Assembly (NCBI GenBank): GCA_036169595.1
Contig: CM069765.1
Location: 486,001 to 550,000 of the forward strand
DNA: 64,000 nucleotides
Direction of reading: 5' to 3'
Source: Dictyostelium firmibasis
Taxonomy: Eukaryota > Evosea > Eumycetozoa > Dictyosteliales > Dictyosteliaceae
The notes below the pieces were generated by a model, which worked only from the letters and a program-made list of their open reading frames with translations, was not told the origin of the DNA and searched no databases. The first letter of the stretch is position 1. Every line of letters starts with the position of its first letter. Shown here piece after piece: positions 1 to 64,000 of the stretch. The translations under genes and the position numbers were made by a program.

Positions 1-616
1 CCCACTCATGATGAATCTGTGAACACCGACCCTCCAATGGAATTATAAATTCCACCCCTAACGATCCATGATAGCTCCACTATCTACAGATCTTCGGAAT
101 AATACCCCCACTTCATCCTCGTTTAAGATTATACATTCTGAATCCCAACACACAATCAGATGCTACACAATTTTATTTTGTTTTTTTTAAAAAAGATTGA
201 GGTTTATTTTATACATACATGGTAATAAAGTATGTGATAAAATTACAAATTTTTTTATTTTGTAAATAAAATTTTGGGAAAAAAAAAAAAAAAATTTTAA
301 TTAAAAAAAAAAAATTTAAATTAAAAAAAAAAAAAAAATTTAAATATAAAAAAAATACTTAAATTCATAGCACTTGTTTTAAAAAAAATTTTTTTTAGTG
401 CTTGGGGTGGTAGGAATTTTTTTGAAATTTCCCTCCAACACCTATTTTTTAAAAAAATTATTAATCAACCACTATATAATTATGGTGACCGTTTCACTCT
501 TACTGGTGTCACATAAAACCCCAAATTTTAAATTTTTTATTGAATAAATTTTATATGATTTTTTTTTAAAATAAAAAAAAATCTGTATGTGTTGATATAT
601 AAAATAAATATTGTTG
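1..616. other. Intergenic; GC-richer block at 1-175
   Basis: Positions 1-175 are clearly richer in G+C than the rest, which is nearly all A/T. In this genome that usually means coding or transposon sequence. The minus strand has a short open stretch there but I recognise no family, and the window edge cuts it. From 176 to 616 I see only A/T-rich sequence with homopolymers. Confidence 0.4.
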
Positions 617-982
617 TTATATAAAAAGTTTAACCTTTTTGTTTCTTATGTATTGATAATAACCACCAGCACCAAGTAGTGATATACCTGCAACACAACC
701 AATGGTTATACCTGCGATGGCACCTCCGGATATATTTGAGATTTCTTTTTTATGATTGACATATTGGAATAAGTTGATAGCAGTATATGAAAGATCATCA
801 TCAATAATGGTGACATTATGAATTCCATCACCTTCATAATAGGTTTTAAAAAAAAAACCGTTTTATAATTTATTTCTATTTGTTACAGACTTCTAAGAAA
901 TATGTATTATTATATGGAGTGTATAAAAAAGTTTGTGTGTATCATATAAGGGATCATCATCATTAGATAGAGGTCGATTAAT
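617..982 (-). pseudogene. 3' relic of a single-pass membrane protein gene (Tgr/IPT-TIG-like tail)
   Basis: The minus strand reads as two exon-like pieces joined by a possible short intron. The last piece encodes a juxtamembrane stretch, then a Gly/Ala/Ile-rich transmembrane helix (GGAIAGITIGCVAGISLLG), a short basic tail (YIRNKKVK) and a stop at 617-619. This tail layout is typical of the large Dictyostelium families of secreted-domain receptors such as Tgr and IPT/TIG proteins. The upstream piece (about 850-982) encodes a short extracellular-like segment preceded by a TTTAG acceptor. Only about 380 bp separate it from the stop of the next gene, so there is no room for the ectodomain. It is probably a decayed 3' end. 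The family assignment is inference. Confidence 0.45.
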
Positions 983-1383
983 CTAAACTTTTTTCTCACA
1001 TAAATTTTTTGTAAAAACAGGAAAAACTCGTGAAAAATTTCAAAAATTTAATATGGTAAGTTAATAAGTTACAGTAATTTAAATGTTTGTATTTTAAAAA
1101 TATAGAATTAATCAATTATTTATATATATCATTTTATTACCCTATCGATTAGCAATATTTTTATATATAAATTATAATTTAATTAATTTATTTTAATTTA
1201 TAAAATAATTTAATAATTTTCATTGAAAATTAAAAAAAATTTCCGATAAAAATTTCTATCTCTATCTTTGTGTAATTAGCATCTCAGACATTGAAAACTT
1301 TTTTAAATAACTCCAAATATGCTATTAACTCGAAAGAATTATAAAAAAAAATTATTTTTTTTGTTTGGACAATTTTATTGATT
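983..1383. other. Intergenic, A/T-rich
   Basis: I see no supported gene, only A/T-rich sequence between the relic and the stop codon of the polyketide synthase. Confidence 0.5.
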
Positions 1384-9789
<8,406 letters not shown>

Positions 9790-10448
9790 TTTTTTTTTTA
9801 TAATTTTTTTATAATTTTTTTTAAAAAAAAATCAATATAAAAGATAAAAAGAATAATAAAGAAATAAAAATAATTAGGAAAAAGAAAAAAAAAAAAGTTA
9901 CATTTTTAAAAAACCGTTTTAATGAATTTGTAAAAAATATTGTTTGTTTTTAAATTACAAAAGTAAACAGTTAAAGGTTTGGCCTGATAATGATTTTTAT
10001 TCATAATGTTTTGGGTGAACAAAAATGATAAAAAAAAAAAAGAAAAAATTTTGAAAAAAAATAAGTGGAAAAAAAAAAAAGTAAAAAAAAATTTCAAAAA
10101 AAGTGTCAATAAAAAAAAGTAGAAAAAATTATTATTAATTTTTTTAAATCTTCCTTATTAAGATAAGAAAAAATATATGGAGAATCCATAACAGTTTTTT
10201 ATTTTTTATTAATATGAAAATCACTAAAATTTAGAGAAAGGTGTTATTTTTTATTTTATTATTATAACCTCAATACCTATTTGTAAAGTTAAAAATTATT
10301 TCCAGAAAAAAAAACAAAAACAATTTTTAATTATAAAAAACCACCAATTTTTTTTTTTTTTTTTTTTTTATTTTTTTTTTTTTTTTTGGGGTTATCAAAA
10401 AAACCACATATAAATTATTTTTTTTATTTGATTCTCGTCTGTACAGAT
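9790..10448. promoter_or_regulatory. Intergenic region between two divergent genes
   Basis: This A/T-rich stretch with T and A homopolymers lies between the start of the PKS (-) and that of the Rab-like GTPase (+). It should hold both promoters. I see no defined element beyond the T-runs usual for Dictyostelium promoters. Confidence 0.4.
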
Positions 10449-10700
10449 ATGGATACTTCTATTGTTTTAAAAGTATGATTTTTTTTTAAAAAAAAATCAC
10501 TATGTTATATGTTTTAAAATTATTTTCTCTTTTTAACAAAGATTATTAGTGTTGGTAATTCAGGTGTTGGTAAATCATCAATCGGAGATGTTTTCAATAG
10601 TAGAGAATTTGGTAGTGTGTGTATGACAATAGGTATTGATTTTTTTACAAAATGTATTGTTGTAGAAAACAATCACACAAAACTTCAAGTAAGTAAAGAG

Positions 10701-10736
<36 letters not shown>

Positions 10737-11193
10737 ATTTTAGTTTTTTTTCAATAGAATACCAACATTTTTCTAATTTTCAATGTGCACTGAAAAAAAA
10801 AAAACAAAAAAAAAGGTTTGGGATTCAGCAGGTCAAGAACGTTTTGGAACTATATATTCTACTTATTATATAGGTGCAAATTGTTGTTTATTATGTTTTA
10901 GTGTTGATGATGAACAATCATTTAGTGATCTAGATAAATGGAAAAGAGAAATTGAACAAAAAACCACAGATTTACCAATAATACTAGTTGGTAATAAAAT
11001 TGATATTTTACAAGAAAAACATTTAATTACAAAAGATATGGCAGAAGAATGGTGTAAGAAACAAAATACTAAATTTCAAATACCTTATTTTGAGACATCA
11101 GCGAAAAATTCAACCAATATTAATCAAGTATTTTATGAAGCTGGTACCTTGGGTTTACATCATAAAATGAAATCAAACAAACCTAATAAATAG
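10449..11193 (+). CDS. Rab-family small GTPase without C-terminal cysteine
   Basis: Three exons, 10449-10472, 10542-10688 and 10816-11193, give 182 residues in one frame. All GTPase boxes are visible: P-loop GNSGVGKSS, switch I MTIGIDF, WDSAGQERF, NKID and ETSAK. WDSAGQERF with the IGID switch places it with Rab proteins, which switch between GTP and GDP forms on membranes. Introns sit after residue 8 and between the switch-I exon and the WDSAGQ box. The protein ends in KSNKPNK and has no prenylatable Cys motif, so a normal membrane anchor is missing. It may be a diverged Rab-related protein working in the cytosol, or a decaying copy beside the transposon island. The 5' exon is only eight codons and rests on GT/AG signals alone. 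Confidence 0.82.
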
Positions 11194-11453
11194 GCAATTG
11201 AATGTTGGTAAATAAAAAATTTTCATCATTATTTTTTATTTTTTTTTTTTATTTGTTGTTTTTTAATCATTGTTATTTTTTTTTCTTTTTTTTATTTTCT
11301 ATTTTTTTTTTATCTGTAAAATATTGGTCTGAGGTTGGGTTGATGTTTGATAGAGTTGAATTCTTTTTTTTATATTGTATAGTATTATGCTATTTGTAAT
11401 GTAGTTTTTATTTATAGCGCACAGGGACAAAGTTGTGGAGATGGTGTTTTAAG
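11194..11453. other. Intergenic, A/T-rich then GC-richer edge of island
   Basis: There is T-rich sequence after the GTPase stop. From about 11415 the composition becomes more balanced, marking the start of transposon-derived DNA. No gene is seen. Confidence 0.4.
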
Positions 11454-11662
11454 TGTAAAATATTCGATTTCTGGTCTACCAGCCGAGCCTGCTTGCTCCA
11501 GAACTCGAACTCCTTTACTAAGATACGAACTCCGCATTTATATTCTCGCGTTTCGAAAATTACAAAAATATAAAAATTTCAAAAAAAAATAAAAACTCAG
11601 TTTTATATTCATAACCACACAAAACACACCTTTGTTTATATTTTATTAGTAATACCATTACA
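11454..11662 (+). repeat. LTR-like repeat of a Ty3-type retrotransposon
   Basis: The unit begins TGTAAAATATTCG and ends TACCATTACA, the TG...CA ends expected of an LTR. Positions about 11517-11662 recur as an inverted, slightly diverged copy at 14520-14665. A gag-pro reading frame follows it on the same strand, so it fits as a 5' LTR. The element name (DGLT-A or skipper type) is not certain. Confidence 0.55.
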
Positions 11663-11700
11663 CTTTTTTTTTTTAATCATATATATACTTTTGTTCCTAG

Positions 11701-12633
11701 TGCCGGCCGGGAGGAAAGACTGGTAGAACTATCCAAGATTCCGAGGTCAGGAGACTCAAAGAATCACTCAAAACTCACGGTCCAATCAAGTTCTTTAAGG
11801 ATCTAGAATTTACCTTTCAGCAACACGAGGTAGAATCACTGGTAAATAGAATTAGAGTGATTAAAATGAGAATTTTGGAGAATTTCGATTTCGCCAATTC
11901 AATCGAGGAACACATGACATGGGAACAGGTAGTTAAAATCATTAACGTTAACGACGATTCGGCCACTAGACAGAAGCACTATAATGATCTGTTAATGGAA
12001 GCTGCTAAAAACATCAATGATACTGGATCTGGTCTAGCAAACTATATCACAGTGTTTGAAACCAATTATAGGTCTTTATACAATGGAATGGATGCCTTTT
12101 CATTAATTGAAAAAAATTTTATTTTTCTTACCAATAAAAGCAAAGAGAAGGTTAGAACCAAGGCCAAAGAGGGAGCTCTTGAAAGCACCAATCTCTCAAA
12201 TTGGATTACACTCGCTAAAGATCTAGCCAATGATTTAGAGAGAAAGAACCATGAAGAAAATACCAGAAAAAGAACACTGGAATTGAATTCTTCACCTGAT
12301 CCTCCTTCTATCAACAATAGTAACAATAATAATAAACCAAAATTCAATAAGAAGAAGAACTACCCTCATGCAAACTGGGAGAATAAGCTTGTGGATCTTG
12401 ATCTTGGTTGGATTAATAGAAATAAAGAAATTTCAAAAATAATGTCAGCTAGTAAAGCCAACGTTAACTCGAATGGGGTCGAGAATAAAGAAAGTAAAGA
12501 GAACAATCGTGAAAGTCAAACACCGAGTAGTGGCAGACAGTTCACAGGAAAATGTCACAACTGCGGAAAAGAAGGACATCCCGCCAGAAATTGCAGAGCT
12601 AGCAAACCAACTAGTTCAACAAATACAAATTAA
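11701..12633 (+). CDS. Retrotransposon Gag with CCHC zinc knuckle
   Basis: The frame is open from 11701 to 12633 (311 codons) with no obvious ATG at its start. Internal ATGs lie at 11866 and later, so the true start is unclear. The C-terminal part has a polar Asn/Lys-rich linker and then a single zinc knuckle, CHNCGKEGHPARNC (about 12556-12597), the nucleic-acid-binding mark of LTR-retrotransposon Gag. Base composition is less A/T-rich than in host genes. The protease frame overlaps its end in another reading frame, as in Ty3-like elements that use frameshifting. It lies downstream of an LTR-like repeat. The element is incomplete: no intact polymerase follows. Confidence 0.75.
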   Translation, partial: CRPGGKTGRTIQDSEVRRLKESLKTHGPIKFFKDLEFTFQQHEVESLVNRIRVIKMRILENFDFANSIEEHMTWEQVVKIINVNDDSATRQKHYNDLLMEAAKNINDTGSGLANYITVFETNYRSLYNGMDAFSLIEKNFIFLTNKSKEKVRTKAKEGALESTNLSNWITLAKDLANDLERKNHEENTRKRTLELNSSPDPPSINNSNNNNKPKFNKKKNYPHANWENKLVDLDLGWINRNKEISKIMSASKANVNSNGVENKESKENNRESQTPSSGRQFTGKCHNCGKEGHPARNCRASKPTSSTNTN

Positions 12634-13081
12634 TAATATTAATTTCAGTAGTGTTGGTCGTATCACTGATAAAAAATATGGCATTAGAATAAGAGTAGAT
12701 GATAGATGGATAATTGCTCTTATCTATACAGGATGCTCGCATAGCATCATCAGTCCATCAATAGTGAACAAGAGTTTGAAGAAAGTAATTTAGTAATTTT
12801 TAGGTTTATATTTTCTAGGATCGTCGGATATTTTTTTTGAAAGAAATATGATTAGTAAGAGATTCAAGGATGAAGAAGATAAACTCTTATCATATGGTCT
12901 GATAATACCGTTGGTTGATTATCAGTATAATGGAACAAAGTTCAAGAACGCACAAATCATATCATGTTTGGAAACTAGTAGATTGAGATTATCGCTCAAT
13001 GAAAGAATAAACATGAAGAAGATATTGTTGGGAACTCAACACAAATTAGAAGTTCGAAAAGAATTATTCAACAACGGATAG
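12590..13081 (+). pseudogene. Retroviral-type aspartic protease remnant (gag-pro)
   Basis: In the frame overlapping the Gag end, 12590-12793 encodes a pepsin-like protease core with IALIYTGCSHSIISPS. The usual catalytic motif is D-S/T-G, and here the Asp position is Tyr, so the enzyme should be dead. The frame stops at 12793. A second fragment, 12848-13081, continues protease-like sequence in a different frame and then ends, with no reverse transcriptase behind it. This is a broken 3' end of the element that starts at 11454. Confidence 0.6.
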
Positions 13082-13452
13082 AAATAATGTAATAAACACG
13101 AATGAATAATGATGCTATAAAACCACCTAAGGTTTAGTCCAAGGTTAGAATCAAAAGGTCTGAAGAGAAGGTTTGATTAGAAGGTCTCAACAGAATCTAA
13201 CCTATAGGTTCCTTAGGAAATAACTCGAGTATAAAAACAAAATAAAATTATAAAATAAACATTCATCATTTAATTAACAATAAGTATATAAACAGATAAA
13301 GAGTATAAATTATTATTATTGATTATATTGTGGAAATTATATTTATATAAAAGGAATTATATAAATAATAATTTAAGTTTAACGTATTCTTATGAGATAA
13401 GAAAGAATTATTTAGATATTACTCACGCGATTCTTTACAATTTCATAAAAAT
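13082..13452. other. Mixed-composition spacer before tRNA-Glu
   Basis: No frame is supported. Positions about 13100-13230 are GC-richer and probably transposon-derived. The rest is A/T-rich upstream DNA of the tRNA gene. Confidence 0.4.
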
Positions 13453-13524
13453 TCCTCATTGGTGTAGTCGGTAACACTCTAGTCTTTCACACTGGTACCT
13501 CGGGTTCGATTCCCGAATGGGGAG
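13453..13524 (+). tRNA. tRNA-Glu (anticodon UUC)
   Basis: The 72-nt cloverleaf has a seven-pair acceptor stem (TCCTCAT with ATGGGGA, one T-G pair), discriminator G, anticodon loop CTTTCAC and T-arm GGTTCGATTCC. There is no intron. A T-rich tract for Pol III termination is weak (CTTTTC follows directly). An external B box lies 28 bp downstream. The copy at 18053-18124 on the other strand is identical over all 72 nt. Confidence 0.96.
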
Positions 13525-13551
13525 CTTTTCATCAAAACTTGATATGGTCGT

Positions 13552-13568
13552 GGGATCGACACCTTATG
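13552..13568 (+). promoter_or_regulatory. External B box, also target duplication copy 1
   Basis: GGGATCGACACCTTATG lies 28-44 bp past the tRNA end. GGATCGACACC resembles the B-box consensus GGTTCGANTCC. External B boxes downstream of tRNA genes are a known Dictyostelium feature. The same 17 bases recur at 14505-14521. Confidence 0.7.
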
Positions 13569-13926
13569 AGACCTGGACGCTCTGCTGGTCAAAGCCATAG
13601 ACAGTGTAAGGCATCGCGAAGTAACGTGGTTTTAATTAAACCTTATTGGAGGCTATACGTAGTGGTTCTGCGCTGAATCACACCGATGGCCAAAGAACCA
13701 GAAAGATTCAATGATATCAACTTTTATAATAATAATATAAAAATAATCAAAAACAGGATTTCAAAAAAATACTGTATATTAAGAAAATCTCTCCCTAATA
13801 ATGTGATTGTTGACTTTTTCATATAAATGTAAAAGAATCATATAATGAACATTATTTAAATTAACTATTTAAAAAAAAATAAACTTTATTATTGTTAAAG
13901 ACTAAGGTCAAACAATAATCATTAAT

Positions 13927-13974
<48 letters not shown>

Positions 13975-14351
13975 TATAATAATAATATAAAAATAATCAA
14001 AAACAGGATTTCAAAAAAATACTGTATATTAAGAAAATCTCTCCCTAATAATGTGATTGTGGACTTTTTCATATAAATGTAAAAGCATCATATATTGAAC
14101 ATTAATTAAATTAACTATTAAAAAAATAATAAACTTTATTATTGTTAAAGACTAAGGTCAAACAATAATCATTAATATTTAAAAAAAAAAAAAAAAAAAA
14201 AGAATCACACAGTCTCCTTGGTTGGAGCATTAGGTCATACAACGAAGTAACGTGGTCATAAATAACACACCTCATAATCAACCGGAAAAAAGCTCGACTT
14301 CCAAAAAACAACAACAAAAAACCATGGTGATTAGAAATTCTAATCCCAATA

Positions 14352-14392
<41 letters not shown>

Positions 14393-14504
14393 GAACAGGC
14401 AACCTACCAGACAAAATGTTCGATTCCCACTCGCCTCCTAACGGAAAACCGTCTCAAGGCGCAACCCTTGAATAGGTAAAAAAAAAAAAAAAAAAAAAAA
14501 AAAA
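13569..14504 (+). mobile_element. Composite TRE3-type non-LTR insertion downstream of tRNA-Glu
   Basis: This 936-bp insertion is bounded by a 17-bp direct repeat (13552-13568 and 14505-14521) and ends in a long A-run before the second copy, as expected of a target-primed non-LTR element. Inside are two near-identical 3' units, 13723-13971 and 13972-14201, each ending in ATTAATATTT plus A-run. Their 3' sequence matches the TRE3-like fragment at 17740-17830. The 5' part (13569-13720) contains a segment (GTAGTGGTTCTGCGCTGAAT) resembling the head of the short tRNA-like repeat. No ORF1 or ORF2 survives. The position just downstream of a tRNA gene is the known niche of TRE3 elements. Confidence 0.65.
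14187..14388 (+). repeat. Diverged relative of the tRNA-headed short repeat
   Basis: The segment from GAATCACACAG through GGTCATACAACGAAGTAACGTGGTCATAAAT aligns with the body of the short repeats at 57174-62042 (GAATAACACAG, GGTCATACCACG, AACGTGGTCAC). It runs in the plus sense and ends in ATATT plus an A-run. It is nested in the TRE3-type composite. Confidence 0.5.
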
Positions 14505-14519
14505 GGGATCGACACCTTA

Positions 14520-14665
14520 TGTAATGGTAATACTAATAAAATATAAACAAAGGTGTGTTTTGTGTGTTTATGAATACAAAACTGAGTTGTTTTTATTTTA
14601 TTTTGAAATATTTATATTTTTGTGATTCTCGAAACGCGAGAATATAAATGCGGAGTTCGTATCTT
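14520..14665 (-). repeat. Truncated inverted copy of the 11454-11662 LTR
   Basis: Reading the minus strand, this matches about 145 bp at the 3' end of the LTR-like repeat at 11454-11662, ending TACCATTACA. Its other end joins directly to an integrase fragment, so the first part of the LTR has been lost. Confidence 0.6.
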
Positions 14666-14800
14666 GAATGGACCACAATTTGGTAACAATTTCCTTTGAT
14701 CACTAACATCAATCTTGATTGTGTTTAATTTACTAAGTTTCATTAATACGAAATCACCTACTTCGTAAATTATATCTTCTCTAGTTTTAATGCTTAATGT
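14666..14800 (-). pseudogene. Integrase C-terminal fragment (GPY/F module)
   Basis: The minus strand encodes YEVGDFVLMKLSKLN and, further on, KLLPNCGPFKI. This is the signature of the GPY/F module at the end of Ty3/gypsy integrases. It is only about 45 codons long and runs into a truncated LTR, consistent with a 3' end of the element family found at 11454-13081, in opposite orientation. Confidence 0.6.
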
Positions 14801-15126
14801 TTACAGTCACCACTTATTAAATTTTCGCATCTAGACCCTACTATCGTTCAAAGAATATTCCTCAAATATTATCAAGAAATTCACTATACACTGGCGAGAC
14901 GTCTCAAATTACGGGAAGGAACTGGGGTTCTGGGCCTTCGCGTTCAATTAAGTGAGTCAGTGGTTAAGTGCACTTGAGCATAAATCAGCAGTACCTCTTC
15001 ATTGGATGGCGCGAGAGTTGAAAGCGGACGTCGTTCGATTCATATGAAGGATTGGCTTAAGGTTTCACCGTAGGTGAGATGGTACCCAAATTACCACCTT
15101 ACTTGCGCTCATCACATTAAACAAAT
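14801..15126. other. Unidentified GC-rich block
   Basis: This stretch is markedly richer in G+C than its surroundings (for example GGCGCGAGAGTTGAAAGCGG near 15008). Frames on both strands are broken. It looks transposon-derived but I recognise no domain. Confidence 0.45.
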
Positions 15127-15208
15127 TTTTTAATTGAGACTGTAAATAAAATAAAACAATAAATCCGGGTTCTATCCCCGAGGAGAAACAGCTTAAACTG
15201 TAATATCC

Positions 15209-15242
<34 letters not shown>
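15127..15242 (+). mobile_element. TRE5-like 3' end fragment
   Basis: The sequence CGGGTTCTATCCCCGAGGAG followed by AAACAGC, CTGTAATATCCAATTT and a long A-run matches the 3' end of the TRE5-type unit at 19098-19181 with changes. It is a truncated, diverged copy cut by the neighbouring LTR. Confidence 0.5.
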
Positions 15243-15248
<6 letters not shown>

Positions 15249-15532
15249 TAGACGTACTTTAGCCTTCTAAAAGATAATTAAATTACACAATTAATCCAAT
15301 GATTAATTAACTATAATACTAAACAATTCTTCAATTTAATCAGAATAAAACAATAATAAAAAGTATTATATAAACATATTTATTTTATCTTTATTATATA
15401 TTTAAGAGGAGTATCTTTATATTTTATTATTATTTGTTGATTTATAACTCTATTTGAATAACCTAAATGACTTTACAACTTTTACTAAATTTGGATATTT
15501 GAGAATTCTTATCTATAGTCATTACGTTACAT
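15243..15532 (-). repeat. LTR (family with TGTAACGTAATGAC end), left copy
   Basis: On the minus strand it starts TGTAACGTAATGACTATAG and ends CGTCTATTAC. It shares long identical stretches with 16797-17123 (same orientation) and 59010-59392 (opposite orientation). It carries a deletion relative to those copies. With 16797-17123 it brackets protease and RNase H/integrase remnants, so it fits as the 3' LTR of a minus-strand element. Confidence 0.7.
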
Positions 15533-15961
15533 TTCCTCCCTTTTTAATTTTTTTTTTTTTTTTTTAATTCTATTTATATTTATATTATTATAACATTCGA
15601 TTTTAAATGTGACTTCGAAATTCTTCTTTAATACTTTGTAAGGACCTATAAAATCAATACCTATTGTGTGAAATACATTTTTAAAATAATCTAATAAAGC
15701 ATTATAAAACATTTCTTTCTTAAATTTTTGACTAAATAATTCACTAATGAATTTGATAACATTCTTATTTGTATAATATCTAAAATATTTTACACTTTCA
15801 ATAATTGCTAAACTTTCTTTTTTAATTGTAGAATAATTTGATTCAACATTACGTAACCTTCTTGAAAAATAAGAAACAACACAACTATTTTGAATTGATT
15901 TACCTCCTATACCATAATTCTTTTTCTTTTGGGGAAGTTTTATATGGTGGTGTATATGCAT
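15527..15961 (-). pseudogene. RNase H and integrase remnants of a Ty3-type retrotransposon
   Basis: The frame encodes an RNase H segment (VVSYFSRRL, then VESNYSTIKKESLAIIESV), diagnostic of Ty3/gypsy Pol, and then jumps to an integrase-like GIDFIGPYK and a short Lys-rich tail. Reverse transcriptase is missing and the two parts are joined by a deletion. It sits between two LTRs, downstream of a protease remnant on the same strand. Confidence 0.7.
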
Positions 15962-16071
15962 CAGATTGGTTATTATTTAATTTAATTTCATGTTCAATGA
16001 TACCAACTTTACCTGGAACTAACAATTTTGTTTCAAAAGATGAATGATGATTTTTTGACTATTTCTTTAAT

Positions 16072-16600
16072 TTATTCATCTTCGATTTTATCTAATGTTG
16101 ATTGATTCAATGAACAAACTAATGTATTTGTGGCACTACACTCTTTTACTTCCATTGGATGTGAATCACCTGTTTCTGGACAATACACTTTATTTTCACA
16201 AATTCCAATATTAATTCCAACTTTTGATAATACTGATAAACCAAAAATACAATTATCATTTAAGATTTTTTCTTTTACTATTAAAAATGTACAAAGATTC
16301 GATGATCTTCCTAAACTAACTATTGTATCCACTTTACCTAAAACAGTAACTAAACTTCCACAAGCGGTTTTAACTTTTGCACTACATGGGACCCAATTTA
16401 ACTTTAATTCTTTTGCTAGACTATCCCATAAAATTGATATTGATGCACCTGAATCGACTAAACCTTTTGTCGAAACCCCATTGATAGATAAATTTGTAAA
16501 TAATCTACCATTTACAGAACTAACTGTATTTACACTACTATTACTATTATTATTATTATCTTTCTCTTTATCACTATTATCTTTATTAAAGAAACTCTGA
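16072..16600 (-). pseudogene. Aspartic protease domain of the same Ty3-type element
   Basis: The minus strand is open through a protease with the active-site motif VDSGASISILW, followed by about 80 residues and a stop near 16072. Unlike the remnant at 12590 it keeps the catalytic Asp. An Asn/Ser/Lys-rich linker precedes it. Gag upstream is lost; 16601-16796 is T-rich filler up to the LTR. Confidence 0.65.
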
Positions 16601-16796
16601 GAATGTTATTGTTTGTGCGGAACCAGAAAAACAAAATGTTTTTTAAACATTCATTTTTTTTTTTTTTTTTTTTTTATTTTTTAAATTTTAATTTTAATTT
16701 TAATTTGAAATCTTTCTCTTTTTTTTTTTTTTTAAATTTTATTATTATTATTCTCCACCCTATCTACTCTCTTCTTGAAAAAAAAATTTTACCCTG

Positions 16797-17123
16797 ACGT
16801 CTATTAATTTTAAATTCAAACAATTTTATAATACTAAACAATTCTTCAATTTAATGAGAATAACCCAATAATAAAAAGTATTCTCTAAACAAATTTATTT
16901 TATCTTTATTATATATTTAAGAGGAGTATCTTTATTTATATATTTTATGGCTAACTAACTCTCTGAATAATCTTCATCATTTAATTTTAATTTTCTTCTT
17001 TTTATACTAAATATTTTATTATTATTTGTTGATTTATAACTCTATTTGAATAACCTAAATGACTTTACAACTTTTACTAAATTTGGATATTTGAGAATTC
17101 TTATCTATAGTCATTACGTTACA
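16797..17123 (-). repeat. LTR, right copy of the pair with 15243-15532
   Basis: On the minus strand it opens TGTAACGTAATGACTATAG and matches the left copy over most of its length, but retains a segment (about 16930-17020) lost there. It serves as the 5' LTR of the minus-strand element. Confidence 0.7.
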
Positions 17124-17127
17124 TTTC

Positions 17128-17496
17128 TGTAATATATCAAAAATTTACTATTTAAATAAATTATTAATAAAATACAATCAAAATAAAATATCTAATCAAT
17201 CTTAAATAATTGCAACTAAATCACAAATAATTAATTACAATCTCACTTTTTACAAACTGTAAAAATCAATTCAAACAATTTGTTAAAAGCCAAAATCAAT
17301 CATAATAATTAAATTAATAATTATTATAATTAATTTTATTAATTAGCAATTTTAAAATTATAAATAGCAGGCTTTAAAATTAATTTAAAGCAGAGATTTT
17401 TCAATAGAATATTTAATTTTATTTATTTATTATTTAAAGTTGTATATTATTATTTAATTAATAATTTATTAAATAGTAAATTATTGATATATTACA
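17128..17496 (+). repeat. Solo LTR (family with TGTAATRTATCAA end)
   Basis: This 369-bp unit begins TGTAATATATCAA and ends TTGATATATTACA, so its tips are inverted repeats. It shares a diagnostic internal stretch (TCACTTTTTACAAA, GCCAAAATCAAT, ATAGCAGG, TTTTTCAATAG) with the LTR at 57386-57803. No internal region is attached. It abuts the preceding LTR. Confidence 0.7.
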
Positions 17497-17502
17497 AATG
17501 TC

Positions 17503-17646
17503 ACCAGCCACATAAAGACACATTATTTCCCCTTTGTTCCACACACTCAAAACATTAATTTTATACATTAATTGAACCTGTAAAAAAAAAATAAACACGA
17601 GTTCTATTCTCGAGGAGAGACAACCTAAAAAAAAAAAAAAAAAAAA
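17503..17646 (+). mobile_element. TRE5-like 3' fragment
   Basis: It matches the last 145 bp of the TRE5-type unit at 18175-19181 (CACCAGCC, AAAGACACATTATTTCCCC, CACGAGTTCTATTCTCGAGG) and ends in an A-run. Its 5' side is cut by the solo LTR. Confidence 0.65.
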
Positions 17647-17719
17647 GAAAACAAGTGGATAAATTGAATTCGAACACCTCCAATAGGATGGGAATATACT
17701 ATTACCCCATTAAAACATT

Positions 17720-17997
17720 TTGAAATAGAATTTAAAAAATTCATATGATCTACAAAATGATTATTGTTTGACCTTAGTCTTTAACAATAATAAAGTTTAT
17801 TATTTTTATATTCTTTTAATAATTTGATGTATTCCATAGAAGCTAGTTGGTGCCATTTGTTTGTTAGCATTTCAAAATCCAGATTGGTATCTTGTAGCTC
17901 TTTAAAAAAGACAGTCGACGAAGTGGTTTCTTATTTTTATATTCTTTTAATAATTTGATGTATTCCATAGAAGTCTTTTTTTAATTAAAAAGGCTTG
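17720..17997 (-). mobile_element. TRE3-type ORF2 C-terminal and 3' UTR fragment
   Basis: The minus strand encodes TNLDFEMLTNKWHQLAS and EYIKLLKEYK, matching the fragment downstream of tRNA-His at 62205 (TNLDFELLTNLWHKLAS). It then runs into the 3' sequence seen at 13880-13930. It lies downstream (3') of the minus-strand tRNA-Glu, the TRE3 niche. A stretch of about 40 bp (ATTCCATAGAAG to TATTTTTATA) occurs twice, near 17800-17842 and 17933-17971, an internal duplication. Confidence 0.65.
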
Positions 17998-18012
17998 TAA
18001 ATGACACCATAG

Positions 18013-18024
18013 GGTGTCGATCCC
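18013..18024 (-). promoter_or_regulatory. External B box of the minus-strand tRNA-Glu
   Basis: On the minus strand this reads GGGATCGACACC, identical to the box behind the other tRNA-Glu, and lies 28 bp past the tRNA 3' end. Confidence 0.65.
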
Positions 18025-18052
18025 ACGACCTTTTGATGCATTTTATAAAAAG

Positions 18053-18124
18053 CTCCCCATTCGGGAATCGAACCCGAGGTACCAGTGTGAAAGACTAGAG
18101 TGTTACCGACTACACCAATGAGGA
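18053..18124 (-). tRNA. tRNA-Glu (anticodon UUC), second copy
   Basis: Identical over 72 nt to 13453-13524 but on the opposite strand. The immediate 5' flank TTTCATAAAAA is also shared. A TRE5-type element begins 51 bp upstream and TRE3-type sequence lies downstream. Confidence 0.96.
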
Positions 18125-18174
18125 ATTTTTATGAAACTTTAAAAAAGTTATCCTATTTTGTATTTTAAATTTAA

Positions 18175-19143
18175 GGTGCCACTTTCAAATGTTAACACCC
18201 GTATCAAATATCATTATTTGTAATTAACATCAAAAATCACCAACCACACGACACATTATTTCTCATTTGTGTACAGATTACAAACAACTATCACTTTTTA
18301 TTTCTAAAAAAAATAAAAAAAAAAATAATAATAAATAATTAAAAAATATCGACCAAATGAAAAAAAACGCAGTTTTTTTTCATTTTCGTTGTGCCACTTT
18401 CAAATGTTAACACCCGTATCAAATATCATTATTTGTAATTAACATCAAAAATCACCAACCACACGACACATTATTTCTCATTTGTGTACAGATTACAAAC
18501 AACTATCACTTTTTATTTCTAAAAAAAATAAAAAAAAAATAAAATAATAATAAATAATTAAAAAATATCGACCAAATGAAAAAAAACGCAGTTTTTTTTC
18601 ATTTTCGTTGTGCCACTTTCAAATGTTAACACCCGTATCAAATATCATTATTTGTAATTAACATCAAAAATCACCAACCACACGACACATTATTTCTCAT
18701 TTGTGTACAGATTACAAACAACTATCAACAATTCATTTTTTCAAATTCATTTTGATACTCTTTTTTTTTAGAATAAAGGAAATTTTGCAAAAAAAATCCG
18801 GCTTTTAAAAAAAAAAAAAAAAAAAAAATAAAAAAAAAAAAATGAAAAATAATTAAAAAAAAATAATCAAATTAAAATATCAAACTAAAAATATCAAAAA
18901 AAAATATCAACCCCAAAGTATCAATTCAAAAAGGTGCTGGTTTGAATGTTAACACAAGTATCAAATATCACTGTTTGTAATTAACACCAAATGTTACCAG
19001 CCAGATAAAGACACATTATTTCCCCTTTGTGCCACACACTCAAAACATTAATTTTATACATTAATTGAGCCTGTAAAAAAAAAAAAAACAATAAACACGA
19101 GTTCTATTCTCGAGGAGAGACAGCCTAAAAAACTGTGATATTC

Positions 19144-19181
<38 letters not shown>
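18175..19181 (+). mobile_element. TRE5-type non-LTR element without ORFs
   Basis: The 1007-bp unit has a 15-bp target duplication, GTATTTTAAATTTAA, at 18160-18174 and 19182-19196 and ends in a long A-run. Its 5' end is 51 bp upstream of tRNA-Glu and faces the tRNA, as described for Dictyostelium TRE5 elements. Three tandem modules start at 18176, 18391 and 18610 (two full at about 215-219 bp, the third cut at about 18728). A linker and a distinct 3' module follow from 18932, itself similar to the front module (TTAACAC, GTATCAAATATCA, CACATTATTTC). Near the 3' end lies a hairpin, CGAGTTCTATTCTCG (19098-19112). ORF1 and ORF2 are absent, so it can move only with proteins from elsewhere. Subfamily (A, B or C) is not assigned. 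Confidence 0.82.
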
Positions 19182-19184
<3 letters not shown>

Positions 19185-19375
19185 TTTTAAATTTAAAAAA
19201 AGACAAAAATGAAAAAAACAATTATAAAATTTTATTGTAAACCAAATTATTAATATAAAAAGAATGAGGAAGTAAATTTTTGAGAGGTATTAAAGATTTT
19301 GTTAAGTTTTTTAAACAAATTTCTAAAATAGATGCTATTTTGTTTTCGTGTCATTAAATTTATTAGTTTAAATGT

Positions 19376-20026
19376 TTATTCCCAATAGTTTTTATCAATA
19401 CCAAGACCACATTCATTTATATTACCTGCATATTGTTTCATATGAGGTTTTGTCCAACCATTGAATGAGCTAAAGTCATTGAAATTTTCAGCGCCATCAT
19501 AGTTTGCATACCAAATTGGATAATCTTTTCCACCATCCCATGATCCAACAATACCTGGCCATTGGCTCTATCATATTTTTAATCCAATATAATATGTTTA
19601 AATATTAGAATATGGTTTAATTTAACAAATAATGTTTATATTTTATAAAAAAAAAAAAAAAAAAAGAAAAAAAAATCCTTACCTCGCTTGTGTAAATTCC
19701 AACATGTTTAAAGCCTGCAGTTTTTGAACTATCCAAGAGTCCTTGAATGAATTTTTGATTATCACTATGCGAACCAGACCAATATACACCTGGACCCTCA
19801 ATATCCAACCAAAGGAAATCGAGATCCTTCAAATAATCTTTCAAATAATGAGAAGTGGTTATGACTTGATTTTCTGGTTTACCACATGAATAACATGGGA
19901 ATAAATAAACATCAATTGTTGCAATACCAGCTTTCTTGGCATTTTCAATTGATGGTTTACAATTTGAATCAATTGAACCAATTGATTCAAAACACTTTTA
20001 TTTAAATAAAATATTTTAAATTTGTG

Positions 20027-20058
<32 letters not shown>

Positions 20059-20271
20059 TAATGTTATTTGTGAAAAAACTCCTATTGTGTGTGATTTTCT
20101 TCATTTATTTTTTTCAATACATACTCTAATAATGGCACGAGAATATTTTTTATCTTTCAAGCATTGGAAACCTGATACATCAGTGCCTGATGAAACATCA
20201 ATACCTATATGTGAAAATACCACATTAAAAATTAATGTAAAAATAAATACTAGTGAAACTATTAATCTCAT
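19376..20271 (-). CDS. Secreted GH25-type lysozyme
   Basis: Three exons, 20125-20271, 19683-19994 and 19376-19567, all phase 0, give 216 residues. A cleavable signal peptide (MRLIVSLVFIFTLIFNVVFS) starts the protein. The mature part opens GIDVSSGTDVSGFQCL, with the first conserved Asp of GH25 muramidases. FLWLDIEGPGVYW carries the Asp-x-Glu catalytic pair at the end of a beta strand. IWYANYDG and the C-terminal QYAG strand also fit the GH25 barrel. Such enzymes cut peptidoglycan, and Dictyostelium has a group like the Entamoeba lysozymes, probably acting in phagosomes or outside the cell. Cys residues are frequent, as in secreted proteins. The exon joins are well supported by splice signals and frame. 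Confidence 0.88.
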
Positions 20272-20735
20272 TGTTGTTATGTTTTGAAAAAAAGAAATAT
20301 AAAGTAAAAAAAAAAAAAAAAAAAAAAATTAAAAAACTAGTTTTTCAGATATTTTATAAAAAAAAATAAAATTTATGGTTCCCTGGGTTTAAATTTTATT
20401 TTATTTTTTTTTTTTTTTTTTTTTATTTTTTTATTGACACCCGCTATTTCATACAAAATATCTAAAAAACCAAAAATTAAAAAAATAAAATAAATATATG
20501 GTAATAAAAAAAAATGATTTAAATCAAAATAAAAATAGTAATAAAAATATTAATTATAATAATAATTTTATAAATTATTTTTGCTTTACAAAAATTATTG
20601 GCGCCAACTATTTTTTTTTTTATGAAAATAATTAATTTTTTTTTTTTTTTGTAAAATTTTTTTTTCAATTTCAAATCAATTAACAACTTATATATATATA
20701 TATATATATATATAAATATATAAATAATTAAACAA
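20272..20735. promoter_or_regulatory. Divergent promoter region, lysozyme and gins2
   Basis: A/T-rich with A- and T-runs and an AT dinucleotide stretch at about 20692-20715 just before the gins2 start. No further element is recognised. Confidence 0.4.
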
Positions 20736-21481
20736 ATGGAAGATATAGCGTTATCACCATCTCAAATTGAATTTATAGCTGAAGATACAACAATAACGGT
20801 AATTCCAAATTTTAAAATGGAATCTCTTATATTTTTATCGGGAGAGTATGGGCCGTTCGTACCATCATTTCCAATCGATATACCTCTTTGGTTAGCAATA
20901 TCATTAAAAAAAAAGAAAAAATGTACAATAACTCCACCAGATTGGATGACATATAGTATGTGTATATTTTAAAACAGCCACATTAGCATAACCAACACAA
21001 TTGCAATAACAAAAATAATAGTAACTTATTAAAAAAAAAAAATAATAATAATCAATATATATGTACTATAGATAAATTACAAAGTAGATACCAAGAAGAA
21101 AATAAAATAAATGATGGATTTGTAGAGTTACCAGAGAATTTTATAGAGATATCAATATTACTATTAACAAATTGTCCAGATGATATTAAAGATATAAATA
21201 ATATTCAGCGTTTAATTGAAAATATTTTATATAGAAGAGAATCAAAATTGAAACAATCTTTCAGTAATCATTTAAAGTCATTAGCTGATGATGAATCTCT
21301 AACGACAATGGAATTTAAAAACTTTTCAATGATGGAAATTAATAAAGTTAGACCTCCCTTTGTTAGTGGTGCAAATAAATTATATAAAATTCAAAATAGT
21401 GATAGTGGAAATAACAATAACTCACAATCGCAATCAGCTTCAAATACTTCTTCAAGATCTTTATTTTCAAAAAAACAATAA
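20736..21481 (+). CDS. gins2: DNA replication complex GINS subunit Psf2
   Basis: Exons 20736-20955 and 21072-21481 give 209 residues. The N terminus ([43 protein letters not shown]) matches Psf2 closely. The second exon supplies the helical domain ([32 protein letters not shown]). Psf2 is one of four GINS subunits that, with Cdc45 and MCM2-7, form the replicative helicase. The C-terminal 30 residues are Ser/Asn/Gln-rich and probably disordered. The stop lies 134 bp from the convergent LYAR-like gene. Confidence 0.93.
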
Positions 21482-21614
21482 TAAATCCAAAATCGTAATG
21501 ATACAATCATTAAAACATTGAAAATAAGAAAACTAAAAAAACACAAAAAGTTGATACTGGATGGAATATTGTGTTTAATTTATAAAATTTTTTATTACAC
21601 TATTTTTTTTTTTT

Positions 21615-22522
21615 TTATTCAGAATCTGAATCTGGCTCTGGTTCTCTTGAAGAAGATGATGAATCTTTTTCGCTTTGAATTGATGAGTGTTTATTTTCAT
21701 CTTTATCCTCAACTTCACTCTCATTTGATGAATCTTCTTTTTCACTTTCACTAGATGATGATGAAGATGATTCCGATTCACTTTCACTAGATGATGAAGA
21801 TGATGAAGATGATGATTCTGATTCACTTTCACTTGATGATGATGATGATGATGATGATGATTCACTTTCACTAGATGATGATTCCGATTTACTTTCACTA
21901 GATGATGAAGATGATGATTCCGACTCACTTTCACTTGACGAGTCTTTTTCTTTTTTTTTTTCTTCTTCTTTTTCTTCTTCATCTTTACTTGATTCTGATG
22001 ATTCTGATTTTGACTCCGATTCTGATTCTGATTCTGATTGTTCTTTTTTATCCTCAACTTTTTTTATATCCTTCATTTTATTTTCATCTTCACTTTCGCT
22101 TTCGCTTTCACTTGATGATGAATCTGAGTCTGATTCCTGTTTTTTAGCTTCAACTTTTTTATTCTCAACTTTTTTTATATTTTTCTTTTTCTTTTCATCC
22201 TCACTTTCGCTTGATGATGAATCTGATGATGAGTCTGACTCCTCTTTTTTTTTAGCTTCAACTTTTTTATTCTCAACTTTTTTTATATGTTTCTTTTTCT
22301 TTTCATCCTCACTTTCACTTGACGATGAGTCTGAGTCTGAGTCTGAATCTGATGAATCTGATGATTCAACTTTTTTAATTGGTTTTTTATTTTCAACTTT
22401 TTTTATTCCTTTTTTTTTCTTTTCATCTTCACTTTCACTTGATGAATCTGAATCTGAATCTGATGATTCAACTATTTTCTTTTTCTTTGCTTCTTCTTGT
22501 TTTTTATCATCTTCTAATTTTC

Positions 22523-22562
<40 letters not shown>

Positions 22563-22775
22563 TTTATTGTTTCCATTTCTTACACCTCTATATAATTTAC
22601 CTTGAACTTTTTGTTCTTCAGATATACAAATTGAATGATTTTTATAAGAATCTACTGTGAATCTACCAGAACATTGTACACATGAATACTCAGTACGACG
22701 ATGATTACATCTATGGAATGCAATTTTTTTTTTCTCTAAAATATCACCACAACTGTCACATGAAAAACTTGGCAT
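21615..22775 (-). CDS. LYAR-like nucleolar zinc-finger protein
   Basis: A single exon of 386 residues. The first 60 residues hold the paired LYAR zinc fingers (CDSCGDILEKKK, EYSCVQCSGRF, YKNHSICISEEQKVQGKLY). LYAR proteins are nucleolar and promote rRNA gene transcription and pre-rRNA processing. After a poly-Asn run, the remaining 290 residues are low-complexity Ser/Glu/Asp repeats separated by Lys-rich blocks (KKKKHIKKVENKK) in several imperfect copies, resembling Nopp140-like acidic-basic tracts that CK2 can phosphorylate. That tail is about half Ser/Glu. It is transcribed away from the rpa2 gene with 382 bp between the starts. Confidence 0.85.
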
Positions 22776-22934
22776 TGTTTAAAGTATATATGTGTTAAAT
22801 CTAATCTTTTGGAAAATTATTTTGGATTTTTTTTTTTTTCATTTTTTTTATTTTTTTTTTTCGTTTTTTAGGTCAAGAAAATATATTTTAAAATTAATTT
22901 TTTTTTTTTTTACAAAAATTCAAAAAATAAAAAC

Positions 22935-22981
<47 letters not shown>

Positions 22982-23157
22982 TTTTTTTTTTTTTTCGTTC
23001 GGTTTCCAAATTGTATATATATATACATATTCAAATAAATAATAATTAATAATAATAAAAATAAAAATAAAATAAAAATAAAATAAAATTATTATTTTTA
23101 TAAATATATTATTTATATATATATATATTATATAGAAAAAAAAAAAAAAAAAAAAAA
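22776..23157. promoter_or_regulatory. Shared promoter region of LYAR-like and rpa2 genes
   Basis: T-rich homopolymers and an AT-rich stretch lie between the two divergent starts. The rpa2 ATG follows an A-run, usual for Dictyostelium translation starts. No specific motif was identified. Confidence 0.45.
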
Positions 23158-26100
23158 ATGAGCGAAGAATTGAAATCATTAATTCAACCACATATTGATT
23201 CATTTGATTTTTTTACGGATCATGGTATTGATTTAGTATTAAAAGATAGTGAACCATTATATTTTGAACATAATGACGTTCAATATAAATTAAGATTTAC
23301 CGATTTAAAACTTTCAAAACCAACACGTAATATAGTTGAAAAGGAGATTAAATTATATCCAAATGAATCAAGAGAGACAGGTACCACCTATAATGCACCA
23401 TTCAAAGGTGTAGTTGGATTATATAAAGTGAATGAAATGGATGAAATGGATGATGGTACAGAAGTTGACTATAATAAACAAGAGCCATCACATACATTTG
23501 AAGTTGATTTAGGTCGTTTACCAATTATGGTTAGATCGAAATACTGTCATCTCCATGGTTTATCACCAGAGAAATTAGTTGAAAATAGAGAAGAAGAATT
23601 GGAACAAGGTGGTTATTTCATTGTAAATGGTAATGAAAAGGTTGTACGTATGTTGGTTATGACAAAGGCAAATCATCCAGTTGCACTTCACAGAAAGGCT
23701 TGGACAAACAGAGGTCCAGGTTACACTAAAAATGGTTTAACCATTCGTTGTGTTCGTCCAGATCGTTCTTCAATCACTAATAATCTTCATTACATAAATG
23801 ATGGTCAAACTACTTTACGTTTCCTCTATCGTCGTCAAGAATTCTTTTTACCTGCTACCCTTTTATTAAAAGCATTAAAAGATACCACCGAAAAAGAAAT
23901 CTATGAAAATATCGTTCAAGGTGATAACGAAAATACTTTTCTCACTGATCGTGTTGAATTATCCCTTCGTGAACAAAAAATTAATAATATCAACACTCAA
24001 GAGGAAGTCTTGGATTATATCGGTTCACGTTTTAGAGCTCGTACTCAATTCCCACCTTCATTTTCAAATATTAAAATTGGTAGATGGTTCATTAACCAAT
24101 TTATTTTCGTTCATTTACCAAATTATAGTGATAAATATAATTTATTAATGTAAGTTTTTTTAAAAAAAATATATATAATGCTCATTTTAATATTCTTATA
24201 TTAATCATTAAATTTTTTTTTTAAAAATAAAAAAATAGTTTAATGATTCAAAAATTATATGCAATGGTAGGTGGCAAATGTGGTACAGATAATATAGATT
24301 CTCCAGCATTCCAAGAAGTTTTATTGGCTGGTCATATTTATGGTATGATGTTAAAAGAGAAATTAACAGAATATTTAGAATCTGCGAAATCATTCGTTTT
24401 AAAGAGTTTTGAGGACAAAAAGAAAGTTGGTGAGTCATTACCTGATGCTCTTAAAAAAGTATTAGATAAAAACTTTAAAATATCTGATAGATTTAATTAT
24501 TTCTTGGCAACTGGTAATCTTAGATCAAGCTCTGGTATTGATTTACAACAAGTAAGTTTTTATTTAATTTTATTTAAAGAAAAGAAAATAAAACTAATCC
24601 TATTTTTCTTTATTTTTTTCCGAAAATAGACATCAGGTTTTGTAGTTATTGCAGATAAATTAAACTTTTTAAGATTTATATCACATTTTAGATCAATTCA
24701 TAGAGGTGCATTTTTTGCAACAATGAAAACCACAGCAATTAGAAAATTGATGCCAGAAAGTTGGGGCTTTTTCTGTCCAGTACATACACCAGATGGTGCT
24801 CCATGTGGTTTATTGAATCATTTATCTTCTAATTGTTTGGTAACAGTTGATCCAACACAAGATCAATCAGTACAAAAGGCTCAAACATTGTTACCAGCAT
24901 TTTTAGCAGCACATGGTATGTTACCAATTGATATGGTTAGTGTTTATAAACACAACTATATTGCCATTACATTGGATGGTCGTGTACTTGGTAAGATTGA
25001 ACCAAAAGCAGGTGAGGAGATGGTTAAAATGTTACGTTATCTTCGTTCTATGGGAAATGAACCAGCCATTCCAAAAACCATTGAAATCTCATATGCACCA
25101 CAAACAAATGTTGAGAATGGTCAATATTCAGGTATTTCATTGTTTACTACTGGTGCACGTTTCATGAGACCGGTTGTAAATTTGACAAGTGGTCAAAATG
25201 AATTGATTGGACCACAAGAACAATTATATATGGAAATCGCAGTTGTACCACATGAAGTTATCAAAGGTGTTACCACTCACATTGAAACATCACCAACTGC
25301 AATGTTCTCATTGTTGGCAAATCTTACACCATTCTCTGATTACAATCAATCACCACGTAATATGTATCAATGTCAAATGGCTAAACAAACTATGGGTACA
25401 CCATTACACTCTTATCCATTCCGTACCGATAATAAATTATACAAGATTCAAAATGTACAAAAACCAATCGTACACACTAAAAACCAATTCAAATTCCGTT
25501 GTAACGATTATCCACATGGTTGTAATGCTGTGATCGCTGTAATTTCAAATACCGGTTACGATATGGAGGATGCTATGATTATCAATAAATCCGCCTATGA
25601 ACGTGGCTTCGGTCATGGTTCAGTCTATAAACATGAATACATCGATTTGGATGAAGGTTTATCACGTTTCGAACAAAAGAAGACATTTTTTGGTCACCCA
25701 AATGCTGGTGCCGATGATTTAGATGCATTTATCGATACAGATGGTCTTCCATTCGTTGGTCGTTTAATTCAACCAGGCGAACCATACTATACTTTTATTC
25801 GTCCATCCGATGGTAGACAACTCACTAAAAACTACAAAGGAAAGGAAGAAGCATACATTGAAGATATTCGTATCATTTTCGGTCCAAATGGTGCAATTCG
25901 TGATCCATCTAAAATCAATAGCATTTGTATCAAATTACGTTTCAATCGTAATCCAGTTATTGGTGATAAATTTTCATCACGTCATGGTCAAAAGGGTGTT
26001 CTCTCACAATTATGGCCAGAAATCAATATGCCATTCACTGAGAGTGGTATGAAACCAGATGTAATTATCAATCCAAACGCTTTCCCATCGCGTATGACAA

Positions 26101-26717
26101 TTGGTATGTTAGTAGAGATTTTAGCAGGTAAAGCAGGTGCTATTCATGGTAAATTCCAAGATGCAACAGCTTTCCAATTCGATGAAAATAACACAGCAAT
26201 CGAATTCTTTGGTGAACAATTATCAAAAGCTGGTTTCAATCGTTTCGGTAATGAACAAATGTACAGCGGTACCACTGGTAAAGAGTTTGAATGTGAAATC
26301 TTTTTCGGTGTTTGTTACTATCAAAGATTACGTCATATGGTTAAAGATAAATATCAAGTACGTGCTCTCGGTAAAGTTAATGCTTTAACTCGTCAACCAA
26401 TTAAAGGTCGTAAAGTAGGTGGTGGTATTCGTTTCGGTGAGATGGAACGTGATTCCCTTTTGGCTCATGGTGCTAGTTTCTGTTTGAATGATCGTCTCAT
26501 GAAATCTTCCGATTTCGCAAAGATTAAAGTTTGTAAATTATGTGGTAGTACCCTCACAATCTACTCAAGAAAAGATTATTCAAACCAAATTGTTTCAGAA
26601 TGTAAAGCTTGTAAATCTAGTGATTCAATTGCCACAGTTTCAATTCCATACGTTTTCACTTATTTAGTTGCTGAACTTGCTGCTGTTAATATTACTATGA
26701 AATTACAAGTTGAATAA
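23158..26717 (+). CDS. rpa2: DNA-directed RNA polymerase I subunit 2 (A135)
   Basis: Exons 23158-24149, 24239-24551 and 24630-26717 join in frame to 1130 residues. The start IQPHIDSFDFF and the run NESRETGTTYNAPF fit the Pol I second subunit rather than Pol II or III. Conserved blocks follow: fork ATGNLRSSSGID, PESWGFFCPVHTPDGAPCGLLNHL, NTGYDMEDAMIINKSA, the hybrid-binding GDKFSSRHGQKG (about 879-890), GGGIRFGEMERD, and a C-terminal zinc finger with four Cys (CKLC and CKAC, about 1069-1098). The enzyme makes the large rRNA precursor in the nucleolus. Both introns are short and A/T-rich. Length and motifs indicate an intact gene. Confidence 0.97.
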
Positions 26718-27071
26718 AAAAAAAATATAAAAAAAAAAAGATAAAATAATAAAAAAAAAAAATTAAAAAAAAAAATTAAGAGTTCTTGGTTTAATTTTCT
26801 TTCAAAACTTTATTCAATTTTTACTTCCAATATTATTTTTAAATCCAATCTCATTTTATTTCAAACATAAAAAATAAAACCCAAAAAAGTTTCAATTTTA
26901 AAAGTAGAATGGATTGATGTAAACCTTTTTGACAATAAAAAGTTTTAAAAAAAAGTCATATAATATGACTGAAATATTTTTTTTTTAAAAATTTTTTTTT
27001 GTTGTTTGAGAGTTGTTTTTTATTTATATTTTTTTATTATATATTTAAATAATTAGTGAGAGGGGATGGTT
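26718..27071. other. Convergent intergenic region, rpa2 and pabpc1A
   Basis: A/T-rich 3' flanks of two convergent genes. AATAAA-like signals occur but I do not single one out. Confidence 0.4.
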
Positions 27072-28876
27072 TTAGTTGGAACCTAAAACTTCAAGGGCTT
27101 CTCTGATTTTTTCGGCTAACAAGTCTTGACGTTGAGTGAGGGTGAATAACTCTTCGACTGGTAAAGAGTCCAAGAGCATACCAGTGATTTTACCGGCCAA
27201 GTCTGGTTGAGAGTTGTGGATTAATGGGTAGAGGTGTTCACCAAGAGCAACATTTTGTTGGTCACGAGATGGGAGTGAGATGATTGATTGGAGGTTGAGA
27301 GCAGATTCGGCAGAGGAAGCAACTTGTTGGGTTTGAGCAACATCCAAGGTGGTTTGTTGTTGAACTGGAATTGGTTGAGCACCTGCGACGTCTTGACGTG
27401 GACCGTTTTGACGTGGTTGACCACCGTTTTGACGTGGACCATTTTGACGTGGTTGACCACCACGGGCATAGTTCATATTGGCGTATTGACCTTGTGGAAC
27501 ACCGACTGGTTGACCATTCCAGTTACGTGGACGTGGCATCATTTGTTGGTAGACAACTTGTGGGTTGACTGGTGCTGGGGTGAAGAAAACTGGGCCACTA
27601 CCGTAAGTTGGTGGCATTGGTTGACGCATACCAGATTTGAATTTTTGTTGGTGTTGCATTTCGAGTTGAGCACGACGAATATCTTTACGTTGAGCTAAAG
27701 CAACGTACAATGGCTTGGTACCAATCATACGACCGTTCATTTCGGTGACGGCACGAGTGGCCTCATCAGGGGCGGTGTAACAAACGAAACCAAAACCTTT
27801 GCTGGTGGTGGCCTTATCGTCTTTCATGACAATAGCAGAGGTTATGGTACCGAATTGAGAGAATACCTCACGGAGTTTATCGTTGTCGATAGAGTCGTCA
27901 ATGTTTTTAATGTAGAGATTGACACCTTGGTATTTGGTTTCAAAGGTGTGTTTGAGTTCAGCCTCACGTTCAATCTTCTTTTGAGCACGACCAGCATAGA
28001 TTGGTTTACCGTGGAAGACTTTACCGTTTTCATTCTCAACGACGTTCTTGGCGGCTTCAGCAGATTCAAAGTTGGCGAAACCAAAACCTTTGCTCTTACC
28101 TTTATCGTCGCTCATTATGGTGATATTGGTAATTTCACCATAAGTTTGGAGGAGTTCTTTCAATTGATCTGGACCTACATCTTCAGAGAGATTCTTGAAG
28201 AAGACATTGGTGAATTTAACTTCGGTTGGTTGACCACGTTCTTTTGAGGATTTGAATGGACCGACAAATACTTTTTGTCCGTTAATCATCATACCATTGA
28301 CTTTGGCAATAGCTTTATCGGCGGATTCTTGAGTTTCATAGTGAACGAAACCAAAACCCTTGCTACTGTTACCATCATCAGTGACAACTTTGCATGATAA
28401 AATGTTACCAAAAGCACTGAATGTATCGTATAATGCTTTATGGTCAATACCTTTGTCGAGGTTCTTGATGAAAACATTACCAACACCTGATTTACGGAGT
28501 GATGGATCACGTTGACTCCACATAATACGACAAGCTTTACCTCTGATTGGAGTATTGTTAAGGGTATCCAATGCACGTTCAGCATCTGCACCGTTGTAAT
28601 AGTTAACGTATGCATAACTCAATGAACGACGAGTATTGGTATCACGACAAACTCTAATGTTTGATACTAAACCAACTTGATTGAAAATTTCAAATAAATG
28701 TTGTTCTGAAACTTCTCTATAAATTTTTTTAAAAAAAAAAAAAAACAAAATAATTAATATCCAAAACTATTTTTATATTTATTTCCTTTAAATCTTTTTT
28801 AATATATAAAAAAAAAAAAAAAAAAACTAATAACAGAAGAAACGAAGAGCCTAAAATTATTTTGTTCCTGCACAAA

Positions 28877-28908
<32 letters not shown>

Positions 28909-29418
28909 AACCGAATTTGTTTTTTTTTTTTGCCTATAATTTTTCTTTTATTATTATAATACATTTGAGTAGAATTTCTTTGTGTATATATTATCTTTTA
29001 TTTGTAATTTTATTTATTTTATACTTTTTTTTTTTTTTTTTTTTTTTTATAATATTGTTTTTTATTAAATTTTGAATGAAGTGATTGAATTGGGTGTTAA
29101 ACCATTAAGTTATTTATTATTTATTTTTATTATCTTAAAATTATCTTTTTATTTTTTTTTATCATTTTTGTTTTTTTTTTTTTTTTTTTTTTTTTGCTAA
29201 AAAAAGTAGAAAATCTACCATTACCTAAAACACAAACGAACGAGGGTTGGATATTTTAAAATTGAATATCTCTCACACACACACACACACACACATACAC
29301 AAAATCAAATAATTTTTTTTTTTTAAAAAATTTTTTTTTTTATTTTATATGTATAAACTTACGGTAATAAATCACCAACATAGAGTGAAGATGAAATTGG
29401 AGTGAAGTTTGTTGCCAT
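27072..29418 (-). CDS. pabpc1A: Cytoplasmic polyadenylate-binding protein
   Basis: Exon 1, 29363-29418 (MATNFTPISSSLYVGDLLP), joins exon 2, 27072-28716, across a 646-bp intron to give 566 residues. Four RRMs follow in order, each with RNP1 (LSYAYVNY, KGFGFVHY, KGFGFANF, KGFGFVCY) and RNP2 (SLYVGDL, NVFIKNL, NVFFKNL, NLYIKNI). A Pro/Gln/Arg-Gly-rich linker leads to the C-terminal MLLE domain (KITGMLLDSLPVEELFTL) that binds PAM2 peptides. The protein coats poly(A) tails and links them to translation and decay factors. Codon use is strongly biased, as expected for abundant expression. Starting at the long exon alone would lose RNP2 of RRM1, so the short first exon is needed. Confidence 0.95.
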
Positions 29419-29587
29419 TGTATTTGAGGTTTTTTTTTTTTTTTTTTTTGTTTTTTAAATTTTTTTTGTTTTTTTTTGTTTTTTTTTTTTTAAAGATAAA
29501 ATTAAATATATAATTATTAATTAAAAGATAAATAATAATTTATATATATAATAATAAATATCAATATATCCACAGCTCGCGTAACAA

Positions 29588-29630
<43 letters not shown>

Positions 29631-29773
29631 AAAAATTTTTTTTTTTTTTTTAAAATTTTTTTTTTTTTTTTTATTTTTTTTTAATTTTTTTTTTAAATTA
29701 TTTTTCGTTTTTTTTTTTTTTACTCACCCCCTTTAAATTATTATGTGATAATCAACTTAAGTTAAGAAGTTCG

Positions 29774-29804
<31 letters not shown>

Positions 29805-30254
29805 TTTATTTATTTTACTTTATTTTTTTTTATTTTATTTTATTTTATTTTATTTTATTTTATTTTTTTGTTTAGTTATTTATATTATTTAAAAATCATA
29901 GAAAAAAACGGAAAGTTAAATAAAACAATCGAAGTCAGTACTTCTTTGACAGTCCAGTAAAAAAAAAAACCACTTTGCTTACACACCCTTTTTTTTTATA
30001 TTTTTTATTTTCTCAATTATTTTTTTTTAAATTTTTTCCTCGTTTTGAACTTTAAAAAAAAAAAAAAAAAAATTCCACAATATTGTGGATGATTTAATAT
30101 CTTATTTCGATCTCATTTTGAGATTTCTAAATTATGTTTTATTTCTTTTCTACTTTTAAAATTTTTTTATTTTTTTTTATTTTTTTATTTCTTTTTTACC
30201 TTTAGATTTTTTTTTTTTTACTGAAATATAAACCCTATTATTTTTATATTTCAC

Positions 30255-30304
<50 letters not shown>

Positions 30305-30411
30305 ATAAAATTTATTTCATTATTTTTTTTTTTTTTTTTTTTTTTTTTGTTGATTTTTGTTTGGTTGCTAAATCGGTCGTTTATTAGACAATTCATATAT
30401 ATTTTACAAAA
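29419..30411. promoter_or_regulatory. Divergent promoter region, pabpc1A and mitochondrial carrier
   Basis: Nearly 1 kb of A/T-rich sequence: A-run at about 29590-29627, several T-runs, a TTTTA tandem run at 29830-29868 and a T-run at 30258-30303. No gene is seen. It should contain both promoters. Confidence 0.4.
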
Positions 30412-30795
30412 ATGGCATCAAATAATAAAGATTCACAATTAATGATTGCATTTAAAGATATTATTGCAGGTTCAATTGGTGGTATTGGTCAAGTTTTCAC
30501 TGGTCATCCATTGGATACCATTAAAGTTCGTCTTCAAACACAACCAGTTGGAAATCCAATTTATGCAGGTACAATGGATTGTTTAAAAAAAACTATAGCT
30601 CAAGAAGGTGTATGTAAAAAAAAAAAAAAAAAAAAAAAAAAACCAAAAAATACCAAAAAAATAAAAACCATGTCTCTTTCTCCGCCAACCACAATACCAA
30701 ATAAATATTTAAATATAATAATACTCAAATATAAATAAATAAATCGAAATAATAATTATAATAATAAATTAGAAATTAATGATGAAAATAAAAAA

Positions 30796-30842
<47 letters not shown>

Positions 30843-31558
30843 AAACATATTAGTTTGCAGGATTATATAAAGGTGTTGCATCACCATTAGTTGGATTAAG
30901 TATTATGAATTCAGTAATGTTTTTAGCCTATGGTCAAAGTAAATCATTAATTCAAAAATTTAGTGATAATCCAAATGAACCATTAGATTTATGGGGATTA
31001 ACAGGAGCTGGTGCTTTGGCAGGTATTGCAATTGGTTTCGTTGATGCACCAGTTGATTTATTTAAATCACAAATGCAAGTTCAACAAGGTGATAAGAGTC
31101 AATATAAATCAACCTCAGATTGTGCTAGACAAATTTGGAAGGTTGGCGGTATTCGTGGTGTTTTCCAAGGTTTAGGTGCAACATTAGTTAGAGATATCCC
31201 TGCAAATGCTTGTTATTTCGGTGCCTATGAATTATGTAGATCTTTTTTAGCCTCAAATGGTGGCATCAGTGTCAATGAATTATCATCACTTCAAATTATG
31301 GCTGCTGGTGGTGCTGGTGGTGTCTCTTATTGGACACTTACCTATCCAGCTGATGTAGTCAAAAGTACTATGCAAACTGATGCAATCGTTAAATCTCAAC
31401 GTAAATATAAAAATATGGTCGATTGTGCATCTAAAATTTATAAACAACAAGGTGTTGCAGGTTTCTATAAAGGTTTTACACCATGTTTCATTAGATCTGT
31501 ACCAGCAAATGCCGCTTGTTTCGTACTTTATGAAAAAGCTCGTCAATTAATGGCTTAA
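30412..31558 (+). CDS. mcfG: Mitochondrial carrier protein, carnitine/acylcarnitine type
   Basis: Exons 30412-30609 and 30854-31558 give 300 residues, the standard length. Three repeats each carry the carrier signature: [23 protein letters not shown] and [11 protein letters not shown], each followed by a GxxGxxxG-type loop ([24 protein letters not shown]). The pattern suggests the carnitine/acylcarnitine and ornithine group in the inner mitochondrial membrane. The second repeat has D-A-P where P-x-D is usual. The intron acceptor was chosen so that GFAGLYKG is restored with a GTATGT donor. The symbol is from memory. Confidence 0.88.
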
Positions 31559-31622
31559 TAAAAAAAAAAGATTTAAAAATAATAATGATATAAAAAAATC
31601 CAATATTTTAAATCAAATATTG

Positions 31623-31672
<50 letters not shown>

Positions 31673-32107
31673 CCAAAAAAAAAAAAAAAAAGTTTTTTAT
31701 TTGAAATAATCATTCGCAGTGCGTTTCAAACCACCTTATTTTTTTTTTATTTTTTTTTTTTTTAATTTTATTTTTTTTATTTTTTTTATTTAAATTTTTT
31801 TGTTGTTGTGTTTTATCAAATTTTATTAAAAAAAAAAACAAAACCAACTCTTATTTTTGCAAGTGTGAAAATATTAGTAATTGTTTTTTTTTTATATATA
31901 TTATTCATTGTATATATTGTATCTGAATAAAAATTAAATACCCATTTTTTTTTTTTTTTTATTTTCTATTTATTTGTTGATTTATTTATTTATTTATTTA
32001 TTTTTTTTTTATAAATAAAAAAAAGGACCCTGAAATAACAAAATTTTTAAAATATTTTCACTGTATATATTATATATCTTTAAATTAAAATAAATCTATA
32101 AAAAAAA
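31559..32107. other. Intergenic between carrier and MOB1 genes
   Basis: A/T-rich with an A-run at about 31626-31670 and T-rich tracts. No gene is seen. It holds the 3' flank of the carrier and the promoter of the MOB1 gene. Confidence 0.4.
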
Positions 32108-32195
32108 ATGTTTAAAATTTTGTAAGTACTCCTTTCATTTATATCCCTTTTTTTTTTTTTTTTTTTTTATTTCAACTTCAAATTTTAATTATTTC

Positions 32196-32226
<31 letters not shown>

Positions 32227-32746
32227 AATTTAGTGGATCAAAAGCACAAACCTTTAAACCAAAAAAATCAATCAAAAAAGGAACAAAACAATATGAATTA
32301 CATCAAAAAATTAAAGAAACATTAGGATCGGGTGATTTAACTGATGCAATTAAATTACCACCAGATGAAACATTATTTGAATGGTTATCAGTAAATAGTA
32401 TGATGTTTTTATTTTCCCCATAATTATTATTATTTTATTTAATTTAACAGATTCTAACAAAAAAAAAAAAAAAAAAAAAAAAAAATAGCCATAGATTTTT
32501 TCAACCAATCAAATTTATTATATGGATCAATCACAGAATTTTGTACACCAAAATATTGTCCATCAATGTCAGCTGGACCACAATATGAATTTCTTTGGGC
32601 AGATGGTAAAGAAATTAAAAAACCAATTAGAGTTTCTGCACCAGCATATGTTGATTATTTAATGACATGGATTCGTATGTTTATAATTTAGATAATAGTG
32701 AAATTGGAGAAGAAGAATTTAATTAGTTAATTATTATGTGCCTATA

Positions 32747-32786
<40 letters not shown>

Positions 32787-33110
32787 ATTATTATTATCAT
32801 TATTATTATTATTGTTTTTATAGAGGTACAATTAGATGATGAAGATATATTTCCAACTAAACCAACAGAAGATATGCCAAAGAATTTTTTACCAACTATT
32901 AAAGCAATTTTTAAACGTTTATTTAGAGTTTATGCACACATATATTATTCGCATATGGATAGAGTTTCAGTTTTAGGTGTAGAGGCACATTTAAATACAG
33001 CATTCCGTCACTTTTATTTATTTATAAAAGAATTTAATTTAGTTGATAAAAAAGAAATGTTACCATTACAAAACATTATTGATAAAATTAATGCAAGAAA
33101 GGATATTTAA
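32108..33110 (+). CDS. mobB: MOB1 kinase activator
   Basis: Four exons, 32108-32121, 32234-32397, 32489-32674 and 32824-33110, give 216 residues, the usual MOB1 length. The sequence shows KPKKSIKKGTKQYELHQ, LPPDETLFEWLSVN, the zinc-site CTPKYCPSMSAGPQYEFLWADG and, later, HIYYSHMDRV with the two zinc-binding His. MOB1 binds and activates NDR/LATS kinases in the Hippo and mitotic-exit pathways, at the centrosome and cortex. The first exon is only four and two-thirds codons. Which Dictyostelium paralogue this is comes from memory and is uncertain. Confidence 0.9.
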
Positions 33111-33766
33111 ATATTAAAAAAAAACTTTAAAATTGGAAAAGGAATTATTAATTTAATGATCAAAATAAGAATTGAATCCAACTTGTATTTTTAAAAAAAA
33201 AAAAAAATAAAAAATAAATAATGTGTGAGGTTTTTAAAATAAACTGTCAAACAAAAAAAAAAAAAACAAAAATAAAAATATTAATAAAAAAATTATATAA
33301 AAAAATAATATAAAAAAACTTTTACTTCATTTAAAGTTTACCTGGTTTCAGAAAATTACCAAATACCAAAAAGAAAGCAAACAAAAATAGAAAACAATCA
33401 TCCAGTCGGGGCAAAAGAGTGCCAAAGAAATTGGGCAACCCGAAAATCTAAATAATTTTGAGATTGGATAATTTCTTTGATTCTGAATAATTGTTTTCAT
33501 TTTTGAGAGATTGAATTATTTCTTTTTTTTTTTGGGAACCTCTTCCACTTTGCCTTTATTTGTAGACCACATTCTCTTTGTTTTTGGTAATTCTCCCCAA
33601 CCAAAATAAACAAATACCACAACAAAAAAAAAAAATTACAACCAACAACAAAAAAGATAAAAAAAAAAAGACAGGTTATGAAAAAAAAAAAAAACAAAAA
33701 TCTCAACCACAAGTTATTATTCAAAAGGTTAGTATTTATATTAATTTATTATTGTTAGTTATTTTG
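33111..33766. other. Convergent intergenic region, MOB1 and sf1
   Basis: A/T-rich 3' flanks. A slightly GC-richer stretch at 33400-33440 has no open frame that I can support. Confidence 0.4.
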
Positions 33767-34014
33767 TTAGTATGCATTTCTAGGTGGACCATAAGATGAA
33801 CCACCATTTGGAGGACCATATGGTGAGTTATTATTATTGTAAAAAGATTGTTGGTTATTATTCTATAAAAGGTTTTAAGGGAAAAAAAAAAAATAAAAAG
33901 AAATTGGTATTAGTACTGTAAAATTTTTTTTTTTTTTAGAGATTAAATTTTAAAACCCTAAATCTATTTACATTATAGTTTGAAAAATTATTGTTATTGT
34001 TATTATTATTATTA

Positions 34015-34053
<39 letters not shown>

Positions 34054-35356
34054 CATTGTTGTTGGTCAAATTGGGGTGAATTTTGTTGTTGAAAGTGTTG
34101 TGGCGTTTGTTGAGAAGGATGTGGTGGTGATTCATCCATATCACCAACAGTATCATTATTAAAATTACGTCCGTTATTCATATTATTATTATTATTATTT
34201 AAATTTGTAGCTTGAGATGATTGGTTGTCATTTTCATTTGAAGAAATCCCAATATCAAAACCTAAACTTTTAGACATTTCATCGATGAATTTTTGATATT
34301 CAGACTCAATGTATTGTTGATTTGATTCATTTGAACGTAATGGACAATCAGAGGAGGGATGACTTGTTTCACCACAGTGGACACATTTTATATCGATAGG
34401 TGTCCAACTGCGATTGCCCATATAAGCAGGACGTTCTCTGAGTGTGCCATTCATTTCGGCCAACTCACGAAGTTGTTGACGTTTATGTTCATTCTTTCCC
34501 TCCTCAACTGGTACTAAAAACTCTCTTACCAATACTTCAGCTTTATCCAATTGATCGACAGTATCAGCTGTTAGGAGAACGTGTAATTCATCGTTCTCTT
34601 GAAATTGAAGTTTCGTTGGTTTACCATCACGTGATGAACCTTTACCTCTAATAGCAATTTTTGCACCAGATTCTTTCTCCATACGTTTCTGTGTGTTACC
34701 ACGTGGTCCAATAATTAAACCAATGAAGTTATACTCTGGATGATCTTTGATTGGAATGTAGATTTTTCTAGTTTTCTTTTCATTTGGTGGTTGATAATCT
34801 GATGGTGGTTTATAGGTTGGATTAATTTGTTGTGCTGTTACAATCAATGAATGTCTCTCCTTTTGTAACTTTTCCTTAATTCTTTGTTCCCTAGTATTTG
34901 ATCTTTTACCATTATTATCATATGTTGGTGGTGGTGATGGTGATCTCTCTCTATCTCTATCAGTAATTTCAATTGGTCCAATAGTAATTTTCTTTGTAAT
35001 TTCATCAACTCTTAAACGTACTTTTCCAATAAACAAATTAATTAATATTATATATATACATTTTTTTATTTTATAAATTTTATTTAGTACTTACAAATTA
35101 AAGCAGAAATTTGTTCGTCAGTCAAACCAGGTGGTAAAGTTTTAAAAATACTTGAAAATGGTGAAATTCCATCATTTCCCGATGGTGCATCCCATCTTGA
35201 TATTCTTGTTCTATCATTTATTTGAATTTCATCTCTAGTTTTTGGTCTACCTCTACCAATCTCTTTAATCTCTCTAAAAAATGAATCTTCGTCATCTATA
35301 TCTGATGTTGGATCATTTGCTGTATTAACAGATTGCTCAACATCATTAGGTGCCAT
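33767..35356 (-). CDS. sf1: Splicing factor 1 / branchpoint-bridging protein
   Basis: Exons 35095-35356, 33972-35020 and 33767-33862 give 468 residues. After an acidic N terminus comes an SF1 helix-hairpin region ([29 protein letters not shown]), then the KH-QUA2 domain ([35 protein letters not shown]) that reads the branch-site RNA, and a zinc knuckle [14 protein letters not shown]. The tail is Gln/Asn-rich with a poly-Asn run and ends [10 protein letters not shown]1 binds the branch point in the early spliceosome with U2AF. The last exon was found by a TAT-AAT/GTAAAT donor and an in-frame acceptor. Without it the tail would run into intron sequence. Confidence 0.93.
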
Positions 35357-35372
35357 TTTATCTTTTAACTTT

Positions 35373-35403
<31 letters not shown>

Positions 35404-35630
35404 AATATATTTTTTTTTTTGTTTTCTACGGTTTCAAATAAATAGAAATATGTACACAAATTAAAAATTTACAAAACAAAAAATGAATTTTTTTTTTTTT
35501 TTTTTTTTTATTTTTAATTTTTTTTTTTTTTTTAATTTTTTTTTTTTTTTTTATTTTCGAAATTTTTAAAGAGGAAAAAAATAATTTAAAATAGATTTTA
35601 TTTTGTACATTTGTTTTGGTGGTACCTTTG

Positions 35631-35662
<32 letters not shown>

Positions 35663-35792
35663 ACTTGCCTTTTTAATTCTTATTTCCAAAAAAAAAAAAA
35701 AAATGGATTAGTTTGAATGCCAAACTTAATTTAGTCTCAATATAGTTATAATTATAATTTTTTTGGAATAATAATACCATTTATAAATTTTT

Positions 35793-35842
<50 letters not shown>

Positions 35843-36061
35843 AACATATGTTTTTTTACTTAATTTTATTTTACAATTAAATGATATTCTTTTGAAAAAA
35901 ATAAAGTCCAAAAATTAAAAATTTAAAATTTTCAGTTGTTTTCATTTAGATCATATTCACCCACCAAAAATTTGTGTTTTTTTTTTTTTTTTTCAATATA
36001 AACCAATGGGATAGTGAGAGAGAGAGAGCGTGTGTGAGATTATTAACAATAAATTTATAGA
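35357..36061. promoter_or_regulatory. Divergent promoter region, sf1 and TMEM147 homologue
   Basis: A/T-rich with AT repeats near 35375-35410, many T-runs (notably 35798-35841) and a GA-rich patch (GAGAGAGAGAGCG) at about 36016-36029. No gene is seen. Confidence 0.4.
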
Positions 36062-36765
36062 ATGACATTTTTATACTTTTCTAGTTGTCTTTTAATTACA
36101 TTTTCCCCATTTTATATTATTTATAAATCATCAAAACTGTAATTTCATTTCTCTTTTATCTTATTTAATGTTTAAATAAATTAACTCAACTTTTGCATTG
36201 CTAATTAATTTATTTCTATTTATTTTATATAGAAATGAAATTAAATCGAATCATTTAATATTTTATGGATTTTTAGGATGTATATTCACACAACTAGTAA
36301 AAATGTTAATAATGGCAACGTTTTTACCATCATTCAATACAATTTCAATTGGTTTATATTATGTATGTATCTATGTTTTTTATTAATACTAATCAAAATA
36401 AAAAATAAAAATCATATTTAATATTAAAACAATACTGTTTTTATTTTAAATTTATAATAATTAGGAAATAATTAAAATAATTGGTAATTTTATAGATTTA
36501 TTTTCAATGTCATTAGTATTAAAGCTTGGAGAGTCAACAGGATCAAAAGATATTAGAATATTAGGAATTAGTATTGGTTGGTCATTGTCACATGCATTAA
36601 TGTCACAATTAGTTCCTTTGTTTATGGGTACACTTAGTATTTCTTTTAACTTTTCTTATTATTTAGATTCAATTGAGAGTAATTTCATTGCAATTCAACA
36701 ATTACTTGCAATGAAATTAGTTTATTTATACAATATGTTATCATCACAAATCAAAGAAAAAAATC

Positions 36766-36802
<37 letters not shown>

Positions 36803-36998
36803 GCAACAACAACAATATGAAATATTATCACCTAATTTAGTTAAAATATTATTAATTATTTATTTAACAATGAATAGTATTTTAGAATTTATTCAGTATA
36901 ATCTTTCAATTTCTCATATTCATTTTGTGGTAATTCAATTTCTATATACTTTAACTTTCTTTTATTATTCAAAATATAAATTTTTATTATTAAAATAA
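36062..36998 (+). CDS. tmem147: TMEM147 homologue (ER translocon-associated)
   Basis: Exons 36062-36138, 36233-36362 and 36465-36998 give 246 residues with about seven hydrophobic segments. Landmarks shared with animal TMEM147 are the start MTFLYFSSCL, the stretch QLVKMLIMATFLP, and GWSLSHALMSQLVPLFMG. In animals TMEM147 with NOMO and NCLN forms the BOS complex of the multipass translocon. A poly-Gln run of about 19 residues (36768-36815) sits in the cytosolic or luminal loop between helices and is a Dictyostelium insertion. The second intron interrupts right after LYY. Confidence 0.85.
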
Positions 36999-37764
36999 AA
37001 TTTTATTTTTTTTCTCTTTTTTTAACACACTCTAAATTTATTAAAAAAAAAAAAAAAAAGTTTTTTTTTTTTTTATCTTGTAATATGAGATTGGGTGGGT
37101 GGTTTGAAAAAAAAAAAATTTGGAAATAAAAATAAATTATTTATTATTTTTTTATTTTTGTTTTTTTTTTATTTTAAATTTTTTTGTTTTTTTTATTTTT
37201 TTTATTTTTTTTTTAAAATTATTATTATCATTTAATTAAATTTGGAAAAAAAGAAATAAATACTTAATTCTTATGTAATAAATTGTTCGAAAATTATAGA
37301 TTCAAATTTTAATTATAGGAAAGTTAAAAATTTTAAAAAGGTATAAAAATAGAAATAAATATTTTTGAAATATAAAAATAGAAAAAAAAAAAATAAAAAA
37401 AAAAATAAATAAAGAAAAAAAAAATAAAAAAATAGAAAAGTTAAATAAGTAAATAACCAAAAAAAAAAAAAAAAAAAAAAACAAAAATGAATGACATTAA
37501 ACCAACAATAAAATCAGGTTCAATTGAAATTAAAGGTATGGTTAATTAAATTTTTTTTCTTTTTTATTTTTTTTTAATTCTCTCTTTCTTTTTAAGGTGT
37601 GTGTAAAAATATTTTTCATACACACAACATTTTCACTTTTCACTTTTCACTTTTATTTATAATTTGAGACTTTTTTAGCCAACAAAAAAAAAAAAAAAAA
37701 AAAACATTTATTTAATTCATAAGCATCATATGATTTTCATTCATCAATCAAAAATATGAAAATG

Positions 37765-37822
<58 letters not shown>

Positions 37823-38281
37823 TTTTGTTTTTGTGTCTTTTTTTTTTTTTTTTTGTTTTTATTTTTTGTGACAGTATGTTGACATTGAACCGTTTTGGAA
37901 TTTTTTGGAGTTTCAGACCTAATTGCATTGTATTTTCAGACTTATCCAAGATTATTAATATAATTTCGAAATTGACAATTAAAAAAAATAGAACTTTCAG
38001 ACCTAATCTTTTCAAACCCCAGACAATGAATAGTTAGAATATATGGAACACTATTCAAAATAAAATAATTTTTTATTTATTTTTATTTTTTTGTTTTTTT
38101 TTATTTTTTTTAATTTTTTTTTTTTTTTTTTTTTGCTTTGTTGTTAACTTTTTAAACCATTCATTTTTGGTTTATTTTTTTTTTTTTCCTTTTTCCTTTT
38201 TTTTTTCCTTCTCTCTTAAAGTTTAAAAATAAACATTCATACATACATAAATAAAAAAATAAAATAAAAAAAAATTTCCAG

Positions 38282-38323
<42 letters not shown>
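36999..38323. other. Long A/T-rich spacer before ppk1, one possible orphan exon
   Basis: Mostly homopolymers, including A-runs at about 37767-37818 and 38283-38322. At 37488-37536 a short ATG frame (MNDIKPTIKSGSIEIK) is followed by a GTATGG donor-like site. No convincing second exon is found, so I do not call it a gene. Confidence 0.35.
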
Positions 38324-41300
38324 ATGATAACTAACTCAAATATGGAAAATAAAATAATAGATGAATTTGATGATGAGGAATTAAATAAACTCAAAATCAA
38401 TGACAAAAATAGTAATGGTAGTAGTAGTAGTAGTAGTAATAATAATAATAATAATAATAACAAAAATAAAGAATCAACAAGTGGTGAAGAAAGTGATGAT
38501 GAACATACTGGATCATCATCGTCAACAGCTGCAATGGAGTTACATAGATATAAAATTTCACAAGAATGTCCAGTTGATTTTGAAGATGATTATGATGAAG
38601 AATCATCATCATTCGATGAAGAAGATGAAGATTCAGCAGAAGAAGAAAAGTCTGGTAATTTAATTCCAAATCCAAATGAAAATGGTAATAATAACAATAT
38701 TAAAAAGAAAAAACGTTCATCTAAATCTAAAAAAACAACCGATTCTTCAAAAGATAAAAAGTCTTTAAAATCCTCAAAGAATAAAGATAAAAGTAGTAAG
38801 AACAATTCAAATCCAATTCAAAATTGTCAATTAATGGAATCAGGAACATTATTTTCTCCAACTGAATTTGTAAAATCTTCTACTGTTAATCCGGCAAAAT
38901 CACCAGTTCAACCAATGAAATTATCATCAATTTTAGGTTTAAGTGAACTTGGTACTTCAAATGTTTTAACCGTTCAAAACCCACAACCAATCTCTGAACC
39001 ATCCTCAAAAAACAATAATAATGAAAATGGCAATAACAATAACAGTAATAACAATACCAATGGAAATTCAAATAATTCCACAGAATCTAATAAATCTAAA
39101 ACAACATCATTAAACTCATGGGATGCACCACCATTAGCAAATGTTTTGCCGGATCCATCCTATTGTCAAGATATTGTTGATAGTGAAAATAATTTTATTG
39201 TGCCATCTGTAAAACATACAATTTTGGATGTTGATAATTTATTTAATAATTTAGTTCAAAATACAAATAGTAATAATAACAATGACTTTAAATCATCAAC
39301 AATGGTTGGTAAACCATTTTCATCTGGTGATGGATCAACATCACCATTAATTTCAGGATTATCAGCTTCATCAATTATTTCTAATGGTAATTTAGGAACA
39401 GAGCAACAATCTATTCCAGAATCAGAAATACCAATTGATATTAAAGTTTTACAATTAAGTGGATCAAGAATGTTTTTCAATAGAGAATTATCAGAATTAA
39501 TTTATTTTTACCGTATTCTTTATGAAGCTTATAATCCAACCTATCCAATATTAGAGCGTGTTAGATTCATTGCGATTACATCACAAAATTTAGATATGTA
39601 TTTTTGTAAACGTGCATTAAAATTAAGATTAGGTTATATTTCAACTAGAAAAACCTTAAAACCTGAAGAACATTACATCAATATGGTTTTAAATACTACT
39701 AGAAATTTAATTAATGAAATCTATAATCTCTATATGAACATTTTATCACCAGAACTTTCAAACAATAATGTTTTCATTATAAAATATTCAGATTTAACTG
39801 AACCAGAGAAAGTTCAATTACGTGGTTTCTTTTTACAACATGTTTTCCCTTTAATGACACCATTGGTTGTCGATGCAGGTCATCCATTCCCAAATTTAAG
39901 TAATCTTTCATTAAATATTGCAGTTTTATTGAAACATGATGAAGATACAACAAGATTCGTACGTATTAAAGTTCCACAAAGAATTCCACGTTTTGTACAT
40001 ATTAAACAACGTTCAAACTATTCTATCATACCAATGGAGGAGATAATATTGGCAAATTTAGATACACTCTTTCCAAATACCAAAATTCTCACAAAATCAT
40101 TGTTCCGTGTATCACGTCATAATGATTTGAAATTGAATAATGAAGATCAAGCAAATGACCTTTTGGAATTAATTAAAACCGAATTACATAAGAGAAAGTT
40201 TGCACCAATGGTAAGATTGGAAGTTAGTCACAATATGCCAGCAGAGATTTTAGATATGTTAAAGACTCAATTGGCATTGGATGCCTATGATGTCTATGTT
40301 ATTAATGGTCCATTAGGTTTACAAGACCTTTTTGAACTTTGTAAATTAAATTTACCTCATCTTAAATTCCAACCTTGGATACCACATATTCCAAGTAGAT
40401 TGGTAAACCTTGCAAAATATCCATCCGAGGATATTTTTTCTGTAATTAGAAAGGGAGAATTATTGGTGAATTTACCTTATTTAAGTTTTAATTCAAGTGT
40501 TCAATTCTTTATTGAAAGTGCAGTAAAAGATCCAAAAGTATTAGCAATCAAAATAGCAATCTATAGAACTAATTCCAACTCTCAATTAATTCGTGCACTC
40601 TGTGAAGCAGCTTCACATAAAGAGGTTATGGTATTAGTGGATTTGAAGGCATCTGGAGATGAAGAACAAAATACAAAGTTTGCACGTCTACTTGAACAAG
40701 CAGGTTGTCATGTAAGTTATGGTTTAGTTGGTTTAAAAACTCATGCTAAAATTGCAATGGTTGTACGTGAGGAGGAAAATGGTCTAAGAGAGTATTTAAA
40801 TATCTCAACTGGTAACTATAATGCAAGTACATCAGATCTCTATGCTGATATATGTATGTTTAGTTGTGATGCTGATTTAGGTGAGGATATGTGTAATCTT
40901 TTCAATTATCTCACTGGTTATAGTCGTGTATCATCATTTAAGAAACTTTTAATAGCTCCAATGAATATGAGATCAACATTAATACAATTGATTGATAACG
41001 AGGCAAAGAATGCTAGAGAAGGTAAAGATGCAACAATCAATGCAGTTATGAATGGTTTAGATGATAAGAGATTGGTTAATGCACTTTATCAAGCAAGTAT
41101 TGCAGGTGTTAAAATTACATTGGTCGTTAGAGGTCGTTGTAGAATACTTCCTGGTATTAAAGGAATTAGTGAGAATATTAAAGTCATCTCAATTCTCGGT
41201 CGTTTCCTTGAACATTCAAGAATCTATTGTTTCCATAACAATGGTAAACCAAAAGGTTACATTGCCTCTGCTGATTGGTTACATCGTAATCTTAAACGTC

Positions 41301-41506
41301 GTGTCGAAGTAATGGTCCCCGTCGAAGATGCAAATAATATTAAACAACTCTATGAAATTATAAATGTCTATTGTAATGATACAAACGCCTGGGAAATGTT
41401 ATCTGATGGTCGTTATAAAAAACGTTCCTCTCCAATTGACGAAGATTCTCAAACTCAATTCATGAAACAAACAAATCAAAAACATCCAGTAATTTGGTCA
41501 AAATAA
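38324..41506 (+). CDS. ppk1: Polyphosphate kinase 1
   Basis: An uninterrupted frame of 1060 residues. The first 370 residues are low-complexity (acidic Ser/Glu, Lys/Ser and Asn-rich) and specific to Dictyostelium. The rest is a bacterial-type PPK1: N domain SRMFFNRELSELIYFYRILYEA, middle domain, then two PLD-like catalytic lobes with GLKTHAKIAMV (autophosphorylated His about residue 805), LNISTGNYNASTSDLYADI, and HSRIYCFHNNGKPKGYIASA. The enzyme transfers ATP phosphate to inorganic polyphosphate. Bacterial-type PPK1 in Dictyostelium is usually explained by horizontal transfer, and the lack of introns fits. A second ATG six codons in could also be used. Confidence 0.97.
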   Translation: MITNSNMENKIIDEFDDEELNKLKINDKNSNGSSSSSSNNNNNNNNKNKESTSGEESDDEHTGSSSSTAAMELHRYKISQECPVDFEDDYDEESSSFDEEDEDSAEEEKSGNLIPNPNENGNNNNIKKKKRSSKSKKTTDSSKDKKSLKSSKNKDKSSKNNSNPIQNCQLMESGTLFSPTEFVKSSTVNPAKSPVQPMKLSSILGLSELGTSNVLTVQNPQPISEPSSKNNNNENGNNNNSNNNTNGNSNNSTESNKSKTTSLNSWDAPPLANVLPDPSYCQDIVDSENNFIVPSVKHTILDVDNLFNNLVQNTNSNNNNDFKSSTMVGKPFSSGDGSTSPLISGLSASSIISNGNLGTEQQSIPESEIPIDIKVLQLSGSRMFFNRELSELIYFYRILYEAYNPTYPILERVRFIAITSQNLDMYFCKRALKLRLGYISTRKTLKPEEHYINMVLNTTRNLINEIYNLYMNILSPELSNNNVFIIKYSDLTEPEKVQLRGFFLQHVFPLMTPLVVDAGHPFPNLSNLSLNIAVLLKHDEDTTRFVRIKVPQRIPRFVHIKQRSNYSIIPMEEIILANLDTLFPNTKILTKSLFRVSRHNDLKLNNEDQANDLLELIKTELHKRKFAPMVRLEVSHNMPAEILDMLKTQLALDAYDVYVINGPLGLQDLFELCKLNLPHLKFQPWIPHIPSRLVNLAKYPSEDIFSVIRKGELLVNLPYLSFNSSVQFFIESAVKDPKVLAIKIAIYRTNSNSQLIRALCEAASHKEVMVLVDLKASGDEEQNTKFARLLEQAGCHVSYGLVGLKTHAKIAMVVREEENGLREYLNISTGNYNASTSDLYADICMFSCDADLGEDMCNLFNYLTGYSRVSSFKKLLIAPMNMRSTLIQLIDNEAKNAREGKDATINAVMNGLDDKRLVNALYQASIAGVKITLVVRGRCRILPGIKGISENIKVISILGRFLEHSRIYCFHNNGKPKGYIASADWLHRNLKRRVEVMVPVEDANNIKQLYEIINVYCNDTNAWEMLSDGRYKKRSSPIDEDSQTQFMKQTNQKHPVIWSK

Positions 41507-41999
41507 AAAAAATTAAAAAATTAAAAAATTAAAAAATTAAAAATTAAAAAAAAAGTATTAATCAAAAGAGATTATTCAAAAATAAAAAATAAAAAAAAAA
41601 ATAAAAATAAATAAATAAAATAAAATAAAACAAATAAATAAAAAAAAAATACTGTTAAAAATTTAAGTTGATATTGATTTTTTTGGTAATAATTTATGAA
41701 ATTTTATTAGTTGATAGGTCAAAAAAGTGATGTAATAGACGAATTATTATCAACTTTACAGAATCATAATTTTCTGGAAAAATGAACTAGAATCACAGAT
41801 TTATTGAACTACCCATTTCAGAATTTTTTTTTTAAAAAATTTCATTTTTTTTTTTAAATATTTTGGGTTTGGAAAAAAAAAAATAGTTATTATTTTAAAA
41901 TATTATTTTTTTTTTTTTTATAAAAATTCAAAAAAAAATTAGTAATATCAAATTAACAAATAATTATAAAAATATTTCTAAAATGATATACACACATAA

Positions 42000-42033
<34 letters not shown>

Positions 42034-42080
42034 AATAATAATTAAAAAAAACGAAAAAAAAAAAAAAGAATTATTATTTT

Positions 42081-42111
<31 letters not shown>

Positions 42112-42248
42112 ATTTTTGAAATTTTTTAAAATTTTCTTTTTTATTTTTTATTTTTTTTTTTTTAATTTTATTTTTATTTATTTTTATTTAATTTTTTATT
42201 TATTTTATTTAATTTTTTTTTTTTTTGTTTTATACATATACATTCTTT

Positions 42249-42287
<39 letters not shown>

Positions 42288-42329
42288 TAAAGTAAAACAG
42301 AAAGATAAAGAATAATAATATTATATTAG
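41507..42329. other. Intergenic after ppk1
   Basis: A/T-rich; it includes an ATA/AAT run at 42000-42030 and an A-run at 42252-42285. The 5' exon of the next small gene should lie here but I could not place it. Confidence 0.4.
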
Positions 42330-42554
42330 TCTAATAAAATTGTGAATCATAAACAACAAAACATTCAAACAGATAGTTCAGCTTTAATATTAGGTTTATT
42401 GATTAACCTAATAGTACTTGTAGCAATAATTAATTGGGTAATTAATTTATTTTCTGGACATTCTTCAAGTGAACATACCAAACATTCAGGAGCAAAGGTG
42501 GCGTCTAGAAATTCAAAAAAGAGAAGAGATCATCTTGAAGGTAAAGATAAATAA
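42330..42554 (+). CDS. Small single-pass membrane protein (3' exon)
   Basis: About 74 codons open directly after a TATATTAG acceptor-like site. The frame has no ATG near its start, so an upstream exon with the initiator is expected but was not located. A hydrophobic segment, ALILGLLINLIVLVAIINWV, is followed by a Ser/His-rich and then strongly basic tail (ASRNSKKRRDHLEGKDK). That layout suggests a small tail-in-cytosol membrane protein. I do not recognise the family. Normal Dictyostelium codon use supports it being real. Confidence 0.5.
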   Translation, partial: SNKIVNHKQQNIQTDSSALILGLLINLIVLVAIINWVINLFSGHSSSEHTKHSGAKVASRNSKKRRDHLEGKDK

Positions 42555-42828
42555 ATAAAAAAAAAAGAAAAAAGAAAAAAAAAAAAAAGAAAAAAAAAAA
42601 TTTTGTTATCTCAAAGTTTTAAAAAAAGGGAAATGGGTTATAGGATTACTTTACAACCTAAAAAAAAAGTAATTTTTTTCACCCCTCCTTCAAGTTCAAC
42701 TTTCCATACTTTTTCTTTTTTTAAAATTTTTTTTTCAAATTTTTTTTATTTTTTTCTTTTTGTTGATTTTAAACAAATATCTAATTTCCATTTAATTTTT
42801 TTTTTTTTTTTTTGCAATTGCACTTAAC

Positions 42829-42859
<31 letters not shown>

Positions 42860-42872
42860 TATATATATAGAA

Positions 42873-45101
42873 ATGTCATCAGAATCAACAAATAAATTAA
42901 AAAGAGTATTAGATAATAATGACGCTGATGATATTGATGAAGAAGATGGAGATGTATCAATGAATCGTAAATTTGAATCTATGAGCGAAGATGAAGAAAC
43001 TCCTGGTATGTGCTGTGAATGTACAGATCAACCATCTGTAGTTTTATGTTTGGAATGTAAAGATGAATTATGTGAAGTTTGTTCAATTGTAAGTAACAGT
43101 AATAATAATAAATAAATTAATAATAAACAATCACTAATATGCACTTTTTTTTAAAAAAAATTTAGTCAATTCATAGAAGAGGCACACGTAGATCACATAA
43201 ATTTAAAAATAAAGATGATGTCGAGTTTACTTTTGAACAATTAAATAGTAATACTCATCGTAATCCTCCATTACATGGCAAAGATGAAGAAATTCAAACC
43301 AACAACATTGAAGTGGAAAATAATAGCAATAATAATAATAATAATAATAATAACAATAGCATTAGTAATAACAATAATAGTATAAATAGTATGTATAGAG
43401 GCACTAGTAATATAGCCAATTCATTACCTTTTCATCATACTAATCAACAACGTAATGGTGGGGGTTCTAATAATCATCAAATCAATAATCACCACAAAGA
43501 TGAAGATGAAGAGATTGATGAAGATGAGGAGAAATTCATTCATAAGAATGAAGATTTAACAGGTTTTGTTCCAAAACTTTCAAAGGATTGGTTCATAGAA
43601 AGATCTAAATTTATTCCAGTTCGTCTAAATATTCGTGAAAGAAATGACCTTCGTCTTTTGGAGGCAGCACTCCATGTATCTGAATACACTGACAAAATCG
43701 ATATTATTCATGTCGGTGGTTCAAAATCAAAAAGAATAAATGAACAATTAAGAAGTATGTGTGCAATTTTATCTGGTTTATTGGTTGCAAGGTAATTATC
43801 ATTTGTGTATATAGGTTTTTTTTTTTAGGTTCATTACTAATAGTTTATTTTGTTAATTTGTTTTTTATTATTTACTTTTTTTTTTTAAAATGTTTTTTTT
43901 TTTCTTTAGCGATTTTAAAAAAGGTCAACAATTAGTTGAAAATAAAGATTTCTTTGAAAATGAGGAATTCTTCCAAAATGTTTTTGAAATTGGTAGAAGA
44001 CATAAGATTATGAATCCAGCAAAGATGAGAACAGAATATGGTAAAATGATTCATTTACTTCAAGATGCATCAGATGATGATGTCAAGAAAAATCTTAGTG
44101 GACTAAATATGATTAAACCATTGAAAACAGTTCATCTTTTCTTGAGTGAACGTGATGGACTCAAATTGTTAGAGGATCCACTATTAGAGGTTGCAACTCG
44201 TGAAGTTTTAGCAGATAATAAAACTAGACCACAAATCCAACGTGAAATTCACCAAAAGGAACAAGCAATCAAACAATTGTCACGTCGTTACTCTTCATCA
44301 CAATTGAGATCAGAGGAGATTGAAGTTTGTATTTACTCTATTTGTGACAATCATACATTTTTAAGAGAGAATCGTGATCCAGTTAAAAAGATGAAACATC
44401 TTCTCAAGGAGTACTTTGATCCAAGCGTACCAGAGAAAGGCTTCTCGTTGGCTTTGGAGCATGGTATTGGTGGTGCACGTCTTTCTCACAATCATCGTAA
44501 ACAATATAACTATGTATATCAATCGCTTTCATTATGGCAACGTATCCTTCATGATATGTTTAAACTTTGGTACTTTGCAGAAGTTGATCTTTTAGGCGGA
44601 CACAGATATCAATTATCAAATACTGGCCAAGGTTTAAATCGTATTCAATCATGTCCAAACGTTGGCAAAATCATGCATGGTATCTTACGTCAAACCCAAC
44701 AAAAGGTAGGTGATGATTGGGTAGGCTCATCCGTAATTCATTTGGGTGATCATAACGTTCCAAACTCTTTGGTATTCATCGATAAGTACACCCAAATCTC
44801 CAGAATTCTAAGTCCAATCGTTTTGACTATCGAGTTCATTCCAAAGATTAAGGATCCAAATCTCATTCGTTACATACAAAGCACCTTTGGTGGACCTGAA
44901 CATTTAACTAAAATCATTCTTTGTGATTTCTTTAAACATGCTTTCGATGGTAGTGGTGCCGATAACTTTTTTGATGCTGGCTCTTGTATCGATGGTAGAT
45001 TAACTTCTGCTTGGCAATGGTCTGCTCAAATTGCTAAAAAAAATTATTATCCAATATTTTTATTAGCTGGTTTTAGTGGTTTTGATGGTTCTTTTAATTA
45101 A
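42873..45101 (+). CDS. UPF0652 / DUF2009 protein with N-terminal B-box-like zinc finger
   Basis: Exons 42873-43088, 43166-43791 and 43910-45101 give 677 residues. Near residue 47 a Cys-rich motif, CCECTDQPSVVLCLECKDELC, continues across the first splice into SIHRRGTRRSHKF, forming a B-box-like zinc site. An Asn-rich and acidic linker follows. The remaining 480 residues (from FIPVRLNIRERNDLRLLEAAL to the end) are the conserved DUF2009 region known from plants, fungi and protists, including LEHGIGGARLSHNHRKQYNYV and SVIHLGDHNVPNSLVFIDKY. The biochemical function is unknown to me. Both introns sit at clean GT/AG sites. Confidence 0.85.
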
Positions 45102-45558
45102 AATAAAAAAAAAAAAATTAAAAAAGTAATAATAAAAAGTTTTTTGTTCGAACAATTTAAAAAGAATGTTTTTTTTTTTTGTATTTAATCTATTATCATT
45201 TTATATTATAAAATAGTGCCATCTAATATCAATTTGGTTTAACTGAATAGATTCATTTGTTAATGAAAAAAATCTTTGTGACTAGAATCGATATTAAAAA
45301 TTTTTAATCTTTATATAGATAATTGGGTTTATATGAATTTAAACATTTTTAAAAAAAACCTAAATAGAATAGAGTACTTGGTAGAAAAAAAAAAATTTAT
45401 GAGAAATTCCTCGCAAATTGGCTGAAAATGAAAAACAAAGATCAATTTAAATAGAATTGGTGTGCCAATTATAATGGCATACTTTTTATATAAATTTTTT
45501 TTTTTTTATTTATTATTTTATTTATTTTTTTTTGGTTTTTTTTTGATAAAAAAATTAT
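45102..45558. other. Convergent intergenic region
   Basis: A/T-rich 3' flanks of the DUF2009 gene and the p24 gene. Nothing else is seen. Confidence 0.4.
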
Positions 45559-46477
45559 TTAAACTCTTCCAGATGATTTAGTGTCAAACCATTTTCTTAA
45601 ATACCAAATTTGACCAACACCCATTACAACTAATACAATAACCTCAGCAATTGTCCACCAAACAACACGTGCATTGGTACTTTCAGAGGTATCTCTATTT
45701 GCTTGTTCTCTATATCTTAATTTCTTTTGTTCATGAATAACTGATTGAAGAACTCTTTCAATCTTTTGAACTGATTGATCCATTGGAGTGATTGAGTCTA
45801 AAGATTTAAATTTTTTAATTTTAATTAATAACTTGATTAATATCATCTTTTTCCTATTTATAGTTTTTTTTCACTTTTTTTTTTTTTTTTATTATTTTCT
45901 TTATCCCCACTATATGTATAGTTTTATTTATTATTTATACATACCACCTTTGGCAACTTCTTTAACACCATCTTCCTCAGCAGCCCATGAAAAGGTGACT
46001 ACTTTAGCAGTAAATCTTGACATTTCATTGTTGAAACAAACTTTGTATGCACCTGTTTCACCAGCGGTGAAACTTTGTTTACCTTTCATTTGTGTATCGA
46101 AATGAAGACGTTCAAAAATTGTATTTCCTTTTGGGTCTGTAAGCTAAAATATAGGTTTATGAATTAATATAATGGTTGAGGATGAGGATGAGGACGAGGA
46201 ATGATGATGATGATAGTAACGATGATAATGTAATAAAGGTGATTTATTATAATGACAATTGAGAAAATTTGAATATAAAATTTACTTTAACATTAATATC
46301 TAATAAACCACCTCTAATAACTTGATAGAGGAGTAAAGAAGTCTTTCCAGACTCTATGAAATTATAAAAACATTCTTGAGATTTTGGTTCAATTTGTAAT
46401 GTTAAAGCTGATGAACTTCCAATTAAAAATAAAGTGACCAAAATACAAATACTAATTAATTGGTTTGTTTTATTCAT
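45559..46477 (-). CDS. p24 family cargo receptor (TMED/emp24)
   Basis: Exons 46286-46477, 45945-46143 and 45559-45797 give 209 residues. A signal peptide (ISICILVTLFLIGSSSA) precedes a GOLD domain with the expected Cys pair (KSQECFYNF and YKVCFNN). Next come a coiled-coil stalk (DQSVQKIERVLQSVIHEQ), the p24 hallmark RYREQANRDTSESTNARVVWW, a membrane helix and a short cytosolic tail. p24 proteins cycle between ER and Golgi in COPI and COPII vesicles. The tail KWFDTKSSGRV lacks the dilysine end that many family members have, so retrieval may rely on its partners or on the Phe residue. Confidence 0.92.
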
Positions 46478-46916
46478 TTTTTTTTTTTTATATGATGATT
46501 TAGGTGAACAACAAAAAAAAAAAAAAAAAAAAAATTTAAAAAAAAAAATTGAAAAAATTGAAAATTAAAAAAAAAAAAAAAAAAATGAAAAAAATAGTTT
46601 TTTTTTTACCAAATAAATTTTGATGACTACACACATGTTTTTTTTTTTTTTTTTATCCTTATTAAATTTTTCAACATATATTTAGTTTTTTTAAATTAGG
46701 TATTATTTTTTTTATCTATTTATTTTTTTTATTTCATTATTTTTTTTTAATTTTTTTTGCTTTTTTTTTTTCAGTTTTTTTGAGTTTTTAAAGAGGAAAA
46801 TATTTTTTTTTTTTTCAAAATGATTTTTTAAAAATCACCACTTTTCAGAAATAAAAAAAAAACAAAAAAAAAAAATTTAATCATTTAATCATTGTTGCTT
46901 ATTTGTGAAAAAAAAT

Positions 46917-46946
<30 letters not shown>
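46478..46946. promoter_or_regulatory. Divergent promoter region, p24 and TilS-like genes
   Basis: A/T-rich with A- and T-runs. The TilS-like ATG follows an A-run. Confidence 0.4.
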
Positions 46947-46947
<1 letters not shown>

Positions 46948-47136
46948 TGAATAAATTACTTAAACTACCAAAATATATACAAACGAATAGAGTTAACATA
47001 CCACACTATTCAACAACATCAAAACCGCCCATCCATAATACCAACACTAGAGAAGATAACAACAATAACAATTTCAGTAATAATAATAATAGTATTAACA
47101 ATAATCCTAATGATATAAATGAAATGACACATATGT

Positions 47137-47167
<31 letters not shown>

Positions 47168-47384
47168 TAATAATAATAGTAATAGTAATAATGAAACAAC
47201 TATTGGATTACCAATAGCAATCAATAGAAAAGAATATAACGAATTTAAAGATATTAAAAATTTAATGAAATTAAGCGTAAATAGTAAAATTAAAAATAAC
47301 AACTTCTTTAATAAACCCAAAAATAGAAATTATTATAATTATGAAAATAATCATCATGAGGATGGACTTAAGAAAGAAAATCCC

Positions 47385-47423
<39 letters not shown>

Positions 47424-49115
47424 TATAATCATAGTTATAATAATTATTATAATACTTATAATAATCAGTCAACATCAGTAAATGGTTTTTTGGATTCAAA
47501 GAGGATTGAAGCTAATTTCTTTCAATTTATGGAAACACTTGCAATAAAGAATAGATCAACATTGGTAGTTGGAGTATCAGGTGGTAGTGATAGTATGATG
47601 TTATTATACTTGCTAAAGAAATGGTGCACAAAAGAGAATTTAGAAAATTCAAGTAGAGAATTAAAAATAACAGCAATTACTATCGATCATAAAATGACAG
47701 ATCCTGTAGCCGAAGATATACCATTTATAACCAATGTAATTGAAAAATTAATAAATGATACCAATACCAATATCAATACCAATACCAATACCTCTTTGAA
47801 TGAAGGTTTTGAAGATTTAGTAAAAATTCAACATAAAGTAGTTGAAGTTAATGAACAAAAGAGTAAACAACAAGAATCATTACGTGATCAAAGAATAAAG
47901 ATATTAATTAATGAATTGATTGAAAATTGTGATCATAAAAATAATAATTTAATATTTTATGGTACCAATTTAAATGATCAAATGGAGACATTTATACAAA
48001 GAGTTAATAGAAATAGTGGATTAGAAGGATTATCAGCAATGCCAAAATTAACAAAAATCTCTAATACCCATTCAGTTCAATTGGTGAGACCATTATTAGA
48101 TTTATCAAAGTTGGAGATTTTAGAATTTTGTTCAAATAAATCGATAGAGTTTTTCTTTGATCCAACAAATAATGATCCAAATTCATATAGTAGAAATAAA
48201 GCTCGTCATCTCTTAAAAGAATTTAAAGAGTTTTCAGAGGACTCTCCATTATCAGCAACTATAAATTTAAAACAATTTTTAAGTGGTTTAAGTCCAATTC
48301 AAGAAATTCGTAATCAAACTGATAAAGTTTTACAAAAATTATTAAAAGAGTTATTACAATTCAATCAATCACGTACTTTTAGAAATAATAATCATTTCAT
48401 TAAAAATAATAATCTAAAATTACCAATCATTAGAATACCATTGACATATTATCAAAATTTACCACCAACAATTCAATCACGTTTACTCCATAGACTATGT
48501 TGTATTATCGGTCATGAGTATTCACATTTTCAGCAAAAAAAATACAATCAAATAGTATCCTCCTTAAAAGATGACCCACATACACCAATCACCTCTCATA
48601 AATTATTTGTTTACACTGAAAAGGCTTATGAAGCCACTAAACTCGTTTATTATCTAACAACTCAATTAGTAGTACCAATTGAAAGAAATAAAATATTCTT
48701 ACCCATTAATACAGAATTTAACTATCTTAATTTTAAGATTTTCATTAAACAAAAAAAACAAGAAAATGAAAATGAAAATAAAAATGAAAATGAAAATGAA
48801 AATGAAAATGAAAATGAAAATGAAAATGAAAATGAAAACAATACCAAATCAACATTACCACCAAAACTAATACTTAGAGTTTTAAATGAATTGGATTATC
48901 GTCATTTTAATGATTATCAACGAAAAATAATTTCAAGCTATCCAAGATATACAAAATTATTATTCCTTGTTTTTGCGGATGATTCAGATAATACACCTCT
49001 TTGCATACCATCAATTGGAGTTCAAACTTTAAAATTTTCAAAACATTATTCTTATTCTTTTTTAATGGAGGACCTTAGTTTAAATAATATTAAAACTGAT
49101 TGGGATTCCATTTAA
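46947..49115 (+). CDS. tRNA(Ile)-lysidine synthase-like protein, probably mitochondrial
   Basis: A single exon of 722 residues. The N terminus (MNKLLKLPKYIQTNRVNIPHYSTT) is basic and hydroxylated like a mitochondrial presequence. After Asn-rich spacers comes an N-type PP-loop ATPase: VVGVSGGSDSMMLLYLL (about 205-221), ITAITIDH, and the TilS-typical FYGTNLNDQMETFIQRVNR and GLEGLSAMPKL, then RPLLDLSKLEILEFC and SYSRNKARH. Bacterial and organellar TilS changes C34 of tRNA-Ile(CAU) to lysidine so it reads AUA. The C-terminal half is diverged and holds an Asn-Glu tandem run (48764-48837). A mitochondrial role is inference. Confidence 0.85.
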
Positions 49116-49188
49116 AATAAAATACTAAAAAAAAAAAAAAAAAAAAAAAATTATATTACATAATTTTAATATTTAAATAACAATTTTT

Positions 49189-50679
49189 TTAATATATTTT
49201 ATTTTTTTTTGTAAAAAATTGAATAATTATTTTACAACCACTATTATTAAAGATATCTAATATTTGATTGAAGTATTTCTCTTTAATTACAAGTTTTTCT
49301 AATGATTTATTTTTGAAAAAATTTGAAATGAATTGAATTTCATCATTATCATAATATGATTCTCCATTTCTACCCCAGGATTTAGTACCTTTTGTGACCA
49401 TTAAAGTTTTAATCATTGGATTTTCATCACAATGTTGAAGAAAAGGAACTAATGAATAGAATTGGCAATGCAGTATTGATATCGTTGGCACTTTTAATAA
49501 TGTTGATAGTATTGTTGAAAATTTAATTATATCATCATTAGATTTAGATCTTTCAAATTTTAATGATATTGGTGATCTAATAAAACCACTCCCAGGAATA
49601 AATATATTTAAACCTAATGTTATTAATGTTTTATTACCAATTAATGAATGTAATAGTGATGATAAATCTATATCAAAAGAACTACGATAAACTGGATCTA
49701 AAAAATTAATTCTTTTAAGGTTGAATTTTTTGAAAATTCACAATCTTAAAATGTTTTACTATCTGGTGGTACCATCAGAAAACAATCTAACCTTTAAAGA
49801 TTTAATTGATGATTTTTGTGGTGAATTACATGTAATCACTTGTTTAAAGAATGGCTCATATGTTAGATGAAAAAAACCAAATCCAATCTTTTTAATTGAT
49901 GCACAATTTAAAATATTTCCTAAAGTTTTAATATGTAAATCCATATCGTCACATGTAGTTTGGATTTTAATATACTTTGGTTTATATCTATTTAAGAAAT
50001 CGAATGAATATTTAAATTTTTCTTCTCCATCATCTTCTCCATCTTCATCTTCACCATCATCTTCTTCTCTAAATTCATTTGGGTATGAAAACGGTAATTC
50101 ACAACGATCCCCATATAGTTCAAGTTTATTAAATATAAAATAAACACCACATGTTGGATTCTTTATATATGTATCTGCCATAACCCTATTAACCAATGTA
50201 ACATGCTTTAATTTATTTTTACCAAATTTCTTTATTAGTATTTCTTTGGTACTTTTAAAATATATATCTTCCTTCTTTGAGAATCTACAATATAAATTTT
50301 TAATATCTTTATATTGAATTAATTTAAATTTATATCTCTTTTCTTCATCAGCACTATTAGATTCTATATTTCTTTTTTTTAAAACTGGTTCTTTATTATC
50401 TTCTTGTTCTCCTTCCTCTTTTTCTTTTGTTTCATCATTTTCTTCTTTACTTTTAATTTTATCATCTTCTTTAAAATCAAGGTTTTCACAACCTATATAT
50501 TCAAATATATTGGTAATATATGGAAAGAATTTTATTGATTTTTGTTGATATGTTATTATTTGTTGAGTCGATTTAAATATTGATTTATTTATTAAACTAA
50601 GTTCTAATATCCTTTTAAATGATTCATCATATAATAAATGAGATAGTATATCAAAGAGAGTAAAAATATTTAGTTTCAC
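49189..50679 (-). pseudogene. Leucine-rich Dictyostelium family gene with in-frame stops
   Basis: The first part, 49759-50679, encodes 306 residues: an N-terminal helix pair (FDILSHLLYDESFKRILELSLINKSI) like Dictyostelium F-box/FNIP-type proteins, a Lys/Glu-rich insert, then repeats with LKHVTLVNRV, IKKIGFGFF, IKSLKVRLF. The same frame continues to a stop near 49189 with more repeat-like sequence (TLITLGLNIF, TISILHCQF, KSLEKLVIKEK), but TAG, TAA and TGA codons interrupt it at about 49722-49760. An intron with a weak GTACCA donor and TTTTTTAG acceptor could remove them in frame, so the gene may be intact. Otherwise it is a pseudogene. The function is unknown. Confidence 0.55.
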
Positions 50680-51084
50680 ATCAACATTGTTTACTATCCA
50701 TGAATATTTTCTATTGTGTATTATATATGTGGTTGAAATAAATTAAAAAAAAAAAAAAAATTTATGTGCACAAAATTTTTCAATTAAAAAAATTTATTGC
50801 AACAAATCACAAAATTTTTTAATTTAAAAATCTTATTTTTTTTAAAAGAAAAACCATTTTTCAAAGTTGGAATTGGTGTTATTGGATAGATTAATATAAT
50901 GAAAAAAATTGAAATTTATAATTGAAAAATCTTTTTTTTTTTTACAAGAAAAACCATTTTCAAAGTCTTTGGATTATTAAAATGAAAAAAAAAAAAAATC
51001 TATTTTTTCTTTGATTTGAATGAAAAAAAAATTTAATTCGAAAGAGACAATAAAATATAAAAAAAAATGATTTTATAGTACAAT
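50680..51084. other. Intergenic, A/T-rich
   Basis: Spacer between the family gene start and the mre11 stop. Two diverged copies of a segment (AGAAAAACCATTTT with CAAAGT) occur near 50848 and 50947. No gene is seen. Confidence 0.4.
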
Positions 51085-53180
51085 TTATTTATTTGATCTT
51101 GATCTTTTAGAAACTGAAGACCCAACTTGTTTAGTTTTACCTCTTTTCTTTGATGGTGGATCTTTTTCTTCATCACTTTCAAAATCTTTATCATTTTCAT
51201 CATTATCAGAGTCATTATCAGAGTCATCTATTACAATCGATATTTGTGATGCTTGAGTTGAAGATTTTCTTCTTGTTGAAATTTGTGTTGTTGTTGTTGA
51301 TGTTTTATTTGGTTGTGGTGATTTAAAAATTGTTCTCTGATTTAAAATACTATCATCATCATCATCATCATCATTATTATCAAGATGATGACCATGTTCA
51401 TGACCATGAGAATCCTCATATAATAAATTTGATTCAAATTCATTTGGATTACTTATTGGTAATAAATCCGAATTATTTGAAGTAACATTTTGATGTTGTA
51501 ATGGAAAATTGTCATCAATATATTTTGCGATGAAATCTGGATAAGTATCCTTTGAAGAGATTTTAGAATTTAAATATTTTTGAGTTGATTTCAAAGAAAG
51601 GTCAACCATTTTCAATATTGAATCAGTTTCATCCTTTTCAACAAATGACTGTAAACTATTGTATAAATCACTCTCTGATAGAATTTGTAATCGATCACTT
51701 GGTGTATTACCTAGGAACTCTGTTATAAAATCTGCAACCTTAATTTTATCCTCTTCTTTCTCTTTGATAGAGTTTACATCTAATTCACCATCTTTCTGCT
51801 TTTTACTCGATACGGTCGGTTTTTTTCTATGAAACAATAGAACGTCGTTTGGATTTGCAACACGACCTTGAAATCTTTGTCCAAACTTTTGAGGATTGAT
51901 TGTACTGTAGCCAGTGTAATCAACCTTTAATCTAATTAGTGGTAACATCGATTGATTTGGTTTACCTCGAGATTTCTCTTTTGCCAACTCAATCATTGAT
52001 TCAACCTTTTGTTCAATCCATTGGATGACATCATTCTGTTGAGTTGGATGTATGTTACTGTTTCCAAGTATGATTTGATCCATAATGAATGGTCTTACCG
52101 AATTCAATGGGAAAGGTTTAAAACGAAATTGATTTTTATGGACCTCAAGTAATCCTACGAATTTATCCTTTGACTCACCTTCTGAAAGCGCTGTGGCAAC
52201 TGATGAACCAGGTTGTGAAATATGAAATTCACCAACTGATGAAGCTTGTGGATTAACGAGACATTCATGTTCGTGCCCCCATAGGACAAAGTCAATAAAA
52301 CTTTCAATCATTTTCTCATGAACATAGTTCTTTGGATTATGTGCCACTCTATTCTGATGAAGTACTAAAATATTAAACCATTCATCTTTTGATTCCATCG
52401 GTCTCATTAACTTTACAGATTGTTTTTGAAAAGTTCTGTGTAAACGTTCATCTCTGATATTTCCCAAACCATAGATTGCTATCTTTGTTTCACCTTTACC
52501 AAGTAATAATGGGTACACTGTAATATCATCAATATCTTCTGTTTTACCGAAATAATTCACCAAATTTGAAACTGACAACAGATCCAATGCAGCTAAACCA
52601 CCCTCACCAGTTGGATCATCATGATTACCATGAATTGAGAATATAGGTAGTGAGATATTAAAGTTTGGATCTTCATAATTGACTGTATGAAATTGATTGG
52701 AGAAATTTACTGATTGATCCGATAGAAATTGAATTCTAACAGGTGAATCACCTAAACAATACTTTCTAAATAATTCCATCGTACGATATAGACATGACCT
52801 TGATGGTTTATTATCATGAAATAGATCACCACCCAATAATACCATATCAACTTTTAATGTATGTGCATATTTTAATATCTCTTCAAATGAATTAAATGAA
52901 TCATCACCTCTAATAGGATCTCTTTCTAAATATCCTAAATGATTATCTGTTGCTACTAAAATTCTCATTATATTTTTACTTTTTTTTTTTTTTTTTTTAT
53001 GAATTAACAAATAAATATGTTAATATGAATTAATATAAAAATAAAATAAAAATTTTAAAATTACTTTGATGATTCATTTGTAGGTTGATTTGGCGTTTGT
53101 TTCTCATTATTAGCATCTGTTTTAACATTTTCTGATTCCTCTTCAAAATCTTTTGGCTCAAGAAATTCTTCCTCATCCAT
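51085..53180 (-). CDS. mre11: Double-strand break repair nuclease MRE11
   Basis: Exons 53065-53180 and 51085-52978, split by an 86-bp intron, give 669 residues. The metal-binding phosphoesterase motifs are all present: ATDNHLG (Asp50, His52), GGDLFHDNKPS (Asp90), SIHGNHDDP (about 154-162), VLHQN and WGHEHEC. The DNA-binding domain and a C-terminal disordered region with an Asp run and a Lys/Arg/Ser tail (SVSKRSRSNK) follow. MRE11 with RAD50 and NBS1 processes DNA ends and signals breaks. The upstream exon (MDEEEFLEPKDFEEESENVK) is acidic and was found by its GTAATT donor. A start at an internal Met (IMRILVATD) would be near the usual family start and cannot be excluded. Confidence 0.95.
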
Positions 53181-53616
53181 TTTATCTATTTATTTTATTA
53201 TTTTGTATCTTAACTATTTAAAAAAAACAATGACTTTTTTTTTTAAAAAAAAATACAAAATTAAAAAAATGAAAAAATTTTTATAAAAAAAAATGAAAAT
53301 TGTTGTTTTTTCCAAATTTCTAAGAAAATATGTCTTAATTTTTTATCTTTTTTTTTTATTTTTATTGTTTTTTTTTATTTTTTATTTTATGATAGGACTT
53401 TAAACATATTTATTTATTATTTTTTGACCAGAAAAAATAAATAAAATAATTATATAGAAAAAAAAAAATCGCAAAAAATTTGTAATAAAAAAAAAAAAAA
53501 GCCCGCCATTTTTTTTTAAAATCCATTGTTTTTTTTTTTATTTCATTTTTATTTTTTTTTTTTTTTTTTACACAAATAAATACATATAAATATAACAATA
53601 TTAAGATTAAAGAAAA
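53181..53616. promoter_or_regulatory. Divergent promoter region of mre11 and rfc3
   Basis: 436 bp of A/T-rich sequence with T-runs between two divergent DNA-maintenance genes. No specific site is recognised. Confidence 0.45.
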
Positions 53617-54811
53617 ATGTTATGGATTGATAAATATAAACCAACATCATTAGATAAGATGGATTATCATAATGATATTTCAATAAATTTAAAGAATATG
53701 GTAAATTTTAATAAAATTAAAAAAAAAAAGAGAGAAAGCATATTCATTTTTTTTTTTTTTCATTTAGATTAAAAGTGGTGATTTTCCACATTTATTAGTA
53801 TATGGACCAAGTGGAGCAGGTAAAAAGACAAGAATTTTAGCAGTATTACAAGAGATATACGGACCAAATGCATTGAAATTAAAGATTGACCATAGAACCT
53901 TTAAACATCCAACGAGTAGTAAGAGTATACAGATTACAACAATTAGTAGTCACTATCATATAGAGATTAATCCAGGTGAGGCAGGTTCATATGATCGTGT
54001 TGTAATTCAAACCATTATTAAAGAGATTGCACAATCTCCACCAATTGATAGTGCATCATTGGGTGCCTTTAAAATCGTCATTCTAAACGAAGTCGATAAA
54101 CTATCGAAAGATGCCCAACATGCACTCAGAAGAACAATGGAGAAATATGCAACATTTTGTCGTTTAATCTTATGTTGTGATTCAACTGCCAAAGTTATCG
54201 ATCCAATTAAATCTAGATGTTTAGGTATTAGAGTACCTGCACCATCTCAAGACGATATTGAAAAGGTACTCTACAAAGTTGCAACCGCTGAGAAATTTGA
54301 TTTACCAGCAAAGTTGGCAGTTAATGTCGCAAAACAGTCTGGTGGTAATTTGCGTTATGCCTTAATGTTATTGGAATCTCAAAAAGCAAAACAATATCCT
54401 TTCCAATCATCAGAGTTACCCCTATTGGATTGGGAGAACTATATCGGTCAGATTGTTAAAGATTGCTTTGAAGAACAATCACCCACAAGACTTTCAATAG
54501 TACGTGGTAAACTCTACGAACTATTAGGTCATTGCATTCCTCCAGAGTTAATCTTTAAAACTTTATTATTAGAAATCTTTAAAAAATTAGATCACGACAT
54601 GAAATTTGAAATAATTCATTGGGCTTCTTATTATGTAAATATTATGTTTTGAAAAAAAAAAAAAAAAAAAATAAAAAAAACCATATTTTTTTATTAACCC
54701 CTTTTCTCATTAATGCAGGAACATAGATCACAAATTGGTTCGAAACCAATATTCCATTTAGAAGCTTTTATTGCCAAATTTATGAGTATTTATAAAAAAT
54801 ATAATCAATAA
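53617..54811 (+). CDS. rfc3: Replication factor C subunit 3
   Basis: Exons 53617-53700, 53768-54634 and 54719-54811 give 347 residues. The start MLWIDKYKPTSLDKMDYH is typical of RFC3. Walker A is GPSGAGKKTR. The Walker B region reads FKIVILNEVDKL, with Asn for the first acid as in RFC3 orthologues, and the SRC sensor motif is IKSRCLGIRVP. The C-terminal collar domain ends HLEAFIAKFMSIYKKYNQ. RFC loads PCNA on primed DNA. The last exon follows TTAATGCAG. The small first exon carries the collar-proximal start. Confidence 0.95.
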
Positions 54812-55311
54812 AAAAAAAAAAAAAAAAAAGAAATTTTGTAAATTTATTTATGATATCCAAGGTAAAATTTTATTTTTTTTTTATTTTTTTTTTAATTTTT
54901 ATTTTTTTATTATATTTTTTTTTTTTTTTTGATACGAGACTACTTTTGGTTGTCGCCTTTTGGATGATATCCCATTAATAATTTTATCTTTTTTTTTTTT
55001 AAATTATTTTTTAATTCTCTTTTTTTTTTTATTTTTTTTTTTATTTTTTTGCCAAAATAAAATATTAAAAATAAAAAAAATAAAAATTAAAAAATAATTA
55101 ATCATACACACACACTTTTGATCAAAACTTTTTTCGAAATTCGGTTTTATTTTTTTTTTTTAAAAAATTTGATTTTTTTTTCAATTTTTTTTATTTTTTT
55201 TTTTTTTTACAAAAAAAAAAAAATTCTCGACCCTCGCAGAAATTTTTTTTTTTTTTTGTTGATTTTTCTTTTTCTCTTTTTGCTTTCATAGTTATAACAA
55301 TATCATATAAA
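54812..55311. promoter_or_regulatory. rfc3 3' flank and rps21 promoter
   Basis: T-rich spacer with short CA and T tracts. Just before the rps21 start lies a pyrimidine-rich stretch, TTTTTCTTTTTCTC (about 55263-55276), as often seen at ribosomal protein gene starts. No other feature is seen. Confidence 0.4.
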
Positions 55312-56084
55312 ATGGACTCCAAGAACGTTGAACTCTACACCCCACGTAAGTGGTATGTATTTAATTTATAAATATAATTTAAATTTATTACAATCAAATG
55401 AATACAAAGTGTAGTAGATGGCAGTAGTTGGGTAGTAGTTAAATTGGATTTCAAATGCAGGTTTATTATTTATTTTTTTATTATTTTTTTTAAAAAAAAA
55501 TTACGTAAAAAAAAAGAGAGAAAAAAAAAAAAAAAAAGAGAGAGGAAAAAAAAAAAAACTCTAGTATATTTTAGAATTTAAAATACACCTATATGAATGG
55601 AATATTATGATTTTTTTTATCAAAGAAACAAAGTTAGGTTATAGAGAATTTTTTATAGAATCATTTTTGAAGAAAAAAAAAAAATAATAAAAGCTTTTAT
55701 TATTATTTATTTTTTTTTCTCTTTTTGATAAGTTTGAGTGGAAATAATAATAATAAAAAAAAAACTACCTTACCCCGCCGTCACTATGTCTAAAACATCA
55801 AATGGAATATATATCTTTTTTAAAAAAGAATAAAATATTAATAATTTTTTTTTTTTATTTCAAAAAAAAAAAAAATAATTTTAATTAGCTCTGCCACCAA
55901 CCGTTTAATCACCGCTAAGGATCACGCTTCCGTCCAAATTAACATTGGTCACGTCAATGCTGAAGGTATCTACACTGGTGAACAAACCATCTTCTCTTTC
56001 TGTGGTTTCCTCCGTAACAACGGTCAATCCGATGCCGCTCTCAACAGATTAGCCCAACAAAAAGGTTTCTTAAAATCATTCTAA
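55312..56084 (+). CDS. rps21: 40S ribosomal protein S21
   Basis: Exons 55312-55352 and 55889-56084, split by a 536-bp intron, give 78 residues. The sequence [33 protein letters not shown] and [18 protein letters not shown] matches eukaryotic S21e, a small protein at the SSU head. Codon choice (GCC, ACC, CGT, ATC, TTC) is far more biased than in neighbouring genes, as expected for high expression. An intron within the first 45 bases is common in ribosomal protein genes. Confidence 0.96.
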
Positions 56085-56973
56085 ATTGACTCGTTTTAGA
56101 TATTTTATAAAATAAAAAAAACTTTTTAAAAAAAAATTAGAAAATGTAATAATTTTATGTTCTTTGAACAATGTTTTCTTTTTTTATATTTTTTTTTGTA
56201 AAACTATTACTATTCAAAGAAAAGTTATCTGTAAATAAATAGTTTTAAATTTATTTACAAATTTATATTTATTTACAGATTAAAGGATCTATCTATATAT
56301 AACAATTATGTAAAAAATTAAAATCAGAAATTTATATATGGCAATCGATTAGTTAGCGTGTATTGTCAATTTTTTTTTTTTTTTTATTATTTTAATATTT
56401 TAGTTTTGCCTTTAAATTTGTCCATTAATTGATTTTGATTTACTTAATTGAACGGCTTGGGTTAATAATCTTAAATATTGAATATCTTTGGAAAAATCTT
56501 TTCGAGTTGTTTTTGGTCATGAATATGTTACAAATCACCTAAAAAGTAAAAGATATTCAAATTGACATTACCTTCATTTTCCCATGGGGAATTAAAATAG
56601 TTTTAAGGTTTTTTCCTTAACTTTTTCTCAAATTATTTATATTGTTTATAAAAAATTGTGATAATAGTAGTATTGCGATTGCTACAACTATTACAAGCAT
56701 AATATAGGATAATTAATTTTTTAACATAAAGATTGAATCATAAGGTCTTATCGCCTTTTGATCTATTACTAATTCCATATATAGAATCAAGCTAAAGTCT
56801 TTCAAAATAGAATTTATTATAAAAGGACTCATTTTCCATTCATAAAATTAATTATATTATATTCCAATTTCCAACCAAAAAATAAGTTCAAATAAATAAT
56901 TATTATTTGCTTTATAACAAGTAATAGATTTCGATATTTATTATTAATAGTGTTTAATATTTTACATTATATA

Positions 56974-57061
<88 letters not shown>

Positions 57062-57173
57062 GTTTTAAAACCTTGGTTTAAATTACTATTATTATCCTAT
57101 TTCTTTAATTATTAATATAATGAATCTGTAATAAAACAATTAATACACTGTGTCAAAAGTTCAATATTTGAAA
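56085..57173. other. Long spacer before the second transposon island
   Basis: No gene is supported. A 14-bp inverted repeat (56227-56240 with 56267-56280) lies 140 bp past the rps21 stop and could fold in the 3' UTR or act as a transcript end signal. An AT dinucleotide run occupies about 56977-57059. The stretch 56380-56980 has somewhat mixed composition and may hold unrecognised non-coding or relic sequence. Confidence 0.45.
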
Positions 57174-57350
57174 TTTTTTTTTTTTTTTAAAAACCTCTTC
57201 CATTGGATGTGTTCGAATCATGTTTTTATTTATTAATTATTTTTATTTAATTTTTTTTTTCTGTGACCACGTTAATTCGTTGTATGATCAAGACTTGACC
57301 AAGGCCACGGAGGCTGTGTAATTCAGTGTGAAACCACTATGATAAGCCCC
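57174..57350 (-). repeat. tRNA-headed short repeat (SINE-like), copy 1
   Basis: Minus-strand sense: head GGGGCTTATCATAGTGG with A-box-like core, then GCCTCCGTGGCCTTGGTCAAG, GTGGTCACAG, a T-rich body, ATTCGAACACATCCAATGG and an A-tail (T-run at 57174-57188 on the plus strand). It is the most diverged of the copies in this island. No tRNA gene lies 50 bp ahead of the head; an LTR starts at 57386 where one would be expected. Confidence 0.65.
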
Positions 57351-57385
57351 TCATTTGTAAAAAAATTCAGTTGTTTAATATCCAT

Positions 57386-57803
57386 TGTAATGTATCAATA
57401 ATTTACTAATTTAGTAAATTATTAATTAAATAATAAAATTCAATTAATCTTAAAATAATCTCAAATCTAAAATAATTAATCACAATATCACTTTTTACAA
57501 ATTGTAAAAATTCAATTCAAACAATTTGTAAAAAGCCAAAATCAATTATAATAATTAATTTAATAATTATTGTAATTAATTTTATGAGCAATTTTAAAAG
57601 TAAAATAGCAGGATTTAAAATTAATTTAAATCAGAGATTTTTTCAATTGCAAACTTAAATAATAAATAAATAAATAAAAATTAAATATTCTATCTAATAA
57701 TTGTGTTAACTTGAATTAATATTAATAACTTAATAAGAATAATATATAGTTATAAAATAATTATTATAAATCACTTCATATACGTAATTGTCTAAATATT
57801 ACA
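57386..57803 (+). repeat. 5' LTR of a Ty3-type element (TGTAATRTATCAA family)
   Basis: 418 bp from TGTAATGTATCAA to TAAATATTACA. It is followed at once by TTGGCGACATCTGC, a plausible primer-binding site (TGG start). It shares internal sequence with the solo LTR at 17128-17496 and the fragment at 58799-59003. Confidence 0.75.
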
Positions 57804-57994
57804 TTGGCGACATCTGCTTAAAGATTTGCTGCCCTTTAACCTTGTTAATTGTGTTTTCTTAAAAAGGGGAGAAACAAATTAATAAATAAAATAATAGCTA
57901 AAGTGTGTAATCTCTCTACTTTTATTTATAGCTATTAATAAAGCATTTGCTATTGATACATTTATTAACACAAAATATTTTTTTAATTTTTTTC

Positions 57995-58027
<33 letters not shown>

Positions 58028-58138
58028 TATTTTTTATATAAAACTATTTTTACAATTCTATATTTTTCATTTTCAATAAAATTAATTTGTATAATTTAAA
58101 TTATATCTTTCTTTCTTTAAACATATTATTTAAATAAA

Positions 58139-58187
<49 letters not shown>

Positions 58188-58299
58188 AATAGAATAAAAG
58201 AAAATTTTAGTTCTTTACTGTAATAATAATAGAAATTTAAATAAATTCAATCCTTAATAATAATACATAAGTCACAATTAATAATAAAATTTTTCAATC
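57804..58299 (+). mobile_element. Leader region of the LTR element
   Basis: Primer-binding-site-like sequence, then an A/T-rich leader with long A-runs (57996-58022 and 58142-58184) up to the gag start. No reading frame. Confidence 0.5.
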
Positions 58300-58824
58300 A
58301 TGGCAGAAATTAACAATAATGGAAATAACAATAATACTGATCAAATAAGAGAAATAGTAGAAGAGATATTAAATAATAAGAGTTATCTAACATTATTGGA
58401 CAATAAAATTATTGAGGAGATGAAAGCAATAAAGCAAGAATTAATAGATATGGAAGGAAGGTTAAGAAAAGAGTATTTGGCATTGATAGAATTAATCAAT
58501 CAAAGAAAAATAGGTTCCAACCAGTCAAAAAACAATAAATTTCCAGAGGAAAATAAATTTTCTGGAAAAATAGTTACAGGCTTAGAATGGGACATATTTT
58601 TATATCATTTTAGAATCTTCCATCCAAATCCAGATAAAACTGACTTATCTCTTGCTTTAAAGGAGGGCGCATACACAATAATGTGTGCTATAGATATAGA
58701 GGCGAAGATGACCTTCGACCAGATCATTGAAGTTCTTAGACAAATATATCAGAGGTCTCCTGAAAATGTAAGAAGAGATTTCACAACATTCACTCAAAAT
58801 AAAAGTATAAATAGCAGGATTTAA
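58300..58824 (+). pseudogene. Truncated Gag of the LTR element
   Basis: The frame opens MAEINNNGNNNN and has a coiled-coil-like segment (IEEMKAIKQELIDMEGRLRKEYLALIE) followed by a capsid-like region with TGLEWDIFLYHFRIF and FDQIIEVLRQIYQRS, which resembles Ty3-type Gag. After TTFTQNK the frame runs into LTR sequence at about 58799 and stops. The rest of gag and all of pol are deleted. The family call is from general form, since no zinc knuckle remains. Confidence 0.65.
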
Positions 58825-59003
58825 AATTAATTTAAATCAGAGATTTTTTCAATAGCAAACTTAAATAATAAATAAATAAAAATTAAATACTCTATCTAAT
58901 AATTGTGTTAACCTGAATTAATATTAATAACTTAAGAAGAATAATATATAATTATAAAATAATTATTTTTAATCGCTTCATATACTTAATTGTCTAAATA
59001 TTA
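58799..59003 (+). repeat. 3' part of the second LTR, joined to gag by deletion
   Basis: It matches the last 205 bp or so of 57386-57803 (ATAGCAGGATTTAAAATTAA, TTAAATACTCTATCTAATAA, GTCTAAATATTA). The junction lies at AAAAGTAtAAATAGCAGG, which looks like microhomology with the gag sequence ahead of it. Confidence 0.7.
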
Positions 59004-59009
59004 TTCCAA

Positions 59010-59392
59010 TGTAACGTAATGACTATAGATAAGAATTCTCAAATATCCAAATTTAGTAAAAGTTGTAAAGTCATTTAGGTTATTCAAATAGAGTTATAAA
59101 TCAACAAATAATAATAAAATATTTAGTATTTTAAGAAGAAAATTAAAATTAAATTATGAAGATTTTTTTCAGAGAGTTAATTGGCCTTAAAATAAATAAA
59201 TAAATAAATAAAATAAATAAAGATACTCCTCTTAAATATATAATAAAGATAAAATAAATTTGTATAGATAATACTTTTTATTATTGGTTTATTCTCATTA
59301 AATTGAAGGATTGTTTGGTATTATAGTTAATTAATCATTGGATTAATTGTGAAATTTAATTATCTTTTAGAAGGCTAAAGTACGTCTATTAC
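59010..59392 (+). repeat. Solo LTR of the TGTAACGTAATGAC family
   Basis: This runs from TGTAACGTAATGACTATAG to CGTCTATTAC. It is the reverse complement of the LTR pair at 15243-15532 and 16797-17123, and more complete than either. It sits right behind the truncated LTR of the previous family. Confidence 0.72.
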
Positions 59393-59536
59393 GGTGTCCT
59401 ATTATTACACCAATGTGATAATTCGAACAAGATTATCGTTTAGCATCGTAGAACCATTACAACAAAAGGGAATATTCGATATTTATTCATCTCAAGTTAC
59501 CTTATCTAACCTGACTTTATTAAACCTCCAAATATG

Positions 59537-59675
59537 GTTTTTTTTTTTAATAACCTCATCCAATTGGATGTGTTCGAATCTAGTTTTTTTATTTATTAAT
59601 TATTTTAATTTAAAATTTTTTTCTGTGACCACGTTAGTTCGTGGTATGACCAAGACTTGAACCAAGGCCATGGAG
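59537..59675 (-). repeat. Short SINE-like repeat, copy 2 (5' truncated)
   Basis: Same family as copies 3 and 4. In minus-strand sense it lacks the first 40 or so bases of the head and begins within CCTCCATGGCC, directly at the target-site sequence GCAAATATTG (59676-59685). The A-tail end abuts CCAAATATGG (59529-59538), a changed form of the same target. 5' truncation is the usual sign of target-primed reverse transcription. Confidence 0.7.
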
Positions 59676-59685
59676 GCAAATATTG

Positions 59686-59869
59686 TTTTTTTTTTTTTTT
59701 TTTTTTAATAACCTCATCCAATTGGATGTGTTCGAATCTAGTTTTTATTTATTAATTATTTTAATTTAAATATTTTTTTCTGTGACCACGTTAAATCGTG
59801 GTATGACCAAGACTTGAACCAAGGCCATGGAGGCTGTGTTATTCAGTGTGAAACCACTATGCTAATCCC
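59686..59869 (-). repeat. Short SINE-like repeat, copy 3
   Basis: Full-length copy of 184 bp. Minus-strand sense: GGGGATTAGCATAGTGGTTT (A box TAGCATAGTGG), B box GGTTCAAGTCT, CACGATTTAACGTGG, body, palindrome CATCCAATTGGATG, then A-tail. It lies between two copies of GCAAATATTG. Confidence 0.8.
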
Positions 59870-59884
59870 CCACGCAAATATTGT

Positions 59885-60065
59885 TTTTTTTTTTTAATAA
59901 CCTCATCCAATTGGATGTGTTCGAATCTTGTTTTTATTTATTAATTATTTTAATTTAAAGTTTTTTTTTTTCTGTGACCACGTTAATTCGTGGTATGACC
60001 AAGACTTGAACCAAGGCCATGGAGGTTGTGTTATTCAGTGTGAAACCACTGTGCTAATCCCCCCA
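59885..60065 (-). repeat. Short SINE-like repeat, copy 4
   Basis: Full-length copy of 181 bp, about 95% like copy 3. The A box lies at 60046-60056 and the B box at 60002-60012 (minus-strand sense). It is bounded by CCACGCAAATATTG at 59870-59884 and 60066-60080. Same orientation as the TRE5 unit that follows. Confidence 0.8.
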
Positions 60066-60078
60066 CCACGCAAATATT

Positions 60079-60080
<2 letters not shown>

Positions 60081-60111
<31 letters not shown>

Positions 60112-60869
60112 TAAATTGAATATCACAGTTTTTTAGGCTGTCTCTCCTCGAGAATAGAACTCGTGTTTATTGTTTTTTTTTTTTTTTTACAGGCTCAATT
60201 AATGTATAAAATTAATGTTTTGAGTGTGTGGCACAAAGGGGAAATAATGTGTCTTTATCTGGCTGGTAACATTTGGTGTTAATTACAAACAGTGATATTT
60301 GATACTTGTGTTAACATTCAAACCAGCACCTTTTTGAATCGATACTTTGGGGTTGATATTTTTTTTTGATATTTTTAGTTTGATATTTTAATTTGATTAT
60401 TTTTTTTTTAATTATTTTTCATTTTTTTTTTGATTTTTTTTTTTTTTTTTTTTTTTAAAAGCCGGATTTTTTTTGCAAAATTTCCTTTATTCTAAAAAAA
60501 AAAGAGTATCAAAATGAATTTGAAAAAATGAATTGTTGATAGTTGTTTGTAATCTGTACACAAATGAGAAATAATGTGTCGTGTGGTTGGTGATTTTTGA
60601 TGTTAATTACAAATAATGATATTTGATACGGGTGTTAACATTTGAAAGTGGCACAACGAAAATGAAAAAAAACTGCGTTTTTTTTCATTTGGTCGATATT
60701 TTTTAATTATTTATTATTATTTTTTTTTTTATTTTTTTTAGAAATAAAAAGTGATAGTTGTTTGTAATCTGTACACAAATGAGAAATAATGTGTCGTGTG
60801 GTTGGTGATTTTTGATGTTAATTACAAATAATGATATTTGATACGGGTGTTAACATTTGAAAGTGGCAC
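60081..60869 (-). mobile_element. TRE5-type non-LTR element upstream of tRNA-Asp
   Basis: The reverse complement matches the unit at 18175-19181 closely, with two front modules (one full and one cut) instead of three. Target duplication CCACGCAAATATTGT occurs at 60066-60080 and 60870-60884. The 5' end is 49 bp upstream of tRNA-Asp and faces it. The A-tail (T-run on plus strand) is at 60081-60110. No ORFs are present. Confidence 0.82.
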
Positions 60870-60918
60870 CCACGCAAATATTGTTTATAGCAGTTCATTA
60901 CACCAATTCAAACAAATA

Positions 60919-60990
60919 TCCTTGTTGGTCTAGTGGTGAGGATTTTCGCCTGTCACGCGAAAGGCCCGGGTTCAATTCCCGGACAGGGAG
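60919..60990 (+). tRNA. tRNA-Asp (anticodon GUC)
   Basis: 72 nt with acceptor stem TCCTTGT/ACAGGGA, discriminator G, A box TGGTCTAGTGGTGAGG, anticodon loop CTGTCAC and T-arm GGTTCAATTCC. There is no intron. A TRE5 unit and SINE-like repeats lie upstream and TRE3-type sequence downstream. Confidence 0.96.
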
Positions 60991-61019
60991 CTTTTGGATA
61001 TGTGAATCCATAGATCATA

Positions 61020-61030
61020 GGATCGACACC
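61020..61030 (+). promoter_or_regulatory. External B box behind tRNA-Asp
   Basis: GGATCGACACC, the same core as behind both tRNA-Glu genes, 30 bp past the tRNA end. Confidence 0.65.
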
Positions 61031-61040
61031 TGGTGCAAGT

Positions 61041-61790
61041 ACGGTAAATTTCAGCAAACAATAACCCAGAAAGATACCTAGGATACTTCTTCACTAAGAA
61101 TGGTATCCACAGGAAAATGCCTGAAATTCTGAGATCAACTCGAGCATCTGTTTTACTTTGGAAAACGACATGGACCACGGTAAAAACTAAAACTAGCATT
61201 CTTAAAGCCTTCGCATTATCAAAACTAACATACTTTTCATATATAGAAAAATATAATGAAAATGAACTGAAACAAATTAACAAAATAGTGGAATGGTTCC
61301 TTTCGGCCTCAAACTACAAAAACTCCACAGGATTCAATGTTATTAATCTCATGAGCGCAAGAAGATCAAGATACCCAATGGAACAGGGTTGAACATATGG
61401 GACATCGAACAAAGACAAAAAGCCCAAAGACTGTGGATAATCAACGAATTTATCCACGCACAAGAAAACAATTCAGTGTCATCAGCCACTCATAAAAGCT
61501 GGAACTTTCAATTAACATCAAATAGAATTTCCTCACAATTTCTAAAGAGTAATATAGATGATTGGAACACTCTGCTGCACAATTTAAATTGATGTAGTAT
61601 CACAAGTCTTATCAACTAATCATAGGTAAAAAAAAAAAAAAATCACAAGTCTTATCATAGGTAAAAAAAAATTTTAAAAAGTAAACAATAAAGATAATTT
61701 AATTAACACCGCCGATAGACCTTGCGTCTAATCATAGGTAAAAAAAAAAATAGGTAAAAAAAAAAAAAAAAAAAAAGAAATTGCTAACTC
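61041..61790 (+). mobile_element. TRE3-type ORF2 fragment with A-tailed 3' ends
   Basis: Beginning about 50 bp after tRNA-Asp, the sequence encodes part of a non-LTR reverse transcriptase downstream of the active site: YLGYFFTKNGIHRKMPEILRS, KAFALSKLTYFSYIE and, after a frame change at about 61389, GLNIWDIEQRQKAQRLWI. It stops near 61592. The tail contains repeated ATAGGT plus A-run units (61622, 61665, 61735), perhaps successive 3' ends. Position and sequence fit TRE3. It is 5' truncated and frameshifted, hence inactive. Confidence 0.7.
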
Positions 61791-61890
61791 ACAATGGACC
61801 AAACTCATTGTTGGATCAATAACATTATGTGGAACAACTTATGTAGTTTTTTTTTTTTTTTTAAAAGAATGAACAACTAATTAAGTTTTT

Positions 61891-62042
61891 TTTTTTTTTT
61901 AATAACCTCATCTAATTGGATGTTCGAATCATGTTTTTATTTTTATTAATTTAATTTTTTTCTGTGACCGAGTTATTTCGTGGTATGACCAAGATTTGTG
62001 GAAGCTGTGTTATTCAGTGTTAAACCACTATGCTAAGCTCCC
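61891..62042 (-). repeat. Short SINE-like repeat, copy 5, upstream of tRNA-His
   Basis: Minus-strand sense: GGGAGCTTAGCATAGTGG, AACACAGCTTCC, a deletion across the B-box area, GTCATACCACGAAATAAC, body, ATTCGAACATCC and A-tail (T-run 61885-61901). Its head end lies 44 bp upstream of tRNA-His, in the same orientation as copies 2-4. Flanks GAACAACTTATG and GAACTTATGAGG may be diverged target duplications. Confidence 0.7.
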
Positions 62043-62086
62043 TTTAATGAACTTATGAGGTATTTTTTTTAAGTTCTCATAAATCT

Positions 62087-62157
62087 GCCGTGATAGTATA
62101 GTGGTAGTACATCAGATTGTGGCTCTGTTGACCCTGGTTCGATTCCAGGTCGCGGCA
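62087..62157 (+). tRNA. tRNA-His (anticodon GUG)
   Basis: 71 nt with acceptor stem GCCGTGA/TCGCGGC, discriminator A, A box TAGTATAGTGGTAG, anticodon loop TTGTGGC and T-arm GGTTCGATTCC. CTTTT follows. The SINE-like copy 5 lies 44 bp upstream. Confidence 0.95.
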
Positions 62158-62186
62158 CTTTTGTGAAATGACCAAATTAGATCGTG

Positions 62187-62197
62187 GGTTCGATTCC
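62187..62197 (+). promoter_or_regulatory. External B box behind tRNA-His
   Basis: GGTTCGATTCC is a perfect B-box consensus 30 bp past the tRNA end and not part of any cloverleaf. Confidence 0.7.
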
Positions 62198-62204
62198 TGA
62201 ATAG

Positions 62205-62598
62205 TCTTTTCAAAATAATTAAGAAAATATCAAATTTAGGTGACAAAGCGCTTCAAAATACCAATTTAGATTTTGAACTGTTAACAAACTTGTGGCACAA
62301 ACTAGCATCACAAGAATATATCAAATTATTAAAAGACTACAAACTATCAGCAGCCAAAGACCTTTGAAATCTTTTACGATAATAATTCATACTACACAGT
62401 AAAATGATAAAAATCAAAAACAAAATAGCAATCAAATACTGTATTCTTAGAAAATCGCTTCTTAATAATGTGATGGTAGACTTTTTCATAAAAAATAAAA
62501 TTTCATGGGAAAAAAAAAAAAAACATAAAACCTAATAAATAAACTTTAATATTGTTGAGACTAAATTCATACAATAATCATTTATATAAAAAAAAAAA
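62205..62598 (+). mobile_element. TRE3-type 3' fragment downstream of tRNA-His
   Basis: It encodes the end of ORF2 (TNLDFELLTNLWHKLAS, EYIKLLKDYKLSAAKDL, stop near 62367), then a 3' UTR matching 13760-13930 (ATACTGTAT, AATAATGTGAT, GACTTTTTCATA, CATACAATAATCATT) and an A-run. It starts within 50 bp of the tRNA end and is heavily 5' truncated. Confidence 0.68.
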
Positions 62599-62764
62599 AA
62601 AAAGAAAATATATTTTTTTTTATTAGATAAAACAAAAAAATGTTTTTTAACATGAAAAACCAACAACACCATATGGATAAAAAATAAAGAGAAATATTCT
62701 ATGTGTTTATATTAAAAATTATGAGTAATTATTTTAGATTTATTTTTTTTTTATTTTTTTTTTT

Positions 62765-64000
62765 TTACTGTTTGTTAAAATAGAAATAAATTTTGAAAAA
62801 GAAGCAAACGAAAGCCAAGATTAAGACTAAAGAAAAAAGTAATCTCTTTCTCGAGAATTTTCTAATTAGTAATCTTGTTTGAGAATTATCAGTTAACATA
62901 TAACCAAATTTAATGATGATACCAATTTCTTCTGAAGTAATTGGTTGTTTTTCGAATACCAATGGCTGTGAAATTAATTTTTCATAAGGATAATTGGAAT
63001 CGAATGGTTTACAAACCATTTTACCATCATAAATTTGTTTTCTACCAATATCATTTAATGTACCATCTTTATTTCTATTTGGTGGTAATAAAACTTGATT
63101 TTGACTGTTGTCATTGTTTACAGTGGTGTTTATTTTTTCTTTTATTATAGGTTCTTCAAAATCATAAAATGTACATAAACTTTTAATAACTTCTAAAAAA
63201 TCCTTTTGATTTTGTTGATTAATCTTTAGAGTTAAAATATCAACTAATCTTGATGCATTACTAACCATTAATTCTGAAAATAGATTTCTTTCATTTATAA
63301 ACTCCCTAATTTCATAAAATCCAATTTGGTATTCTAATTTTACTAGGACTAATAATAAATAAAAAAATAAAAAAATAAAAAAATATTAGTTATTAAAGTA
63401 TAAAAAAAATAATTAACAATTAAAAATACAAACTATACATACTATCTTTTGAAATATCAATGTAAGCTGGTGTTGATTGATTTTGTTGTTGCTGTTCTTG
63501 TTGTTCTTGTGGTTGTTGATATGTTTGATATGGTTGAAAATGTTGTTGTTGAAACTGTTCTTGTTGTCGTTGTAATTGTTGTTGGGTTGTAATTGAATCA
63601 TGTTTTGAAATTCTTTTAAGTAAAGTTTTTAAAACTGGGGAATTAAAAACATTTAAAATTGTTTTAAATATATATAAATAACTATTAATATCTAATGATT
63701 GACTACGAATTAATAGTAGATTAAAGATGAATGAATAGAAATAATAATTCTCAATGACATAATTCTCCCATTTACTATAATATTCTTGATTCAATATTAG
63801 AATATTACTACCACCGCCACCAAATCCACTATTATTTTTATTATTAGCATCACTACTACCACCACCTCCAACACCAATGCTATGAGTTAAAGTTGAGGTT
63901 AAATTTAATAAATTTTGAAAAGAACTCGAAGATTTATTATTCTTTTGGAGTACATTTGGAGAAATTCTTCTACTGGTTCTTGTATTTGAGTCCCATGGTG
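62765..64000 (-). CDS. Neutral sphingomyelinase 3 (SMPD4)-like protein, 3' part
   Basis: The gene runs off the window. Visible exons are 63443-64000 (open at the edge) and 62765-63348, joined in frame by a GTATGT donor and a TTATTAG acceptor. Features: a Gly-rich spacer, YLYIFKTILNVFNSPVLKTLLKR, a Gln-rich stretch, VKLEYQIGFYEIREF, LPPNRNKDGTLNDIGRKQIYDG, SEEIGIIIKFGYMLTD, and a C-terminal membrane helix (LLFSLVLILAFVCFFF). The order and spacing of the LxxLGRxQI-type and EI-xx-L motifs and the end helix recall animal SMPD4, an ER and nuclear-envelope protein. The match is by eye over limited conserved blocks, so the name is provisional. Confidence 0.58.

Follow-up and report, generated by a model that had tools for sequence, protein, structure and literature searches.

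The 64,000-nucleotide stretch of Dictyostelium firmibasis DNA analysed here (the window, C1:486001-550000) carries a row of short, similar repeats near a tRNA-Asp gene, raising the question of what these repeats are and what places them there. A preliminary description had proposed a SINE family with a tRNA-like head that uses TRE5 targeting. Drawing on pattern searches that covered 12 contigs (31,455,843 bases), we favour, with a probability of roughly 0.87, the reading that the repeats are a SINE (S5) sent upstream of tRNA genes by a TRE5-type LINE (group C), and that two sister SINEs (S3 and SD) go to the TRE3 site.

S5 copies and tRNA genes in the window

S5 is about 180 bp long and has no ORF. 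Its head holds an A box (TAGCATAGTGG) and a B box (GGTTCAAGTCT), which together span 55 bp counted from the first base of the A box to the last base of the B box. Behind them come a body rich in A/T, the palindrome CATCCAATTGGATG and an A-tail. The copies previously placed at 57174, 59537, 59686, 59885 and 61891 are all present, all lie on the minus strand and display the 180-bp plan already described for them. The near full-length copy at 57174..57350 is 91% identical to the reference copy, and the nearest tRNA gene found is 3.57 kb off.

Three copies form an array whose target is tRNA-Asp(GTC) (60919..60991, plus strand). The outermost (59538..59677; 96% identity), correctly recognised earlier as 5' truncated, starts at query position 38-39 and is flanked by AAATATGG (59530) and AAATATTG (59678). 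Next come the full-length reference copy (about 59686..59869), with AAATATTG on its tail side (59678) and CCACGCAAATATTG on its head side (59870), and a further full-length copy (about 59884..60065; 95% to the reference) with CCACGCAAATATTG at both flanks (59870 and 60066). Between the array and the tRNA gene lies an ORF-less TRE5-like element of about 790 bp (60080..60869, minus strand), with CCACGCAAATATTG again at both flanks (60066 and 60870). Its 5' modules are repeated, its A-tailed 3' end is related to the end of group E TRE5 elements, its 5' end is 49 bp from tRNA-Asp by manual count, and a second copy is found at 18175-19181. The 3' end of a group D LINE lies on the other side of the gene, downstream of tRNA-Asp (61699-61739, plus strand).

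The copies are separated by target duplications: the 14 nt closest to tRNA-Asp (60870..60883) recur at 60066 and 59870, and in shorter form at 59678. Because the same 14 nt stand at three positions, the Asp site was used repeatedly, last by the ORF-less TRE5-like element; that element now fills the site, which is why the three S5 copies lie 855-1241 bp from the gene. The remaining copy, which is diverged (61886..62042; 81% to the reference, 78% with a shorter query), has its head 44 bp upstream of, and facing, tRNA-His(GTG) (62087..62158, plus strand). It is the one S5 copy in the window that sits directly at a tRNA gene. The position asserted before, about 45-50 bp upstream and facing the gene, is borne out as a rule by the genome and by a single direct case here.

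Copy number, insertion marks and genomic position of S5

A search of the genome and a tabulation of target duplications had been suggested as checks on the family. Scans that allowed up to 3 mismatches found 162 S5 heads (30-nt pattern) and 238 S5 tails (32-nt pattern) in the whole genome, and none with the same patterns read backwards. The number of heads is therefore far above chance, and the surplus of tails over heads fits 5' truncation. The S5 body preceded the tail in 20 of 20 tail-picked stretches, several of these copies being truncated or internally deleted. Flank duplications of at least 8 nt accompanied 60 of 89 full-length and 11 of 33 5'-truncated copies, compared with 10.6% of randomly paired flanks; truncation, at variable points, thus affects 33 of the 122 copies, and A-tails stand at the copy ends. 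Among 91 full-length copies (one counted double), mean identity was 92%, and 17 pairs (one perhaps involving the double) reached at least 99%, indicating that some copies are young. The three S5 pieces of stretch L001, which overlaps the window, were left out of the duplication, identity, array-order and position counts, and an overlap of stretches L038 and L096 leaves up to two of the 122 copies, one of the 91 and one of the 17 pairs counted double. Short, ORF-less, dispersed and numerous, with an A-tail, variable duplications and 5' truncation, S5 has the hallmarks of a SINE.

For position, we sampled part of the matches (100 of 162 heads and 100 of 238 tails were listed). Tandem copies were counted singly and pieces are not independent; the two S5 pieces of L038 were removed from this count only. 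Among 140 S5 pieces, 114 lay upstream of the nearest tRNA gene and faced it, 20 had no tRNA gene in the stretch, and 6 were placed otherwise (2 upstream on the same strand, 4 downstream). The random genomic placement that had been named as contrary to targeting is therefore not what the genome contains. By stretch, and at any distance, S5 was upstream and facing in 29 of 30 best-match stretches (3.2 kb); the proportion was 19 of 20 for tail-picked stretches (6.4-6.9 kb) and 14 of 20 for head-picked ones (0.7-3 kb). In the 95 kb of the best-match set of 30, ARAGORN identified 32 tRNA genes, where a genome-wide total of 379 would predict 1.15. Counting tRNA genes as stretch-and-type combinations, 64 had S5 behind them, covering 18 amino-acid types; the innermost head was at most 60 bp away in 45 of these and, within the 45, at 41-56 bp in 43. 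In D. discoideum, TRE5 is reported, in the part of PMC5911963 available, to insert 40-54 bp upstream of tRNA genes in opposite orientation, and the distance and orientation of S5, as read from the genome sequence, are of this TRE5 type. Together with the copy number, duplications and truncations, and with a 3' end shared with a TRE5-type LINE (below), they uphold the TRE5-type targeting first proposed from the window.

At S5 copies without a tRNA gene, an Rfam search of nine of the ten such stretches (all but L100) found no other Pol III gene at E<=0.5. The search also took in three other stretches, which hold tRNA genes. Beyond the proximal S5 copy of stretch L006 comes sequence resembling the element at 60080-60869, so a tRNA gene may lie past the end of this stretch.

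A proposed partner LINE and two sister SINEs

LINEs were found by a reverse transcriptase (RT) search (150 scored of 178 candidates) and grouped A to E by ORF length. The end of LINE C, ...AGATTCGAACACATCCAATTGGATGAGGTTATT(A)n, is also the end of S5: the last 33 nt before the A-tail are identical in both group C copies read, and the 3' ends of groups A, B, D and E differ from it. This identity makes LINE C the likely source of the S5 targeting proteins. One group C copy (L063) starts 47 bp upstream of tRNA-Ile, facing it, with TTATCTTTTAAG at both flanks of this one locus, and a group E copy (L031) likewise faces a tRNA gene from upstream; copies of group B (L045, L039) and group A (L016, L025) stand on the downstream side of a tRNA gene and are oriented as it is. 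The group C RT is 46% identical to that of TRE5-type group E and 34% to that of TRE3-type group B, and 42-43% identical, over shorter stretches, to the available parts of group A. It matches RVT_1 at E 9.7e-36, and the endonuclease match (E 1.2e-4) falls under the Pfam cut-off (22.4 vs 24.5 bits); the best relatives outside this genome are Dictyostelium proteins, at up to 62%. LINEs C and E carry long ORFs, and the roughly 180 bp of S5 leave no room for ORF1 or ORF2. A hairpin lies near the A-tail in all 8 of 8 folded 3' ends (five LINE groups and three SINEs, S5 and LINE C sharing one); between 1 and 21 of 500 shuffles, which keep single-base composition only, were as stable. The predicted hairpins suggest that the LINE machinery may recognise a stem-loop.

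S3 is about 300 bp long and consists of two S5-like heads about 126 bp apart and a different tail; its head matches that of S5 at 82% over 95 bp (E 1e-21). The genome holds 111 S3 head and 132 tail matches, 100 of each being listed, and 0 for the reversed patterns. In stretch L020, for example, S3 lies downstream of tRNA-Val and is flanked on each side by AACAAAGAGACTCCAT. Flank duplications of at least 8 nt were present at all 16 of 16 full-length copies with readable ends and at 5 of 20 truncated ones (control, 7.0%). In a sample that includes some stretches taken as S5 neighbours, 43 of 60 S3 pieces lay downstream of the tRNA gene on the same strand, 25 of these no more than 150 bp away; 14 pieces came from stretches that hold no tRNA gene, and 3 were placed otherwise (2 downstream on the opposite strand, 1 upstream); of 19 stretches picked by the S3 tail, 10 held a tRNA gene and 9 of those 10 followed the downstream, same-strand rule.

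SD is 237 bp long, with 42 matches genome-wide and 0 for the reversed pattern. Its 24 pieces comprise 16 downstream of a tRNA gene on the same strand, 5 without a tRNA gene, and 3 upstream. Each of these 3 stands behind an S5 copy and is oriented like it, at distances of 9, 47 and 140 bp; one of them also has an S5 piece on the opposite strand 14 bp away. In stretch L068, SD sits inside an S3 head, with an 18-nt duplication recognised by eye, 65 bp downstream of tRNA-Glu. The D. discoideum literature, in the portions available, places TRE3 40-150 bp downstream of tRNA genes in the same orientation, and S3 and SD are found at this kind of site.

The window itself illustrates the downstream site at tRNA-Glu(TTC) (13453..13525, plus strand). 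Downstream of this gene, and all on the plus strand, are the 5' part of an SD (13570..13609; 87% over 45 nt), an S3 fragment (13617..13683; 89% over 71 nt; 91 bp from the gene, in the same orientation), a 5'-truncated S3 with second head and tail (14202..14356; 93% to S3 positions 142-267, with an exact tail match at C1:500323) and the 3' part of an SD (14388..14477; 98% to SD positions 148-237). The repeat at 14187 that had been taken for a diverged relative of S5 is thus real, but it is the 3' half of S3, downstream of tRNA-Glu and in the same orientation. Both sister families, with their TRE3-type targeting, had been overlooked, although one fragment stood among the copies first reported.

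Judged by position alone, the carrier of S3 and SD would be a TRE3-type LINE. We looked on LINEs for the S3-type end CATGGTGATTAGAAATTCTAATCCCAATAATATT(A)n. Nineteen S3 tail sites without a listed head resolved into 18 S3 pieces and one S3-type tail standing by itself behind a LINE of group A, and no LINE with the S3 tail was present among 11 stretches similar to the group B 3' region or among three group A ends (L082, L115, L116). Among the 3' ends read for TRE3 LINEs, from groups A, B and D, none matched the S3 or the SD tail. The last 10 nt are alike in S3 and LINE A (CAATAATATT and CATTAATATT), as are the last 6 nt in SD and LINE D (ATAGGT), resemblances that could be due to chance.

Proposed delivery to tRNA genes and its alternatives

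Both the A-box and the B-box consensus are kept in 57 of 84 full-length S5 copies, TTTT, a possible Pol III stop, occurs in 19 of the 84, and A-/B-box-like stretches recur at similar spacing in both S3 heads. The S5 head has 16 nt identical to tRNA-Trp, and 0 of 120 shuffles match a tRNA gene as well; for the two S3 heads, 19 and 18 of 120 shuffles reach their scores. The heads in L020 (one S5, one S3 and part of another) were not matched by a tRNA covariance model, even with the threshold relaxed to E<=10. The tRNA-like head first described is thus partly supported, by its boxes and by the stretch shared with tRNA-Trp but not by the covariance model. The candidate reading of the heads as intact tRNAs found no support in that result.

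Since the SINE RNA codes for nothing, its targeting must come from proteins made elsewhere, and we infer that these are LINE proteins. As a protein-less retroposon of about 180 bp, S5 would be transcribed by Pol III from its own head, acting as an internal promoter of type 2 (A box/B box), and transcripts would be expected to start at GTGGGGG (S5) or CCGGGGGG (S3). LINE C proteins would take up the S5 RNA in trans through the common 3' stem-loop and the A-tail, and the complex would reach the Pol III machinery assembled on a tRNA gene, presumably by TFIIIB/TFIIIC guidance, which has been studied for TRE5-A in the literature available. Target-primed reverse transcription would then insert S5 with its head pointing at the tRNA gene, some 45-55 bp upstream of it, and later insertions reusing the tRNA-proximal site would push older copies outward into tandem arrays. 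S3, with its two related heads and other tail, and SD would go to the TRE3 site, on the downstream side of the gene at about 45-150 bp and in the same orientation. We lean slightly towards a further proposal: families with related Pol III heads and different 3' tails may reach opposite sides of tRNA genes because the tail alone sets the site by choosing a TRE5 or a TRE3 protein, and the heads may themselves be TRE3-type landing pads. The three SD pieces right behind S5 point that way, and SINEs would in that case build targets for each other.

Some of the same observations could be read differently. S5 might be a TRE5 with an internal deletion (a SIDE, as TRE5-A.2 or R2 derivatives are) with no head of separate origin, given that it has its 3' end in common with LINE C and that an ORF-less TRE5-like element exists in the window (60080-60869). 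We judge this very improbable: in the stretches examined (L055, L056, L063 and L064, less 217800-219300 of one copy) LINE C matches S5 solely at positions 92-160, the 5' region of LINE C (L063) is an A/T-rich repeated module, and the S5 head is common to S3, whose tail differs. A 361-nt query from the group C 3' region, with 40 of 246 candidates scored, matched its two source copies at 100% and further LINE-type sequences at 73-95%, and matched S5 copies solely over their last 80-100 nt. The preliminary description had named hits lying merely inside a longer TRE as a contrary outcome, and the confinement of the LINE C match to positions 92-160 speaks against it. One more match to S5 in L055 comes from an S5 copy that stands apart from the LINE. 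We give almost no credence to spread at the DNA level, by duplication of tRNA loci or by a tRNA-preferring DNA transposon (MITE): tandem copies and strict position would suit it, but the tRNA genes bearing S5 are of so many types, the duplications vary by site, the ends are A-tailed, about a quarter of the copies (33 of 122) lack varying lengths of their 5' end, and no terminal inverted repeats were seen on inspection by eye.

Two parts of the preferred reading have rivals of their own. Any LINE might carry S3 and SD through the A-tail alone, as in the L1/Alu type, with the difference in side arising from selection or transcription timing and not from the tail. That TRE3 LINEs also end in oligo(A), and that the ends read include no LINE with an S3 or SD tail, would agree with this, but A-tail carriage predicts both sides for each family, against 114 S5 pieces upstream and facing and 43 S3 pieces downstream on the same strand; the short terminal resemblances to LINEs A and D, if not fortuitous, also count against it, and we consider it unlikely. 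It is distinctly unlikely that the S5 head has no working Pol III promoter and that the RNA comes from tRNA read-through or Pol II. The failure of the tRNA model in L020 and the TTTT in 19 of 84 copies favour that view; the similarly spaced boxes in S5 and both S3 heads, a tRNA match of the S5 head that beats 120 of 120 shuffles (those of the S3 heads do not), and the three SD pieces behind S5, placed as TRE3-type elements are behind a tRNA B box, oppose it.

Kajikawa and Okada reportedly found in 2002 that the 3' end of an eel SINE is recognised by the UnaL2 machinery, a pair that is not known to choose its targets at Pol III genes. S5 and LINE C resemble that pair, in which the SINE 3' end is copied from, and recognised by, the partner LINE (PMC10886601, as far as its available text goes). 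Derivatives of R2 and R2/R1 hybrids found in 28S genes are likewise non-autonomous and inherit a LINE target site; by the title of that report (PMC3414825) they are internal LINE deletions, whereas the head of S5 and S3 is of separate origin. S5 is like TRE5 (TRE5-A, TRE5-A.2) in its upstream position at about 40-54 bp, opposite orientation, tandems, A-tail, variable duplications and probable non-autonomous mobilisation in trans: according to the accessible parts of these papers, TRE5-A.2, which lacks ORF2, is mobilised in trans (PMC5391098, PMC5633606) and TRE-TRE tandems are already known (PMC5391098). Unlike TRE5, S5 has no ORF, is about 180 bp long compared with about 5.2 kb (group E copy, L031), has an A/B-box head and has only the 3' end in common; S3 and SD differ from TRE3 in being SINE-sized and in having tails that match none of the TRE3 ends read here.

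The Dictyostelium retrotransposon literature examined, mostly open-access and available in part, describes LINEs, LTR elements and ORF2-less TRE5; a Dictyostelium SINE was not found in it and may be in print elsewhere. The available text of the D. firmibasis TNS-C-14 assembly paper (PMC11193728) reports 379 tRNA genes, takes its transposons from Repbase limited to D. discoideum, and does not contain the word SINE. In a table from a default RepeatMasker run, D. discoideum has 88 'SINEs' and D. purpureum 57, the family being unnamed in the passage available (PMC4683709). The new part is the tRNA-gene targeting and the target-side split between related families; the SINE parts are ordinary, and mobilisation in trans was already known. 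If our reading is true, the tRNA-gene targeting of TREs could be supplied wholly in trans to an RNA without a coding part, and the choice of side could be tested in a laboratory amoeba by swapping short tails, leaving the LINE proteins untouched. Hundreds of protein-less copies at fixed tRNA distances, with similar fronts, different ends and opposite sides, make target choice directly testable.

The S5 arrays also show single tRNA sites being used repeatedly. In 11 of 17 arrays (p=0.04) it was the tRNA-proximal copy that stood nearer to the family, whereas a direct comparison of near with far copies showed no difference (p=0.40); tandem order is thus a weak record of age.

An ORF-less TRE5-like element

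The window holds two copies of a TRE5-like element that lacks an ORF, one at 60080-60869 on the minus strand and the other at 18175-19181 on the plus strand. In both, a tRNA gene lies about 50 bp from the start of the element, which faces the gene. The 5' part consists of repeated modules of about 215 bp, and the 3' end is related to that of group E, a group of TRE5-type LINEs. The element looks like a non-autonomous TRE5 with an internal deletion. Tandem modules, several in number, also make up the 5' region of LINE C, a TRE5-type LINE with an S5-like 3' end (stretch L063, positions about 2900-3600), and are reminiscent of the modular ends of TRE5-A.

Stretches matching the window

Long exact matches to the window were found in six other stretches of the genome (L006, L013, L034, L042, L047 and L055), with copies of S5, the upstream SINE, or LINE C adjoining the matching part in each. 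The matching part in L006 and L055 is the ORF-less element, which in L055 lies behind LINE C.

Boxes downstream of tRNA genes

External B boxes have been described in Dictyostelium, and the GGTTCGA-type boxes downstream of tRNA genes at L020 963-1020, L068 260-280 and window 62180-62200 probably represent them. The downstream SINEs S3 or SD directly follow these boxes in L020 and L068.

Other repeats

Many matches from the genome-wide reverse transcriptase search (150 of 178 candidates scored) were concentrated at 4.5-4.8 Mb of the window's contig (G000:C1) at one end of contigs C2-C6, and on C7 and C11, where ORFs of about 667 aa were frequent. DIRS-1 clusters have been reported for D. firmibasis, and these matches look as such clusters would be expected to. 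A G+C-rich repeat of about 250 bp, starting near ACACTGGCGAGACGTCTC, occurs at window 14840-15130 and L033 600-890; an Rfam search of L033 returned no match to it at E<=0.5. An S5 copy adjoins this repeat, in a stretch without a tRNA gene.
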